A DNA stretch of 64,000 nucleotides from Novosphingobium sp. (GTDB taxonomy: Bacteria; Pseudomonadota; Alphaproteobacteria; Sphingomonadales; Sphingomonadaceae): NCBI GenBank assembly GCA_024236215.1, contig JACKKX010000001.1:1-64000 (forward strand), read 5' to 3'. The stretch's first letter is position 1; every line of letters starts with the position of its first letter. The translations under genes and the position numbers were made by a program. The notes beneath the pieces were generated by a model, which made no database searches, was not told where the DNA came from, and worked only from the letters and a program-made list of their open reading frames with translations. Of the stretch, positions 1 to 64,000 are shown in pieces.

Positions 1-1
1 C

Positions 2-877
2 GCAGCCCAAATGGTGGCTTCGGGGAACTATCTATGGAATGCTGGAATCTTTCTGTTCACTGCGGAGACTTTGATCGCCGCTTGTCGTGACTATGCTCCC
101 GATGTTCTGCTGCCAGTCGAAGCCGCCGTTGCAGCTGCTTCATCCGACTTAGGCTTCACACGACTTGATGGTGAGTCCTGGTCGAAGGTGCCGAGCATCT
201 CGATTGACTACGCAGTCATGGAGCGGGCCCCGAACCTTGCGGTCATGCCCTACAGTGCGGGCTGGTCTGACCTTGGAGGATGGGATGCAGTGTGGCAAGA
301 AAGCGACTCAGATGTGGCAGGCAATGTTATCTCTCGCAATGCCACGGGAATAGACTGCTCCAATACTCTTCTGCGCTCTGAAAGCCCGCGGATGGAATTA
401 GTAGGCATTGGTCTTGAAGACATCATTGCAGTTGCAACCTCGGATGCCGTTCTCGTCGCTCACAAGTCTGAAGCCCAGCGGGTACGTGAGGCGGTTACTG
501 AGCTTCAGCGGCGCGGCGCTTCTCAGGCCACTTCATTTCCAGTCGATCGCCGCCCCTGGGGCTGGTTCGAAAGCCTCGTGGTGGGCAACCGGTTCCAAGT
601 TAAGCGCATCCATGTCTATCCTGACGCAGCGCTCAGTTTGCAGAGCCATCACCACCGCGCAGAGCACTGGATCGTAGTGGAGGGAACTGCTCGTGTCACC
701 ATTGATCAGTCGGTGCAACTGGTGAGCGAAAACCAGTCAGTCTATATTCCTCTGGGAGCAGTTCATCGCTTGGAGAACCCAGGCAAAGTCCCGTTGACCC
801 TGATCGAAGTGCAAACGGGCAGCTATCTAGGTGAGGACGACATCGTCAGGTATGAGGATCGCTACGCTCGCGGGTAA
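2..877 (+). CDS. manC: Mannose-1-phosphate guanylyltransferase / mannose-6-phosphate isomerase, C-terminal part (cut by window edge)
   Basis: The reading frame is open to the left edge, so only the last ~290 residues are visible. The first part holds the end of the nucleotidyltransferase domain (YLWNAGIFLF, then SIDYAVMERA and GWSDLGGWDA, typical of GDP-mannose pyrophosphorylases). The last ~110 residues form a type II phosphomannose isomerase cupin: RPWGWFE, the metal-binding run QSHHHRAEHW, and the family ending with GEDDIVRYEDRY. The bifunctional enzyme makes GDP-mannose from mannose-1-phosphate and interconverts fructose-6-phosphate and mannose-6-phosphate in the cytosol. Position beside wzy/wza/wzc-type genes suggests it supplies the sugar donor for the exopolysaccharide. 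Confidence 0.95.
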   Translation, partial: AAQMVASGNYLWNAGIFLFTAETLIAACRDYAPDVLLPVEAAVAAASSDLGFTRLDGESWSKVPSISIDYAVMERAPNLAVMPYSAGWSDLGGWDAVWQESDSDVAGNVISRNATGIDCSNTLLRSESPRMELVGIGLEDIIAVATSDAVLVAHKSEAQRVREAVTELQRRGASQATSFPVDRRPWGWFESLVVGNRFQVKRIHVYPDAALSLQSHHHRAEHWIVVEGTARVTIDQSVQLVSENQSVYIPLGAVHRLENPGKVPLTLIEVQTGSYLGEDDIVRYEDRYARG

Positions 878-899
878 CCCAGTGCAAATGTTCGCCAGC

Positions 900-1826
900 C
901 TAGGCCCATACATTGTGCTCGGCCATCTCCAAGTAGCGGCCCAGCACGTTCACCGATTTCCACCCGCCGGCTCGCATGATCGCCGCGGTGTCAAAGCCAG
1001 CGCATAGAAGGTCTTGAGCAGCCCCAACCCGCAGCGAATGACCACTAAATGCCGCCACATCCTCAGGGGGTAGGCCAGCCGCTGCAAGGGCTTCCTTGAT
1101 GATCAGCTTGACCTTGGTGGTACCAAGCGGACGGTTGATCGGCTTGCCTTGATAGATCCCGCAGAAGAGCGGCTCGATGCCCTCGCCGCGCCAGGCAAGC
1201 CACCTCCCCACTAGCTCGGCTGAACGCCTCGAACTAAACCCGATCCGGCCCATGCCAAAGGGATCGGCCTTACCGCGCCGGATAATCGCGCGCAGCGTTC
1301 CATCCCCCCTCAGTTCGATATCGTCGGTGCGCAGAGCGACAAGCTCCGAGCGCCGGGTCAACAAATCGTAGCCAAGCGAGATCATCGCCCGGTTGCGCAT
1401 CCCCCAGGGATCATCCGCCTGAGCTGCAATGCAGCGCTCTAGGTACTCGCGGGTCATGCCCTTGGCTTGCTTGGGACGATTGAGTTTGAGCCGCCGCACC
1501 CTCCTCAGCGTGATCGTGATATCTTCATCATGGGTCGGGTCAGGCAGCCGCAGCAGCCGGTGGACCTTGCGAATGGCGTATAGCCGGCGCCGAACACTCG
1601 AAGGGCAAAGCGCAGCAGCCTGGTGCTCAAGAAAGGCGCAGACAGTCGCAACATCGGCTGGCAGCGCTGACCGATCATTGCGCTGACACCAATCGATAAA
1701 TAGCCCTACATCGACGAGATAGGCCTTAAGGGTGGCCGGAGCGAAGGCCCCTTCAAGACGCTTGAATTCAGTGCGCCAGTCGTGCTTAATGACATCAGAT
1801 AGAACTTTATCGCTCATATGATGCAT
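900..1826 (-). CDS. Tyrosine recombinase (phage-type integrase)
   Basis: 308 aa with an N-terminal SAM-like core-binding domain (about residues 15-105) and a C-terminal catalytic domain. The catalytic set is visible: Arg in LLTRRSEL, Lys in IRRGKADPFG, the HxxR box as GHSLRVGAA, Trp of GGWKSVN in the second His/Trp position, and the nucleophile Tyr in LGRYLE. It looks intact. An ATG three codons in (MSDK, 1817) is an alternative start; neither start has a clear Shine-Dalgarno sequence. It starts only 10 bp from a divergent XRE-type gene. No att sites or other phage genes are seen, so it is probably a stand-alone or remnant integration module between manC and the rest of the EPS locus. Confidence 0.9.
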   Translation of the reverse strand: MHHMSDKVLSDVIKHDWRTEFKRLEGAFAPATLKAYLVDVGLFIDWCQRNDRSALPADVATVCAFLEHQAAALCPSSVRRRLYAIRKVHRLLRLPDPTHDEDITITLRRVRRLKLNRPKQAKGMTREYLERCIAAQADDPWGMRNRAMISLGYDLLTRRSELVALRTDDIELRGDGTLRAIIRRGKADPFGMGRIGFSSRRSAELVGRWLAWRGEGIEPLFCGIYQGKPINRPLGTTKVKLIIKEALAAAGLPPEDVAAFSGHSLRVGAAQDLLCAGFDTAAIMRAGGWKSVNVLGRYLEMAEHNVWA

Positions 1827-1836
1827 TTTATATCAA

Positions 1837-2088
1837 ATGACAGCCTCGTCAACATTGACCGCAGTGCAAATCAGGATGGCCCGCAATGCCTTGCGCTGGT
1901 CTGTGCGCGAGCTTGCTGAAAGATCAGCGGTAAGCACTAGCACCATCAACCGAGCAGAAACGGATGAAAGCACTGGCTCGATAACTCGGGCAAACCTTGC
2001 TGCTTTACGAAGCACCCTCGAAGCCGCCGGCATCGAGTTCATCGGCTCACCCGATGATGCCCCGGGCATTCGGATCCATCGCCGCTAG
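1837..2088 (+). CDS. Small XRE-family HTH transcriptional regulator
   Basis: 83 aa. Residues about 8-70 give a single Cro/C1-type helix-turn-helix (QIRMARNALRWSVRELAER, then SAVSTSTINRAE) followed by the EAAGIEFI element common to small alphaproteobacterial XRE proteins. Start is the first ATG; an internal start near LTAVQIR would also fit and would leave room for a leader. The divergent recombinase gene begins 10 bp away, so one regulator binding here would affect both transcripts. Likely role: control of the recombinase and itself (inference from layout). Confidence 0.8.
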   Translation: MTASSTLTAVQIRMARNALRWSVRELAERSAVSTSTINRAETDESTGSITRANLAALRSTLEAAGIEFIGSPDDAPGIRIHRR

Positions 2089-2121
2089 GGCTGCCCCATC
2101 CGCCTGAAGCTGCCCGCCAGG

Positions 2122-2499
2122 TCAGGGCGCGCTCTGGCGGGCTCCCCTGCCCCAGATCCAGCGCAGACCTCCGCAAAAGCCCAGCACCGCCGCGATCGCG
2201 AGACAATCCGCGATCCAGTCCTTCACATCCGCATCGCGGTGCAGCGCCGGGATCATCTGCAGGATTTCGATCAGTCCGCCGATCGCTGCGAGGGTAAGGA
2301 ACAGGACCGACAGCCGCTGGCGGGGAAAAGCCAGCCAGGCGAGCAGGCTGAGCACGGCAAAGGCCGCCATGTGCTGGACCTTGTCATTGACGCCCAGCGC
2401 CGCAAACGGCGGGCGCGGCACCAGCGCCATGACCAGAGTCAGGCTTAGGGCCAGCCAGAACAGGACGGCAAGCGTCCGCAGCAAGGTCGCTGACTTCAC
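2122..2499 (-). CDS. VanZ-like integral membrane protein
   Basis: 125 aa with four hydrophobic segments (about residues 8-28, 42-60, 65-85, 98-115), the usual VanZ-like length and layout. The VNDKVQHMAAFAVLSLLAW stretch carrying the conserved D-K-x-x-H and the later DADVKDWIAD are typical of the family. GTG start with GGGAG five bases upstream. VanZ-like proteins recur in sphingomonad polysaccharide loci, but their biochemical role there is not established. Transcribed toward the recombinase. Confidence 0.8.
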   Translation of the reverse strand: MKSATLLRTLAVLFWLALSLTLVMALVPRPPFAALGVNDKVQHMAAFAVLSLLAWLAFPRQRLSVLFLTLAAIGGLIEILQMIPALHRDADVKDWIADCLAIAAVLGFCGGLRWIWGRGARQSAP

Positions 2500-2878
2500 A
2501 AAAACTCCCGGAGATGCCGAAGTGCGCGGCGCAGCGCGCTATCTCCGCAGGTATTGGATGATGCTCGCGCTGCTGGCAATGCCGCCCGGCACCCTGCTCG
2601 GATCAATCGCACTGCGCGCCGGCCCGGCTGCCGAGCACTTGCTCCCGGGGCAGCACCCCAAAGCGGGCAAATTTGACGGCAAAACCCTGCCCAAAGGCCA
2701 AGATTCCCCGCATCTCCCCGCAATTCCCCGGACGTTTATCAAAGTGCCGATAACGCCACGTGGATCTTCCAAAATGGCTCGTCCGAGCAGCGGTCGTCGC
2801 CCACCAGACAGCCCACTTGGCGATCACGAAAAAGGGCGCCAAAGGCGCCCTTCTCTCATCGCTGCCTGGCAATGCCAA
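2500..2878. other. Intergenic stretch without a convincing gene
   Basis: 379 bp between the VanZ-like gene and the first small exported-protein gene. Short open frames on both strands have no recognisable domain or start signal. The only clear element is the hairpin terminator at 2829-2852. The upstream signals for the VanZ-like gene presumably lie here, but no strong promoter could be picked out. Confidence 0.5.
2829..2852 (-). terminator. Rho-independent terminator of the small exported-protein gene
   Basis: Perfect inverted repeat AAGGGCGCC / GGCGCCCTT with a 3-nt loop. Read on the minus strand it is followed by a run of five T. It lies 27 bp after the stop of the gene at 2879-3097. Confidence 0.85.
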
Positions 2879-3097
2879 TCAGGGGCTGGTCGAACCGCCA
2901 GCTGCGATGCCAGCGAAAATCGCGCCGATGGCGAACACAACGCCGATAACGGTTCCATTACCGCCACCCTTCTTGACAACTCCTGCCGGTGCACCCGAGG
3001 TGCTGTCATCAAGCGTGACCTTGGCCATTGCACCGGTTCCACCGGCAACCAAAGCGCAAGCGGCCATCGAGGCGAATACTGCTTTACGAATCTGCAT
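2879..3097 (-). CDS. Small exported hydrophobic protein A, EPS-locus associated
   Basis: 72 aa. Signal peptide (MQIRKAVFASMAACALVAGG, cleavage near AMAK), a short polar Gly/Ser/Lys linker (SGAPAGVVKKGGGNG), and a C-terminal hydrophobic segment (VIGVVFAIGAIFAGIAAGG) ending in STSP. AGGAG sits 8 bp upstream of the chosen ATG and a strong terminator follows, so this is a real monocistronic gene although the frame stays open further upstream. It matches the layout of the second small protein at 9594-9809 on the other side of wzy-wza-wzc. Function unknown; a small inner-membrane or periplasmic partner of the EPS machinery is a guess from position. Confidence 0.8.
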   Translation of the reverse strand: MQIRKAVFASMAACALVAGGTGAMAKVTLDDSTSGAPAGVVKKGGGNGTVIGVVFAIGAIFAGIAAGGSTSP

Positions 3098-3655
3098 TGT
3101 GATGACTCCTGATCTCGAAAAAAGCCCTAATGCATTTCGTCGAACGAGGCAAGCCCCTGAAACGCAAGTCTTCGCATCATTGGTGCCGTGGTGATGAGTC
3201 GAGCATACCACGCAGCATGGAGGCTCCAACTCTCCCCGGTCTGTTCGGGAAGCGCCTCCATATTCAGAGGTCTTGTCGGTCATGACCAGAAGACACACTT
3301 GCTTTGCCCGATAACGATGCATTGCTGCTGAGACGGTCAAGCACGATTGCAGGTAAATTGTTCTTCCAGAGTGTGGCTGGGCTTCACTGCTTAGCCGGAG
3401 TGGGATCGGGCCCGCCTTATGCCATTCGCTGTTGGTAGCGGACTGTCCTGGCACGGTGCTCTCTTGCAACCGCCAGCTATCCGGCTATTCATCTGCCCAC
3501 GGTCGATCTAGCCCCAAGTCTGCGCAGCGGCGCACAGCCGCTGGTCCGAATTGTGCTATTCTGCCCGCCGCAGCCGTGCCCATAGGCTGCCGTGCCCCCA
3601 GATGCTGACGAGAGACAGAGACTTGTTCAAGCGAACCAGACAGGAGCGGCCATCA
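3098..3655. other. Promoter-bearing intergenic region before the EPS polymerase gene
   Basis: About 560 bp between the divergent small-protein gene and the polymerase gene. It should contain both promoters, but no unambiguous -35/-10 pair could be assigned by eye. An open frame crosses it on the minus strand (to 3469) as an upstream extension of the small protein; its sequence is not protein-like. Confidence 0.4.
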
Positions 3656-5074
3656 TTGGCGGCCATGATGCGAGCGGCGAATGGCCAGCAGCGCGCATGG
3701 ATTGCGCTTGTTGGCTTGCTCATAGTGATCTTTCTCACCGGGGGCGGATCGCGTGCGGACATTTCGTCCCTGCCGCTGCTGCGTGGTCTCGCAGCCCTCG
3801 CTCTTTGGTATGGCCTGTGGGGCTTCACCAAGTCGGATCTGCGAAGCCACAGCTCGGCCCTGGGTCTTGCGGGCCTAACTGTCTTGCTGGTTGTCAGTCA
3901 CATTACGCCACTCCCACCATCGGTTTGGCAGGCCCTGCCCGAGCGCGATCTGATTGTGCAAATCGATACTGCCGCTGGGCTTGGAGATATCTGGCGCCCC
4001 TTGTCGATGGACCCCGTCGGTACAGTGAATGCTCTTCACGCTCTGATCGTACCTTGCGCCGTGATGATCTTGTGCACCAGGCTGTCTGACGATCAGCTCG
4101 ACCGATTGCCTGGCCTGCTGCTTGTTCTCGCCGGAGCAAGCGCCATCATTGCGGTGCTGCAGGGGCTGGGCGATCCCAACGGCCCGCTCTACCTCTATCA
4201 AGTCACCAATAACGGCGTTCCGGTTGGACTGTTCGCTAACCGCAATCACCAGGCTGTCCTGATGGCGATTATCCTGCCACTTCTCGCCGCTTGGCATGCT
4301 CTGGCCGACCCACCGTCCAGGGGGACACGCAAGTATCTCTCGATCGGAATTGCCCTTTTCATCATCCCGCTCGTCTTGGTGACTGGATCGCGGGCCGGGC
4401 TGCTGACAACCGTAATAGCGGCAATCAGCGTAGTCCTGCTGGTTCAGCGCAAGACTTCAACCGGTCCTTCTGCATCTAGCCGGCAACTCATCCGCCGATC
4501 GCGCAGCGTTTATGTCCCTTCGCAAGCCCTGATCCTGGCCGTTGCAGTGTTGCTCGTCACAGTTCTTGCAGCAACTGTGATCGCCGGCCGTGACGAAGCA
4601 ATTGATCGATTGATCAATCGCGACACCGCTGATGAGATGCGCCTGCTCATTTTGCCGACCATGAAGGAATTGCTCGCTACGCATTGGCTGCTCGGAACTG
4701 GCTTCGGCTCCTTCGAGGCCGTCTACAAAGTGCATGAGCCGGATTCGCTTCTGTTTCCGACATATATGAATCATGCGCACAACGATTGGCTGGAACTGAT
4801 CCTGAACGGCGGTGTGCCGGCCGGTGGGCTTGTGGTCGTGCTGGCAGCAATGCTGCTCCGCCGCGCCGTTCAGGTGTTCAAACGGGATTGTGCCGAGACT
4901 GCCCATGCAGTGGCCCTCGCCCGCCTGGGCATGATCGTGATAGGGCTGCTCTTGATTGCTTCAATCGGCGACTATCCCTTGCGAACGCCGATTATGGCAT
5001 CGATCTTCGCGATCGCTTTGATCCTGGTGCTCCGCAAGGCCAGGCAGCCGCTGCCAGATCATGCGACGAGTTGA
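3656..5074 (+). CDS. O-antigen ligase / Wzy-type polysaccharide polymerase
   Basis: About 472 aa, with 11-12 hydrophobic segments. The Wzy_C/O-antigen ligase core is present: GLFANRNHQAVLM (conserved NRNH), then VTGSRAGLL, and in the last large periplasmic loop NHAHNDWLELILNGG (conserved H and DW). The protein acts in the inner membrane, joining lipid-linked repeat units into polymer, or ligating polymer to an acceptor. The start is uncertain: ATGs at 3551 and 3602 lack ribosome sites, whereas TTG at 3656 has AGGAG at a 9-nt spacing and ATG at 3665 lies just after it. It heads the wzy-wza-wzc series. Confidence 0.85.
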   Translation: MAAMMRAANGQQRAWIALVGLLIVIFLTGGGSRADISSLPLLRGLAALALWYGLWGFTKSDLRSHSSALGLAGLTVLLVVSHITPLPPSVWQALPERDLIVQIDTAAGLGDIWRPLSMDPVGTVNALHALIVPCAVMILCTRLSDDQLDRLPGLLLVLAGASAIIAVLQGLGDPNGPLYLYQVTNNGVPVGLFANRNHQAVLMAIILPLLAAWHALADPPSRGTRKYLSIGIALFIIPLVLVTGSRAGLLTTVIAAISVVLLVQRKTSTGPSASSRQLIRRSRSVYVPSQALILAVAVLLVTVLAATVIAGRDEAIDRLINRDTADEMRLLILPTMKELLATHWLLGTGFGSFEAVYKVHEPDSLLFPTYMNHAHNDWLELILNGGVPAGGLVVVLAAMLLRRAVQVFKRDCAETAHAVALARLGMIVIGLLLIASIGDYPLRTPIMASIFAIALILVLRKARQPLPDHATS

Positions 5075-5155
5075 TACATCATGCAGCGTTGCCCTTTGGC
5101 GCATCAGCGCCTAACGCTCCGATCTTAAATCCATTTACGGTTTGCCGAGACTGTC

Positions 5156-5893
5156 ATGACCCGATCCGCTACCATACACTTGTCGCTTGCGATTGCCGCG
5201 GCCATCAGCCTTTCTGGCTGCGCCCACAAGATGGAATTGGGCGGCGACCCACAGCTCAGGGTCCTCGACACGACCGAGCTGCCCACACCGGGACGCTCCG
5301 ACTACTCCCAGTCCACCCGCCCCTACTTCGTTGGCCCCTATGACCGCCTGACGATCGACGTCTTCGGGATCGAGGAATTGTCGAAGCGCGAAGTCCAGGT
5401 TGACGGGGCTGGCCGGATTTCCTTCCCATTGATCGGGGTCGTCGATGTCAACGGGAAGACCCCGGGCGAGATCGAGAGTGAGATAGCAAGAAAACTCGCC
5501 GGGGCCTATGTTCGCAACCCGCAGGTTTCAGTGAACGTAAAGGATATGGTAAGCCGTGTCGTGACGGTGGGGGGTGAGGTGCGCATGCCTGGCCAGTATC
5601 CGGTGGTTGGCCGCATGACCCTGATGACATCAATTGCCAGGGCGCAGGGCACGACAGAGTTCTCGAATCTCAAAGAAGTCGTTGTGTTCCGAACCGTCGA
5701 CGGTCAGCGCTACGCCGCACTTTACAACCTCGATGCGATCCGCAGCGGGCAATATGGTGACCCGGAAATCTACGCCAACGACATTATCATGGTTGGCGAT
5801 TCAGGTTCGCGTCGTCTGTTCAAGGACGTAATGTCGGCCATTCCGGCATTCCTGACCCCGCTTGTCATTGCTGTTGATCGCCTAAGCAACTGA
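5156..5893 (+). CDS. wza: Polysaccharide export outer-membrane lipoprotein (Wza/OPX family)
   Basis: 245 aa. Lipoprotein signal with lipobox LSGC (Cys about residue 22), then the Poly_export domain (YFVGPYDRLTIDVFGIEEL ... DGAGRISFPLIGVV, residues ~60-145) and one SLBB domain beginning VTVGGEVRMPGQYPV. The C-terminus has a short amphipathic/hydrophobic segment (AFLTPLVIAVDRL). At this length it is a short OPX protein with one SLBB domain, smaller than E. coli Wza. Known role of the family: the outer-membrane/periplasmic conduit for EPS, working with the co-polymerase encoded next. Confidence 0.93.
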   Translation: MTRSATIHLSLAIAAAISLSGCAHKMELGGDPQLRVLDTTELPTPGRSDYSQSTRPYFVGPYDRLTIDVFGIEELSKREVQVDGAGRISFPLIGVVDVNGKTPGEIESEIARKLAGAYVRNPQVSVNVKDMVSRVVTVGGEVRMPGQYPVVGRMTLMTSIARAQGTTEFSNLKEVVVFRTVDGQRYAALYNLDAIRSGQYGDPEIYANDIIMVGDSGSRRLFKDVMSAIPAFLTPLVIAVDRLSN

Positions 5894-5919
5894 TCCCGGC
5901 CCATCTGGAATTTCATGAC

Positions 5920-8160
5920 ATGACCAATATCGCCCAACCGCCGGTTCAGTCCGCAGCTGTTCAGTCGACACCCGCTCAGCGCAGCCCCCAATTCGTCGAC
6001 GAAGACGGCTTCAACTTCATGCCGTTCCTGATCCAGATCTGGCAAGCCGTGCTGCGGTGGAAGATTGTGTTGGGCGGTATCGTCATCGGCTGCCTGATCA
6101 TCGCGCTTATCGTCACTCTGCTGTCGGCACCTCTGTTCACCTCGCGCACCCGGATCGAGGTCAGCCGGGAGCAGAAGAACGTCACCAATGTCCAGGGCCT
6201 CGAAGCCCAGGATCCGAGCCGGGATCTCGAGTTCTACGCGACCCAGTATGCCCTGCTCGAAGCGGAATCGCTGGCGATCCGGGTCGTGCGCAAGCTGAAG
6301 CTCGCCGAAACCGATGACTTTTTCGAAGCGCATGGGGCAAAGCCGTCCGAAACTCTGGAAGGCCTGCGCGATCCCGCCGAACGTCGCCGGGTGCTGGCCA
6401 AGCGAGAAAAGCAGGCCTCCAAACTTCTGCTGGCCAATGTCACCATCAGCCCGATCCGCAATTCCAAACTGATCGATGTCAAGTACACCAGTCGATCGCC
6501 GGAACTCTCCGCCAGGATCGCCAATACCTGGGTCATCGAATTCATCGGCGCGACGATGGACCGGCAGTTTGCCTCGACCGCCGATGCCCGGCAATTTCTC
6601 GAAACCCGACTGGCCGAGCTGCGTCAGAAGGTGGAGCAATCAGAGCGTGCGCTTGCCGAATATGCGACTGCCAATGGCATTGTCACGCTGGATACTGTCC
6701 GGGACGCAGACGGACGAACCACAACCCAGCGCACGCTCGCGACTGTCGACCTTGAGGCCATGAACAGCGGCCTTGCCAAGGCAAAGGCAGATCGCATTCA
6801 GGCCGAAAGCCGGCTCAAGTCCTCCAATACCGACAATTCGCCGGAACTGCTGACCAATCCTGCGGTGACAACCATGCGGGCTCGCCGCGCGGAACTCTCG
6901 GCTGAATATGCCCGGCTCATGGTCCAGTTCGAGCCTGGTTATCCGGCCGCCATGGCTGTCAAGCAGCAGATCGATGCCATTGATGCGGCAATTGCTCGCG
7001 AGACCGCCCGCGTCCGGTCCAGTCGCCAGCAGGAGTATAATGAAGCGCTTGCCCGCGAGCGGGAGTTCCAAACCAAGGTCGATGGCCTGAAGCTCCAGTC
7101 CGACAAGCAGCGACAGGCCTTCATCCAGTACAATATCTATCAGCGCGAGGTCGACACGAACCGCCAGCTCTATGACGCGCTGCTCCAGCGCTACAAGGAA
7201 ATCGGCGTCGCCGGTACGGTTGGTGCAAGCAATATTGCTGTGGTCGATGTGGCGGAAGTGCCCAGCGCTCCCTCGGCACCCAGCATGCCGCTCAATCTCG
7301 CGCTTGGTTTGCTGGCCGGCCTTGGCCTTGCGGCCTTGACCGTGCTGGGCCTTGAGCAAATTGACGAGGGTATTCGCAATCCAGACGATGTGCGCAATCA
7401 TTTGAAGTTGCCGCTGCTCGGCAACGTTCCATTGTCCGAGGCCGCGCCCCTCGAAGAAATCCGCGACCCCAAGTCCGGACTGTCAGAGGCCTACTTTTCA
7501 ATCCACTCGACTCTGGCATTTGCCACCAGCCACGGCCTTCCTCGCTCACTTGCCGTTACCAGCACCCAACCCGGCGAAGGCAAGTCGACGACTTCCTTTG
7601 CTCTGGCCGAAATCATCGGTCGGACCGGCAAGAACGTGCTGTTGATCGACGGCGACTTGCGGTCGCCCTCGATCCACTCGATGGCTGGGGTCAGTAACGC
7701 TACCGGCTTTTCGAACCTGTTGGCAGGCGATGCCCTCGGCGAGCAGCATCTCCACAAGCTTGACAAGCGCGGTCTTACGGTGATGGGAACCGGCCCGATC
7801 CCCCCTGCCCCAGCCGAGCTGCTGAGCAGCAACCGGTTCACCGAAGTGATCTCGGAATTGCTGGAGCGCTATGATCACATCGTGATCGACGCCCCGCCGG
7901 TCCTTGGTCTTGCCGACGCCCCGCTTCTGGGCAAGGCAACCGAAGGTGTGATCTTCGTGGCTGAAGCCGAACGCACTTCGCGCCGGGCGATCAACAATGC
8001 GCTGCGCCGTCTGCGCGAACTCGGCGATCACCTGTTCGGTGTCGTCATTACCAAGATCGACTTCACCAAGCACAATTACGGCTACGGCTACGGCTACGGC
8101 TATGGCTACGGCTATGGGTCACGCTATGGCGAGGCCGCCGAGAACAAGCAGGACGCCTGA
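5920..8160 (+). CDS. wzc: Polysaccharide co-polymerase with tyrosine autokinase domain (Wzc/BY-kinase)
   Basis: 746 aa. Wzz domain with TM1 near residues 47-70, a long periplasmic coiled-coil region (~190-410), TM2 near 450-470, then a cytoplasmic BY-kinase: Walker A STQPGEGKSTT (~548), Walker A' LLIDGDLRSPS, Walker B HIVIDAPPVLGLAD. The C-terminal tyrosine tail is an almost pure Tyr-Gly repeat (~residues 719-737). BY-kinases control chain length and export by cycles of autophosphorylation on this tail. It follows wza by 26 bp and is coupled to the next gene (2-bp gap), so it is surely part of the EPS operon. Confidence 0.95.
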   Translation: MTNIAQPPVQSAAVQSTPAQRSPQFVDEDGFNFMPFLIQIWQAVLRWKIVLGGIVIGCLIIALIVTLLSAPLFTSRTRIEVSREQKNVTNVQGLEAQDPSRDLEFYATQYALLEAESLAIRVVRKLKLAETDDFFEAHGAKPSETLEGLRDPAERRRVLAKREKQASKLLLANVTISPIRNSKLIDVKYTSRSPELSARIANTWVIEFIGATMDRQFASTADARQFLETRLAELRQKVEQSERALAEYATANGIVTLDTVRDADGRTTTQRTLATVDLEAMNSGLAKAKADRIQAESRLKSSNTDNSPELLTNPAVTTMRARRAELSAEYARLMVQFEPGYPAAMAVKQQIDAIDAAIARETARVRSSRQQEYNEALAREREFQTKVDGLKLQSDKQRQAFIQYNIYQREVDTNRQLYDALLQRYKEIGVAGTVGASNIAVVDVAEVPSAPSAPSMPLNLALGLLAGLGLAALTVLGLEQIDEGIRNPDDVRNHLKLPLLGNVPLSEAAPLEEIRDPKSGLSEAYFSIHSTLAFATSHGLPRSLAVTSTQPGEGKSTTSFALAEIIGRTGKNVLLIDGDLRSPSIHSMAGVSNATGFSNLLAGDALGEQHLHKLDKRGLTVMGTGPIPPAPAELLSSNRFTEVISELLERYDHIVIDAPPVLGLADAPLLGKATEGVIFVAEAERTSRRAINNALRRLRELGDHLFGVVITKIDFTKHNYGYGYGYGYGYGYGSRYGEAAENKQDA
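8077..8118 (+). repeat. Hexanucleotide repeat coding the Tyr-Gly tail of Wzc
   Basis: Seven tandem 6-bp units: four TACGGC, then TATGGC, TACGGC, TATGGG. Each codes Tyr-Gly, so slippage by whole units changes the number of phosphorylatable tyrosines without shifting the frame. The first four units are identical at DNA level, which favours slipped-strand change. Confidence 0.9.
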
Positions 8161-8162
8161 CA

Positions 8163-9365
8163 ATGGCCAAAGCTGCGTCCGACTTCAAGCTTCTCGCCTG
8201 GCGGGTGATCCTGGTGGTGGCTGGAGCGGGTCTGGTTTGGGTGGCTTTCCGTGATGCATCGCTTGCGGTGATGCGAAACTTCGCCGAGCAGACGGGGCAA
8301 GCAACCACTTCGGATCCATGGGTCCGAGTGCTGGCCATTCGCCGGATCGGCGAGGATGGTGCCCCTGCAGCGATTGAGGAGGGCGCGCGCGACGCGGCGC
8401 GCCAGGCTTTGATTGAACGGCCGTTAGGGCCTGAAGCGATCTGGCTGCTCCAACCGCAACAAGCTGGTCAGAGCGAACGTGACGCGGCTGTTTTGAAGCT
8501 CTCCGAGCGAGTGTCTCGGCGCGATCTCGCCACCCAGCTTGGCCTCGCTCGCTTCGAAGCTGAGCAACAGAATCTAGAGCGCTCTGTTGCACACATCGAC
8601 AGGATCCTGCGCGTTGCCGCGCGCGGCGCGGGACCGCTGCATGCCAACCTTGCACTTGGTCTCGACAATCCGGAACTTCGCACCTTGCTCGTGCCATACA
8701 AGGACCGAGTCTGGATGAAAGCGGTTCTCGCCGCGGCCTTCGGCGCAGGCCCGAAGCCTGAATCGGTTGCGGAGTTTGTCAAGTTGGCGCGGTTCCCGGC
8801 CGAAGTCCTGCACGATGCGAAGCTCGACCGGCTATTGCGCCGCTTGACTGCCACCGGCAACTTCACCGACGCCTACGACGTTGCCAGGCTCGCCGGCTAC
8901 GGCGGCCTTAACGATCCCCGCGATTTCGGGGTTAGCGAGACCACCATGGATCAGCGCTTCGCACCCCTCACATGGGGCCTTGGTAACAGCGATGCTGTCA
9001 GCGCAAGCTTTCCTGACAATGCTGGAATTCTTGCTGAGGTGCAACCGGGCAAAGGAGACTTGCTCGCCACGCGCTCAACAGCCTATCCGACCGGAGCGTA
9101 CCGCCTTGAGATGGACCTTGTAGTGGAAGATGCGCCCGCAGGGATTGATGTTAGCTGGTCGATGACCTGCATAACCCCTCAAGGTGCGCTCCGCCCGGTA
9201 AGGCAGGATCAGCTCATCAAGGGGCCGCCTCAAAGGATTGCAGTTGACATCACTATCCCTGCCAACTGTCTTGTCCAGACCTGGTCGATCCGCGCTTCCA
9301 ACCTGAACAATCAACTTACAGCTTCTTTACAAGTCCGCAAAATCGGCCTCATCAAGCCGGTCTAA
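8163..9365 (+). CDS. Conserved-looking EPS-operon protein of unknown function, membrane anchored
   Basis: 400 aa. One N-terminal membrane segment (about residues 12-32, LAWRVILVVAGAGLVWVAF) then an extracytoplasmic body. Residues ~50-260 are helical and Ala/Leu/Arg-rich, like a TPR-type solenoid; residues ~275-400 look beta-rich, ending in a strand pattern that could be a jelly-roll (DLLATRSTAYPTGAYRLEMD, with Cys pairs). AGGA precedes the ATG, which is 2 bp after wzc, so it is co-translated with the EPS machinery. I do not recognise a named family. A periplasmic scaffold or polymer-binding accessory is an inference. Confidence 0.8.
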   Translation: MAKAASDFKLLAWRVILVVAGAGLVWVAFRDASLAVMRNFAEQTGQATTSDPWVRVLAIRRIGEDGAPAAIEEGARDAARQALIERPLGPEAIWLLQPQQAGQSERDAAVLKLSERVSRRDLATQLGLARFEAEQQNLERSVAHIDRILRVAARGAGPLHANLALGLDNPELRTLLVPYKDRVWMKAVLAAAFGAGPKPESVAEFVKLARFPAEVLHDAKLDRLLRRLTATGNFTDAYDVARLAGYGGLNDPRDFGVSETTMDQRFAPLTWGLGNSDAVSASFPDNAGILAEVQPGKGDLLATRSTAYPTGAYRLEMDLVVEDAPAGIDVSWSMTCITPQGALRPVRQDQLIKGPPQRIAVDITIPANCLVQTWSIRASNLNNQLTASLQVRKIGLIKPV

Positions 9366-9433
9366 CTGCGCCAACTGCTCGGCTCGATCGTGGACGATCG
9401 CGCAGCGGGCATGTCCTGGGACTCCATCCCTCC

Positions 9434-9481
9434 TTGACCCACGCGTGTCGAACCAGAGGAGCGGTCAAGAAGGTGGGTCAA
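9434..9481. repeat. Imperfectly spaced inverted repeat, possible IS remnant
   Basis: TTGACCCAC (9434-9442) and GTGGGTCAA (9473-9481) form a 9-bp inverted repeat with a 30-bp spacer that holds a second GGTCAAG. It sits in the 228-bp gap after the EPS operon. It could be a weak terminator or the scar of a transposable element; nothing in the interval codes for protein. Confidence 0.4.
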
Positions 9482-9526
9482 TTCCGGAGATTGCCCCCGC
9501 CCTCCAACGTGCATGGGTTCGAGCCC

Positions 9527-9569
9527 CAAAAAAGAAAGCTCCGCAGTCGACCCGGCGACCACGGAGCTT
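9527..9569 (-). terminator. Rho-independent terminator of small exported protein B gene
   Basis: Stem AAGCTCCG (9537-9544) / CGGAGCTT (9562-9569). Read on the minus strand it is followed by a T-rich tail (TTTCTTTTTT). It lies 25 bp after the stop at 9594. Confidence 0.75.
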
Positions 9570-9593
9570 CCAGCAAACGCAAAAGCGCGGAAA

Positions 9594-9809
9594 TCACGGG
9601 CTAGCCGGCTCTCCATCCAAAGTGAGGGCCACGGCCACCGCCCCAATCGTCGCAAGAAACGCCAGCAGCATTGGCCCGCTCTTGCCGCCCACAAACTGCT
9701 GACCGTTGCTCATCGGTGCCGATGCTCGAACCGGATTGCCTTCGACCGCAAGCGCAGGGGCCGCAGAAAGTGACACTGCCATCCCGACAGTCAGAGCTTT
9801 ACGAATCAT
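9594..9809 (-). CDS. Small exported hydrophobic protein B, EPS-locus associated
   Basis: 71 aa. Signal peptide (MIRKALTVGMAVSLSAAPAL, cleavage near ALA-V), a polar linker with Ser/Gly/Lys (GQQFVGGKSG), and one C-terminal hydrophobic segment (PMLLAFLATIGAVAVALTL) ending in DGEPASP. Two ATGs lie close together; GGAG abuts the first (9815) but is 6 nt before the second (9809), so the second is chosen. Layout and ending (STSP versus EPASP) match protein A at 2879-3097. Both are on the minus strand with their own terminators and flank the EPS export genes. Function unknown. Confidence 0.8.
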   Translation of the reverse strand: MIRKALTVGMAVSLSAAPALAVEGNPVRASAPMSNGQQFVGGKSGPMLLAFLATIGAVAVALTLDGEPASP

Positions 9810-10157
9810 TTGCATCTCCAGTTTGATCGATCACTCGGTGCCAAAGAATGGTTAAGAAATCAACCTTCGAAGACCGGTATCGTGCGATTCATCGGGGAAC
9901 CGGCACACTCCGCCTCATCGCAAAGGCTCAGCTTGCAGCAATCGACGATCGAGGTCGATGGCTATCCTTCAAGATGGGCAGGACACATTCTTTTCGTTCA
10001 AGTCTTCCGGGGATGTGCGCAGACCGCCTCCAAGAGAAGAATGCGGTCATCAATCCCGTCAGGCAGCGTTAACCCGGCTTAAACCGGGCAATGAAAGAAT
10101 AGTGTTAACTGATGTCAGACAGATTCGGATCTTCAACACAGATGAGGCCAATCCGAA
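9810..10157. other. Divergent promoter region with hairpin and GTTAAC repeats
   Basis: 348 bp between the minus-strand small gene and the plus-strand GGDEF gene. CCCGG/CCGGG form a short hairpin at 10073-10088, flanked by two GTTAAC copies (10068-10073 and 10104-10109). These could be regulatory for the GGDEF gene 50 bp downstream. Short open frames here have no recognisable content. Confidence 0.4.
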
Positions 10158-11378
10158 ATGGAGATGATAGCCACGGCACGATCGATCGATGCGGCGCGAT
10201 GCGTCGCGGAGAGGGGCGTGACCGCTGCTGAGATCGACCGATCCTCCCGCGAATCCTTTCTTGCAAGTTTGCCGCTGGCCCAAGCCAGCAATCTCGCGCC
10301 CTTTCTGATCATTGCCCTTTGCTTGCCGTATCTCGCTAACTGGCGGCTGATGGGCCTCATGCTTGGCCTCAACCTTTGCACCTTGGCCGGGATGCGCCTC
10401 GTTGCGGTGCGCTTGGCCGCTGCCCCTGCTCCCCGCAGCGAAGATCGCTGCTGGCGGATCTACGAGGTGCTGGCCTTCCTGGCTGGCGGCCTGTGGGCGG
10501 CGATGATGCTTCCCGTCATTGGCCAGTTCGGTCACGATATCGCAGCCATGTTTGTTTGCGTCGTGATCGTTGTGACGATCGCAGTCACGACCATGGTGGT
10601 GGCATCCCAGCTGCGCATTGCCTCAGCATTCCTGACCGGCGTGATGCTTGGCCTGCTTCCGCAGACGATCGCTTACATGCAAACCATCGGACCAATCCCG
10701 CTCGTCGCCACCATCGGGCTGGCCGCCGCCCTGGCCGGATTAGTCCATTCGGTGCGCTCTCAACATCGCCTCATGGTCCGGACCAAGCTGGAAAACCGCC
10801 TGCTCGCCGATGAACTGGGCCATGCCCTCGAAGCGGCTGAGTTCATGGCCAAGCGCGACAGCCTGACTGGCCTCTTCAACCGTCGCGCCTTTGAAGAGGC
10901 TGCAAACAAGATCCGGCTTGATCCCTCTGCCGGTCCCATTAGCCTCATCTTGATCGATCTGGACCACTTCAAAGCGATCAATGATCGGTTTGGTCACGCC
11001 GCGGGCGACAGCGTGCTGAGGCAGACCGCCGACTTGATCAATCGCAGCCTTGGGCCGCGCGATCTTGTGGGCCGCAGCGACGGGGCTGTCGCGCGCTGGG
11101 GTGGCGAAGAGTTCTTGATGCTTCTGCCCAACTGCTCAGAGCTTCGAGCGAGGCGAGTGGCTGAGGTCCTGCGCTATGGCATCTCACACCTGAAAGGGCG
11201 CGACTGGCCCGAAGATCTCACTGTTTCGGGGTCGCTCGGCGTTGCGATCTGGAACCCATCGGATCGGCTTGAACGTGCGATCGCTAACACTGACGAAGCG
11301 ATGTACCGGGCCAAAGCCGCCGGCCGCAACCGAGTCTGCCTTTTCAGTGACACGGTTCGCCAGGAGAACGTCGGCTGA
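10158..11378 (+). CDS. Membrane-anchored diguanylate cyclase (GGDEF)
   Basis: 406 aa. The N-terminal half (about residues 45-215) has five to six membrane segments with no recognised sensor domain. The GGDEF domain (about 230-400) contains DSLTGLFNRRAF, IDLDHFKAINDRFGHAAGD, the active-site loop as RWGGEEF (~residue 315) and MYRAKAAGRNRV, so it should make c-di-GMP. The inhibitory I-site is not canonical: the residues at that position read RSDG instead of RxxD, so product inhibition may be weak. Start is the first ATG; a second ATG two codons on is equally possible. It sits between the EPS locus and further c-di-GMP genes. Confidence 0.9.
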   Translation: MEMIATARSIDAARCVAERGVTAAEIDRSSRESFLASLPLAQASNLAPFLIIALCLPYLANWRLMGLMLGLNLCTLAGMRLVAVRLAAAPAPRSEDRCWRIYEVLAFLAGGLWAAMMLPVIGQFGHDIAAMFVCVVIVVTIAVTTMVVASQLRIASAFLTGVMLGLLPQTIAYMQTIGPIPLVATIGLAAALAGLVHSVRSQHRLMVRTKLENRLLADELGHALEAAEFMAKRDSLTGLFNRRAFEEAANKIRLDPSAGPISLILIDLDHFKAINDRFGHAAGDSVLRQTADLINRSLGPRDLVGRSDGAVARWGGEEFLMLLPNCSELRARRVAEVLRYGISHLKGRDWPEDLTVSGSLGVAIWNPSDRLERAIANTDEAMYRAKAAGRNRVCLFSDTVRQENVG

Positions 11379-11461
11379 TCCTGCCGCCGTCAGCAAACCC
11401 GGTTGAAGATGGTGGCCCGCTTCATCACCCGCTTTAGCGGCGATGCGGACCTGTGAGCCAG

Positions 11462-12178
11462 TCATGATCTGACCCGGGCCCTGCGATAACCGGCTGCCCA
11501 AGCTTCATCCTCGCTGCAGAAGATCTCTTCTGCCCGGGTTTGCTCATAATAGGGCATCCCAGGAACATGGTAGATCCACTCGCCTCGCCGATTGCGATTG
11601 CCCTTGATCACGCAGTCAGAGCGAGCCGGTATCGGCTTTCGCACCGGCTTCGCGCTGGCCCCTCCCCCGGGCTGCTTCGCCGAGGCGTTTCTCATCAGGC
11701 GAAAGTCCGCCGGCGCAGTGAACTGCGATGACCAGATGCCTAGCCCATAGCCCTTGGCCCGCATCTCTGACGCAACGTAGTCGTCGCCGTAGACCCGGTA
11801 GGCCAGCGCCCAGCCATGTTCGACCATTGCTTGATTGACGTCTTCGCCGCCCGAATAACACACCGCCAGAAGCCGGCTATACTGATCGCTCCCGCGGATC
11901 TGGCATTCAAGTCTCGCATCACCGACCAGTGTCGCCAGTTGCTCAGCGGCCTCGCGTCCGCAGGCCCAGACTGCACCGCCGCGCAGGCAGGTCTGGTCCA
12001 GTTCAGGAGCGTCGATCCCGAACAAGCGCACACGGCTTCCTTCAACTTCAAGCGTATCACCGTCGACGACCTTGGCCCGGCCCAGAATCGTCTCGGGCGT
12101 CACTGGCCCGGCACCGACCAGGCCGAGTGCTCCAAGCACCAACAGCAATGACTTCAGACGCGTTCGGACATGTGGCAT
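11462..12178 (-). CDS. Exported thermonuclease-family protein (SNase-like)
   Basis: 238 aa. Signal peptide (RLKSLLLVLGALGLVGAG). SNase-like domain about residues 30-145: VVDGDTLEVEG, VRLFGIDAPELDQ (Arg, Asp and Glu corresponding to staphylococcal R35, D40, E43) and DQYSRLLAVC (the second catalytic Arg). A C-terminal Cys-containing extension (~75 residues, SDCVIKGNRNRRGEWIYHVP) resembles the tail found in many proteobacterial thermonuclease-like proteins. The ATG at 12178 is chosen because the signal peptide starts there; the open frame extends upstream without sense. Probably a periplasmic or secreted nuclease. Confidence 0.88.
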   Translation of the reverse strand: MPHVRTRLKSLLLVLGALGLVGAGPVTPETILGRAKVVDGDTLEVEGSRVRLFGIDAPELDQTCLRGGAVWACGREAAEQLATLVGDARLECQIRGSDQYSRLLAVCYSGGEDVNQAMVEHGWALAYRVYGDDYVASEMRAKGYGLGIWSSQFTAPADFRLMRNASAKQPGGGASAKPVRKPIPARSDCVIKGNRNRRGEWIYHVPGMPYYEQTRAEEIFCSEDEAWAAGYRRARVRS

Positions 12179-12611
12179 GATCACAACCTGTTCCCTGGCT
12201 GGTGCTGGGTCAAATGGATTAGCCGCCAATGGTTGATTGCGCGTTTCTGCCCCCCAATGATCGTGCGGGTCACACGTCGCCTTGCCTGGATGCAAATGGC
12301 TACTCTCGCAACTGGTCAGCTTGTGGGCCAGCTTGGCGCATGGTTCTGCTCTGACAAGGGGGCCCTGTCATGCACCTGGCATGGAGCTTGGGACATCTCG
12401 TCCCGGCCTTGAGCAGCAAACTGGGGATATCCACTTCCGGGCGATTCCAAACTGCAAGCTGATTTCCTGATCTGGTTCAGGTCTTTGCCGCTGCCGCATG
12501 ACCGTTTCCGGGAAGCGGGTTCGCGCCGACCCGCTTGCATAACAAGCGAGAGCGACGCATCCTTCGTGCCCGACAGTGAGCAATGCAAGGCAAGAACGAA
12601 ATAGAGGGCCG
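12179..12611. other. Intergenic region, nothing convincing
   Basis: 433 bp between the divergent thermonuclease and a hypothetical gene. Several short overlapping open frames on both strands lack start signals or domain content. No hairpin terminator or clear promoter was recognised. Confidence 0.4.
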
Positions 12612-13205
12612 ATGCTGTTCTTCTCAGTCCTGTTTCAACTTGCCGGATTACCCCCTCCTGATTGCATTGCGATCACGAGCGACAACCGAGCAACACCTCT
12701 CGATCAGCGCTGTCACGCTGCTCCTTTGTCCGAAGATGAACTGCTCGAAGGGGTGGAGTGCGCTGGCCGGTTGATCGGCTTTGCCAGGCTTTATGCCGAT
12801 GCTTTCAGACATAACGAAGATCACAATCCCCGCGTGTCCTTGCCTCCCCTTGGCTATTCCCGAAGTGAATTTGAGCGCGCGGAAAGTCTGACTTTCAGAG
12901 CGAAACGCGCCGGCTTCAATCCGGCAGCCATCACTGCGGCTTTCGAACGGGGGCAGACACGCTACTTGTCCGCTGCTCCCGTCGAACTGGAAGTGAAAGC
13001 CGACCTTCTCACCCTGCACCCGGGCGTGACCCGACGCTGCCAGCAAGCGATCCGGTACAGCGATGAACGCCTGCGCATGCTTGAAGAGCAAGTCGTCATT
13101 CCAGCGGGGCCAGTCACAACAGCCAAGCGTTACGTACCAGATGCCACACACCGCACAGCAACGCCAATTGAGACCCCGTCAAGCCAGCCTCGAGGACTCT
13201 ACTGA
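12612..13205 (+). CDS. Hypothetical protein, possibly exported
   Basis: 197 aa from the ATG at 12612, which has GAGGG five bases upstream; an in-frame GTG at 12576 is less likely. The first ~22 residues are hydrophobic (MLFFSVLFQLAGLPPPDCIA), a possible signal. The middle is Ala/Glu/Arg-rich and helix-like (SEDELLEGVECAGRLIGFAR; YSRSEFERAESLTFRAKRAG). No known family recognised. The opposite strand is also open over 12648-13151 but reads less like protein. Real gene status is uncertain. Confidence 0.45.
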   Translation: MLFFSVLFQLAGLPPPDCIAITSDNRATPLDQRCHAAPLSEDELLEGVECAGRLIGFARLYADAFRHNEDHNPRVSLPPLGYSRSEFERAESLTFRAKRAGFNPAAITAAFERGQTRYLSAAPVELEVKADLLTLHPGVTRRCQQAIRYSDERLRMLEEQVVIPAGPVTTAKRYVPDATHRTATPIETPSSQPRGLY

Positions 13206-13230
13206 AGGCCTGTTCTAGCCTTGGCTAAGC

Positions 13231-14358
13231 TTGAGCGATTACAAGGGGGCAGTGCTATCGCTCCGGTTAACACTCCTTGTCTTCATTGTCCTCCTTGCAG
13301 GAGTTGTTCCAGGCGCCGCGCGGGCTCAAACCCTCACCGTTTACAATAGCGGTGGAAGTTATGGGACCGCGCTTCCGACGACAGGCCTCACCACGACAAT
13401 CGAGAATTTCGCCGGGATAAGCGCAAATGCGCCCGTTTCGACCACTTCGCCCCAAAGCTGGCGAGGCTTCACGCTCCTCGCTGCGGGAACCAGTCCCTGG
13501 GGACCGTCCCAGTATTGCCTCAGCCTCGCCTCCTGCCTCAACTGGACGACCTCTCCTCCGGCATCGCCAGGGGTCTATGCCGCAGTCGGCGACCCTTCGA
13601 TGGGATCAGGCGAGCTGACCTTCACACTTGGCCCACGAACCTTTGCTTTCGGTCTTAATCACTGGGACTGGAACGATGGCGGGCAACGCTCCATCATCGA
13701 AGTGACTTTGAGCAATGGCACAACGGTCACCGTAACTGGACCGACCTCGAACACCAATGATCCGATGCGGTTCATCGGCTTCCAACTCGACTTGCCATCG
13801 GTCTATGCGGGGATCTACATCTCGAAAGTGGTTTGGAAGGCCATTCCGGGCCAGTCCGAGATCATCGGGATCAAGAATGTTCAGACCAGCGTCGCCAAGC
13901 CGGTGCTGTCCGTCACCAAGTCATCGCGCGTCTGGGATCCTGCCAGCGAACACCGCAAGGCGATCCCGGGCAATGAGGTGATCTATACCGTGACGGTTAC
14001 CAATTCGGGCCTCGCTCCCGCCGACAGTGATTCCGTGCTCCTGGTCGATGCATTGCCGGGCGCACTTTCCTTTTGGAACGGAGATATCGACGCGGGAGGG
14101 GCCGAACAATTCTCTCAATACGGCCAGGTCGGCTTCAGCCAAGTCAACGGGGCGGCCATGACCTTCATTCCTTCAATCGACTTCGGCATCAGCACATCGG
14201 CCGTTGCCCCCATCGCCTTCTCCCAATGCACGCAGACAGCACCGGACAACATTCATTATGGTTCCATCCGATACCTCTGCCTAAGGCCGCGCGGGCCATT
14301 GCCGGCCGGTCCTTCAAGCCCATCGATTTCCTTCTCATTCCGGGCCAGAATCAACTAG
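13231..14358 (+). CDS. Secreted surface protein with DUF11-like C-terminal domain
   Basis: 375 aa from TTG; a GTG at 13252, just after AGGGGG, is an alternative. A signal peptide (LTLLVFIVLLAGVVPGAARA|QT) is followed by a ~190-residue beta-rich domain (FAFGLNHWDWNDGGQRS) and a C-terminal DUF11-type repeat (PVLSVTKSSRVWDPA; EVIYTVTVTNSGLAPADSDS) ending SFSFRARIN. DUF11 repeats occur in large bacterial surface proteins, and sphingomonads have many of this final form. No PEP-CTERM or LPXTG signal. Likely extracellular or outer-surface; function unknown. Confidence 0.8.
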   Translation: MSDYKGAVLSLRLTLLVFIVLLAGVVPGAARAQTLTVYNSGGSYGTALPTTGLTTTIENFAGISANAPVSTTSPQSWRGFTLLAAGTSPWGPSQYCLSLASCLNWTTSPPASPGVYAAVGDPSMGSGELTFTLGPRTFAFGLNHWDWNDGGQRSIIEVTLSNGTTVTVTGPTSNTNDPMRFIGFQLDLPSVYAGIYISKVVWKAIPGQSEIIGIKNVQTSVAKPVLSVTKSSRVWDPASEHRKAIPGNEVIYTVTVTNSGLAPADSDSVLLVDALPGALSFWNGDIDAGGAEQFSQYGQVGFSQVNGAAMTFIPSIDFGISTSAVAPIAFSQCTQTAPDNIHYGSIRYLCLRPRGPLPAGPSSPSISFSFRARIN

Positions 14359-14454
14359 GAACGAACAGCGCCCAAGTGCGCGTGCAGATCCATCATTTGC
14401 GCGGTCGGATTAGGCTGATGGATTGAATAGAGTAAACTTTTTGGCAAATCCGCC

Positions 14455-14832
14455 GTGCTAAGCCTCGATCCCCCACGCATTCGTTCAGAGCGAAGAGGCA
14501 CCCCATTGTTCCACCATCAGCACTTCCCGGCCGATCAGCTCACATCCCGCACTGGCTACCGCCTACCGGTAAGTCTGACGTGCGAGATTCGCTGGGGCAT
14601 GGGAGCATGGCGGACAGTGCAACTGCGCAACCTTTCACCGGAGGGCTTTCAGCTGGGCTGGTCTCCGGACGTGAGGGCCGATCGTCCGTTGCGGATCAGG
14701 ATCCCTGGGCTTCAAATTCTGACAGCCGAAGTGCGGTGGCGTTCGCGTGACGCTGTTGGCTGCAAATTTCTCGAGCCGCTCCACATCGCCGTGGTCGAAC
14801 ATATCGCGAAAGCGCAGCCAAGTGATCGGTGA
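14455..14832 (+). CDS. PilZ-domain protein (c-di-GMP receptor)
   Basis: 125 aa. The two PilZ signature elements are present in order: RxxxR as RTGYR (about residues 32-36) and the N/DxSxxG box as NLSPEG (about 61-66), followed by beta strands (LQILTAEVRWRSRDAVGCKF) typical of the fold. Single domain with a ~30-residue N-terminal extension. GTG start; no strong ribosome site. It lies next to genes that make and break c-di-GMP and near the EPS locus, so it may pass the signal to export or a motility target (inference). Confidence 0.8.
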   Translation: MLSLDPPRIRSERRGTPLFHHQHFPADQLTSRTGYRLPVSLTCEIRWGMGAWRTVQLRNLSPEGFQLGWSPDVRADRPLRIRIPGLQILTAEVRWRSRDAVGCKFLEPLHIAVVEHIAKAQPSDR

Positions 14833-14950
14833 GGCGGCTCGCTGTGCCCTGCGGCAGCGAACGGATCACTGCCAGAAGCACCTGGATAGAACAGGCGAGC
14901 GAGTGAAACAGGCGGACCTGGGCGCCTAGCCCGGACGACACTTTAAGGTG

Positions 14951-16930
14951 TCAGAGCGCGAACGCCTGTTCCTCGCAAACGGGCCGGCCATAAAGATAGC
15001 CTTGCGCGAACGGGCAGCCCAACTGCTCGAGAATGGCTCTTTGTGCTTCAGTCTCGATGCCTTCCGCGATAACCGAAAGCTCCATGCTGCGAGCCAGGTC
15101 AAGAATGGCCCTCACGATGTCTTGCGAACGTTTGGAGGTCAGGTCGTCGATAAACGACTTGTCGATCTTGATCGTATCAAAGGGCAGGTTTTGCAGGTAG
15201 CTGAGCGACGAATAGCCGGTTCCGAAGTCATCGAGACTGGTCTGGACCCCCCATTCCCTCACTTCCGCCAAGACCTTGGCAGTCCTGACCGGATCGATGA
15301 TCGCAACGCCTTCGGTGATTTCCAGTTTCAGGCTCTCTGGCCTGACGCCGGTCCGCATCAGCGTGCGCCTGACCTGGGCGGCGAAATTGGGCTGCAAAAA
15401 CTGCATGGGCGCAACGTTGATGCTGATAAACCGACGGCTGTGGGCCTCACCCATGGCATGAAGACGCGCCAAAGCATCGCAGGCCTCGTGCAGCACCCAG
15501 CCGCCGATAAAGGACATCAAGCCTGCTTCTTCCGCGATCGGAACAAACTCCGCAGGCGAAACCAAACCGCGTTCCGGATGTTGCCAACGCACCAGGGCTT
15601 CGTAGCCTCTCAACTCTGTTCCTGCTCGCATGTCGATAATTGGCTGATAGAACAACCGGAACTGGCAATCGCGTATCGCCAGCCGCAGTTCATGCTCCAG
15701 CTGCCTGCGATTGCGGATAACCTCACCCAATTCTTCGTTGAACTCGATCGTCCTGCCGCGTCCTTCTGACTTGGCCTCGTACATCGCGAGATCGGCATCG
15801 CGCAGCAGTTGATTGACATCGCAGCGGCCGGTGTCACTCAGCGCAAAGCCGATCGATGCGGCCAGCCTGACTTCGCTGCTACCGATATAGAAGGGACGCT
15901 CAAAGGCCTTGTGAATTCGGCCAGTCAGGTCATCCACCCACGAGCGATCAGCCAGGCCGTCAAGCAGGACAACGAACTCATCGCCCCCTGTTCGAGAGAG
16001 TGTCACTCGCTCGGCAGGCCAGTTGGGATCGGATTCGCGCTGAAACAGTTCCACCACGCCGCGCAGCCGTTCGCCGAGCGCGCGGATCAAGCTGTCGCCG
16101 GCATGGTGCCCGAACCGGTCATTGACGGCCTTGAACCCATCAAGGTCAATCACCAGAATTCCAACGCCCTGGCCATTCGACGACAAGTCGGCCGCCGCCC
16201 GGGCACAGCGCTCTGCCAATAGGGCGCGATTGGGCAGCCCGGTCAGCGCATCGTGTGAGGCATCGTGCAGCAAGGCGCGGCGTGCGCGATCACGCTCAAC
16301 CACCCTACCCAGCTGGGAACTGATTTGCGCCATTGTCGCGAGCAGGTCATCCGTGGCCATGACGGTGCGTGACGAAAAGAACTCGAACAAGCCGACCGTC
16401 TCGTCCTTGATCACAATCGGAAAAGCACATCCCGACTTGATGCCGCAGCGCTTTGCCTCGGACCTGCGCAGAAAGCCCTCATCGTCGCGCACGTCGAGAA
16501 TCCAATGAGGCCTGCTATCCCGAAGCACCCTCCCGGGCAGCCCAATGCCCGAAGTGAATCTGATCTGGCGTGAGGCATCGATGAAGGCAAACAGCCGGTC
16601 GGGTTCTTCGGCGTACCAGACATCGCAGGCAACCGCTTCCCTGGAGCCAGAATCGATGAGGTAAGCATTGCCGAAATCCCACCCCATCTGAATACAGACC
16701 TCGCGCAGCGATAGCGCAAAAGCCTCGGCTATGTCGTCGGCTTCATTGGCGCCTTTCGTGACCCTCTGCAGCAAGAGCAACCATTGCTTTTGCTCATAAA
16801 GTTCGCGTAGCCCGCGTTCGGCAATGGCTTCCGCCTCCAGCCTGGCGCTGCGTTCACGCAGGAGTTGCCGCTCGAGTCTGGCTACCCGGAATTCGGAGGA
16901 TTGGCCTGTATCTGGAACAAAGTGCTTCAT
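14951..16930 (-). CDS. GAF-GGDEF-EAL dual c-di-GMP enzyme
   Basis: 659 aa. An N-terminal coiled coil (about residues 10-45) leads to a GAF domain (~60-215), GGDEF (~225-390) and EAL (~410-655). The GGDEF loop is intact (RTGGDEF) and lacks an RxxD I-site. EAL catalytic positions are all present: YEALVRW, ISINVAP (Asn), LKLEITEG (Glu), LDDFGTGYSSL, IKIDKSF (Lys), VIAEGIE (Glu), AQGYLYGRP (Gln). Both activities are therefore plausible. The ATG at 16930 overlaps the stop of the H-NOX gene by one base (TGATG), so the two proteins are translationally coupled and likely act together. Confidence 0.93.
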   Translation of the reverse strand: MKHFVPDTGQSSEFRVARLERQLLRERSARLEAEAIAERGLRELYEQKQWLLLLQRVTKGANEADDIAEAFALSLREVCIQMGWDFGNAYLIDSGSREAVACDVWYAEEPDRLFAFIDASRQIRFTSGIGLPGRVLRDSRPHWILDVRDDEGFLRRSEAKRCGIKSGCAFPIVIKDETVGLFEFFSSRTVMATDDLLATMAQISSQLGRVVERDRARRALLHDASHDALTGLPNRALLAERCARAAADLSSNGQGVGILVIDLDGFKAVNDRFGHHAGDSLIRALGERLRGVVELFQRESDPNWPAERVTLSRTGGDEFVVLLDGLADRSWVDDLTGRIHKAFERPFYIGSSEVRLAASIGFALSDTGRCDVNQLLRDADLAMYEAKSEGRGRTIEFNEELGEVIRNRRQLEHELRLAIRDCQFRLFYQPIIDMRAGTELRGYEALVRWQHPERGLVSPAEFVPIAEEAGLMSFIGGWVLHEACDALARLHAMGEAHSRRFISINVAPMQFLQPNFAAQVRRTLMRTGVRPESLKLEITEGVAIIDPVRTAKVLAEVREWGVQTSLDDFGTGYSSLSYLQNLPFDTIKIDKSFIDDLTSKRSQDIVRAILDLARSMELSVIAEGIETEAQRAILEQLGCPFAQGYLYGRPVCEEQAFAL

Positions 16931-17466
16931 CAGCTCCAGCGTACCGCCATTCGGCACAACGGGTGCCCTTCCAACATGCACTGAAGATGCTCGATTGCTG
17001 CCTCTTCGCCGTAGTGATCGGATGCTCCTTGCACAAAGCCATGCGCAAGATGACACAGTTTGCGCGGCGATCGGTATCCAATAAGCAGGGCACCATCTGC
17101 GGCGTCTTCGAAATGGAAGTGCGGGCAGCCAGCTCCGGAATAGAGCTTGCGCACTTCGGGATGGATGATTGCGTTGACGCTCAGCACAAAGCTGCGGGCG
17201 GTAGCATGGCCTTTGAAGAAATCACCATAACGCTGCGCCAGGAGCGGCATGGCAGCCCGTCCGAACCAATGCAGGATGTCATTCTCCGGGCATCCGAGCA
17301 GGTTAGCAGCAGACTGGACCAAGGCAGTCATGTCGTCATCGGGATAGCTGCCCAAGGACGTGTAGACCCCGCTGACCCCGGCCGCATCGATCAGATCGGC
17401 CCAAGCATCCACACCATGCGCTGCGCTAACTGCTTCCTCGAGCAGGTTGAAAACGATGCCTTTCAC
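16930..17466 (-). CDS. H-NOX heme nitric oxide sensor
   Basis: 178 aa. Start set at GTG 17466: AGGA lies 6 nt upstream and the product then begins MKGIVFNLLEE as in the family. With this start, key residues fall exactly at canonical H-NOX numbers: proximal heme ligand His102 (NAIIHPEV) and the propionate-binding Y131-S133-R135 (YRSPR). Position 140 is Leu rather than the distal Tyr of O2-binding members, so NO rather than O2 is the expected ligand. Cytosolic. In other bacteria H-NOX proteins regulate adjacent c-di-GMP enzymes; here the partner is the coupled GAF-GGDEF-EAL protein. Confidence 0.95.
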   Translation of the reverse strand: MKGIVFNLLEEAVSAAHGVDAWADLIDAAGVSGVYTSLGSYPDDDMTALVQSAANLLGCPENDILHWFGRAAMPLLAQRYGDFFKGHATARSFVLSVNAIIHPEVRKLYSGAGCPHFHFEDAADGALLIGYRSPRKLCHLAHGFVQGASDHYGEEAAIEHLQCMLEGHPLCRMAVRWS

Positions 17467-17785
17467 ATTCCGTCCTGAAGTCACTTGTTGTCAGGCCAGA
17501 TCTAGCGCTTGCCCCCCTTCCCGCTGGTGAGGCCTGACTAGCGATTTTCCCTTAGTCAGCTGGCATGGGAGAACTACCTGACACCTGACATTCCGGCCGC
17601 TGGGCAGACAGCTAGCAGGCGTTCGCATCCTGCCCTCGTCCCTCACATGAATTCCCACCATTTCGAGCAAAACGGACTGTTGGTATATACGTTGGTATTA
17701 TTGATATTCGATAATATAATTTCTATCTTTTATCAATTATATATGGCTATAACCACATCGCTGTCTCCCCGACCATTTTCCCATC
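17467..17785. other. AT-rich intergenic island upstream of H-NOX
   Basis: 319 bp. Positions ~17680-17755 are strikingly AT-rich for this genome and hold two TTGGTAT copies 12 bp apart (from 17680 and 17692) followed by TTGATATTCGATAATATAAT. It lies between the end of cysQ and the start of the H-NOX operon, both on the minus strand, and probably contains the H-NOX promoter. No gene seen. Confidence 0.55.
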
Positions 17786-18517
17786 TCAGCCAAACGCGGC
17801 GGTTTCCGCGATCACCCTTGCGGCATGGTCCGGTCGGCAGATCAGCAGATCGGGCATGTAGGTGTTACGCTGGTTGTAGACCAGCGGCGAACCGTCGATC
17901 CGGCTGGCGTGGAGGCCGTAGGCAAGCGCCACCGCCACCGGTGCGCAGCTGTCCCATTCGTATTGCCCGCCGGTGTGGAGATAGATGTCGGCCTCGCCGC
18001 GCACCACTGCCATCGCCTTGGCTCCGGCGCTGCCCATCGGAATGATCTCTGCATCGAGCGCGGCGGCGACGTGCATCGCCTCGGCTGCGGGGCGGGTGCG
18101 GCTGACCACCATGCGCAGCCGCTGCGGCGCGGGCGGGATCACTGCTGGCCGGTCCGAACGCAGCACCAGCCCCGTCCCCGGCAGTGCCACTGCACCGAGC
18201 GCCGGACGGCCATCGATCGCCAGCGCGACATGCACCGCCCAATCGGATCGCGCCTCGCCATATTCGCGGGTGCCGTCGAGCGGATCGACGATCCACACTC
18301 GCCGCTTGTTCAGCCGCGCGGGATTGTCCTTTTCCTCTTCGGAAAGCAGCCCGTCCCCGCCCCGCGCCTCGTGCAGCGCCTTGACCAGAAAGGCATTGGC
18401 AACCTCGTCCCCCGCGTTGCCCAGCGCCTTGCCTTCTAGCGTGCCCGAAGCGCGCACGTCGAGCAACAGGCGCCCGGCGGTCTCGGCAAGATGCGCGGCG
18501 AGTTCGGCGTCGGTCAA
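17786..18517 (-). CDS. cysQ: 3'(2'),5'-bisphosphate nucleotidase CysQ
   Basis: 243 aa, inositol-monophosphatase superfamily. Metal-binding motifs: LLSEEEKD, WIVDPLDGTREY and the C-terminal WDSCAPVAVA. It removes the 3'-phosphate of PAP/PAPS, clearing the by-product of sulfate activation. Start chosen at TTG 18517: GGGGAG is 8 nt upstream and the codon overlaps the stop of the DUF2061 gene (TTGA), whereas the longer open frame lies inside that gene. Last gene of the cysD-cysNC-DUF2061-cysQ operon. Confidence 0.93.
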   Translation of the reverse strand: MTDAELAAHLAETAGRLLLDVRASGTLEGKALGNAGDEVANAFLVKALHEARGGDGLLSEEEKDNPARLNKRRVWIVDPLDGTREYGEARSDWAVHVALAIDGRPALGAVALPGTGLVLRSDRPAVIPPAPQRLRMVVSRTRPAAEAMHVAAALDAEIIPMGSAGAKAMAVVRGEADIYLHTGGQYEWDSCAPVAVALAYGLHASRIDGSPLVYNQRNTYMPDLLICRPDHAARVIAETAAFG

Positions 18518-18777
18518 GCGGCTGGCTCCCCTTCGGGTTCGTGCGGTACCTCGCGAAAGCCCCAATCGACAAGGCTCCAGCCGCGCTCGTGGAGGTAATA
18601 GAGCACGATCTTGGTGATTACCTCGGTTCCGGCGATCGCCCCGGCGGCCTTGGCGTTGCCAGTGAAGATCCAGCCGAGCACGAAGGTGTCGATGCTGCCC
18701 AGCAGGCGCCAGCTGGCTGCCTTGACCACCGAGCGGGTGCGGGTTTCGTGAGCCTTGAAGTGGAACAGGGCGGACAT
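18514..18777 (-). CDS. DUF2061 small membrane protein in the sulfate-activation operon
   Basis: 87 aa. SVVKAASWRLLGSIDTF followed by two membrane segments (TFVLGWIFTGNAKAAGAIAG and TKIVLYYLHERGW) is characteristic of DUF2061. The start overlaps the cysNC stop by one base (TGATG) and the stop overlaps the cysQ start (TTGA). Function of the domain is unknown; its recurring presence with cys genes suggests a link to sulfate or APS metabolism at the inner membrane. Confidence 0.9.
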   Translation of the reverse strand: MSALFHFKAHETRTRSVVKAASWRLLGSIDTFVLGWIFTGNAKAAGAIAGTEVITKIVLYYLHERGWSLVDWGFREVPHEPEGEPAA

Positions 18778-20699
18778 CAGGCGTCTCCCAGTAGCTTGTC
18801 GACGATCAGCGAGGCGGCGGCTTCGGGGCTCATCGCAGTGGTGTCGATGCGAATCTCGGGATTGTCCGGGGCTTCATAGGGGCTATCGATCCCGGTGAAA
18901 TTTTTGAGCTGGCCGCTACGGGCCTTCTTGTAGAGCCCCTTGACATCGCGCGCTTCGGCTTCGGCCAGGGGCGTGTCGATAAACACCTCGACGAATTCGC
19001 TCTCGGGCAGCATTGCACGGACCATCTCGCGCTCGGCGCGGAACGGGCTGATGAAGGCGGTGAGCACGATCAGCCCGGCATCGGCCATCAGCTTGGCCAC
19101 TTCGCCCACGCGGCGGATATTCTCGATCCGGTCGGCCTCGGTAAAGCCCAGATCCTTGTTGAGCCCGTGACGCACGTTGTCGCCATCGAGCAGGAAGGTG
19201 TGCCGGTTCATCCGGTGCAGCTTCTTCTCGACCAGGTTGGCAATGGTGCTCTTGCCCGCGCCGGAAAGCCCGGTGAACCACAGCACCGCAGGCTTCTGGT
19301 TCTTGAGGGCAGCGTGCTGATCGCGCGAGACATCGAGCGCCTGCCAGTGAACGTTCTGCGCGCGGCGCAGACTGAAATTGATCATCCCGGCGCCCACGGT
19401 GCGGTTGGTGAGCTTGTCGATCAGGATGAACCCGCCCAGCGTTCGGCTCCGGGCGTACGGCTCAAACAACAGCGGTTTGTCGGTGGTGACCTCGGCCACG
19501 CCGATCGCGTTGAGATCGAGTGTCTTGGCGGCGAGGTGTTCGAGCGTGCTGACGTTGATTTCGTACTTGGGCTGCTGGATCGTCGCCGAAACGGTCTGGG
19601 AGCCCAGCTTGAGCCAGTAGGAGCGGCCGACGTGCAGCGCCTCGTCGTCCAGCCATACCAGCGCTGCCTCGAACTGGTCGGCGGCCTCGGGCGGGGCATC
19701 GGCGGCGGCGATCACGTCCCCGCGCGAGCAGTCAATCTCGTCGTTCAGTGTCAGCGTGATCGATTGGCCGGCGACCGCCTCGTCCAGATCGCCATCCAGG
19801 GTGACGATCCGCGCCACGGTGCTGGTCTTGCCAGAAGGCAGCACCCGCACCGCATCGCCCGGCCGTACCGATCCGCTCGCAATCAGCCCGGCAAAGCCAC
19901 GGAAATCGAGGTTAGGTCGGTTGACCCACTGTACCGGCATCCGCAGCGGCCCGGTGCGATCGGCGCTGGTATCGACCTCGACGTTTTCGAGGTGTTCGAC
20001 CAGCGCCGGACCCTTGTACCACGGAGTATTGGGCGAAAGCGCAGTGATATTGTCGCCCTTGAAGCCCGAGATCGGAAGCGCGGTGAAATGCTCGATCCCG
20101 ATGGTCCTGGCGAACCTGGCATAGTCGGCCACGATGGTGTCGAACACCTCTTGGCTATAGCCCACCAGGTCCATCTTGTTCACTGCCAGCACCAGGTGGC
20201 GGATGCCAAGCAGGTGGACGAGGTAGGAATGGCGCCGGGTCTGCGCCAGCACGCCCTTGCGCGCATCGATCAGGATCACGGCCAGATCGGCGGTCGATGC
20301 GCCGGTTACCATGTTGCGGGTATATTGTTCGTGCCCCGGACAATCGGCGACGATGAACTTGCGCCTTTCGGTGTTGAAGAAGCGATAGGCGACATCGATT
20401 GTGATGCCCTGTTCGCGCTCGGCGGCGAGGCCATCGACCAGCAGTGCGAAATCGATCTCCTGCCCCTGGGTGCCGAGGCGTCTGCTGTCGCTTTCCAGCG
20501 CGGAAAGCTGATCCTCGAAGATCATCTTCGAATCGTAGAGCAGCCGCCCGATCAGGGTCGACTTGCCATCGTCGACCGAGCCGCAGGTGATGAAGCGCAG
20601 CATGGTCTTGTGCTGGTGCGACATGAGATAGGCATCGATGTCCTCGGTGATGAGGGCATCGGTGACGTAGACGGGATCGGCATTCTGCGTGTCGGCCAT
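18777..20699 (-). CDS. cysNC: Bifunctional sulfate adenylyltransferase large subunit / APS kinase (CysN-CysC)
   Basis: 640 aa. The N-terminal CysN GTPase has P-loop [18 protein letters not shown], switch [12 protein letters not shown] and NKMDL; beta-barrel domains follow to ~residue 440. The C-terminal CysC kinase has P-loop [13 protein letters not shown] and [18 protein letters not shown]. With CysD it makes APS from sulfate and ATP driven by GTP, then PAPS. The start overlaps the cysD stop by one base (TGATG). The fused form is common in alphaproteobacteria. Confidence 0.97.
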
Positions 20700-21619
20700 C
20701 AGAAGTACCCCTGCTGCTTTTTCACTTCCATCCCCGCGCCGCCCGCGTCCTTGTCGATCGCGCGGCCCTGGCGTTCGCTGGTGGTGGTGAGCAGCGTTTC
20801 CTGGATCACCTCGGACAAGGTCGAAGCCTTGCTCTCGACCGCACCGGTCAGCGGATAGCAGCCCAGAGTGCGGAAGCGGATCGAGCGCATGACCGGCTGC
20901 TCACCGGGCTTCAGCGGAAAGCGCTCGTCATCGACCATCAGCAGCAGCCCGTCGCGCTCGACCGTGGGACGCGGGGCGGCGAAATAGAGCGGGACGATCG
21001 GAATGCCTTCAAGCTGGATATATTGCCACACGTCGAGCTCGGTCCAGTTGCTGATCGGGAAAACACGGATGCTTTCGCCCTTGTGCTTCCTGGCGTTGTA
21101 AAGGTTCCACAGCTCGGGTCGCTGGTTCTTGGGATCCCAGCCGTGGCTGGAGGTGCGGAAGGAAAAGATCCGTTCCTTGGCGCGGCTCTTCTCCTCATCG
21201 CGCCGGGCGCCGCCAAAGGCGGCATCGAACTGCCACTTGTCGAGCGCCTGCTTGAGCCCCTCGGTCTTCCAAAGATCGGTGTGGAGCGCTCCGTACTCGA
21301 AGGGATTGATCCCGCGTTCGGCTGCCTCGGGGTTGTGATAGACCAGCAGTTCCATCCCGCTTTCGCGCGCCATCCGGTCACGCAGGGCATACATGTCCCT
21401 GAATTTCCAGGTGGTATCGACGTGGAGCAGCGGGAACGGCGGCGGCGCGGGAAAGAAGGCCTTGCGCGCCAGATGCAGCATCACCGCGCTGTCCTTGCCC
21501 ACCGAATAGAGCATCACCGGGCGCTCGGCCTCGGCAACGACCTCGCGCAGGATATGGATCGCCTCGGCTTCGAGCCGCTGGAGGTGGGTCAGGGACGGAT
21601 GAGGCACAGGGATTGTCAT
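20699..21619 (-). CDS. cysD: Sulfate adenylyltransferase small subunit CysD
   Basis: 306 aa from ATG 21619 ([20 protein letters not shown]); the frame is open upstream through the intergenic palindrome but that part is not CysD-like. The PP-loop [18 protein letters not shown] is near residue 40, and [18 protein letters not shown] and [13 protein letters not shown] are typical of the family. It supplies the adenylyl transfer activity to CysN. First gene of a four-gene operon with one-base start/stop overlaps. The divergent regulator gene begins 58 bp away across a perfect palindrome. Confidence 0.97.
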
Positions 21620-21646
21620 TCGGCTATGAATGCCACGAATGCTTGA

Positions 21647-21676
21647 CCAGTATGCTCCCATATGGGAGCATACTGG
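21647..21676. promoter_or_regulatory. Perfect 30-bp palindrome between cysD and a LuxR-type regulator gene
   Basis: CCAGTATGCTCCCAT at 21647-21661 is followed directly by its exact reverse complement (21662-21676), with no spacer and no mismatch. It lies 27 bp before the cysD start and 1 bp before the ATG of the regulator gene, whose GGGAG ribosome site is inside the right arm. Bound protein would block translation or transcription of the regulator and could control cysD. Operator of the adjacent regulator is the simplest reading (inference). Confidence 0.8.
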
Positions 21677-21677
21677 C

Positions 21678-22757
21678 ATGGCATTTCTTTCCGCCAGCCA
21701 ATCCGAGCTATTGCTCGCCCTGATCGAAGGCTCGGCGCAGGGTGAGCCGTGGGAGGGCATGCTCCACACCCTTGTCCGGCAAAGCGGGGCAGACTGTGCA
21801 CTCCTGTTGATCGCCCCGCTGGCCGGCGAGCCACCCCGTCAAGTGCGGTCCATCCATGCACCGGGCCCGCGCATTACCAATCCGGATCCCGCCAGACTCG
21901 CCGCGCTCGGGCTCAGCCCCTCGGCGCCGCTGCGCACCGGCCGAATCTACGCGCTCGAAGAAATCCTCGATTTCAGCGCCCCGGAAGTGCTTGCCCGCCA
22001 GCGCGCGATGCTCGCTGAAATGGGCATTGCCCACGGTCGCGCGCTGCGGCTCGAATCGGGCGGAGCTGGCGAAGCCTTGCTGTTGATGGCACGCGAGAGA
22101 GAGGATTTCCCCGCCTCGCTAGCCGCCACCCTGTCAAACCTTGCGCCGCACCTCACGGCCGCTTTACGGCTGGATTCGGAGTTGGTGCGATTGCAGCTTC
22201 AGGCCAGCATGGCTGAAGAAGCGCTGGCCCGCCTAGGGATCGGGCAAATCGCTTTCGACCCGCTGGGGCGGATCGTGGCCATCGATCCGGTGGCACGGCA
22301 GGCGCTGGGCTTCGGCATGCCCCTCCCAGCGCAATCGATGCCTCGACTGCAATTGCCCGCCGAAACCGCGCTTGAGCTGGAGCGCGCTTGTGCCACGGTC
22401 GTCGGAAGCGGTGTCGGCGAGGCGATCCTACTCGATCCGCGCCGCGCGTTGTGGCTGGTCTTGCGCAGAGCCGATCAACACGGCGCGACCGTTATCGGCA
22501 CGCTGCGCCTGCCAAGAGACAAAGACCCGCAGTCGGCGGTCGGCATGCTTGCTGCGGTCCATGGCCTCTCGCGCCGCGAAGCCGCCCTTGCCGAGGCGAT
22601 GAGCCGCGGGGAATCGATTGTCGAGGCCGGCGCGCGCCTGGGCCTGACGCGCGAGACCGCCCGAAACTATTCCAAACGGATCTACGCCAAGACCGGCACC
22701 ACCGGACAGGCCGATCTGGTACGCCTGATCCTGACGGGCCTCGCACCGTTGGGATAG
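21678..22757 (+). CDS. LuxR-type HTH transcriptional regulator
   Basis: 359 aa from ATG 21678. The N-terminal ~290 residues have no clearly named domain, though the layout resembles a GAF/PAS-type sensor ([20 protein letters not shown] is PAS-like, ~residues 185-205). The C-terminal ~65 residues form a GerE/Lux[44 protein letters not shown]. An in-frame upstream ATG at 21630 would translate the palindrome and is unlikely. It faces away from cysD and precedes the amino-sugar operon by ~90 bp; which of the two it regulates is unknown. Confidence 0.87.
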
Positions 22758-22776
22758 ATACCAATATAATACCATT
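22757..22776 (-). promoter_or_regulatory. Candidate operator of the amino-sugar regulator, site 1
   Basis: Minus-strand sequence AATGGTATTATATTGGTATC, two TGGTAT half sites 11 bp apart. It ends 69 bp before the ATG of the GntR-family gene. It shares the pattern TGGTATTAYAWTGGT with the site at 25774-25793, the only other such pair noticed in this cluster. Confidence 0.6.
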
Positions 22777-22845
22777 TACACGCCGCAGCCATCGGGATAG
22801 ACCTCGTCCGACACGCCCCTGACCGGACTGCCCCGAGGCTGCACG

Positions 22846-23583
22846 ATGACCATGCTGGAACTGACCGGCCCGCTCGATCCGGCCAATCCCCTGCCGCTTT
22901 ACCGCCAGCTGGAAGGCGCGCTGCGCCGCTCAATCGAAAGCCAGCGCTTGCTGCCAGGCGAAGCCTTGCCGCCCGAGCGCGATGTGGCAAGCCAGCTGGG
23001 AATCTCGCGGATCACGGTCAGAAAGGCGCTGGATACGCTGGTCAGCGATGGCTTTCTTGCGCGGCGGCAGGGCGCGGGAACCTTTGTCTCGCGGCGCGTC
23101 GAAAAGAATTTTTCCCGGCTCACTTCGTTCACCCAGGACATGATCGAACGCGGCCTCAAGCCGCACAGCCAATGGCTCGACAAGCGTGAGACCAGCGTTT
23201 CACCCGAGGATGCGCTCACCCTTGGCCTCAGCCCCGGCTCGCGGGTCTTTCGCTTCGATCGGGTGCGGTTTGCCGATGGCGAACCGATGGCGCTGGAATT
23301 CGCCACGGTGCCGGTCGCGCTTCTGGAAAGCGCGGACGCGGTCGATGGGTCGCTCTATGCCGCGCTGGCGAAGCTTGGCAACCAGCCGGTCCGCGTCCTT
23401 CAGCGTCTGCGCGCCACCCAGTTCAGCGCCGAACAGGCAGAAATCCTGGGCATCGCGCCTGGCAGTGCCGGTCTGCTGATCGAGCGGCGCGGTTTTTCCG
23501 CGTCGGGGCAACTGGTCGAGATCACCCGCTCCTACTACCGCGGCGATCGCTATGATTTCGTCGCCGAACTGCGGGCGTCATAG
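22846..23583 (+). CDS. GntR/HutC-family regulator of amino-sugar catabolism (NagR/NagQ-like)
   Basis: 245 aa. N-terminal winged helix (LYRQLEGALRRSIESQ; ERDVASQLGISRITVRKALD) then a UTRA effector domain (~residues 95-240, FDRVRFADGEPMALEFATVP; EITRSYYRGDRYDF). UTRA regulators of this type respond to amino-sugar phosphates. It heads the nagB-II/nagA/transporter/murQ/kinase series, with only 2 bp before the next gene. A second ATG two codons downstream is an alternative start. Likely a repressor acting on the two TGGTAT-type sites. Confidence 0.9.
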   Translation: MTMLELTGPLDPANPLPLYRQLEGALRRSIESQRLLPGEALPPERDVASQLGISRITVRKALDTLVSDGFLARRQGAGTFVSRRVEKNFSRLTSFTQDMIERGLKPHSQWLDKRETSVSPEDALTLGLSPGSRVFRFDRVRFADGEPMALEFATVPVALLESADAVDGSLYAALAKLGNQPVRVLQRLRATQFSAEQAEILGIAPGSAGLLIERRGFSASGQLVEITRSYYRGDRYDFVAELRAS

Positions 23584-23585
23584 GC

Positions 23586-24620
23586 TTGCCGCGGCTTGCC
23601 GATTCTGCTGCGCAAACGCGGATGGCCGTTGAAGCCGGTTCGGCGGGTGCCGCTCTGCGCCGGCAATTCGACGCCAATCGCGAACAGATCCGCGCACTGG
23701 CGGATCGCCTCGCGGCCCATCCGCCCAGGATGGTAATTACCTGCGCACGGGGCAGCTCGGACCACGCGGCCACCTTTGCCAAGTATCTGATCGAACAGGA
23801 ACTGGGGCTGCCCGTCCTGTCCTTTTCGCCTTCGCTCGCCTCGCTGCACGGCAAGGGACTCGGCGGTCCCGACACTCTGTTCCTTGCGATCTCTCAATCC
23901 GGCGGCAGCCCCGACATTGTCACCGCCACGCAGCGCGCTCGCAAGTGCGGTGCCTTGACAGTAGCGCTGGTCAATGTCGAAGCGAGCCCCCTTGCCAGTG
24001 CCGCCGACTGCGTCGTTGCCCTTCATGCCGGAGCGGAAACCAGCATTGCTGCGACCAAGAGCTTCATCGCCTCGCTTGGCGCGCTGCTCCAGCTGGTCGC
24101 GGCCTGGCGAACGAGCACAGATTGGTTGCACGATCTACCTCCAGCGCTGGAGCGCAGTTGGGCACAGCCGTGGGACGCCCTTGCCGATGAACTTGCCCAG
24201 GCTGACAACCTCTTCGTGATCGGCCGGGGGCTTGGCCTTGGAGTGGCCCAGGAACTCGCGCTGAAATTCAAGGAAACCTGCCAGATCCACGCCGAAGCCT
24301 TTTCCGGGGCCGAAGTTCGGCACGGCCCCATGTCGCTGGTCGGCAAAGACTTTCCGGTCATCATTCTTTCCCAGCCCGATGAGAGCCGCGCGGGCCTTCG
24401 CGACCTTGCGGAGGAATTCGTCGGGCGCGGTGCGCGTGTCTATACCAGCGGCATCGAGGCACAGGGCGTGCGCGCCCTCCCGAATTGCGGAGCCACCCCC
24501 CTCATCGCCCCGCTGCTCGCGATCCAGGGCTGCTACAAGCTGGTCAATGCGGCTGCGCTGGCACGCGGACTTGATCCCGACCGGCCACGCTTTCTGGCCA
24601 AAGTGACGCGCACGCTATGA
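23586..24620 (+). CDS. SIS-domain glucosamine-6-phosphate deaminase (NagB-II type)
   Basis: 344 aa. Two SIS domains (~residues 45-180 and 195-335): ITCARGSSDHAATFAKYLIE, AISQSGGSPDIV, ETSIAATKSFIASLG, and GRGLGLGVAQELALKFKET with the EAFSGAEVRHGPM box. This is the GlmS-isomerase-like fold without the glutaminase domain. In such nag clusters it converts GlcN-6-P to fructose-6-P and ammonia. The start is either TTG 23586 or ATG 23622 (MAVEAGSAGAAL); neither has a good ribosome site. Overlaps nagA by 4 bp (ATGA). Confidence 0.9.
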   Translation: MPRLADSAAQTRMAVEAGSAGAALRRQFDANREQIRALADRLAAHPPRMVITCARGSSDHAATFAKYLIEQELGLPVLSFSPSLASLHGKGLGGPDTLFLAISQSGGSPDIVTATQRARKCGALTVALVNVEASPLASAADCVVALHAGAETSIAATKSFIASLGALLQLVAAWRTSTDWLHDLPPALERSWAQPWDALADELAQADNLFVIGRGLGLGVAQELALKFKETCQIHAEAFSGAEVRHGPMSLVGKDFPVIILSQPDESRAGLRDLAEEFVGRGARVYTSGIEAQGVRALPNCGATPLIAPLLAIQGCYKLVNAAALARGLDPDRPRFLAKVTRTL

Positions 24621-25768
24621 ACGAGGTGCTGTTTACCGGCGGGCCGATCCTTCTGGGAGACGAGCTCTTCAAGGGTCGGGCCCTGGCCATTTCAAGCGGT
24701 CGGATCACATGGGTCGGCGTAGCCCATGCTGCTCCACCGGCACGGCGGACGATCGACCTCGAAGGGCTGATGCTGCTGCCGGGCTTTGTCGACGTCCAGG
24801 TCAATGGAGGCGGCGGAATCCTGTTCAATTCGCGGCAGGACGGCGCGGGCCTGACTGCCATCGCCGCCGCCCACGCCCGTTTCGGAACGACTGGCATGCT
24901 GCCAACCCTGATTTCCGACAGCCGCGAGGTGACCGACGCCGGGATCCGGGCGGTCGATGCGGCGATTGGCGCGGGGGTCCCCGGAATTCTAGGGATTCAC
25001 CTCGAAGGCCCCTTTCTCAACAAGGTCCGGCGTGGAATCCACCCAGCCGGCCGCCTTGTCCGACCCGGCGCTCCGGCCATCGAACACCTGACGGCGCTCA
25101 AATCGGGCAAGACGCTCGTCACTCTTGCCCCGGAAGTCACCGGAACCGACTTCATTGCGCGGCTTGTCGCCAAGGGCGCCCTGGTCAGCCTGGGCCATAC
25201 CGAGGCCAGCGCGGCCGAGACGGAAGCAGCCCTGGCCGCCGGAGCAACCGGCTTTACCCATCTGTTCAATGCCATGCCGCCACTCTCCAACCGCAATCCA
25301 GGACCGGTCGGGGCAGCCCTGGCGGATCGCAGGGCCTGGTGCGGGCTGATCGTAGACGGGTTCCATGTTGATCCCTTGGTGCTGCGCATCGCGCTGACCT
25401 GCCGCCCGCTTGATCGCTTCATGCTGGTGACCGATGCGATGGCACTGGTGGGCGATGACAACGGACAATTCACGTTCAATGGCGAGACCATAACGGTCAA
25501 GGGCGGCTGCGCACGCAATCCCGAAGGCGTGCTGGCCGGGTCCGCGCTCGACATGGCCAGCGCGGTCCGCAATGCGATTTCCCAGTTGGGCTTGCCGCTG
25601 CCGCGGGCTGTTGCGATGGCCAGCAGCGCGCCAGCCGCGTTTCTGGGGCTTGAGAACGAAATCGGGACGCTTGCTCCCGGGTTTCGCGCCAGCATGGTTG
25701 TGGCAGATCCGGCGCTGGGTATCCACCAAACCTGGATCGACGGCAAACAGGTGTTCTCGCGGCCATAG
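24617..25768 (+). CDS. nagA: N-acetylglucosamine-6-phosphate deacetylase
   Basis: 383 aa, amidohydrolase fold. Signatures: PGFVDVQVNGGGG, GIHLEGPFLNKVRRGIHP (metal-binding Glu), LGHTEASA, FTHLFNAMPPLSNRNPGPVG, and the catalytic Asp in VTDAMALVG. Removes acetate from GlcNAc-6-P to feed the deaminase just upstream, which it overlaps by 4 bp. Confidence 0.96.
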   Translation: MNEVLFTGGPILLGDELFKGRALAISSGRITWVGVAHAAPPARRTIDLEGLMLLPGFVDVQVNGGGGILFNSRQDGAGLTAIAAAHARFGTTGMLPTLISDSREVTDAGIRAVDAAIGAGVPGILGIHLEGPFLNKVRRGIHPAGRLVRPGAPAIEHLTALKSGKTLVTLAPEVTGTDFIARLVAKGALVSLGHTEASAAETEAALAAGATGFTHLFNAMPPLSNRNPGPVGAALADRRAWCGLIVDGFHVDPLVLRIALTCRPLDRFMLVTDAMALVGDDNGQFTFNGETITVKGGCARNPEGVLAGSALDMASAVRNAISQLGLPLPRAVAMASSAPAAFLGLENEIGTLAPGFRASMVVADPALGIHQTWIDGKQVFSRP

Positions 25769-25773
25769 GCGAG

Positions 25774-25793
25774 ATTGGTATTACAATGGTCCC
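25774..25793 (+). promoter_or_regulatory. Candidate operator of the amino-sugar regulator, site 2
   Basis: ATTGGTATTACAATGGTCCC starts 6 bp after the nagA stop. It matches site 1 (22757-22776) at 15 of 20 positions and lies 69 bp before the leader ATG at 25863, the same distance as site 1 from the GntR-family start. Suggests an internal promoter for transport, murQ and kinase genes under the same regulator. Confidence 0.6.
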
Positions 25794-25862
25794 TTCAGGT
25801 TGACAGGGCAGCACGCGGCTGCCAGCACCGGGGTGGATCGGATCAGACAGGCGGAGGGCGGC

Positions 25863-25895
25863 ATGGTTCAGTTCGGCGGAAAGCCTCTCTTGTGA
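25863..25895 (+). CDS. Possible 10-residue leader peptide coupled to the transporter gene
   Basis: ATG preceded by GGAGGG at 4 bp, the best ribosome site in the interval. The frame reads MVQFGGKPLL and stops at a TGA that overlaps the GTG start of the transporter (GTGA). It may serve only to load ribosomes for the weakly signalled GTG. Alternatively it marks the true transporter start followed by a one-base sequence error. Confidence 0.4.
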   Translation: MVQFGGKPLL

Positions 25896-27433
25896 GCAGC
25901 CCCTTCTCCCTGCTCGACTGGCTGGTGATCGGCCTCTACGTCACCCTGCTGTTCACCGGGGGCTGGCTGTTCCGCCCCCGGCAGACCGAGGACACGCACG
26001 ATTATTTCCTGGCAGGCGGACAGGTTCCGGCCTGGATGGCGGCGATCTCAGTACTGTCGGCAACCCAGAGCGCGGCAACCTTTCTGGGCGGACCCGATTA
26101 CGGCTTCCGGAACGACTATACCTATATCGCCGGGAATATCGGCGGGCTGATCGGCGCGCTGTTCGTGGCGCATTACATGATCCCGCGCTTCTATGCGATC
26201 AAAGCGACCACGGTGTACGAACTGCTCGAAACGCGCTTCAGCCGCCGCGCGATGCGCTGGGCGGGCGGGATGTTCCTGATCGGGCGGGTCTTTGCCGGGG
26301 GCGCACGGGTCTATCTGGCGGCGATTGCCGTCTCGATGGTGATGTTTGCCAGCATCGATGCCACCGGAATCGTCATCGCTGCCGCGCTGGTGATGCTGGC
26401 CGCCTTTCTGTTCACCTTTGCCGGCGGGCTGCGCAGCGTGATTCTCAACGATCTGCTGCAATTCGCGATCTATCTCGGCGCGGCACTGGCCACGCTGATC
26501 TGGCTGTGGACCAGCATCCCGGCGAGCGCCGCAGACATCGTTCACGGCCTGGCCAACGCGCCCGATGGCGTCAACAAACTGCGCCTGTTCGACTGGTCGT
26601 TCGATCCCGCCAAACCCTTCGCCATGCCCGCAATCGTCTTCGGCCTGTCGCTGCTCTACATCGCTTCGACCGGGACCGACCAGGATGTCACCCAGCGCCT
26701 ACTGGCCTCGCCCGACGCCAAAATCGGATCGCGCGGGCTGATGCTCTCGCTGGTGGGAACGGTGCCGGTGGTGTTCATGTTCATCACCATCGGGCTGCTG
26801 CTGCACGTGGTTTACCAGCGGCCCGAACTGATGGGGGGGAAAACGCTTGAGCTGGGCACCACCTTTGAAGGGCAGAAGATCAGCACTTTCATGCACTATT
26901 TCCTGACCCAGCTGCCCGCGGGGCTGCGCGGACTGGTCACAGCCGGTGTCTTTGCCGCCGCGATCGCAACGACCAATTCGGCGCTCAACGCGATGAGCTC
27001 GGTTATGGTCCAGGATTTCTACCGCCCGTGGAAGGAGAAGCGCGCACAGGTGGGAGAGCATCACTATGTCCAGGCGGGCCGGTGGGGCATGGCGATTGCC
27101 GGGATCGCAATGTTCGGCTTTGCCGTGGTCAGCTTCTACTGGCAGCGCGCCAGCGACAAGCCGCTGCTCGAATTCGCGCTGCAAGTAATGGTCTTCGCCT
27201 ATGCCGGGCTGCTCGGGGTATATTTCACCGCGCTGTTTTCCTCGCGGGGCACCACCAATTCGGTGATCGCCGCGCTGATCGCCGGATTTGTCGCCGTGGC
27301 CTGCTGCCAGCCCTATATCGCCGCCGCGCTGCACCTGCCCGAATGGCTCGGGAAACTGGCCTTCCCCTGGCAGCTGTGCATTGGCACTGCGGTGGCGACC
27401 GTGGTCTGCAATTTACCCAGGGGCAACCGGTGA
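25892..27433 (+). CDS. Sodium:solute symporter (SSS family), likely amino-sugar uptake
   Basis: 513 aa with about 13 membrane segments. SSS signatures include FLAGGQVPAWMAAISVLSA near the N-terminus and GTDQDVTQRLLAS in the middle, with AAAIATTNSALNAMSSVMVQD later. GTG start within GTGA overlapping the short leader; the longer open frame to 25775 is not protein-like. Placement between nagA and murQ suggests GlcNAc and/or MurNAc import in an organism without a dedicated PTS here (inference). It overlaps murQ by 4 bp (GTGA). Confidence 0.9.
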   Translation: MSSPFSLLDWLVIGLYVTLLFTGGWLFRPRQTEDTHDYFLAGGQVPAWMAAISVLSATQSAATFLGGPDYGFRNDYTYIAGNIGGLIGALFVAHYMIPRFYAIKATTVYELLETRFSRRAMRWAGGMFLIGRVFAGGARVYLAAIAVSMVMFASIDATGIVIAAALVMLAAFLFTFAGGLRSVILNDLLQFAIYLGAALATLIWLWTSIPASAADIVHGLANAPDGVNKLRLFDWSFDPAKPFAMPAIVFGLSLLYIASTGTDQDVTQRLLASPDAKIGSRGLMLSLVGTVPVVFMFITIGLLLHVVYQRPELMGGKTLELGTTFEGQKISTFMHYFLTQLPAGLRGLVTAGVFAAAIATTNSALNAMSSVMVQDFYRPWKEKRAQVGEHHYVQAGRWGMAIAGIAMFGFAVVSFYWQRASDKPLLEFALQVMVFAYAGLLGVYFTALFSSRGTTNSVIAALIAGFVAVACCQPYIAAALHLPEWLGKLAFPWQLCIGTAVATVVCNLPRGNR

Positions 27434-28335
27434 GCCAGGCCGGTTCCGCCACGGAAGATGTCGACCCCCGCTATTGCGGGATCGAGGAATGGTCGGCACA
27501 GGCCATGGTCGATGCCATGATCGAAGGCCAGGCCGCAGCGATCGAAGCGGTGCGCGCCTGCTCTTCTGCACTTGCCGCCGCCGCCGATGCCGCGGCGGAG
27601 CGGCTGGGCGATTCCGGGCGGCTAATCTACATCGGCGCGGGCACTTCGGGCCGACTTGGCGTCCTCGACGGGGTCGAGCTGATCCCCACCTTCGGCTGGT
27701 CCGACACGCGCTTGGCCCACGCTCTCGCCGGGGGTGACGCGGCGATGCTGGGGCCGGTCGAGGGGGCCGAAGACGATGCCGCCGCTGCCGAAGCGCGGAT
27801 CGCCGCGATCGCACCGAAGACGGGCGACGTGGCGATCGCCATCGCGGCATCGGGCCGCACGCCCTATGCGATTGCCGCCCTGAAAGCGGCAGGCAAGGCC
27901 GGAGCCATGACCATCGCGATCGCCAACAATCCTGATAGTGCATTGCTTGCGATAGCGGATTTCGCGCTCGCCGCGCCAACCGGCGCCGAAGTCATCGCCG
28001 GATCGACCCGGATGAAGGCCGGCACCGCCCAGAAAGCGATCCTCAACGTGCTTTCGACCACGATCATGCTGCGCAAGGGCCGGGTCTATCGCGGGCAGAT
28101 GGTGCACATGGCGCTGACCAACGACAAGCTTCGCCACCGCGCTCGGCTGATGGTGTCACGCCTGGCCGAATGCGATGAAGATGCCGCCGCCGCCGCGCTG
28201 GCCGAAGGCGGAGAGGTCCGCGCCGCGGTGTTGATCGCATCGGGGCTGAACCGCGACGCGGCCACCGCGCTGCTGGAGGCGAACGGAGGCAACCTGCACC
28301 GCGCTCTCAACGACCTGGACAGGAGACCGGCATGA
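27430..28335 (+). CDS. murQ: N-acetylmuramic acid 6-phosphate etherase
   Basis: 301 aa, SIS fold. YIGAGTSGRLGVLDGVELIP and GPVEGAEDDAAAAEA carry the two catalytic acidic positions; IAASGRTPYAIAAL, GSTRMKAGTAQKAILNVLST and the C-terminal helix run (GLNRDAATALLEANGGNLHR) complete the family pattern. Cleaves the lactyl ether of MurNAc-6-P to give GlcNAc-6-P, the NagA substrate. GTG start overlapping the transporter stop; ends overlapping the kinase gene by 4 bp (ATGA). Confidence 0.95.
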   Translation: MSQAGSATEDVDPRYCGIEEWSAQAMVDAMIEGQAAAIEAVRACSSALAAAADAAAERLGDSGRLIYIGAGTSGRLGVLDGVELIPTFGWSDTRLAHALAGGDAAMLGPVEGAEDDAAAAEARIAAIAPKTGDVAIAIAASGRTPYAIAALKAAGKAGAMTIAIANNPDSALLAIADFALAAPTGAEVIAGSTRMKAGTAQKAILNVLSTTIMLRKGRVYRGQMVHMALTNDKLRHRARLMVSRLAECDEDAAAAALAEGGEVRAAVLIASGLNRDAATALLEANGGNLHRALNDLDRRPA

Positions 28336-29216
28336 CCCGCTATTTCCTCGGCATCGATGGCGGCGGCAGCCACTGCCGGGCCCGGCTGACAGATGCGGAG
28401 GGCACGGTCCTGGGCGAAGGAAGGGCGGGACCGGCCAACTCGCGGGCCGGCTTCGAACCGATGATCCAGAGCCTGTCCGAGGCCAGCAACGAGGCGCTGG
28501 CGGCTTCCGGTCTGGGTACAGGGGATCTTGGCGAAATCGCGATGGGGGCGGGTTTGGCCGGAATCTCGCGGATCGGCATTCGCGAAAAGCTGGCCGGACT
28601 GGCCTTGCCCTTCGCCTCGACCCGGTTCGATAGCGACGCGGTGATCGCCAATCTTGGCGCGCACCGGGGCGAGGACGGCGCGGTGCTGATCCTGGGCACT
28701 GGCTCGATCGCCCATATCCGGCAGGACGGGCGCTCCTATTCGATCGGGGGCTATGGCTTTCCGATTTCCGACGAAGGCAGCGGCGCGGCGCTGGGCCTGA
28801 GCGCGATGCGCCACGCGCTGCGCGCGCTCGACGGTCGCACCAAGCCCACCCCGCTTTCCGCGGCGATAACCGCCCGGTTCGGACACGATACCGCGCGCGC
28901 GATCGAATGGATGGATAACGCCGTCCCGCGCGATTACGGAAGTCTCGCCCCGGTGGTGCTCGACTATGCCGAGGCTGGCGACGAAATCGCACATGCGATC
29001 GTCGAGGAAGCAGCGCGGCACATCGAACGATTCATCGAGACCGTGTTCCAGCGCGGCGTGCAGAACTGCTCGCTGCTGGGAGGGCTGGCCCCGCGCATCC
29101 AGCCCTGGCTCAAGGCCCGGACGGTCGCCCGGCTTTCCCGGCCCGAGGGCGACGCACTTGACGGTGCACTCTATCTTGCCGGACTGCGTCTGCCCGCACC
29201 GTTGGATCGTGGATAG
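28332..29216 (+). CDS. BadF/BadG-type N-acetylglucosamine / N-acetylmuramate kinase
   Basis: 294 aa, ASKHA ATPase fold: phosphate-1 loop FLGIDGGGSHCRARLTD at the N-terminus, LGTGSIAHIR (phosphate-2) and GGYGFPISDEGSGAALGLSA, typical of the GlcNAc/MurNAc kinase group. Would phosphorylate sugar brought in by the SSS transporter, making the substrates of MurQ and NagA. Last gene of the coupled salvage operon. Confidence 0.9.
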   Translation: MTRYFLGIDGGGSHCRARLTDAEGTVLGEGRAGPANSRAGFEPMIQSLSEASNEALAASGLGTGDLGEIAMGAGLAGISRIGIREKLAGLALPFASTRFDSDAVIANLGAHRGEDGAVLILGTGSIAHIRQDGRSYSIGGYGFPISDEGSGAALGLSAMRHALRALDGRTKPTPLSAAITARFGHDTARAIEWMDNAVPRDYGSLAPVVLDYAEAGDEIAHAIVEEAARHIERFIETVFQRGVQNCSLLGGLAPRIQPWLKARTVARLSRPEGDALDGALYLAGLRLPAPLDRG

Positions 29217-29264
29217 TCGCGCCCTGCCACTTGTCTGCGCGGCGGCTTGCCGCAAGCTGGCGCC

Positions 29265-30299
29265 ATGCTCGCTCACTTACCTAGGCCGATCGCGGCGCTG
29301 ATCGCCATTGCCTTTGTGGCGGCTGGACTGTGGTGCTTCGCGGCTCCGCCCAAGGCTCCGGCGATTGCCGCCCCGGGGCAATACACCGACCTGATGCTCT
29401 ACCGCGACGTGACCTTGGCGGTGCAGACGGGCGAACCCTATCATCAGGCCGCGACGCGGTTGCAGCGCGCCCATGGCTACCCCACCCAGCCCTTCGTCAC
29501 CGTGCGTCTGCCCACGCTCTATCTCGCACTGGCCAAGTTCGGGGCGAAACCGATGCAGTTTGCCGCGCTGGGGCTACTGCTAGCCAACCTGGTCGCCTGG
29601 GCCGCAGCGCTTCCCGCCATACTCAAACCGGTCGAGCGGATCGGCGCGCTGCTGGGTCTGGTGCTGGCCGGGGCAGCGATCGGCTCGATCGACCTGCTGG
29701 GCTTTTCGGAGCTGTGGTGCGGGCTGCTGCTCTCGCTCGCGCTGGCGCTGCGGCTGCACCGGCCCGAGCGCTGGTGGCCGGTCGTCCTGGCGGTCGGCAT
29801 CGCGCTGGCAATCCGTGAACTGGCTCTGCCCTTCGCGCTGCTGGGCGCGGCGTTCGCGCTGTGGCAGCGGCGCTGGCGCGAACTGGCCGCCTGGGGCTTG
29901 CTGCTGGCGTTGTTCGCGGGCGGACTGGTGCTCCATGCCCAGGCCGTGATGGCCGAGATCCGTCCCGGAGACATCGTTTCGCCCGGCTGGAGCGCGGGGC
30001 AAGGGCTGCGCGGCCTGCTCACCGCATTGGCCTATACCACCGTCTGGCAGCAGGCGCCGCTACCCTGGGCAATGCTGGCGTGCCTGATCCCCGCACTCGG
30101 CTGGTTGGCGCTGAGCGGTCGCGGCGCCCCCTTTGCGCTGCTGCTGCTGGGGGGCTACGCGCTGATGCTGGCGCTGTTCGCCCGGCCGGACAATTTCTAT
30201 TGGGGCTTCGTGCTGCTGCCCGCCTGGTTCATCGGCTATGCGCTGATCCCGCGCGCGCTGGGCCAGTTGGTCCGCGCGATCACTGCGCCGCCCCGCTGA
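29265..30299 (+). CDS. Polytopic membrane protein, glycosyltransferase-87/mannosyltransferase-like
   Basis: 344 aa from ATG 29265 (TTG 29247 is possible). About ten hydrophobic segments. The N-terminal loop (GQYTDLMLYRDVTLAVQTGE, HGYPTQPFVTVRLPTLYLAL) resembles the first periplasmic loop of GT-C lipid-linked glycosyltransferases. No catalytic residue can be assigned with confidence. It ends 20 bp inside the convergent M28 peptidase gene. Function unknown. Confidence 0.75.
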   Translation: MLAHLPRPIAALIAIAFVAAGLWCFAAPPKAPAIAAPGQYTDLMLYRDVTLAVQTGEPYHQAATRLQRAHGYPTQPFVTVRLPTLYLALAKFGAKPMQFAALGLLLANLVAWAAALPAILKPVERIGALLGLVLAGAAIGSIDLLGFSELWCGLLLSLALALRLHRPERWWPVVLAVGIALAIRELALPFALLGAAFALWQRRWRELAAWGLLLALFAGGLVLHAQAVMAEIRPGDIVSPGWSAGQGLRGLLTALAYTTVWQQAPLPWAMLACLIPALGWLALSGRGAPFALLLLGGYALMLALFARPDNFYWGFVLLPAWFIGYALIPRALGQLVRAITAPPR

Positions 30300-31638
30300 T
30301 CGGCCCGGTTTCGTTGGCGACGATCGCCAGCACCCGCGTCCACGCCTCTACATTCTGCGCCAGCTGTGCCGGATCGACCTTGTCGAGCGTATCGTCAGGC
30401 GTGTGATGCAGATCGAAATAGCGAGTGCCGTCCTGATCGAGGTCGATTACCGCCGCGCCGCTCGCCTTGGCAATTTCGCCGATGTCCGCCCCGCCGCCTG
30501 CCTTCGCCGCGTTAACCGGAATGCCCAGCGGGGCCAGCGCGGCGGCGATCCGCTCGGCGAGCGGCTTGTTCGCCGCGGCCAGATTGAACGAGACCCGCCA
30601 GACCCGGTCGGCGCCGAAATCGCTCTCCATTGCCAGGGCATGCGGTTCGCTTGCGTGGGCCTTGGCATAGGCTGCGCCGCCGAACACCCCAACCTCTTCC
30701 GATCCGGCCCAGAGCAGGCGGATCGTGCGCAGCGGCTGGCCATGCTTCGCCACATTGAGTGCGGCGGCGGTGATGATCCCGCACCCCGCTCCGTCGTCGA
30801 TCGCGCCGGTGCCCAGATCCCACGAATCGAGATGGCAGGCGAGCAGAACCGGAGCCAGCGAGGGATCGCGCCCCGGCAATTCTGCCAGCACGTTGCCCGA
30901 AGGAAGTTCGCCCACCGCGTGTCCCTCAAGCACAAGGTGTATGGTCATCGCCTGGCCCCTGCCCGCGATCCGCGCGATCAGATCGGCGTCGGGGCCTGAA
31001 ACCGCCCCGGCAGGAATCGCCTTGGTCCCCTCAGGGAAATTGGTTCCGCCGGTGTGCGGATCGCGGTTGTGGTCGGTCCCGATCGAGCGGATCACCACCG
31101 CCAGCGCGCCCTTGCTTGCCCCGATCGCCGGCCCCTGGCGCCGCGCCTGGCCGAAGGGACCATAACCCGAACCATCCTGGCTCGCGACGAAGGCGTGGTC
31201 GATATAGGCGATCTTGCCCGCGAGCGAACCCGCCGGAGCCGCCCTGAGCGCATCGAGTGAGGCGAAATAGACCACCGGCGCGGTCAACCCGCCCACCGGT
31301 GTCGGCGCGGAATTGCCCAGCGCGGTGATGTGCAGGCGCTGTGGATAGGGCCCGGTCAGCTCGGCGCTTTCCGCCCCGCGAACCCAGCCCGCGATCGTGA
31401 AGGGTTCGACCCGGACGTTCTGAAAACCGAGCGCTTTCAGCCGCACCACCGCCCAATCGCGCGCCGCCGCCTCACGTGGGGAACCTGCCAGGCGCGGACC
31501 GATCTCGGTGGTAAGGTCGGCAACGATATCCCAGGCCACGCCTTCGCCTTGCGGCGGGGCGGCGCGGGCAGCATGGGCGGGCACGAGGCTCAGGCAAAGC
31601 GCGATCCCGGTCAGAGCCGGGCGATGAAGCTGGGTCAT
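30280..31638 (-). CDS. Exported M28-family zinc peptidase
   Basis: 452 aa. Signal peptide MTQLHRPALTGIALCLSLVP (cleavage near ARAA). A PA-domain-like insert (~residues 115-230) precedes the M28 core: ACHLDSWDLGTGAIDDGAG (first His and bridging Asp), WAGSEEVG (catalytic and metal Glu), MESDFGADR (Asp) and LHHTPDDTLDKVD (last His). Likely a periplasmic amino- or carboxypeptidase. ATG 31638 starts the signal peptide; the longer frame upstream is not coding. Convergent with the preceding membrane-protein gene and divergent from the racemase gene. Confidence 0.92.
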   Translation of the reverse strand: MTQLHRPALTGIALCLSLVPAHAARAAPPQGEGVAWDIVADLTTEIGPRLAGSPREAAARDWAVVRLKALGFQNVRVEPFTIAGWVRGAESAELTGPYPQRLHITALGNSAPTPVGGLTAPVVYFASLDALRAAPAGSLAGKIAYIDHAFVASQDGSGYGPFGQARRQGPAIGASKGALAVVIRSIGTDHNRDPHTGGTNFPEGTKAIPAGAVSGPDADLIARIAGRGQAMTIHLVLEGHAVGELPSGNVLAELPGRDPSLAPVLLACHLDSWDLGTGAIDDGAGCGIITAAALNVAKHGQPLRTIRLLWAGSEEVGVFGGAAYAKAHASEPHALAMESDFGADRVWRVSFNLAAANKPLAERIAAALAPLGIPVNAAKAGGGADIGEIAKASGAAVIDLDQDGTRYFDLHHTPDDTLDKVDPAQLAQNVEAWTRVLAIVANETGPISGAAQ

Positions 31639-31756
31639 TATCGGGCCGTAACACCCTCTTCGATCGCAGGCAAACCCGCCCACCTTCGCCGGCCGCACGA
31701 TTTGCTCTTGGCAATTCGGCGCGAATGGCGCCCAATGGCCGATGGGGGGATTTACC

Positions 31757-33034
31757 ATGCAAATTGATCGCAGAGGAACACTGACAGGACTCGGGATCGC
31801 CGCGGCGGCGCTGGGCGCGGGATCGGCGGCGGCGCTGCCGGTACTCTCGGCGAACAACTTCGGCCTCACCAGAGACAAGGTTTCGCGCGGTAACGGCTGG
31901 ATCGAGATAGACGCCGCTGGATTCGAAGCCAACATCGCCGATCTGCGCAAGCTTGTCGGCCCGGCCCAGCGGATCTGCGCGGTGCTTAAGGGCGATGCCT
32001 ATGGTCACTCGATCGCTCTGCTGATCCCGTCGATCCGGCGAATGGGGATCGATTGCATCGGGATCACCTCAAACGAGGAAGCCCGCGTCGCGCGCAAGCT
32101 GGGCTATCGCGGCACCATTGCCCGGCTACGGACTGCGACGCTTTCCGAGGTGGCGGATGGCCTTGTCTGGCAGATCGAAGAGCTGACGGGAAACCTGGCA
32201 CACGCACGTGCAATAGCCGCGATTGCCCAGCGCAGGGGGCGCCGCCTCGATGTCCATTTCGCGCTCAACTCCACCGGGATGGGCCGCAACGGGCTTGACC
32301 TCACCACGCAGCGCGGGCGCGACGATGCACTGGCGCTGATGGCGGTACCGGGGTTGAAGATCGTTGGATTGATGAGCCACTTCCCGGTCGAGGATCAGGG
32401 TGATGTGCGCGCCTCGCTTGCTCGCTTCCTCAAGGAAAGCGATTGGGCGATCGAGGCGGGCAGACTTGATCGCTCGGCGCTCCGGCGCCATGTCGCCAAT
32501 ACCTTCGCCACGCTGTTCGTTCCCGAAGCCCGGCTTGACATGGTCCGGGTCGGTGGCGCCCTGTTTGGTGACAGCTATGATGGCTTTCGCGATTTTCGCC
32601 ACCTGATGGCCCTCAAGTCGCGGGTCGCCTCGGTCAACTTCTTCCCGGCCGGAAGCTCCGTCAACTATGACCGTACCTATGTGCTGGGGCGCGACAGTGT
32701 GCTTGCCAATGTGCCGCTGGGCTATTCCGACGGCTACCGCCGCGCATTCAGCTATCGCAACAGTCCCCAGTCCGATCCGGTGCAGGATTTTGCGCTGGTC
32801 CGCGGCCAGCGCGTGCCCCTGCTGGGGCGGGTAACGATGAATACGGTGATGCTCGACGTCACCGACCTTGGCGGCGATGTGCAGATGGAGGATGAGGTGG
32901 TCCTTTTCGGCAGACAGAATGGGCAGGAGATCACCCAGCAGCAGGTTGAGGCAAAATCAGGGCTGATGTTCACGGAGATCTACCAGACCTTCGGCATGAT
33001 GCTGCCCCGGGTGCTTGCCGCGCGGCAGCAATAG
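31757..33034 (+). CDS. alr: Exported PLP-dependent alanine (broad-specificity) racemase
   Basis: 425 aa. N-terminus MQIDRRGTLTGLGIAAAALG has a twin-arginine-like RRGTL motif and a hydrophobic stretch, unlike cytosolic Alr. The fold III racemase follows: PLP-Lys78 in CAVLKGDAYGHS and the second catalytic base Tyr304 in SSVNYDRTYVLG, then PLGYSDGYRR and LLGRVTMNTVMLDVTDL. GGGGGA lies ~8 nt upstream of the ATG. Periplasmic broad-specificity racemases are known in other proteobacteria; here the exported location fits nearby peptidase and murein-salvage genes. Supply or recycling of extracellular D-amino acids is an inference. Confidence 0.88.
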   Translation: MQIDRRGTLTGLGIAAAALGAGSAAALPVLSANNFGLTRDKVSRGNGWIEIDAAGFEANIADLRKLVGPAQRICAVLKGDAYGHSIALLIPSIRRMGIDCIGITSNEEARVARKLGYRGTIARLRTATLSEVADGLVWQIEELTGNLAHARAIAAIAQRRGRRLDVHFALNSTGMGRNGLDLTTQRGRDDALALMAVPGLKIVGLMSHFPVEDQGDVRASLARFLKESDWAIEAGRLDRSALRRHVANTFATLFVPEARLDMVRVGGALFGDSYDGFRDFRHLMALKSRVASVNFFPAGSSVNYDRTYVLGRDSVLANVPLGYSDGYRRAFSYRNSPQSDPVQDFALVRGQRVPLLGRVTMNTVMLDVTDLGGDVQMEDEVVLFGRQNGQEITQQQVEAKSGLMFTEIYQTFGMMLPRVLAARQQ

Positions 33035-33114
33035 GCTGCGCTTGCCCCTTTGCACCCGGCTCTGTAGAGGGCGCGGCAAATCTCCGTTCACGCCAATTCC
33101 CAAGAGGATCACCG

Positions 33115-34794
33115 ATGGCCGCCCAATACGCCTTTGTCATGAAGGGCATGACCAAGACCTTCCCCGGCGCGCAAAAGCCGGTGCTCAGCAACATCAACCT
33201 GCAATTCTATCAGGGCGCCAAGATCGGCATCGTCGGCCCCAACGGCGCGGGCAAATCGACCCTGATGAAGATCATGGGCGGGATCGACACCGATTTCACC
33301 GGCGAGGCCTGGCCGGGTGAGAACATCACCGTGGGCTACCTTCCGCAGGAGCCTGAGCTCGACAAGAGCAAGACCGTGCTCGAAAACGTCAAGGACGGCG
33401 CGCGGGCGACCGCCGATCTGGTTGACCGCTTCAACGCGATCAGCGCGGAAATGGGTGATCCGCAGGACGATACCGATTTCGACGCGCTGATGGAGGAGAT
33501 GGGTGATCTGCAGGCCAGGATCGACGCGGTCGATGGCTGGACGCTCGACAACCAGCTCGAAGTGGCGATGGAGGCTCTGCGCTGCCCGCCGGGCGACTGG
33601 CAGGTGGACAACCTTTCCGGCGGTGAAAAGCGCCGCATCGCGCTGACCCGGCTGCTGATCCAGAAGCCCGACATCCTGCTGCTCGACGAACCGACCAACC
33701 ACCTTGACGCGGAATCGGTCGAGTGGCTCGAAAATCACCTCAAGGAATATGCCGGCGCGGTGCTGATGATCACCCACGACCGCTATTTCCTCGATAACGT
33801 GGTTGGCTGGATCCTCGAACTCGATCGCGGCAAGTACTTCCCCTACGAGGGCAACTACTCGACCTACCTCGAAAAGAAGGCCAAACGGCTCGAACAGGAA
33901 GAACGCGAGGAAAGCGGCAAGCAGAAGGCGCTGCAGCGCGAACTTGAATGGATCCGCCAGACCCCGGCCGCACGCCAGACCAAGAGCAAGGCGCGTATCC
34001 GCAAGTTCGAAGAACTGCAGAACGCCCAGGACAACCGCACCGTCGGCAGGGCCCAGATCATCATCCAGGTGCCCGAGCGGCTGGGCGGCAAGGTGATCGA
34101 GGCCAAGAACATCTCCAAGGCCTATGGCGACAAGCTGCTGTTCGAAAACCTCTCGTTCATGCTCCCGCCGGGCGGGATCGTGGGTGTGATCGGGCCGAAC
34201 GGCGCGGGCAAATCCACCCTGTTCCGCCTGATCACCGGCCAGGAGCAGCCCGACAGCGGAACGATCGAAATCGGCAGCACGGTGCACCTGGGCTACGTCG
34301 ACCAGAGCCGCGACGACCTGAACCCCGCCAACAACGTGTGGCAGGAAATTTCGGGCGGGCACGATTACATGACGGTCAACAAGCAGGAGATGAGCACGCG
34401 GGCCTATGTCGGCGCGTTCAACTTCAAGGGCCAGGATCAGCAGAAGAACGTCGGCAAGCTCTCGGGCGGTGAACGCAACCGCGTGCACATGGCCAAGATG
34501 CTGAAGCAGGGCGGCAACGTGCTGCTGCTCGACGAACCGACCAACGATTTGGACGTGGAAACCCTCGCCGCGCTCGAAGACGCGATCGAGAACTTCGCCG
34601 GTTGCGCCGTGGTGATCAGCCACGACCGCTTCTTCCTCGACCGCCTCGCCACCCACATCCTCGCCTTCGAGGGCAACAGCCACGTCGAATGGTTCGAAGG
34701 CAATTTCGCGATGTACGAGGAAGACAAGCGGCGGCGGCTTGGAGATGCCGCGGATAGGCCGACTAGGTTGGCGTACAAGAAGCTGACCCGCTGA
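33115..34794 (+). CDS. ettA: Energy-dependent translational throttle protein EttA (ABC-F)
   Basis: 559 aa with two ABC cassettes and no membrane part. First: GPNGAGKSTLMK, LSGGEKRR, LLDEPTNHLDAES. Second: GPNGAGKSTLFRL, LSGGERNR, LLDEPTNDLDVET. The charged linker and arm between them match the EttA subgroup, which binds the ribosomal E site and gates elongation by ATP/ADP ratio. GAGG precedes the ATG by about 8 bp. Confidence 0.96.
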   Translation: MAAQYAFVMKGMTKTFPGAQKPVLSNINLQFYQGAKIGIVGPNGAGKSTLMKIMGGIDTDFTGEAWPGENITVGYLPQEPELDKSKTVLENVKDGARATADLVDRFNAISAEMGDPQDDTDFDALMEEMGDLQARIDAVDGWTLDNQLEVAMEALRCPPGDWQVDNLSGGEKRRIALTRLLIQKPDILLLDEPTNHLDAESVEWLENHLKEYAGAVLMITHDRYFLDNVVGWILELDRGKYFPYEGNYSTYLEKKAKRLEQEEREESGKQKALQRELEWIRQTPAARQTKSKARIRKFEELQNAQDNRTVGRAQIIIQVPERLGGKVIEAKNISKAYGDKLLFENLSFMLPPGGIVGVIGPNGAGKSTLFRLITGQEQPDSGTIEIGSTVHLGYVDQSRDDLNPANNVWQEISGGHDYMTVNKQEMSTRAYVGAFNFKGQDQQKNVGKLSGGERNRVHMAKMLKQGGNVLLLDEPTNDLDVETLAALEDAIENFAGCAVVISHDRFFLDRLATHILAFEGNSHVEWFEGNFAMYEEDKRRRLGDAADRPTRLAYKKLTR

Positions 34795-34903
34795 ACCTGA
34801 ACGCAAAGCTTACCAAGCCGTTCACGCTGCTGTCAGCGCGAATCGGGTAGCCCTTCATTCATGGTCGCCGCGAAGGTGCGGCGCGTTGGATGGAGAGACG
34901 GCC

Positions 34904-35932
34904 ATGGCCGCAATGAAACTGAACACCAAGGCTCGCCGCGCCGCGCTGGCGCTGGCTGCGGCGATGATTGTCCTGCCTGGGCTGGCCGAGGCCGCGCCGT
35001 GGGGCGATCGCGGCAATGTCCGCCAGGAAGATGGCGGGCGCACGCGCTCAAGCGATGGCGGCGGCCATCAGCAGCGCCAGTCCGCGCCAAGCGGCGAGAC
35101 GCAGCGCCAGCGCTCGTGGTCGCCCCCGCAGCAGCAATCCGCTTCGGCGCCCGCGCCGCAGCAGGCCCCGGCTCCGCAGGGACGTTCCGGCTGGAATGGC
35201 GGCAACCGCTCCGGCGCGGGCAACGGCAGCTGGAATGGCGCAAGCCGTTCAGGCGGCGGAAACTGGAATGGCGGAGCGGCGGCGCCTACCCCGCCCGCTC
35301 CCCCGGTGCAGACCGCGCGCCAGCCTTCGCAGGGCTGGAACGGGACACCGGCTGGCACCACCTATCGCGACGCCAACCGCACCAGCCGCAATTGGAATGG
35401 CAGCCAGAATGCGCGCGACGGCAACCGCCAGCGCCCCGGCTGGGAAGGCGGCCAGCGTAGCTCCAGTTCCAGCAATCGCGATCGTGATCGCGACCACGAC
35501 CGTGACCGTGACCGTGACCGCTATCGCGACAACGATCGCCGCGATCGCAGCTGGAACGATAATCGCTATCGCGACCGGGACCGGCACGACAACTGGAACA
35601 ACAGCTACCGCGGCGATCAGCGCCGCTGGGATACCCGCTGGCGCAGCAACAACCGTTACGACTGGTATTCGTACCGCAGCCGCTATCCCAGCTATTACCG
35701 GCTGGGGGCCTATTACGCGCCCTATCGCGGCTATTCCTACAGCCGGTTGAGCGTGGGCTTCTTCCTCGATTCGCTGTTCTTCTCAAGCCAGTACTGGATC
35801 AACGATCCGTGGCAGTATCGTTTGCCTGACGTCTACGGACCCTATCGCTGGGTGCGCTATTACGACGATGCGCTGCTGGTGAACGTCTACAGCGGCGAAG
35901 TGGTCGACGTGATCTACGACTTCTTCTGGTGA
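34904..35932 (+). CDS. RcnB-like exported protein with Asn/Arg/Asp-rich repeats
   Basis: 342 aa from ATG 34904 (GGAGAG 7 bp upstream). Signal peptide ending GLAEA|AP, then low-complexity Gly/Asn/Trp/Gln-rich sequence (repeats of GWNGG/SWNG), an Arg-Asp repeat run (~residues 190-235) and a C-terminal RcnB domain (~245-342; YGPYRWVRYYDDALLVNVYS, ending DVIYDFFW). RcnB in enteric bacteria is a periplasmic protein affecting Ni/Co efflux; metal binding here is an inference. A strong terminator follows. Confidence 0.85.
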   Translation: MAAMKLNTKARRAALALAAAMIVLPGLAEAAPWGDRGNVRQEDGGRTRSSDGGGHQQRQSAPSGETQRQRSWSPPQQQSASAPAPQQAPAPQGRSGWNGGNRSGAGNGSWNGASRSGGGNWNGGAAAPTPPAPPVQTARQPSQGWNGTPAGTTYRDANRTSRNWNGSQNARDGNRQRPGWEGGQRSSSSSNRDRDRDHDRDRDRDRYRDNDRRDRSWNDNRYRDRDRHDNWNNSYRGDQRRWDTRWRSNNRYDWYSYRSRYPSYYRLGAYYAPYRGYSYSRLSVGFFLDSLFFSSQYWINDPWQYRLPDVYGPYRWVRYYDDALLVNVYSGEVVDVIYDFFW

Positions 35933-35951
35933 TCCCCTCTCCACCAGACAT

Positions 35952-35990
35952 AGCAAAGGGCCCGCGCAGCGATGCACGGGCCCTTTCGCT
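35952..35990. terminator. Strong bidirectional hairpin terminator
   Basis: AAAGGGCCCG (35955-35964) pairs with CGGGCCCTTT (35976-35985) across an 11-nt loop; the flanking AGC/GCT extend the stem with a bulge. A/T tracts lie on both sides. It lies between the convergent RcnB-like and cytochrome b561 genes and can serve both. Confidence 0.85.
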
Positions 35991-36010
35991 ATCACTCAAT
36001 TGTCACCAAA

Positions 36011-36568
36011 TCATGGGCGCATGGTCATTCGCAGCAACGCCTGGCGATCCTTGTCGATGATCCGGTGCTTCAGCGCGCCCGCGACATGGACTGCGATCAG
36101 CACCAGCATCAGCGTGGCGCCGATTTCGTGCATTTCGTGGAACATGCCGACCGTCGGCTTGTCGCTCCCCACGGGCAGGGCGGGAACGGCAAACAGACCG
36201 AAAATGCCGACCGGCTTGCCCCCGCTACCCCCCGAGGACATCGCCCATCCCGCCAGCGGAATCCCCAGCATCAGGAAATAGAACGCGGCATGCGTTACCT
36301 TGGCCAGCGCCACTTCCCAGGCCTTGAGCGTCTCGGCCAGCGGCGGCGGCTTGTGCATCAGCCGCCAGACGATCCTGAGCACGGTCAGGGCCAGAACGAT
36401 CAGCCCGATCGCCTTGTGATTGCCCATCACCTGCATCTTTTCGGGCTTGGGCATGTCCTCCGCCACCCAGGCGGCAACGAAGTTGAGCGCTATCAGCAGG
36501 GCGATCAGCCAGTGAAGGATGACGGAACCCTTGGCATAGCGGGCGGCGGCGGCGGTCTGGATGTTCAT
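36011..36568 (-). CDS. Cytochrome b561-family protein
   Basis: 185 aa with four membrane segments. Candidate heme ligands are in order: VILHWLIALL (TM1), MGNHKAIGL (TM2 start), THAAFYFLML (TM3) and HVAGALKHR (TM4). Length and layout fit the bacterial b561 group that moves electrons from quinol in the inner membrane. ATG 36568 is preferred over the longer frame at 36604 because the homology begins there. Confidence 0.9.
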   Translation of the reverse strand: MNIQTAAAARYAKGSVILHWLIALLIALNFVAAWVAEDMPKPEKMQVMGNHKAIGLIVLALTVLRIVWRLMHKPPPLAETLKAWEVALAKVTHAAFYFLMLGIPLAGWAMSSGGSGGKPVGIFGLFAVPALPVGSDKPTVGMFHEMHEIGATLMLVLIAVHVAGALKHRIIDKDRQALLRMTMRP

Positions 36569-36654
36569 GGCTGGCGAGATTATCACCCGATGATCCCGCC
36601 GCAAGCCGAAAAACCGGCTTGCCCTTCGCGCCCGCAGGGATAGTCAGGATCGCA

Positions 36655-37332
36655 ATGGTCACGCGTTATCCCGGTGCCCCCAACCCAGACAGGGCCGCCC
36701 TGAAGCGCACGGGCGAAATGGTGCGCGCGCGCCTGGCCGCCGATCCGCAGGTTCACCGCGTCCCGGTAGACAAGGCCGAGATCTGGGCTCTGTCCGACTT
36801 CGTCAATGCCGAAGAGTGCGAGCGACTGATTGAACTGGTCGATGCCGGGGCAGAGCCGTCCAAGGTGCTTGGCAACGATGAATACGGTGCCTGGCGCAGC
36901 AGCTATTCGGGCAACGTCGATCGCTATGATCCGCTGGTCCAGATGATCGAGCGACGGATCGACGACCTGATCGGGCTGCCCAATGCCTGGGGCGAGACTA
37001 TCCAGGGCCAGCGCTATGCTCCGGGGCAGGAGTTCAAGGACCACATGGACTGGTTCTGGACCAAGGCCCCCTACTGGCCCAAGGAAGCCCGCGAAGGCGG
37101 GCAGCGCTCGATCACGGCGATGATCTATCTGTGCGATGTCGCCAGGGGGGGCGAGACCGAGTTTCCCAACATCGGTGTGTCGATCCCGCCCCAGGCCGGA
37201 GCGCTGATTATCTGGAACAATGCCGAAAGCGATGGGACGCCCAACGATTTCACCTTGCATGCCGGCCGACCGGTGGTTGAAGGCGTCAAATACGTTATCA
37301 CCAAATGGTATCGCACCCGCGATTGGGGATAG
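36655..37332 (+). CDS. 2-oxoglutarate/Fe(II) dioxygenase, prolyl 4-hydroxylase-like
   Basis: 225 aa. Iron ligands HxD in FKDHMDWF and distal His in FTLHAGRPV, with the 2-oxoglutarate-binding Lys in VKYVITKW; the YLCDVARGGETEFPNI strand is typical of the P4Hc subfamily. AGGA lies 6 nt before ATG 36655. Cytosolic; its protein or peptide substrate is not evident. Confidence 0.92.
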   Translation: MVTRYPGAPNPDRAALKRTGEMVRARLAADPQVHRVPVDKAEIWALSDFVNAEECERLIELVDAGAEPSKVLGNDEYGAWRSSYSGNVDRYDPLVQMIERRIDDLIGLPNAWGETIQGQRYAPGQEFKDHMDWFWTKAPYWPKEAREGGQRSITAMIYLCDVARGGETEFPNIGVSIPPQAGALIIWNNAESDGTPNDFTLHAGRPVVEGVKYVITKWYRTRDWG

Positions 37333-37339
37333 AACACCG

Positions 37340-39160
37340 ATGCAGAAGCCTGTTTTCCGCCTGATCCTGGCGGCAATGCTTTCCTCGTGTGCGATGCCGC
37401 AGGCGGTGGCCGATGCGCCGCGCCCGGCCACCGTTGCCGCCACCACCGAAGATGAGCGCCTGATGGCGCTGTTCGCCGCGGACCAGAACCGCGAGCAGGC
37501 GCTCGATCCGCTCGGCACGCTGTTCCGCACCGGACGTTCCGATCCCGCGTTGCTGCGCCAGCTGTTCACCGACAATCCGGTCCGCGCGCTGCGAGCCAGC
37601 GTGGCGCAGAGCCTTGCCGAGCTGAAGCGGATCGATCGCGCGCGGCTCAGCCCGGAGCGGCAGATTTCCTACGACGTCTTTGCCTACAGCAAACAGGACG
37701 AGGCGCACTGGCTGCGCCCTGAGATGGTCGCGCTTACCGCGGTGCTGCCGCTTGAGCATTTCGGCGGACTGCATGTGCAGTTCCCCTCGATGATGGCCAA
37801 GGGCGGGGTCACCTCGTTCGATAGCGTGGACGACTATGATGCCGCGCTCGCGCTTGACCGGGCCTATCCTCAGATCCTCGACAATGCCGTGGTCCGGTTC
37901 CGCGATGGCCTCGGCAGCGGAGTGGTCGCCAGCCGGATGACGGTGAGCAACATGATTGCCCAGCTCGATGCCCAGCTGGCCCTGCCTGCCGAACAGAGCC
38001 CGTTCTTTACCCCGGTGCTCGATTTCCCCGCGTCGGTGCCCGAGGCCGACCGGCAGCGCCTGCGCACAGCCTACCGCGCGGCCATCGCCGACGAGATCTA
38101 CCCGGCCTATCGCCGCTTGCGCACCTTTCTGGCCGACGAGTATCTGCCCGCCGCGCGCGAACAGGTGTGCCTGTGCGCGATGAAGGGCGGCGCCGGGCTC
38201 TATCGCGACCTGATCGAACAGCAGACCACCCTACGGCTCGATCCCGAGCAGGTGCACCAGCTGGGCCTGGGTGAAGTCGCCAGGATCCAGCGCGAGATGG
38301 ATCAGGTCCGGGGGCAGCTGGGCTTTCCGAACGGAACCCTGCGCGAGTTCTTCGATACCCTGCGCACCGATCCGCGTTTTCATCCCAAGACCAAGGAGCA
38401 GTTGGCCGAAGGCTTCGCCGCCGCCGGCCGCGCGGTCGATGCGCAGGTGCCGCGCTTCTTCAACCATGTCCCCAAAACCAAGCTGGTGATCGAGCCCTAC
38501 CCGGCCTACCGCGAAAAGTACGAAGCCGGGGGCAGCTACAACCAGGGCAGCGCCGACGGCACCCGGCCGGGCACCTTCTATTTCAACACCTATGACCTTC
38601 CGAGCCGGTTCCTGACCGGGATCGCCACGCTCTATCTGCACGAGGGCGCGCCGGGCCACCACTTCCAGATCAGCTTGGCCCAGGAAAACGAAACCCTGCC
38701 CGATTTCCAGCGCTTTGGCGGCAACACCGCCTATGTCGAAGGCTGGGCGCTCTATGCCGAAACGCTGGGTTATCCGATGGGGCTGTTCGACGATCCGATG
38801 CAGCACTGGGGCACGCTTGACGACGAGATGCTGCGGGCGATGCGGCTGGTGGTCGATACCGGGCTGCACTACAAGGGGTGGAGCCGCGAACAGGCGATCG
38901 ACTACATGCTCGCCAATTCGGGCATGGGCCGCAGCGATGCCACCGCCGAGGTGGAGCGTTATGTCGTTTGGCCGGGTCAGGCGCTGGGCTACAAGATCGG
39001 CGCGCTGACCATCCAGCGGTTGCGCAAGAAGGCCGAAGCCGCGCTGGGCGAACGTTTCGACATCCGCGCCTTCCACGATCAGATACTGATGAGCGGCGCG
39101 CTACCGCTGCCGATCCTTGAGGCCAAGATCGACCGCTGGATCGCTGCCAGCAAAGGTTAG
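37340..39160 (+). CDS. Exported DUF885 metallopeptidase-like protein
   Basis: 606 aa. N-terminus MQKPVFRLILAAMLSSCAMP reads as a lipoprotein signal with Cys about residue 17. The long DUF885 domain includes the zinc motif LYLHEGAPGHHFQISLA, then NTAYVEGWALYAETLG, near the C-terminus. Seven bp after the prolyl-hydroxylase stop, so co-transcribed. The ATG at 37340 begins the signal peptide; the frame stays open upstream without coding sense. Confidence 0.92.
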   Translation: MQKPVFRLILAAMLSSCAMPQAVADAPRPATVAATTEDERLMALFAADQNREQALDPLGTLFRTGRSDPALLRQLFTDNPVRALRASVAQSLAELKRIDRARLSPERQISYDVFAYSKQDEAHWLRPEMVALTAVLPLEHFGGLHVQFPSMMAKGGVTSFDSVDDYDAALALDRAYPQILDNAVVRFRDGLGSGVVASRMTVSNMIAQLDAQLALPAEQSPFFTPVLDFPASVPEADRQRLRTAYRAAIADEIYPAYRRLRTFLADEYLPAAREQVCLCAMKGGAGLYRDLIEQQTTLRLDPEQVHQLGLGEVARIQREMDQVRGQLGFPNGTLREFFDTLRTDPRFHPKTKEQLAEGFAAAGRAVDAQVPRFFNHVPKTKLVIEPYPAYREKYEAGGSYNQGSADGTRPGTFYFNTYDLPSRFLTGIATLYLHEGAPGHHFQISLAQENETLPDFQRFGGNTAYVEGWALYAETLGYPMGLFDDPMQHWGTLDDEMLRAMRLVVDTGLHYKGWSREQAIDYMLANSGMGRSDATAEVERYVVWPGQALGYKIGALTIQRLRKKAEAALGERFDIRAFHDQILMSGALPLPILEAKIDRWIAASKG

Positions 39161-39162
39161 GA

Positions 39163-40755
39163 TCAGTCCAGCGCCTCGGCAATCAGCTTGCGGGTGTTGG
39201 CGATGCCATAAAGCGCGATGAAGCTGCCCATGCGCGGCCCCTGGCTCGATCCGAGCAGGGTTTCGTAGAGGGCCTTGAACCAGTCGCGCAGGCTCTCGAA
39301 GCCATAGTGCGGGTCCTTGCCGATCTCATAGACCAGGTTCTGCAGTTCCTCGGCGCTCGCATCTTCCGCTGCCGCCGCCAATTCCTCATCGAGCGCCGCC
39401 AGCGCCGCCGCCTCGCCCGCCTCGGGCTTGCGGCGATGGAGCGTCGGAGCGATGAAATCGCGGTTGGTGGCCAGCGCATTGGTCACCAGCTTGTCGAGTT
39501 CGGGGTGGCGGGCCGGATCGGCATCCTCGACATAATTGGCAAGGTATGACCAGACCTGCTCGCGGGTGGCCCCCGCCCCCAACACGCCGACCAGATTGAG
39601 CAGCAGGCTGAAGGTTACCGGCAGCTTGTCACCATCGCCGCCGTGGTATCCGTTGGCGCGCAGCAGGTGCCATACCGGGTTGCCAAGCTGCTGCTCGATC
39701 GGCTGGCTGGGCAGCTTTTCGCGGAACTGCCAGTATTCGTCTACGTTCTTGGGGATGATCCCGGTGTGCAGCTGCTTGGCGCTCTTGGGCTCGCGGTAGA
39801 GGAACAGCCCCAGGCTTTCCTCGCTGCCATAGGTCAGCCATTCCTCGATGGTCAGGCCGTTGCCCTTGGTCTTGGAAATCTTCTCGCCATTTTCATCGAG
39901 GAACAGCTCGTAGATCATGTTCTCGGGCGGTGAACCGCCCAGCGTGCGGGCAATCCTTCCGCTCTCGCGCACCGAATCGGTCAGGTCCTTGCCGCACATC
40001 TCGTAATCGACGCCAAGCGCAACCCAGCGCATCGCCCAGTCGACCTTCCATTGCAGCTTGGAATTGCCGCCCAGAATGCAGCTCTCGACCGTTTCGCCGT
40101 GATCCTCAAAGCGCACGATCCCGGCCTCGGCATCGACCACCTCGACCGGCACCTGCAGCACCTGATGGGTCTTGGGGCTGACAGGAAGCACCGGCGAATA
40201 GGTCTGTCGGCGTTCCTCGCGCAGGGTCGGCAGCATGATGTCCATGATCGCCTGCCAATTGCGCAGCACGCCCTTCAGCGCATCGTCGAAGGCGCCGGAA
40301 CTATAGCTCTCGCTCGATGAGACAAATTCATAGTCGAATCCGAAGCGGTCGAGAAAGTCGCGCAGCATTGCGTTGTTGTGGTGTGCGAAGCTCTCGTACT
40401 TGCCGAACGGATCGGGGATCCGGCTAAGCGGATGGCCAAGATAGGCGGTGAGCAGCCCCTGGTTGGGAACATTGCCCGGCACCTTGCGCAGCCCGTCCAT
40501 ATCGTCGCTGAAAGCCACCAGCCGGGTCGGCGCTCCGCCGCTCAGCACTTCATAGGCGCGGCGAACCAGCGTGGTGCGCAGCACTTCCTGAAAGGTGCCG
40601 ATGTGGGGCAGGCCCGAGGGGCCATAGCCGGTTTCGAACAGCACCGGTGCGCCGCCCGGTTTGCCGTCGGGAAACCGCTTGAGCAGCTTGCGCGCCTCCT
40701 CGAAGGGCCAAGCCTTGGAAACCTGTGCGGCGGAAAGCAGTGCGTCGTCGGTCAT
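39163..40755 (-). CDS. lysK: Class I lysyl-tRNA synthetase
   Basis: 530 aa. Class I signatures: TGYGPSGLPHIGTFQEV (HIGH-like) near residue 50 and EKISKTKGNGL (KMSKS-like) near 295, with an alpha-helical C-terminal anticodon-binding region. This LysRS type replaces the class II enzyme in most archaea and alphaproteobacteria. Convergent with the DUF885 gene (2-bp gap). Confidence 0.96.
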   Translation of the reverse strand: MTDDALLSAAQVSKAWPFEEARKLLKRFPDGKPGGAPVLFETGYGPSGLPHIGTFQEVLRTTLVRRAYEVLSGGAPTRLVAFSDDMDGLRKVPGNVPNQGLLTAYLGHPLSRIPDPFGKYESFAHHNNAMLRDFLDRFGFDYEFVSSSESYSSGAFDDALKGVLRNWQAIMDIMLPTLREERRQTYSPVLPVSPKTHQVLQVPVEVVDAEAGIVRFEDHGETVESCILGGNSKLQWKVDWAMRWVALGVDYEMCGKDLTDSVRESGRIARTLGGSPPENMIYELFLDENGEKISKTKGNGLTIEEWLTYGSEESLGLFLYREPKSAKQLHTGIIPKNVDEYWQFREKLPSQPIEQQLGNPVWHLLRANGYHGGDGDKLPVTFSLLLNLVGVLGAGATREQVWSYLANYVEDADPARHPELDKLVTNALATNRDFIAPTLHRRKPEAGEAAALAALDEELAAAAEDASAEELQNLVYEIGKDPHYGFESLRDWFKALYETLLGSSQGPRMGSFIALYGIANTRKLIAEALD

Positions 40756-40878
40756 AACCTGCGCGCCTTTGCCCGAATGGTACGCTCGCGCAAGCGCGAA
40801 GTCGGAGCCGTGCGGATTGTTTGCTGGCTAAATCGGCCAATCCGTGAGACTGTCCCGCGCCTTTGGTCAGACCGGACC

Positions 40879-41625
40879 ATGCCCGTGAGTGAGCTTCTGG
40901 ACTCAATCGCGCGGATCGCCGCCGCCAGGGATGTGCTTGCGCTGCGGCAGGAAACGCTCGCCATCGCCCGCGCCCGCGGGTTCGGCGGCGTTTACTTCCT
41001 CACCCCGATCGCCAGGGACAGCCGCGAGGGCCGGGTGCTGACCAACGTCGGCTTCGACGAACTGTGGGCGCGGGCCTATCGCTGGCATCTGCACCGGGTC
41101 GATCCGCTGCCCGAAATCGCGCTCGACCAGTCGGTGCCGTTCCGCTGGAGCGAGGCGCCGCGCCTGCGCGAACTGAGCGGCGAGGAGCAGCGTTATATGG
41201 CGATTCTGGCCCGGCGCGGCATGGCGGACGGCCTTGCGGTCGTGGCGTTCGGCCCGGGATCGCGGGTGGCGATGGTCGGGCTTGGGCTGCACCCGGATCT
41301 TGCCAGCGTCGGCAGCGATACCACGCTGGAACTGCAAATCGCCGTACAGGCCTCGTTCCAGCGCTATTGCAAGCTGATCGCCCCCGAATTCAGCGAGGAC
41401 ACCGTGCTTTCGCAGCGCGAGATGGACGTGCTCTACTGGATCACCCGCGGCAAGAGCAACGCGGCGATCGCCACCATCCTCGAGATCGCGCCGGGCACCG
41501 TCGATACCTATGTGCGGCGGATCTTCCGCAAGTTCGACGTGACCGACCGGGTCGGCGCGGCGATGGCGGCGGTCAAGTACGGCTATGTGATCGCGGGCGA
41601 CTATCGCCGAATCGCCGGGAGCTGA
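40879..41625 (+). CDS. LuxR-family regulator with autoinducer-binding-like domain
   Basis: 248 aa from ATG 40879. The N-terminal domain (~residues 15-165) has the autoinducer-domain pattern (RWHLHRVDPLPEIALDQS with the conserved Asp-Pro; later VPFRWSE). The C-terminal HTH reads LSQREMDVLYWITRGKSNAA and PGTVDTYVRRIFRKFDVTDR. No luxI-type synthase is in the window, so this is a LuxR solo. It is divergent from lysK across 123 bp. Confidence 0.88.
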   Translation: MPVSELLDSIARIAAARDVLALRQETLAIARARGFGGVYFLTPIARDSREGRVLTNVGFDELWARAYRWHLHRVDPLPEIALDQSVPFRWSEAPRLRELSGEEQRYMAILARRGMADGLAVVAFGPGSRVAMVGLGLHPDLASVGSDTTLELQIAVQASFQRYCKLIAPEFSEDTVLSQREMDVLYWITRGKSNAAIATILEIAPGTVDTYVRRIFRKFDVTDRVGAAMAAVKYGYVIAGDYRRIAGS

Positions 41626-41713
41626 GCCGCGAGCCGGGCCGGGCCTGACCGCGGCCCGCCGTGTCCTCCAATTACGGGACTTGGTTAACCGGTCTCCGCC
41701 CCCTAGGTGCGCG

Positions 41714-41829
41714 CCAGCATTGGAAAGAAGTGGCCAATGCTGGTCGCAACGGATGCCGCGCAGCTTACCCCGCTGCGCGGCATCCGCCATTTATGCAGCC
41801 GGCAAATGCTGGCGATAACCCCTTGCCGG
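41714..41829. repeat. Three consecutive hairpins before a small regulator gene
   Basis: (1) CCAGCATTGG / CCAATGCTGG, 41714-41743, loop 10. (2) GGATGCCGCGCAGC / GCTGCGCGGCATCC, 41751-41785, perfect 14-bp stem, loop 7. (3) CCGGCAA / TTGCCGG, 41799-41829, loop 17. No T-tract follows (1) or (2) on either strand. The last hairpin touches the region used as ribosome site of the next gene (GTG 41843). Confidence 0.7.
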
Positions 41830-41842
41830 AAAGTCCAAAGTC

Positions 41843-42208
41843 GTGAATTCCTCCCCCTCGCAGCCTGGGGTGGCCTTTGGCCGTCTCGCCCTCCAGATCA
41901 TTCAACGCCGCCAACTGCGCAACCGTTTCTTCGACAGCCAGTTCTTCGGTGAACAGGGCTGGGAGCTGTTGCTGTTCCTGTTCGCCTGCGGCGATAACGG
42001 CTCGGATATCGAAACGGCCAGCAGCGCGCTTGGCGCCTCGCCCTCCGCGACCATGGCGATCACCCGCCTGCTGGTTTCCCACGCCCTGATCGAACAGGGA
42101 GATTCGGACGGCGCCTGGGCCGAGATCCCGATCACGCTGAGCGCGCTCGGCCAGGAGCGGGTGCGCGACTATCTCGAACAGCTACACAACGAGGGCCTCG
42201 CCGCCTGA
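41843..42208 (+). CDS. MarR-like winged-helix regulator
   Basis: 121 aa. A single winged-helix domain: RRQLRNRFFDSQFFGEQGWE, helix-turn-helix SSALGASPSATMAITRLLVS, then the wing and ITLSALGQERVRDYLEQL. Similar short MarR-like proteins are frequent in sphingomonads. GTG start, with GGAAAG about 10 bp upstream in a hairpin. Its target is unknown. Confidence 0.75.
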   Translation: MNSSPSQPGVAFGRLALQIIQRRQLRNRFFDSQFFGEQGWELLLFLFACGDNGSDIETASSALGASPSATMAITRLLVSHALIEQGDSDGAWAEIPITLSALGQERVRDYLEQLHNEGLAA

Positions 42209-42352
42209 TCCGCGGCGGCAGCTGCGCCCGCCCACCGTGCATGCAAGCCCTCCTTCAGAATTCGCCGGGGGAGACCCGCTGCAATCGGTCAAAGTGGAGC
42301 GGGTGAACTGGTCAAGGCAGGATGGCCACCTGCCGAAGCGACTGCATCACCG

Positions 42353-43765
42353 TCAGTCGCGATAGAGGTCGTAGCAGGTGCTTGGCGACGTAGAAAATGC
42401 TTCGCAGTTCTTCAGCGCCTGGTCCCGCCCATTCTTCCATTCCACGATCTGTTTCCAAACAGCTGGATCGTCCTCGCACTGTTTGAAGATCGCCATCCCC
42501 AACTCCATTGCCGCCGCCGCTTTCCGGTAAAGTGCGCGAGTTCCGTTTGCCGGTATGTCGACATAAGAAATGTTAGCACCTTCCTGCGCCTCACAAGTCG
42601 CACGGGGCAAGCCCTTGCCTGTGAATCGCGCATGAAAACTGTTAGGCAAAATCCTGTTCTCAATTTGTGTCCGATAGCCAGCCGAACCGCCTTGAGTTTG
42701 AGCCCCGTTTACCGCAGGAACGGTGACATTGTCGGCATTCACCGGAGGCGGTGCAGTATTCCCTCCCGTGCCATTGAGCCGCTGCGCTGCCACGGCGGCA
42801 AGAGGGCTGTCGGGATACTTGGACAACAACGCCCTGAGGACCTTGCGCGCGCCTGCAACATCCGATTTTTCCCAAAGCTCATCCGCCAGCGCATAGAGTT
42901 CACCGGCATTTGCTGCGTTCGAAATCTTGGAGTTGAATTCTTCGGCGGCGCTTTTTTCCGCAAGCTGCTTTGGGGTCAGTACTACGGGCGGAACCACGCC
43001 CTTGGGTGCGCGTTCGCCGCGGACCACCATTTTTCCACCTTCCCAGATCTCACGAACCGATGACCCATCGGAATAGGTCCTCACAATTTCGCCAACCGGA
43101 ACATCCTTGTCGAACGTACCTTCAATGGTCTCCATCTGACCGTTTGCAGGGCTCGCCCTGAACCCCGCGCCTTGCAGGAGGCCCTCCCGGTACTCTCCTC
43201 CCTCTACCCTGCCTCCATAGATAGTCTGGCCCGGCCCGGAAGGTTTCCCATCTACATAATACCCCCGCTGCATATCTCCGTTTGGCCAGATCATGGTGCC
43301 GCCGCCTTCATCCTTTTTGGCCTCTAGATCCCAACCTCCGTCATAACTTGCGTAGGATCCTGCCTTCGTGCGAACCGGTCGATCTTCGAAGCGATACCCC
43401 TTAGTTCCGGCTTGCTTTGATGCTTCGCGAGCCTTGCTCACTATGCGTTGAGTGCCAGGAGTTTGGGGGTATTCGGGCTCATACGCGTCCATTACGTCGT
43501 TGTTGTCGATCTCTGTCTTTCGAGTGAAGATGTCCCCGATATTGCGAAAAAACCGCACCGCAGAGCAGCCCTTTTCCGCCAGTACTGCCGTCATCCGGCA
43601 GCCCAGGTGGGCTTGGCATAGTTCGGATTGAAACTGTTGCAACTCGCTGAATTCGGCTTTTTTGCAATTGTTGTCCGAAACCATCGGCTCCGCGATCGAA
43701 CTGGAGCCGAGCGACAACGCGCAGAGTACTGCGGCAACTCGAGTTTTCCTGCCGGTGAGTTTCAT
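42353..43765 (-). CDS. Exported MORN-like repeat protein of unknown function
   Basis: 470 aa from ATG 43765. Signal peptide (KTRVAAVLCALSLGSSSIA). A Cys-containing region follows, then MORN-like repeats (~residues 130-240: YDGGWDLEAKKDEGGGTMIW, NGDMQRGYYVDGKPSG, YGGRVEGGEYREG) and a TPR-like helical stretch. The C-terminal ~110 residues have several Cys. The ATG overlaps the stop of the upstream interrupted gene (ATGA), so the two form an operon. GC content is below that of neighbours, suggesting acquired DNA. Function unknown. Confidence 0.8.
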   Translation of the reverse strand: MKLTGRKTRVAAVLCALSLGSSSIAEPMVSDNNCKKAEFSELQQFQSELCQAHLGCRMTAVLAEKGCSAVRFFRNIGDIFTRKTEIDNNDVMDAYEPEYPQTPGTQRIVSKAREASKQAGTKGYRFEDRPVRTKAGSYASYDGGWDLEAKKDEGGGTMIWPNGDMQRGYYVDGKPSGPGQTIYGGRVEGGEYREGLLQGAGFRASPANGQMETIEGTFDKDVPVGEIVRTYSDGSSVREIWEGGKMVVRGERAPKGVVPPVVLTPKQLAEKSAAEEFNSKISNAANAGELYALADELWEKSDVAGARKVLRALLSKYPDSPLAAVAAQRLNGTGGNTAPPPVNADNVTVPAVNGAQTQGGSAGYRTQIENRILPNSFHARFTGKGLPRATCEAQEGANISYVDIPANGTRALYRKAAAAMELGMAIFKQCEDDPAVWKQIVEWKNGRDQALKNCEAFSTSPSTCYDLYRD

Positions 43766-44472
43766 TTTGGTCCGCCTGTACCTGTCAGATCTCCAGTGCT
43801 CGTGGTCGCGCCACCAATCAGCCGCCTCCTCAGGCTCTCGCGTCTTTCTTCCAGCGGAGCAAAGCGTGCCCGAATGGAGTCCTGCGCCGACTGTGAAAGC
43901 CAGACCTCCTCGTCCAGAACCTTCTTCTGGCGCGTTAGTACTTCCGATAGCTTGCCGGTCATTTCGAGCCATGGCTTTTCACAGCCCAGCGCTGCCGTAT
44001 TGTCGCAAATATAGTCACGAAAAGCAGGTTCGCCCTTGAGAGCTCCGGCAGTTGACGGAGAGCCAGTCAGGTCGGTTCTCTCATAAGTCCGGTACAAAAA
44101 TTTCACCAAGGTCGACGAAACATCTCTCTTCTTACAATAATCTGCCAACCTCGCGACATGTGCTGACGGCAATTTGCTGAGTGATACCGCCAAGGCTACA
44201 GGAATTACATTCCTACAGGAGACTTGCACTTCATTAAAACTGTAATGATCGAATCCATTGTCCCGAGGAATCGCGAAATGGTATGACTCTCTCGGAATAT
44301 CTTCAGCCCAGATATTTCTAAACTCCCAAACCTTGATCGCCAAATCACCAGTTTTTCCATACCATCTAGATCTAAAAAAATCTGTAGTATCCCGGCCATT
44401 AATCACAATTGAACCGGTTAACGCACCTTCTTTCCGGTATCCATACTGGTCTGAGCCCGCAGTTTCTACCAA

Positions 44473-45384
44473 CTACGAGTAGAGCCTTGGGCCGTTTTGA
44501 TGCCCTTCGCTGGGCGTGATGGCAACAACCGTATTGGGGGCATGCCCCCAATACGGTTTGCCGGTTGATCCTGCCCCTATCTCGGCCGGGGTCCTGTTCC
44601 CGAGGCTCGAGTGGGGCCGGAAGTGGTTGTAGTCGTGCCGCCATGCCTCCAGCTCCTGGCGGGCATGTGCGAGGCTGGTGAAGATCGTCTCGTTCAGGAA
44701 CTCGTCCCGCAGCCGCGCATTGAAGCTCTCGATGAACCCGTTCTGATAGGGCTTGCCCGGCGCTATATAGTGCCACTCGACATTGTGCTCCTTGCTCCAG
44801 CGCAGGATCGCCATGCTTGTCAGCTCGGTGCCGTTGTCGCTGACGATGGTGTGGGGCCGCGCCATCCGCTCGAAGACCGCTGCATCGAGTTCGCGCCCGA
44901 CCCGCGCGCCGGAGATCGACGTATCGGCGATCAGGCGCACACACTCCCGGCTGTAGTCATCGACCACGACGAAGATCCGGAACCTGCGTCCGCAAGCAAA
45001 GGCATCGGACACGAAGTCGAGGCTCCAGCGTTGGTTGGGGCCTTGCGGTATCGCCATCGGCGCCCTTGTGCCCAAGGCCCGCTTGCGACCGCCGCGGCGG
45101 CGCACCTGCAGCCGTTCCTCGCGATAGAGCCGTCGGAACTTCTTGTGGTTCATTGTCCATCCCTCCCGGCACAGCAGCCAGTGCAGCCGCCGATAGCCGA
45201 ACCGGCGGCGCTGGCTGGCCAGTTCACGGATGCGCTCGCGCGCCTTCCCATCGTCGGGCCGACGACTGACATAGCGCACCATGGTCCGGTCAGCGCCCAG
45301 CACCGCACAGGCCCGGCGTTGGCTCACCTCGAAGACCTCCTGGAGATGAGCCACCGCCTGCCGCCTGGCACCGGGCGCTAGAAT
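44473..45384 (-). CDS. IS3-family OrfB (DDE transposase part), copy 1
   Basis: About 303 aa read after a -1 slip on A7 (…AKK|ILAPGARR). Integrase-core residues: Asp in RWSLDFVSDAF, Asp in TIVSDNGTE, Glu in NGFIESFNARLRDE (DDE). The N-terminal part matches the HTH_21 domain (GYRRLHWLLCREGW). Appears intact, so the element may be active. Confidence 0.93.
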   Translation of the reverse strand: MLAPGARRQAVAHLQEVFEVSQRRACAVLGADRTMVRYVSRRPDDGKARERIRELASQRRRFGYRRLHWLLCREGWTMNHKKFRRLYREERLQVRRRGGRKRALGTRAPMAIPQGPNQRWSLDFVSDAFACGRRFRIFVVVDDYSRECVRLIADTSISGARVGRELDAAVFERMARPHTIVSDNGTELTSMAILRWSKEHNVEWHYIAPGKPYQNGFIESFNARLRDEFLNETIFTSLAHARQELEAWRHDYNHFRPHSSLGNRTPAEIGAGSTGKPYWGHAPNTVVAITPSEGHQNGPRLYS

Positions 45385-45644
45385 TTTTTTGCGCTGATCT
45401 CCTTGAGCATGGCGTTGTCGAGCATCGAGTCCGCCAGCAGCTTCTTCAGCCGCTCGTTCTCCTGCTCCAGCTGGCGCAGCCGCCGGGCGTCCGACACCTC
45501 CAGCCCGCCGTACTTCGACTTCCACTTGTAGAAGGTCGCCGAGCTGATCCCGTGACGGCGGCAAACATCCGCCGTCGCCATCCCCGCTTCCTGCTCCTTC
45601 AAAACAGCGATGATCTGCTCCTCGCTGAACCTGCTCCGCTTCAT
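45378..45644 (-). CDS. IS3-family OrfA (HTH protein), copy 1
   Basis: 88 aa. MKRSRFSEEQIIAVLKEQEA with a helix-turn-helix (VCRRHGISSATFYKWKSKYG) and a leucine-zipper-like tail (LRQLEQENERLKKLLADSML). Ends just after a run of seven A (45384-45390), the probable -1 frameshift site for making the OrfAB transposase. Confidence 0.95.
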   Translation of the reverse strand: MKRSRFSEEQIIAVLKEQEAGMATADVCRRHGISSATFYKWKSKYGGLEVSDARRLRQLEQENERLKKLLADSMLDNAMLKEISAKKF

Positions 45645-46173
45645 TCGTCCGTCTCCTTGTCAGGGCCGGACTCTACTTATCACTGGAGGAAATCTAGGGG
45701 CTCAGACCAATACAAAAACTCCAACGGAAAATCATAGTCTGTCCGATGATCTCTATCTGCGATTACACCGCGACCATTAGCCAGACCGAATCGGCAGCCT
45801 CCATACCAATTTCTTTGTCGAATCCAGGTCAATTCATATTCGGGAGTGAATTTTGAAACTATCGCTCCGCAACCGTTCAAAAAATACTCGATTTTCTCAT
45901 CGGGTTGCAATGGCACTGGAATGCCAACATGCGTGTCATGGGCGCTCGCCCCAGGATCATCGGCTGCCGACACGCCTTGATGCCCGAGCGCCAAGGATAA
46001 GCACAATGCCAAGCCGATCCTTAGCAATTCGGAACGCAAAAGCCGCATGCGAATTCTCCAAGGTTCGCTCTGGCGTTCAAAGTCTATAGGGATTATGAGA
46101 TTGGTAAAGCGAACTCTGCGAATTGTTCGTCAGCGATACGAAAAGCTGCCACCAACTTTCTGCTATTTCCTCC

Positions 46174-50535
<4,362 letters not shown>

Positions 50536-50539
<4 letters not shown>

Positions 50540-51078
50540 AACTGCTCGGCCTGTTCCGCCACGCCAAGTCCGACTGGCACGATCCGCGTGCGCGCGATTT
50601 CGATCGCCCGCTCAATGCGCGGGGTCGAAAGGGCGCCGCGGTGATGGGCCGCCATGTTCGCGATCACGGTGTGCGCTGGGAACGGATTATTGCCAGCCCG
50701 GCGATCCGCTGTGCGGAGACGATCGAGATCGCCTGCGAGTCCGCCGGCCAGGCGATGCCGGTCAAATGGGATCGGCGCATTTACCTGGCAAGCAGTGCGA
50801 CCCTGGCGGACCTGCTGCGCGATCAGGATGGCGATCCCGCATCGGTATTGATGGTCGGGCACAATCCGGGGCTTGAGGATCTGATCTTCGATCTTGTTCC
50901 CGATGATGGATCCTCACCTCTGCGCGAGGTGGTGGAAATCAAGTTCCCGACCGCTTCGTTCGCCGTGCTCGAGCTCGATATCGATCATTGGCGCGACCTC
51001 ACGGATCGCTGCGGGCGGCTAGTGCACCTGACCCGCCCACGCGATCTCGATCCGGCGCTGGGGCCGGACCTGGGTTAG
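50536..51078 (+). CDS. SixA-like phosphohistidine phosphatase
   Basis: 180 aa, histidine phosphatase fold: catalytic LFRHAKSDW at the N-terminus, the RPLNARGRKGA loop, IIASPAIRCAET and the second His in VLMVGHNPGLEDL. TTG start overlapping the helicase stop. In enteric bacteria SixA dephosphorylates phosphohistidine in a PTS-like relay; here the partner is unknown. Confidence 0.9.
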
Positions 51079-51090
51079 AATTTCGAGATA

Positions 51091-51519
51091 TCAAGCGTCG
51101 TGCAGCGCGTTGACCAGCGTGTTTCGGATTGCGATCAGGTGGGCAAAGGCATTTGCAGGTGCCGATGAGGGCGCAGGATTCGCAGCGACCGACGCAACCT
51201 TGGGCGCATCGGCGAGCACCTTGGCAGCTCCGCCCTGCAGCGCCTTCCTGGCACCCTTCAGGGTATAGCCCTCGCGGTGAACCAGCCGGTCGATCGTTTC
51301 GACCAGCGCCATGTCGGCCGGCCGGTAATAGCGCCTTCCGCCACTGCGCTTGAGCGGGCGGAGCATGGGAAACTGCTCCTCCCAATAGCGCAGCACATGT
51401 TGGCGAATGCCCAGCGCCTGCGAAACCTCGCCGATAGTGCGCAGCGCTTCGGGATCCTTGCCATCGCCTGTTGCCGACGCCGGGGCGTCGGGCGCGGCAA
51501 AGAGATCCTCGGAGCTCAT
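51091..51519 (-). CDS. MerR-family transcriptional regulator
   Basis: 142 aa. MerR HTH (about residues 25-95): [33 protein letters not shown], then a variable Ala/Pro-rich tail. Start overlaps the ihfA stop by 4 bp (ATGA). This MerR gene recurs downstream of ihfA in many alphaproteobacteria; its inducer is not evident. Confidence 0.9.
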
Positions 51520-51812
51520 CCTCGCGCGATCCGGTCTTTCAGCATCTGGCTGGCCCGGAAGGTAAGCACCCGGCGCGGAGTAATGGGAACTTCGACCCCG
51601 GTCTTGGGATTGCGCCCGATCCGCTGCCCCTTGTCACGCAGCAGGAAGGTCCCGAACCCGGAAATCTTGACGTTCTCGCCGTCTTCGAGCGCGCTGCTCA
51701 TATGTTCGAGAATCGTCTCGACCATGGAGAGCGATTCGGAACGCGAAAGTCCAACCTTGCGGTTGATGGCTTCAGCCAGATCGGCGCGGGTCAGCGTGCT
51801 CATGGAACGCAT
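51516..51812 (-). CDS. ihfA: Integration host factor subunit alpha
   Basis: 98 aa, HU/IHF fold: [40 protein letters not shown] and the DNA-contact arm [17 protein letters not shown]. Start is ATG 51812 or ATG 51803 (MSTLTRAD); GGGAG lies 3 and 12 nt before them, so neither spacing is ideal. Third gene after plsX and fabH in the conserved lipid/ribosome block. Confidence 0.95.
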
Positions 51813-51916
51813 CGACTCCCTATCGTTGGTTGGCGCGACCCCGTGAGTCGAAGAAATACTATTGCTTCGCAGGAATGCAAGCGAAGCGGCGGATTTCGCG
51901 CACTTATCCGCCGCGA

Positions 51917-52888
51917 TCAGACGCGGATCAGGCTTGCGCCCCAGGTGAAGCCGCCGCCCATCGCCTCAAGCACGACCAGATCGCCCGGCTTGATCCGTCC
52001 GTCGCGCACCGCGGTATCGAGCGCCAGCGGCACCGATGCCGCCGATGTGTTGGCGTGCCGATCCACAGTGACCACGATCTTTTCCGATGGCAGCCCAAGC
52101 TTGCGCGCCGTAGCGTCGAGGATGCGCATATTGGCCTGATGCGGCACCACCCAATCGATATCGGCCGGGGCAAGGCTTTGCTCTACAAGCACCTCGCCCA
52201 GCACTTCGGCAAGGTTGACCACGGCGTGGCGGAACACTTCGCGCCCTTTCATCCGCACATGGCCGACCGTGCCGGTGCTCGAAGGCCCGCCATCGACATA
52301 GAGCAGCTCGTTATGCGCCCCATCGGCGTGAAGCTTGGTCGAAAGTACGCCGGGACCATCCTCGGCCACCTCACGTGCTTCCAGTACGATGGCTCCCGCA
52401 CCGTCGCCGAACAGCACGCAGGTCGCGCGGTCTTCCCAGTCGAGGATCCGGCTGAAGGTTTCCGCCCCGATCACCAGTGCGCGGCTGGCCATGCCCGCGC
52501 GCAGCATCGAATCCGCTACGCCCAGGCCATAGAGAAAGCCAGAGCAGACGGCGGCCACATCGAAGGCGATCCCGCCATTGGCGCCCAATGCGTCCTGCAC
52601 GATCGTCGCGCTGGCCGGAAAGGTCTGATCCGGGGTTGCGGTGGCAAGCACAATCAGGCCGATCGACGAGCCTTCCACGCCCGCCGCTTCGCAGGCCCGT
52701 TTCGCCGCGTCGATCGCCAGGCTGGCGGTGGTTTCCCCCTCACCCGCGACATGGCGCGCGCGAATGCCGCTGCGCTCCACGATCCATTCGTCGCTGGTAT
52801 CGACCATTTGCGCCAGCTCATGGTTGGTCACCACGCGCTTGGGCAGAGCCGAACCCGTACCGATCAGGACCGAACGCCGCACGCTCAT
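51917..52888 (-). CDS. fabH: Beta-ketoacyl-ACP synthase III
   Basis: 323 aa thiolase fold. Catalytic Cys in [13 protein letters not shown] (~residue 114), His in PHQANMRIL, Asn in [13 protein letters not shown]. Condenses acetyl-CoA with malonyl-ACP to start fatty acid synthesis. Start overlaps the plsX stop by 4 bp. Confidence 0.97.
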
Positions 52889-53940
52889 TCGGCGGCCTTG
52901 GGGGCAAGACCGAACCCGTTGCTGCCAAGCTGGGCCAGATCGGCGGCGATCCGCTCGATCAGATTTTCCTCCAGCAGCCGCGCGGTCACCGCCACCGCAT
53001 TGGCAACCCCCAGGGCCGATGCCGAGCCGTGGCTCTTCACCACCACCCCGTTGAGGCCAAGGAAGACCGCACCGTTGTGGTTGTTGGGATCGAGATGGTG
53101 CTTGAGCAATTCGGTCGCCGGGCGAGAAACAAGGAAGCCGAACTTCGAGCGCAGCGACGAAGCGAAAGCGCGGCGCAGCAGATCGGCCACGAAGCGCGCG
53201 GTGCCCTCAACCGCTTTCAGGGCAATATTGCCCGAAAAACCGTCGCTCACCACCACATCGACATCGCCGCGCCCAAGCTTGTCGGCCTCGATGAAGCCAT
53301 CGAACGAGATCGACAGATCTGCGGCGGTGGCGCGGAGCTTGGCGGCTGCACTCTGCAGATCCTCGGTGCCTTTGGTTTCCTCGCTGCCGATGTTGAGCAG
53401 CCGCACGCGCGGCATGTCGCGCCCGGTGACGATCCGCGAATAGGCCGCCCCCATCACCGCGAACTGCACCAGATTGCGCGCATCGCATTCGGTGTTGGCG
53501 CCCAGGTCGAGCATGACAAGATCGTTTTCGCCCAGCGTGGGCAGCAACGCGGAGAGCGCCGGGCGGTCGATCCCCGGCATGGTGCGCAAGGCCAGCTTGG
53601 CCATGGCCATCAGCGCGCCGGTATTGCCGGCCGAGACGGCGGCACCGGCATCGCCCTGCTTCACGGCGTTGATTGCCAGCCCCATCGATGTGGTCCTGGC
53701 GCGGCGCAACGCCTGGGTTGGCTTTTCCTCACCCGAGACGACATCGGCGGCATGGAGGATTTCGGACGCGGCGCGCAGGTTGGGATGCGCCTCAAGCGCG
53801 GCCTTGATCCGCTCTTCGTCGCCAACCAGCAGGAATTTGAAGCGATCGTGGCGGCGCCTTGCCAGCGCCGCGCCTTCGATCATTACGCGCACGCCTTCAT
53901 CGCCGCCCATCGCATCAATGGCGATACGCGGCAGACTCAT
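52885..53940 (-). CDS. plsX: Phosphate acyltransferase PlsX
   Basis: 351 aa. [20 protein letters not shown] at the N-terminus, [16 protein letters not shown], and [16 protein letters not shown] are family hallmarks. Makes acyl-phosphate from acyl-ACP for membrane lipid synthesis. Between rpmF and fabH as usual. Confidence 0.97.
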
Positions 53941-53967
53941 TTGCGCTTACCTGACCGGAGTGCGGGC

Positions 53968-54147
53968 TTAGAGCCCGACCGCGATGATCTCGCGCCCGTT
54001 GTAGTGGCCGCAGGCCGGGCACAGGTTGTGCGGGCGCTTCAGCTCACCGCAGTTGGAGCATTCGTGGAACGCTTCGACCTTCAGCGCATCGTGGCTGCGG
54101 CGCATGCCCCGGCGTGAGGGGCTGGTTTTTCTCTTGGGGACAGCCAT
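53968..54147 (-). CDS. rpmF: Ribosomal protein L32
   Basis: 59 aa starting [20 protein letters not shown], with the zinc-ribbon Cys pairs CSNCGE and CPACGHYNG. First gene of the rpmF-plsX-fabH-ihfA-merR block. Confidence 0.98.
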
Positions 54148-54229
54148 TGCGGCACCTGTTCCTGAAAATTCTGAGTTCGTCTAACAAGGCCGCGCATAAG
54201 GCACCGGGGCCGGCGGCAGCGAAGGCGCG

Positions 54230-54257
54230 CCTATAACGAATTTGACGCGGGTTGCAA
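54230..54257 (-). promoter_or_regulatory. Candidate promoter of the rpmF-plsX-fabH operon
   Basis: On the minus strand TTGCAA and TATAGG are separated by 16 bp, about 83 bp before the rpmF ATG. A reasonable housekeeping-sigma match; assigned by eye only. Confidence 0.45.
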
Positions 54258-54308
54258 GCAGTCTGAGCCGGTCCATTGCACGATGCTTTTTCTTCGGGGG
54301 AGAAACCG

Positions 54309-54707
54309 ATGACGATCCTGTTGCCCACTACCCTGTGCATGGCCGCCGCGGCCGCGATTATCAACTTCTGGCTGGCCCTGCGCTGCGGGCAGGTCCGGGC
54401 CAAGGAAAAGGTCAGCGTGGGCCATGGCGGCAACGAGATGCTCGAGCGCCGGATGCGCGCCCAACTCAACTTCGCCGAGAACACGCCCTGGGTGCTGGCG
54501 CTGATCGCCCTGCTTGAACTGGCCGGGAAAGGCGGATCCTGGCTGCCGTGGGTCGGCGCGGTCTATATGGCCAGCCGGGTTGCCCACGGCCTGGGTATGG
54601 ACGGCGGCAGCCTTGAGAAGGGCCGCGGGCTGGGCGTGATGGTGACCATGCTGACCCAGCTGGGATTGGCCGCAGCCGGGGTCATGGCCGCAACCGGCCA
54701 TCTCTGA
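54309..54707 (+). CDS. MAPEG-family membrane protein
   Basis: 132 aa from ATG 54309 (GGGGAG 7 bp upstream). Four membrane segments and the MAPEG signature GGNEMLERRMRAQLNFAENT. Family members are glutathione-dependent transferases or relatives; enzymatic activity here is not shown. Confidence 0.88.
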   Translation: MTILLPTTLCMAAAAAIINFWLALRCGQVRAKEKVSVGHGGNEMLERRMRAQLNFAENTPWVLALIALLELAGKGGSWLPWVGAVYMASRVAHGLGMDGGSLEKGRGLGVMVTMLTQLGLAAAGVMAATGHL

Positions 54708-54713
54708 GCAAGG

Positions 54714-55385
54714 CTAGCCCTTGCTAAGCGCGTAGTCGCTGACGAATCCGTTGACCTGACGTTCCCGGCCAAAGGTGCTGGTTGGCCCGTGGCCGGGAAT
54801 GAAGGTGGTATCGTTGCCCAGCGGCCACAGCTTGAGCGTGATCGAATCGATCAGCTGCTGGTGATTGCCCCTGGGAAAATCGGTGCGCCCGATCGATCCC
54901 GCAAACAGCACGTCGCCAACGATCGCCAGGTGCCCCTCGCGAATGTAGAACACCACGTGGCCCGGGGTGTGGCCGGGGCAATGGATCACCTCAAGCACCG
55001 CCTCGCCCACGGTGACGGTATCGCCATCCTTGAGCCAGCGGTCAGGCTCGAAGGTTTCGGCGTGCATGCCCCAGCGCTTGCCATCATCGCCTAATTGGTC
55101 GATCCAGAAGCGGTCGTCCTCGTGCGGTCCCTCGATCGGCACACCGAGCTCCTTTGCGAGAATCCCGGTCTGCCCGCAGTGGTCGAGATGCCCGTGAGTA
55201 ACGAGCAGCTTTTCAATCGTAACTCCGGTTTTGGCCACCGCGGCCTTGAGCTTGTCGAGATCGCCGCCCGGATCGACCAGCGCGGCCTTCATCGTCTTCG
55301 TGCACCAGATCAGCGAGCAGTTCTGCTCGAGCGGGGTAACGGGAATTATCCCGACGCGGATCGGCGGTTCGATTGTTTCGGTCAT
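54714..55385 (-). CDS. MBL-fold metallohydrolase (glyoxalase II-like)
   Basis: 223 aa. Metal site VTHGHLDHCGQ, HCPGHTPGHVVFY, VGDVLFAGSIGRTDF and FIPGHGPTSTFG. The N-terminus (VTPLEQNCSLIWC) fits the YcbL/glyoxalase II-like group, which hydrolyse thioesters. Convergent with the MAPEG gene (6-bp gap). Confidence 0.9.
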   Translation of the reverse strand: MTETIEPPIRVGIIPVTPLEQNCSLIWCTKTMKAALVDPGGDLDKLKAAVAKTGVTIEKLLVTHGHLDHCGQTGILAKELGVPIEGPHEDDRFWIDQLGDDGKRWGMHAETFEPDRWLKDGDTVTVGEAVLEVIHCPGHTPGHVVFYIREGHLAIVGDVLFAGSIGRTDFPRGNHQQLIDSITLKLWPLGNDTTFIPGHGPTSTFGRERQVNGFVSDYALSKG

Positions 55386-55439
55386 ATCCGCGATGTGGCG
55401 AGGGTTGCGGCGAAGGGCAAGACGCGAATTCGCCGGGGA

Positions 55440-55892
55440 TCACCCCGGCAATCCACCGACCTGCCGCAGCGCCTCGCCCAGGGCCAGCCCTGCTGCCATC
55501 GCCAGGTTCATCGACCGCACCTCCGCCCGGATCGGCAACCGCACCCGCTCGTCGCAGGAATCCCCGATCATCGGGGGAACGCCTGCGCTTTCCTTGCCCA
55601 GCAGCAGCACGTCATCGGGACGAAACGCGAAGTCATAGACCGAACAGCTGGCCTTGGTAGTCAGCAGCACCAGCCGCCGGGTTCCCAGCGCGGCCCTGAA
55701 AGCAGCGAACGAACCATGCTGCGCGATCGCGACATGGTCGATATAGTCCATCGCCGCCCGGCGCACACGGCGATCGTCCCATTGGAAGCCCATCGGCTCA
55801 ATCAGGTCCACCGCCACGCCCAGACAGGCGCCCAGTCGCAGCACGGCGCCGACGTTGCCGGCGATCTCGGGTTCGTAGAGCGCCAGGCGCAT
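55440..55892 (-). CDS. trmL: tRNA (cytidine/uridine-34-2'-O)-methyltransferase
   Basis: 150 aa SPOUT methyltransferase: LYEPEIAGNVGAVLRLGACL at the N-terminus, LLLGKESAGVP and VRLPIRAEVRSMNLAMAAGL forming the knotted SAM site. Modifies the wobble position of certain tRNA-Leu isoacceptors in characterised members. Stop and start are 1 bp apart from the S24 gene. Confidence 0.95.
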   Translation of the reverse strand: MRLALYEPEIAGNVGAVLRLGACLGVAVDLIEPMGFQWDDRRVRRAAMDYIDHVAIAQHGSFAAFRAALGTRRLVLLTTKASCSVYDFAFRPDDVLLLGKESAGVPPMIGDSCDERVRLPIRAEVRSMNLAMAAGLALGEALRQVGGLPG

Positions 55893-55893
55893 C

Positions 55894-56547
55894 TCACAGC
55901 CGCCCGCTTTTCCACACCACCCGCCCGATCACCTGGACCTCGTCGGGCATCAGTTCGAGCGGGCGGTAGGCCGGATTGTCGCTGACCAGCGTGATCGTAC
56001 CGGGGCGCGAAAAGTCGAGCCGCTTGACCAGCAGGGCATCTCCGGCGCGCACCACGTGGATACCGTCGCGCAGCGGACGCGGGCTGCGATCGACCAAAAT
56101 CTCGTCACCGTCACGCAAGGTGCCCTCCATCGAATCACCCTCGACCCGGATCGCGGAGAGCTGCGCGGGATCGAGCCCTTGCTGGCGCAGCCAGTGCCCA
56201 GAAAAACGAAAAGCGCCGATCGGAGCCTCATCGAAGGCCAGCGCGCCCGCCCCGGCCGAAGCCCCCAGCGGCAGACGCGGCACATCGACCCATTCGCCGC
56301 GCGGGGGCCTCGCCTGGGCCGTCTCGGGGGAAAAATCCTCCGGCGCGCCCAGCTCCGCCTCCTCCACCCCGAAGAACCGCGCCAGCGTGCGCCGGTCGGT
56401 CTCTTCCAGCTTGCGCGGACTGCCCTTGCGGATGAACTGCTGCAAATAGGTGGAATTGCGCCCGATCATCTCGGAAAGGCCAGACAGGCTGACGCCCTGA
56501 TCGCTGGCCAGTTGCAGCAGACGCGCGCGAGGATCGGTGCTTGCCAT
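55894..56547 (-). CDS. LexA-like S24-family repressor/peptidase with HTH
   Basis: 217 aa. N-terminal HTH (SLSGLSEMIGRNSTYLQQFI). C-terminal S24 domain (~residues 95-215) with catalytic Ser in IRVEGDSMEGTLRDGDEI and Lys in DALLVKRLDF, so self-cleavage is possible. Its upstream region has repeated TAGGA boxes and is the target of the IS1595-family insertion. The gene next to it before that insertion was the small HTH-like gene at 60815. Confidence 0.93.
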   Translation of the reverse strand: MASTDPRARLLQLASDQGVSLSGLSEMIGRNSTYLQQFIRKGSPRKLEETDRRTLARFFGVEEAELGAPEDFSPETAQARPPRGEWVDVPRLPLGASAGAGALAFDEAPIGAFRFSGHWLRQQGLDPAQLSAIRVEGDSMEGTLRDGDEILVDRSPRPLRDGIHVVRAGDALLVKRLDFSRPGTITLVSDNPAYRPLELMPDEVQVIGRVVWKSGRL

Positions 56548-56548
56548 G

Positions 56549-56591
56549 ATTTCATCCTATACGATGTATTTTTCCTAGACAAGTAGGATTT
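56549..56591. promoter_or_regulatory. Candidate operator/promoter of the S24 repressor with TAGGA boxes
   Basis: Three copies of TAGGA in either orientation: TCCTA at 56552, TCCTA at 56569 and TAGGA at 56584; the last two form the dyad TCCTAGACAAGTAGGA. On the minus strand TATAGG lies 11 nt before the ATG. The right end (TAGGATTT, 56584-56591) is the target duplicated by the IS1595-family element. Confidence 0.5.
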
Positions 56592-57543
56592 GGCGTTATT
56601 ATACTTGACATACCCACTCCATAGGAATAATACAGTTTCCAAGGAGTTTAAGTGTCATGTCCAATCTGTCCGCGCCGCATTTCCACGATGAGGAAAAATC
56701 CTACGAGTATGTAGAAGCGCGCCTCTGGCCGAACGGTCCTGTCTGCCCGCATTGCGGCGGCGTCGAGAAGCTGGGCAAGCTGAAAGGCAAAACCACCCGC
56801 CCTGGACTGTGGAAGTGCTACCAGTGCCGCAAGCCTTTCACCGTCAAGATCGGCACCATCTTTGAGGACAGCAAGGTTCCGATGCGCCTGTGGCTGCAAG
56901 CGATGTATCTGATCGCTGGTAGCAAGAAGGGCATTTCGAGCAACCAGCTTCACCGCATCCTTGGGGTAACCCTCAAGACCGCTTGGTTCATGTCGCACCG
57001 CATTCGCGAAGCTATGCGCGATAACGGCCTTGAGCAGTTCGGCGGCGATGGTGGCATGGTTGAGGTCGATGAGACCTTCATCGGGCGCGAGGAAGGCCGC
57101 GAGGTCAAGCAGTCCTATCATCACAAGATGAAGGTGCTTTCGCTGGTTGATCGCGCCACCGGGCAGGCCCGCTCGTTCGTGATCGACAGCGTGAGCGTTG
57201 ACCAGATCGGCCCGATTGTGATCGAGAACATCAGCCGCGAAGCCAAGCTGATGACCGATGAGCATGGCGTCTATCGCTTCCTTGCCGCCCGCTTCTCTGG
57301 CGGTCACAGCGTAGTCAGCCACCGCGCCAATGAGTATGTGCGCGGCGATGCCCATACCAACACCATCGAAGGCTTCTTCTCTATCTTCAAGCGCGGCATG
57401 AAGGGCGTCTATCAGCACTGCCAGAAGAAGCATCTGCACCGCTATCTGGCTGAATTTGACTTCCGCTATTCCAACCGCTGGTCTGAGCCCCTAGATTTCC
57501 TCCAGTGATAAGTAGAGTCCGGCCCTGACAAGGAGACGGACGA

Positions 57544-57810
57544 ATGAAGCGGAGCAGGTTCAGCGAGGAGCAGATCATCGCTGTTTTGAAGGAGCAGGAA
57601 GCGGGGATGGCGACGGCGGATGTTTGCCGCCGTCACGGGATCAGCTCGGCGACCTTCTACAAGTGGAAGTCGAAGTACGGCGGGCTGGAGGTGTCGGACG
57701 CCCGGCGGCTGCGCCAGCTGGAGCAGGAGAACGAGCGGCTGAAGAAGCTGCTGGCGGACTCGATGCTCGACAACGCCATGCTCAAGGAGATCAGCGCAAA
57801 AAAATTCTAG
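57544..57810 (+). CDS. IS3-family OrfA, copy 2
   Basis: 88 aa, identical to OrfA of copy 1. A7 slip site at 57798-57804. Confidence 0.95.
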   Translation: MKRSRFSEEQIIAVLKEQEAGMATADVCRRHGISSATFYKWKSKYGGLEVSDARRLRQLEQENERLKKLLADSMLDNAMLKEISAKKF

Positions 57811-58715
57811 CGCCCGGTGCCAGGCGGCAGGCGGTGGCTCATCTCCAGGAGGTCTTCGAGGTGAGCCAACGCCGGGCCTGTGCGGTGCTGGGCGCTGACC
57901 GGACCATGGTGCGCTATGTCAGTCGTCGGCCCGACGATGGGAAGGCGCGCGAGCGCATCCGTGAACTGGCCAGCCAGCGCCGCCGGTTCGGCTATCGGCG
58001 GCTGCACTGGCTGCTGTGCCGGGAGGGATGGACAATGAACCACAAGAAGTTCCGACGGCTCTATCGCGAGGAACGGCTGCAGGTGCGCCGCCGCGGCGGT
58101 CGCAAGCGGGCCTTGGGCACAAGGGCGCCGATGGCGATACCGCAAGGCCCCAACCAACGCTGGAGCCTCGACTTCGTGTCCGATGCCTTTGCTTGCGGAC
58201 GCAGGTTCCGGATCTTCGTCGTGGTCGATGACTACAGCCGGGAGTGTGTGCGCCTGATCGCCGATACGTCGATCTCCGGCGCGCGGGTCGGGCGCGAACT
58301 CGATGCAGCGGTCTTCGAGCGGATGGCGCGGCCCCACACCATCGTCAGCGACAACGGCACCGAGCTGACAAGCATGGCGATCCTGCGCTGGAGCAAGGAG
58401 CACAATGTCGAGTGGCACTATATAGCGCCGGGCAAGCCCTATCAGAACGGGTTCATCGAGAGCTTCAATGCGCGGCTGCGGGACGAGTTCCTGAACGAGA
58501 CGATCTTCACCAGCCTCGCACATGCCCGCCAGGAGCTGGAGGCATGGCGGCACGACTACAACCACTTCCGGCCCCACTCGAGCCTCGGGAACAGGACCCC
58601 GGCCGAGATAGGGGCAGGATCAACCGGCAAACCGTATTGGGGGCATGCCCCCAATACGGTTGTTGCCATCACGCCCAGCGAAGGGCATCAAAACGGCCCA
58701 AGGCTCTACTCGTAG
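57804..58715 (+). CDS. IS3-family OrfB (DDE transposase part), copy 2
   Basis: About 303 aa, identical to copy 1, read after a -1 frameshift at A7. DDE residues intact. Confidence 0.93.
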   Translation: MLAPGARRQAVAHLQEVFEVSQRRACAVLGADRTMVRYVSRRPDDGKARERIRELASQRRRFGYRRLHWLLCREGWTMNHKKFRRLYREERLQVRRRGGRKRALGTRAPMAIPQGPNQRWSLDFVSDAFACGRRFRIFVVVDDYSRECVRLIADTSISGARVGRELDAAVFERMARPHTIVSDNGTELTSMAILRWSKEHNVEWHYIAPGKPYQNGFIESFNARLRDEFLNETIFTSLAHARQELEAWRHDYNHFRPHSSLGNRTPAEIGAGSTGKPYWGHAPNTVVAITPSEGHQNGPRLYS

Positions 58716-58840
58716 TTGGTAGAAACTGCGGGCTCAGACCACCGCGTTGCGCTGGGCTACAATGATGCCGACCGCGCCGACGCTCTCTTGCAGGGTGTGA
58801 TTGGTAAGCGGCTAACCTATCAAACGACTGGTGCGGCCTG

Positions 58841-58963
58841 ATGCCGAAGAAGAAACTGAAAGAGACACCAAAGCAGCAGGCCGAAAGGTTCGCCGCCGAG
58901 GTCGAGCGCATGAAGGCCGCTGGCGAACTAAACCCCATAGAGGCCGATGAGGCGCTGGATTGA
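58841..58963 (+). pseudogene. Small accessory ORF of the IS1595-family element, 3'-truncated
   Basis: 40 aa visible: MPKKKLKETPKQQAERFAAE, then EVERMKAAGELNPIEADEAL. ATG overlaps the transposase stop (TGATG), so it was translationally coupled. Its present TGA is the first codon of the next IS, so the natural C-terminus is lost. Highly charged, helical; likely a small accessory or DNA-binding protein, not a family I can name. Confidence 0.7.
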
Positions 58964-59013
58964 ACCGCCCCGGGATTGCCGGAGGCCCTAACTCCTGAGA
59001 GGAAGGGTCTACG

Positions 59014-59340
59014 ATGAGCAAGACGACGAACAAGTTTGCGCCTGAGGTTCGTGAGCGGGCAGTCCGCATGGTGCTGGATCACGAGAGCGAGCATCCATCC
59101 CGGTGGGCAGCGATCACTTCGATTGCGACCATGATTGGCTGCTCGGGTCATACGCTGCTGGAGTGGGTGAAGAAGGCCGAGGTGAACAGCGGCAAGCGTG
59201 CCGGCGTTCCCACCGAGTTGGCAGACCGGCTCAAGGCGCTGGAACGCGAGAACCGCGAGCTGCGGCAGGCCAACGAGATCCTGCGCAAGGCGTCCGCATA
59301 TTTTGCCCAGGCGGAGCTCGACCGCCCGTTCAAGCGATGA
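59014..59340 (+). CDS. IS3-family OrfA (IS51-like)
   Basis: 108 aa. HTH_Tnp_1 domain ([20 protein letters not shown]) and a leucine-zipper stretch ([20 protein letters not shown]). Overlaps orfB by 4 bp (ATGA), the usual frameshift/coupling zone. Confidence 0.93.
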
Positions 59341-60242
59341 CCAGCTTCATTGATGAGCATCGGGATGAGTATGGGGTCGAGCCGATCTGCCGGGTTCTGC
59401 CGATCGCCCCATCCACCTACCATGAGCGTGTAGCACAGCGTCGCGATCCCTCGCGGCTTTCCCCACGCGCCCAACGTGACGAGGCCATGAAGCCTGAGGT
59501 TCGGCGTGTGTTCGATGCCAACTTCAAGGTCTACGGCGTACGCAAAGTGTGGCGGCAGATGCAGCGCGAGGGCTTCGATATTGCCCGATGCACGGTGGAA
59601 CGGCTGATGCGCGATTTGGGCTTGCAGGGCGTGATCCGGGGCAAGCCGGTGAAGACGACGATCAGCGACAAGGCCGCACCGTGTCCGCTCGATCAGGTCA
59701 ACCGACAGTTCCATGCCCCGGCGCCGAACATGCTGTGGGTGTCGGACTTCACCTACGTCGCGACCTGGGCAGGGTTCGTGTACGTAGCCTTCGTGATCGA
59801 TGTCTACGCCCGCTACATCGTGGGCTGGCGGGTGAGCAGGACGGCGCATGCCAGCTTCGTGCTGGATGCCCTGGAGCAGGCGATCCATGATCGGCGACCT
59901 GTCCATCGTGGCGGCCTGATCCACCACAGCGACCGCGGCAGCCAGTATGTCTCGATCAAGTATACCGAGCGCCTAGCCGAAGCCGGGATCGAGCCATCGG
60001 TAGGCAGTGTCGGCGACAGCTATGACAACGCCTTGGCCGAGACGATCAACGGTCTTTACAAGGCCGAGGTCATCCACCGGCGGGGGCCGTGGCGATCACT
60101 TGAAGCAGTGGAATACGCCACTCTCGAATGGGTCGACTGGTTCAACAACCGCCGATTGCTCGCGCCCATCGGCAATATCCCGCCGGCCGAAGCAGAGGAA
60201 CGCTATTACGCCATGCTGGACGACACCCTAATGGCCGCATAA
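59337..60242 (+). CDS. IS3-family OrfB (IS51-like) DDE transposase
   Basis: 301 aa. DDE residues: Asp in [12 protein letters not shown], Asp in [10 protein letters not shown], Glu in [16 protein letters not shown]-terminal HTH_21 ([20 protein letters not shown]). Apparently intact. Confidence 0.95.
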
Positions 60243-60243
60243 T

Positions 60244-60699
60244 TTAAACCGAATGGCCTCCGGCAATCCCGGGGCGGTTCAAGGTGTGACGACTTTCCCG
60301 GCGTAGAAGCGCGACCAAGTAGTCGGCATCGTCCTGATTTGCCATGATCGCCCGGCATCCTGCGATGTCCTGCATCTGGTAAAGCGTGTGGGGAGCCCTT
60401 CGAAGCTTCGCCCGGATCGAAGTCATTCTTTTGAGACGAGCAGCAGTCATGCCGCTGCCGACCTTTTTCACCTTAGCGGTCAGTTCCGCCCGCATATGCC
60501 GCATAGGCACTAAGTGAGCGGCGCGCCAATTGCGCGCGATCTTGAAGGTTTCGGCGGTAGTCTCGCAAGGCCAAGGCAAGCTGCCCTTAAGGAGCTTGCC
60601 TGCCCCGACAACTTGATGCTTCGAATACTGCGGAATGACGAAATCGGCCATTTCTTCAATCGCGACCGAATCGCGCCATAGGAACGGGAGGCTAATCAC
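60244..60699 (-). pseudogene. RelA/SpoT-domain protein, C-terminus removed by IS (passenger of the IS1595-family element)
   Basis: About 139 native residues, then ~12 from the IS end (LNRPGIAGGHSV). The visible part has the start of a (p)ppGpp-synthetase domain: FKIARNWRAAHLVPMRHMRA, RLKRMTSIRAKLRR (RxKxxxSixxK) and MQDIAGCRAIM (DixGxR). The residues needed later in the fold are missing, so it should be inactive. GTG start with GGGAGG at 6-nt spacing. Stand-alone proteins of this type include small alarmone synthetases and toxSAS toxins; which this was cannot be told. It lies inside the IS1595 ends, convergent to the transposase. Confidence 0.85.
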
Positions 60700-60711
60700 T
60701 TAGCGCCTCCC
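60686..60711 (-). promoter_or_regulatory. Hairpin burying the ribosome site of the RelA/SpoT-domain gene
   Basis: GGGAGGC (60686-60692) and GCCTCCC (60705-60711) pair, extended by CTAA/TTAG. On the minus-strand transcript one arm is the GGGAGG ribosome site and the GTG start is in the loop. A fold like this would keep translation low unless opened. Confidence 0.5.
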
Positions 60712-60814
60712 GGCCCGCTTGGGTATTCTTTGTATAATAACGCCTAGGATTTCGCCCTCAACAACAGGATTATTCCCACAGCGATTCGCACGGTGGGGCA
60801 ACAGGAGGGACCCA

Positions 60815-61003
60815 ATGCTGATCATGCGGATCGAGAGATTCCTGCGCGAAACCGGAATGCCCTGGACCAAATTCGGGCGCCTGGCGACGCACGATCCGCG
60901 CTTTGTGCAAGACTTGCGCAATGGCCGCACCCCCCGTCCCGAAACCGCGAAACGCGTAGAACATTTCATGAACATTTATCGGGAGGAAGCCCGTGCAGTA
61001 TGA
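60815..61003 (+). CDS. Small HTH-like protein
   Basis: 62 aa from ATG 60815 with GGAGGG about 6 bp upstream. MRIERFLRETGMPWTKFGRL and DPRFVQDLRNGRTPRPETAK resemble the short helical DNA-binding proteins of the Cro/YdaS type. Originally next to the S24 repressor gene in divergent layout, now separated by the IS1595-family element. Overlaps the next gene by 11 bp. Confidence 0.75.
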   Translation: MLIMRIERFLRETGMPWTKFGRLATHDPRFVQDLRNGRTPRPETAKRVEHFMNIYREEARAV

Positions 61004-61361
61004 TCCCGTCACCGCCCGCGCCCATCAAACGCGTTTTGAAACCAAGTCTCGCGGCCCGTGGCTGCATCTGCTCTCCGCACTGCTCGAGCTTGGCGAGGGC
61101 AAAGCCGAACTGGTGCGCCATGCCGAGCGCGCCTGGGCCAGCGTTACCTTCAGCGGATCGAAGCACAGCGTGGTACTGGCCTTTACCGGCGCCGATGCCG
61201 TCGCCGCGGGTGAAGCCTTGATCGAAGCTCTGCCCGAACACGAATTCACCCTGCCCCGCCAGCTGGTGGCCGATGCCGCAGTGGTGTCAGTCGACCATGT
61301 TTCCCTGCCCGAGCCGCGCCTGACGGTGGAGCTGGAACTGCTGCTGCTAGACGATTGCTGA
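60993..61361 (+). CDS. Conserved-looking hypothetical protein
   Basis: 122 aa. GTG start with GGAGG 7 nt upstream. No motif recognised: alternating helices and strands (GPWLHLLSALLELGEGKAEL; ASVTFSGSKHSVVLAFTGAD), highly acidic C-terminus ending LELLLLDDC. Cytosolic by appearance. Overlaps the preceding HTH-like gene, so they are co-translated, and the convergent RES gene by 15 bp. Confidence 0.75.
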   Translation: MQYDPVTARAHQTRFETKSRGPWLHLLSALLELGEGKAELVRHAERAWASVTFSGSKHSVVLAFTGADAVAAGEALIEALPEHEFTLPRQLVADAAVVSVDHVSLPEPRLTVELELLLLDDC

Positions 61362-61814
61362 GCCGGAGCCGTACCGATCGAGCATCGGCGGGCGGTGCAG
61401 GCATTCGGCGAAGCTGAAGCGCCGGGTGGTGAGCGGCGGCACCCGCGCGGCATCGCGGTGGCGCGGGTTGAGGTAGATCACATCGGCCTCGGGCAGCACC
61501 TTTGAGCGGATCGCGGCAAGCAGCGCGGTGCCATCAGCCAGCCATTGCCCGACATGGGCGCGGATCGTTTCCTCGTCGGGATCGGGAATCCGCAGCGGCA
61601 CCGCATCGACCTCGGTCCAGCCGAGCACCAGATCGCCGGGCGCGGCGGCCGGATCGGGCAGGTGATAGCGCAGCGCCACCAGCACCGCGAGCCCGGCCTC
61701 GCTCGCCAGGCTGACCACCGGAACGCCCGGCGGGGCATAGCGCGCGCCGTACAACTGCGCCCCCTTCCCGTCGAGCGCGACGTGAGGCGCGCGGGTCAGG
61801 CGCCAGAGCTTCAC
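61347..61814 (-). CDS. RES-domain protein, degenerate active site
   Basis: 155 aa from GTG 61814, which overlaps the cysS stop (GTGA). RES-fold features: VKLWRLTRAPHVALDGKGAQ, YGARYAPPGVPVVSLAS and the C-terminal ALLAAIRSKVLP with LNPRHRDA. Two positions that are normally Tyr and Glu (…VVYL…ALLE…) read Ser and Val, so NAD+ phosphorylase toxin activity is doubtful. No Xre/DUF2384 antitoxin gene is beside it. Possibly a domesticated family member co-expressed with cysS. Confidence 0.75.
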   Translation of the reverse strand: MKLWRLTRAPHVALDGKGAQLYGARYAPPGVPVVSLASEAGLAVLVALRYHLPDPAAAPGDLVLGWTEVDAVPLRIPDPDEETIRAHVGQWLADGTALLAAIRSKVLPEADVIYLNPRHRDAARVPPLTTRRFSFAECLHRPPMLDRYGSGSAIV

Positions 61815-63268
61815 CCCAGCTTCCAGTCCCAACCCAGCGGATCGCCGTCCATCACCTCGACGCCTTGCGCGGCAAGTTCGTCGCGCAGGCGATCGGAGCG
61901 GGCGAAGTCCTTGTCGGCGCGGGCCTGTTTGCGCTGTGCCAGCACCGCCTCGATCTCGGCTTCGGTGATAGTTGCGGCCTTCGGGCGGATGCGCAGGTCG
62001 GCGCGTGTGAGTTCCAACAGATTGAGCCCGAAGACCTTGTCCATCTCTTCGACGAGATACAACCCCAAAGACCCGGGGGCCTTCTTACTCGTGATAGCCT
62101 GTTCAAGTGAGATGAGCGCATCAGGTGTGTTCAAATCATCGCTCATGCGTTCATCAAAGGCTGCCAATACAAATTGGGCCTGCATTAGAATGCGCGCGTC
62201 AACTTCACCGCCAGTTCGGTTTCGTAGCTGCTGAACACCAATCACCATCCGCTTGAGCCGCACCAGCGCCGCGCCCAGCCCTTCCCAGCTGAACTCCAGC
62301 TCGCTTCGGTAATGCGCCTGGAGGCACATCAGGCGGTAGGCGAGCGGGTGGTAGCCCTTGTCGATCAGCAGTTGCAGGCGCAGGAACTCGCCCGCGCTCT
62401 TGCTCATCTTGCCCGAGCGTTCGACAAGGAAGTTATTGTGCATCCAGATGTTGGCGCCCGAATTGGCCGCCACGTCCAGCCCATTGGTGCAGCAATGGGC
62501 CTGGTTCTGCGCGATCTCGTTGGGGTGATGGATCTCGCGGTGATCGATCCCGCCGGTATGGATGTCGAAAGGGAAGCCTAGCACCGCGCCGCTCATCACC
62601 GAGCATTCAAGGTGCCAGCCCGGCGCTCCGCGGCCCCAGGGGCTGTCCCATTCCATCTGCCGCGTCTCGCCCGGCGGGGTCTTGCGCCAGATCGCGAAGT
62701 CGGCGGCGTTGCGCTTGCCTTCGACAGCCTCGATCCGCCCCTCGCCTTCCTCGGTTTGCGCACGGGCGAGGCGGCCATAGTCGGCCACGGTCGAGACGTC
62801 GAAATAGAGCCCGCTGTCGAGCTCGTAGCAATGCTTGTCGGCGATATCCGCCGCGAAGCGGATCATCTCGTCGATGTAATCGGTGGCTATCGTCCACTTG
62901 GCCGGCTGGCGAATGTTGAGCGCCTTGACATCTGCCCAGTAGGCTTCGGTGTAGTGCCGGGCGATGTCCCAGATCGACTGCGCCCGTGCCGCCGCCATTT
63001 TCTCCATCTTGTCCTCACCGGCATCGGCATCGTCGGTCAGATGGCCGACATCGGTGATGTTGATCACGTGGGTCAGCTTGTAGCCCTTGAAGCTCAACGT
63101 GCGGCCCAGCACGTCGGCAAAGACATAGGCGCGCATATTGCCGATGTGGGGGTAATTGTAGACCGTCGGCCCGCACGAATAGACCCGCGCCTCGCCGGGG
63201 TGGATCGGCTGGAACTCTTCCAGTTGGCGGGTCAGGCTGTTGAACAGCTTGAGGGGCGTCTGGCTCAT
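61811..63268 (-). CDS. cysS: Cysteinyl-tRNA synthetase
   Basis: 485 aa. Class I signatures: YSCGPTVYNYPHIGNMRAYV (HIGH) near residue 39 and SGKMSKSAGEF near 285; zinc-site CGP...GWHLECSVMS...GGIDHREIHHPNE. Start ATG 63268. The middle-to-end part (about 62040-62250 of the window) has visibly lower GC and unlike codon use compared with the rest of the gene, a possible mosaic segment. Confidence 0.96.
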   Translation of the reverse strand: MSQTPLKLFNSLTRQLEEFQPIHPGEARVYSCGPTVYNYPHIGNMRAYVFADVLGRTLSFKGYKLTHVINITDVGHLTDDADAGEDKMEKMAAARAQSIWDIARHYTEAYWADVKALNIRQPAKWTIATDYIDEMIRFAADIADKHCYELDSGLYFDVSTVADYGRLARAQTEEGEGRIEAVEGKRNAADFAIWRKTPPGETRQMEWDSPWGRGAPGWHLECSVMSGAVLGFPFDIHTGGIDHREIHHPNEIAQNQAHCCTNGLDVAANSGANIWMHNNFLVERSGKMSKSAGEFLRLQLLIDKGYHPLAYRLMCLQAHYRSELEFSWEGLGAALVRLKRMVIGVQQLRNRTGGEVDARILMQAQFVLAAFDERMSDDLNTPDALISLEQAITSKKAPGSLGLYLVEEMDKVFGLNLLELTRADLRIRPKAATITEAEIEAVLAQRKQARADKDFARSDRLRDELAAQGVEVMDGDPLGWDWKLG

Positions 63269-63305
63269 CGCGCGGGCCTTACGCAGGCTGGCGCAATGGT
63301 CAAGG

Positions 63306-63977
63306 TCAGAACCCTTCCCAGCGCACCGCCTGGTCAACCGGCACACGCGGCACGGGGAAGCGGTTCACCGCCGCCTCCGCATCTCGCCAGCCGATCGCTA
63401 CGCCGCAGAAGAAGATGTGATCCTCAGGGATATCGACCACCTCGCGCACCTGCTTCTGGTAGACCGCCCAGGCTTCTTGTGCACAGGAATCGAGCCCTTC
63501 CTCGCGCAGCAGCAGCAGCACGCTCTGCAACCACATGCCGATGTCCGACCATTGCGGCAGCCCCATATAGCGCGGGGTGTGAACCAGCATCAGCACCGGG
63601 GCGCCGAAAGCACGGAAGTTCTGGCGAAACACGTCCATCCGCTTCGCCCTGTCCTCGCGCGGGATTTCCAGCGCGGCATACATCGCTTCACCCACGCCAA
63701 AGCGCTGGTCGGCATAGCGTCCCTCAAGCTCGGAGGGATAGATCGGATATTCGGCGGAATAGGCAGCCAGCCCGTCGGGGATCACCGCTTCGACCCGGGC
63801 GATCAATCGCGCCAGCGGATCGCCGGCGATCACCACCGCGTTCCAGGGCTGGGTGTTTCCGCCCGAGGGAGCGGCCTGGGCCTTTTCCAGCACGCGGCGC
63901 AGCACGGCCTGGTCCACCGGCTTGTCGAGGAAGGCACGGATCGAACGGCGGCTGGCGATGGCTTCGGTAACGTTCAC
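63306..63977 (-). CDS. Nitroreductase-family flavoprotein
   Basis: 223 aa. FMN-binding ASRRSIRAFLDKPVDQAVLR and AQAAPSGGNTQPWNAVVIAG at the N-terminus, DIGMWLQSVLLLLREEGLDS and the C-terminal FFCGVAIGWRDAEAAVNRFP are typical. NAD(P)H-dependent reductase; physiological substrate unknown. 37 bp upstream of cysS and on the same strand. Confidence 0.92.
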   Translation of the reverse strand: MNVTEAIASRRSIRAFLDKPVDQAVLRRVLEKAQAAPSGGNTQPWNAVVIAGDPLARLIARVEAVIPDGLAAYSAEYPIYPSELEGRYADQRFGVGEAMYAALEIPREDRAKRMDVFRQNFRAFGAPVLMLVHTPRYMGLPQWSDIGMWLQSVLLLLREEGLDSCAQEAWAVYQKQVREVVDIPEDHIFFCGVAIGWRDAEAAVNRFPVPRVPVDQAVRWEGF

Positions 63978-64000
63978 GCAAATCCTTTCTCGCAGTGCAG

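What the first reader, a model, noticed from the sequence alone, without database searches (positions are those of the whole stretch)
56584..60752. IS1595-family transposon with a RelA/SpoT-domain passenger gene
Matching 13-bp ends and an 8-bp flanking repeat (TAGGATTT) define a 4.15-kb element that holds a transposase, a coupled small ORF and, inside the same ends, a convergent RelA/SpoT-domain gene. Many IS1595 relatives carry passenger genes, but an alarmone-synthetase-type passenger, which could act as an addiction or defence module, is worth attention.
Basis: partly seen in the sequence, partly recalled or inferred. Interest (0 to 1): 0.75.

Follow-up and report, generated by a model that had tools for sequence, protein, structure and literature searches.

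The report
Transposon cargo: broken CapRel-like defence gene
A jumping DNA element in this bacterium carries the broken front part of a gene related to CapRel, a known anti-virus toxin switch; relatives of the element carry different genes in the same place, some of them related to other anti-virus genes.

Summary
Window 56592-60744 is an IS1595-family element: 13-bp identical tips, 8-bp target duplication (TAGGATTT), and an empty site in 17 of 19 congener loci examined. Correction: two IS3 elements sit inside it. One splits the transposase gene; the other, with about 738 bp missing beside it, leaves only the first ~138 codons of the RelA/SpoT-domain gene. The window copy is a double wreck.

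A same-genus relative (L011) has the gene whole (374 aa), inside the same right end and facing the transposase (its left end is off the contig). The protein resembles CapRel, a fused toxin-antitoxin phage-defence protein (31% identity; ten of ten checked functional residues kept), rather than a housekeeping alarmone synthetase.

Of 40 related IS1595 loci fetched, 35 had both ends resolved; 34 of these have at least 900 bp between the transposase and the right end, holding many unrelated genes. In seven elements compared, the tip and a 20-nt leader are conserved and similarity drops to background after the start codon. Three relatives carry strong matches to known or candidate defence systems. 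Best reading: a modular one-gene cargo slot, with CapRel as one cargo. Function was not tested; defence enrichment is suggestive only.

The parts
56584..56591 (.). left copy of the 8-bp target duplication TAGGATTT
   Evidence: single copy at the empty site in L096
56592..56616 (+). left terminal inverted repeat, GGCGTTATTATACTTGACATACCCA; it contains TTGACA, which could serve as a -35 box for tnpA (inference)
   Evidence: same left end type in relatives
56657..57478 (+). first 274 codons of tnpA, IS1595 transposase
57479..58741 (+). IS3-family element, copy 1, inside tnpA; ends TGGTCTGAGCCC; duplication CCGC at 57475-57478 and 58742-58745
58746..58841 (+). remainder of tnpA after IS3 copy 1; its stop overlaps the start of the small ORF by one base
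   Evidence: uninterrupted in L011
58841..58960 (+). coupled small ORF (about 50 aa in relatives), cut by IS3 copy 2
   Evidence: no Pfam or NCBIfam match; homologues beside tnpA in relatives
58961..60281 (+). IS3-family element, copy 2, 1321 bp, 27-bp perfect inverted repeats, no target duplication here; three more copies in the genome, at least 99.9% identical
60282..60699 (-). 5' part of the CapRel-like RelA/SpoT-domain gene (about 138 codons, GTG start); truncated before the G-loop
   Evidence: 83% identical to L011
60700..60719 (-). 20-nt cargo leader between right tip and start codon, conserved in elements with unrelated cargo
60720..60744 (-). right terminal inverted repeat
   Evidence: same tip in L011 at 5956
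60745..60752 (.). right copy of the 8-bp target duplication TAGGATTT

Best explanation
This is the wreck of an IS1595-family transposon that carries a passenger gene. Its transposase would move everything between the two 25-bp ends. Behind the transposase gene and a coupled small ORF lies a one-gene cargo slot, read from the right end towards the transposase. Here the cargo was a CapRel-like fused toxin-antitoxin gene. In the intact protein the N-terminal RelA/SpoT-type domain would put pyrophosphate on tRNA ends, and the C-terminal part with a YXXY motif would hold it inactive until a phage protein displaces it, so that translation stops and the phage fails. Shown: ends, duplication, empty site, both IS3 insertions, the intact relative, conserved residues, varied cargo behind a conserved right end. 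Inferred: enzyme activity, autoinhibition, phage sensing, any benefit to host or transposon. The window copy can do none of this, since transposase and cargo are both broken.
For: Ends and empty site. IS1595 transposase. Intact 374-aa gene inside the same right end, converging on tnpA with overlapping stops. Best solved structures 9erv and 7ztb, E about 2e-32, ahead of YjbM synthetases at 1e-12 (that 7ztb is a CapRel is recalled, its record name is 'RelA/SpoT family protein'). Phage SJ46 protein: 29.5% identity over 87% of the query, 31% (104 of 335) in a global alignment. PADLOC PDC-S33 1.4e-96. Ten of ten functional residues named in PMC9712102 are kept in L011: A77, R79, R116, Y155, V338, L339, A341, A351, Y352, Y355. 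Slot and leader.
Against: The gene was found inside an IS1595 element only twice, in related genomes; eight of 11 loci show no IS1595 sign. The left end of L011 is unseen, and the rest of its tnpA was not found in that assembly. Identity to the tested CapRel is only 31%. The structure prediction failed (pLDDT 29.8). No activity was tested.
Confidence: 0.7

Rival explanations
1. The passenger is an ordinary small alarmone synthetase (RelQ/YjbM type) that makes (p)ppGpp, carried by accident.
For: The RelA/SpoT domain is shared, and YjbM structures are matched at about 2e-12.
Against: CapRel-type chains match far better (2e-32) and over nearly the full length, including the C-terminal YPNYF part. 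The window fragment scores 21.3 bits against a cut-off of 320 for the YjbM equivalog (the full L011 protein was not scanned in NCBIfam).
Confidence: 0.12
2. It is mainly an addiction module that punishes loss of the transposon, as the first reader also considered.
For: Toxin and antitoxin parts lie together on a mobile element.
Against: Toxin and antitoxin are one chain, so the antitoxin part cannot decay faster than the toxin after gene loss (inference). The tested relative is described as a phage sensor.
Confidence: 0.1
3. Genes in the slot are random DNA caught between the ends, without selection for their function.
For: Many cargo ORFs have no known relatives: 9 of 10 have no Pfam match reaching the cut-off. 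At E <= 1e-5 the defence signal differs little from that of flanking ORFs. ORFs were picked by length, so some may be no genes.
Against: At least 900 bp lie in the slot in 34 of 35 resolved elements. A leader at fixed spacing stands before unrelated genes. The L011 gene is open over 374 codons with its functional residues kept. GmrSD_N cargos in L060 and L083 are clearly homologous (phmmer 3e-118).
Confidence: 0.15

Closest known systems
CapRel-SJ46 and CapRel-Ebc, fused toxSAS toxin-antitoxin proteins (PMC9712102; abstract and search passages seen)
   Same: One chain with RelA/SpoT-type N-terminus and YXXY-bearing C-terminus; ten of ten checked residues kept in L011.
   Different: 31% identity; carried by an IS1595 transposon instead of a prophage; the window copy is truncated; activity and trigger unknown.
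Passenger-bearing insertion sequences ('tIS') of the IS1595 family (Siguier et al. 2009, seen only as a citation in PMC12888890 and PMC7986276; content recalled)
   Same: IS1595 transposase, inverted ends, 8-bp duplication, extra gene inside the ends.
   Different: A CapRel-like passenger, and a 20-nt leader with start codon shared by unrelated passengers; whether the 2009 paper describes such a leader could not be checked.
ISPa75-fosZ, an IS66-family tIS with a resistance gene (PMC12888890; abstract and passages seen)
   Same: A single passenger gene downstream of the transposase, inside the ends.
   Different: Different IS family; the passenger is a fosfomycin-resistance gene.
PADLOC candidate family PDC-S33
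   Same: L011 residues 21-352 match positions 4-342 of 349, E 1.4e-96.
   Different: A candidate model; one search listed no paper that names it.

Membership tests
IS1595 family | IS1595-type DDE transposase domain with N-terminal zinc ribbon | tested here: met
   PF12762 7.7e-31, PF12760 2.5e-12; NF033547 190 bits against cut-off 75. The gene itself is interrupted.
IS1595 family | inverted terminal repeats and an 8-bp target duplication (8 bp as a family trait is recalled) | tested here: met
   exact 8-bp duplications in 31 of 35 resolved relatives
IS1595 tIS | a passenger gene inside the ends | tested here: met
   window and L011 right end; left end of L011 not seen
CapRel (fused toxSAS) | RelA/SpoT-type synthetase domain with G-loop tyrosine | tested here: met
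   met in L011 (68.7 bits; Y155 kept); the window fragment is under the Pfam cut-off and ends before the G-loop
CapRel (fused toxSAS) | C-terminal autoinhibitory part with YXXY motif in the same chain | tested here: met
   met in L011 (AYPNYF); absent from the window copy
CapRel (fused toxSAS) | tRNA pyrophosphorylation, neutralisation and phage-triggered activation | not testable with these tools
   needs bench work
CapRel (fused toxSAS) | predicted fold like CapRel | tested here: inconclusive
   single-sequence prediction, pLDDT 29.8
YjbM/RelQ small alarmone synthetase | NCBIfam equivalog score above cut-off | tested here: not met
   window ORF 21.3 bits against 320; fragment only

The most novel reading that the evidence does not exclude
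In this bacterial family IS1595 elements form a plug-in system: a constant left part (transposase plus coupled small ORF) and a constant right end that brings leader and start codon, between which whole coding sequences are exchanged. The cargo pool is enriched in phage-defence genes (CapRel, PD-Lambda-5, PDC-S46, PDC-S13, GmrSD types), so that these small elements shuttle defence genes one or two at a time.
Probability: 0.4. Interest if true: 0.72.

Novelty: new variant of a known kind. Interest (0 to 1): 0.5.

Why it matters
Passenger-bearing insertion sequences and CapRel are each known. CapRel as cargo of a small transposon, in a slot that holds unrelated genes behind one conserved leader, would give a simple route by which single-gene defences move without phages or plasmids. 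It would also give a cheap way to look for new defence genes: read what lies between IS1595 ends. Of the 34 cargo ORFs scanned against Pfam, at most 16 have a match at 1e-3.

Tried and rejected
AlphaFold on the L011 protein without an alignment gave pLDDT 29.8 and was not used. A viral-contig scan with the L011 protein found no relative. The class-wide search gave 3 other hits in 385 genomes; their neighbourhoods were not examined. Plasmid relatives L016-L018 (36-46% identity) show no IS1595 transposase in the stretches fetched; the other plasmid hits and the 40 IS1595 plasmid records were not opened. A chromosomal origin of the RelA/SpoT gene at this site was rejected because the site is uninterrupted in congeners. 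The missing duplication at IS3 copy 2 means little by itself: of the three other copies only L004 has matching 3-bp flanks. The leader group was chosen by start position (L058 added by reading), so only the contrast of leader against coding part is evidence, not the shared start.

Defence enrichment is modest. Of 53 cargo ORFs listed I picked 34 (from 28 elements) for the PADLOC scan; the flank control used 86 of the 87 ORFs (one dropped: it is a second IS1595 transposase). In both sets ORFs were picked by length, so some may be no genes. At E <= 1e-50: 4 of 34 cargo ORFs (three systems) against 0 of 86. At E <= 1e-5: 8 of the 20 cargo ORFs listed one by one (14 were not listed one by one) against at most 9 of 86. 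All 12 family searches and all 10 paper searches are used.
Full report
1. What is there. Window 56592-60744 (4153 bp) is bounded by GGCGTTATTATAC in inverted orientation (20 of 25 bp alike over 25 bp) and by TAGGATTT on both outer sides. The joined flanks align in one piece across the insertion point in 17 of 19 loci from other genomes of the genus; L095 starts beyond the junction and L102 only 8 bases before it. The printed alignment with L096 shows a single TAGGATTT. These 19 are the best of the matches in 92 of 99 genus genomes. The element is a true insertion.

2. Anatomy. tnpA starts at 56657 and encodes an IS1595 transposase. It is cut after 274 codons by an IS3-family element (57479-58741) with a CCGC duplication; in L011 the corresponding stretch of tnpA is uninterrupted. 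The remainder of tnpA ends at 58841 and overlaps the start of a small ORF by one base. That ORF is cut by a second IS3-family element (58961-60281, 1321 bp), of which three more copies, at least 99.9% identical, lie in the genome; the insertion is therefore likely recent. Beyond it stands the first part of the RelA/SpoT gene (60282-60699, minus strand). Compared with L011 about 738 bp are missing at this IS3, including the end of the small ORF and nearly two thirds of the RelA/SpoT gene. The window copy has neither an intact transposase nor an intact passenger.

3. The intact relative. One scan of the species-genome collection with the fragment gave one locus, L011, from an assembly titled Sphingomonadaceae bacterium. 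It holds the right tip at 5956, a 374-aa gene at 6001-7125, then, facing it, the small ORF and the end of tnpA, where the contig ends. The gene's TAA and the small ORF's TAG overlap at CTAA. The same protein at 100% identity is in G858, a genome of the window's genus, probably the same assembly; the rest of that tnpA was not found there.

4. What the passenger is. The best solved structures are 9erv and 7ztb (about 2e-32), ahead of YjbM-type synthetases (about 2e-12). The best phage hits are the two Salmonella phage SJ46 records. PADLOC's PDC-S33 matches at 1.4e-96, PHROG 4773 (unknown function) at 1.5e-69. In an alignment with the SJ46 protein (31%, 104 of 335), eleven positions were checked: the ten functional ones named in PMC9712102 (A77, R79, R116, Y155, V338, L339, A341, A351, Y352, Y355) are the same in L011; the eleventh, S153, which has no stated role in SJ46, differs. 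That paper reports that the N-terminal region pyrophosphorylates tRNA, that the C-terminal region holds it closed through YXXY, and that a phage capsid protein opens it (abstract and passages). I infer the same scheme for the L011 protein. The window fragment ends before the G-loop.

5. How rare, and how tied to the transposon. The full protein finds matches in 6 of 397 family genomes and 6 of 195 genus genomes, the window's genome counted in both: 11 loci in all. Only the window and L011/G858 are inside IS1595 elements. L012 (50% identity) has CGCGTACCCA, the inner part of a right tip, then a 21-nt leader and GTG; its inner 14 bases match those of L053 and L060 at 12 of 14. That 10-mer occurs 8 times in 661,377 bases of loci. 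I read L012 as a probable relic. The other eight loci, 26-41% identical, have no IS1595 transposase nearby and no such motif. The link could be one old acquisition.

6. The slot. DNA like the transposase end was found in 115 of 397 family genomes. I fetched 40 of the best matches, from 38 genomes. Both ends were resolved in 35: 31 with an exact 8-bp duplication, 2 with one mismatch (L049, L075), L061 with the repeat off by one base, L057 by end motif alone. L052, L069, L076, L085 and L088 were not resolved. The sample is biased towards well-kept copies. From the end of the tnpA alignment to the right tip there are 611-4803 bp, which include the last part of tnpA and, where present, the small ORF; only L061 is below 900 bp. 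The long ORFs there differ from element to element. Pfam finds DUF3800 (5 of 34), PIN (3), GmrSD_N (2) and six families with one member each (single tables). Among 13 resolved elements with transposases 63-72% identical to the window's, the cargo ORFs fall into at least eight groups by phmmer at 1e-3. In 12 of these 13 the longest cargo ORF faces the transposase; in L066 it does not.

7. A built-in start. In the window, L011, L049, L053, L056, L057 and L059 the cargo starts at the 46th base from the right tip. L058 has an ATG there, but its long ORF starts later in another frame. The others of this group start elsewhere (L051, L054, L055, L060) or are unclear (L050, L061, L066). For seven elements, over the 19 pairs whose cargos are not alike, mean identity is 0.80 in the tip, 0.67 in the 20-nt leader (reached by 0 of 2000 shuffles), and 0.26, 0.26, 0.26, 0.24 in successive stretches after the start codon. 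Similarity ends at the start codon: the element brings the leader, the coding sequence varies. That the G-rich leader is a ribosome-binding site is inference.

8. Defence cargo. L062 matches PDC-S46 at 4.7e-255, L065 both PD-Lambda-5 proteins (3.3e-178 and 2.4e-116), L087 PDC-S13 at 1.2e-111; L060, L083, L067 and L082 give weaker hits. With E <= 1e-50: 4 of 34 cargo ORFs (three systems) against 0 of 86 flanking ORFs; with E <= 1e-5 the difference is smaller. This supports but does not prove enrichment: the set is small and was picked by me from 53 ORFs.

9. Literature. The listings of the ten paper searches showed no title or abstract start that describes CapRel in an IS1595 element; apart from passages of five papers no text was read. 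The library lacks most subscription papers, among them the 2009 IS1595 paper.

10. Verdict. The wider picture, a cargo slot with a constant leader, is the part worth following.

Noticed in passing
L012:3215-4400: CapRel-like gene (50% identity to L011) with a probable relic of an IS1595 right tip and leader just before its start codon, and no transposase in the stretch fetched.
   Followed up: partly
L065:5524-7798: An element that carries both genes of PD-Lambda-5, a two-gene defence system, in the same slot.
   Followed up: partly
window 58841-58960; homologues in L049-L051, L053-L060, L066: A conserved ORF of about 50 aa beside tnpA (MPKKK...AGELSPTEAD.ALD.LV); the window's copy has no Pfam or NCBIfam match. 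Function unknown.
   Followed up: no
window 55894-56547 and 60815-61003: The insertion lies between two divergent genes: one that looks like an HTH/S24-type repressor (my reading of the translation, not searched) and a small ORF. It may separate shared control regions.
   Followed up: no
right ends of L050, L063, L068, L072, L079: These share the motif GACAGGCCGG within 60 bases of the right tip, although their long ORFs differ; perhaps a second kind of leader peptide (seen).
   Followed up: no
L060:2150-3769 and L083:2162-3838: Closely related GmrSD_N-domain cargos (phmmer 3e-118) in elements whose transposases are 57% identical; possibly exchanged cargo.
   Followed up: partly
L016:5878-7121: CapRel-like gene on a Bradyrhizobium plasmid split over two annotated ORFs beside a recombinase gene.
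   Followed up: no
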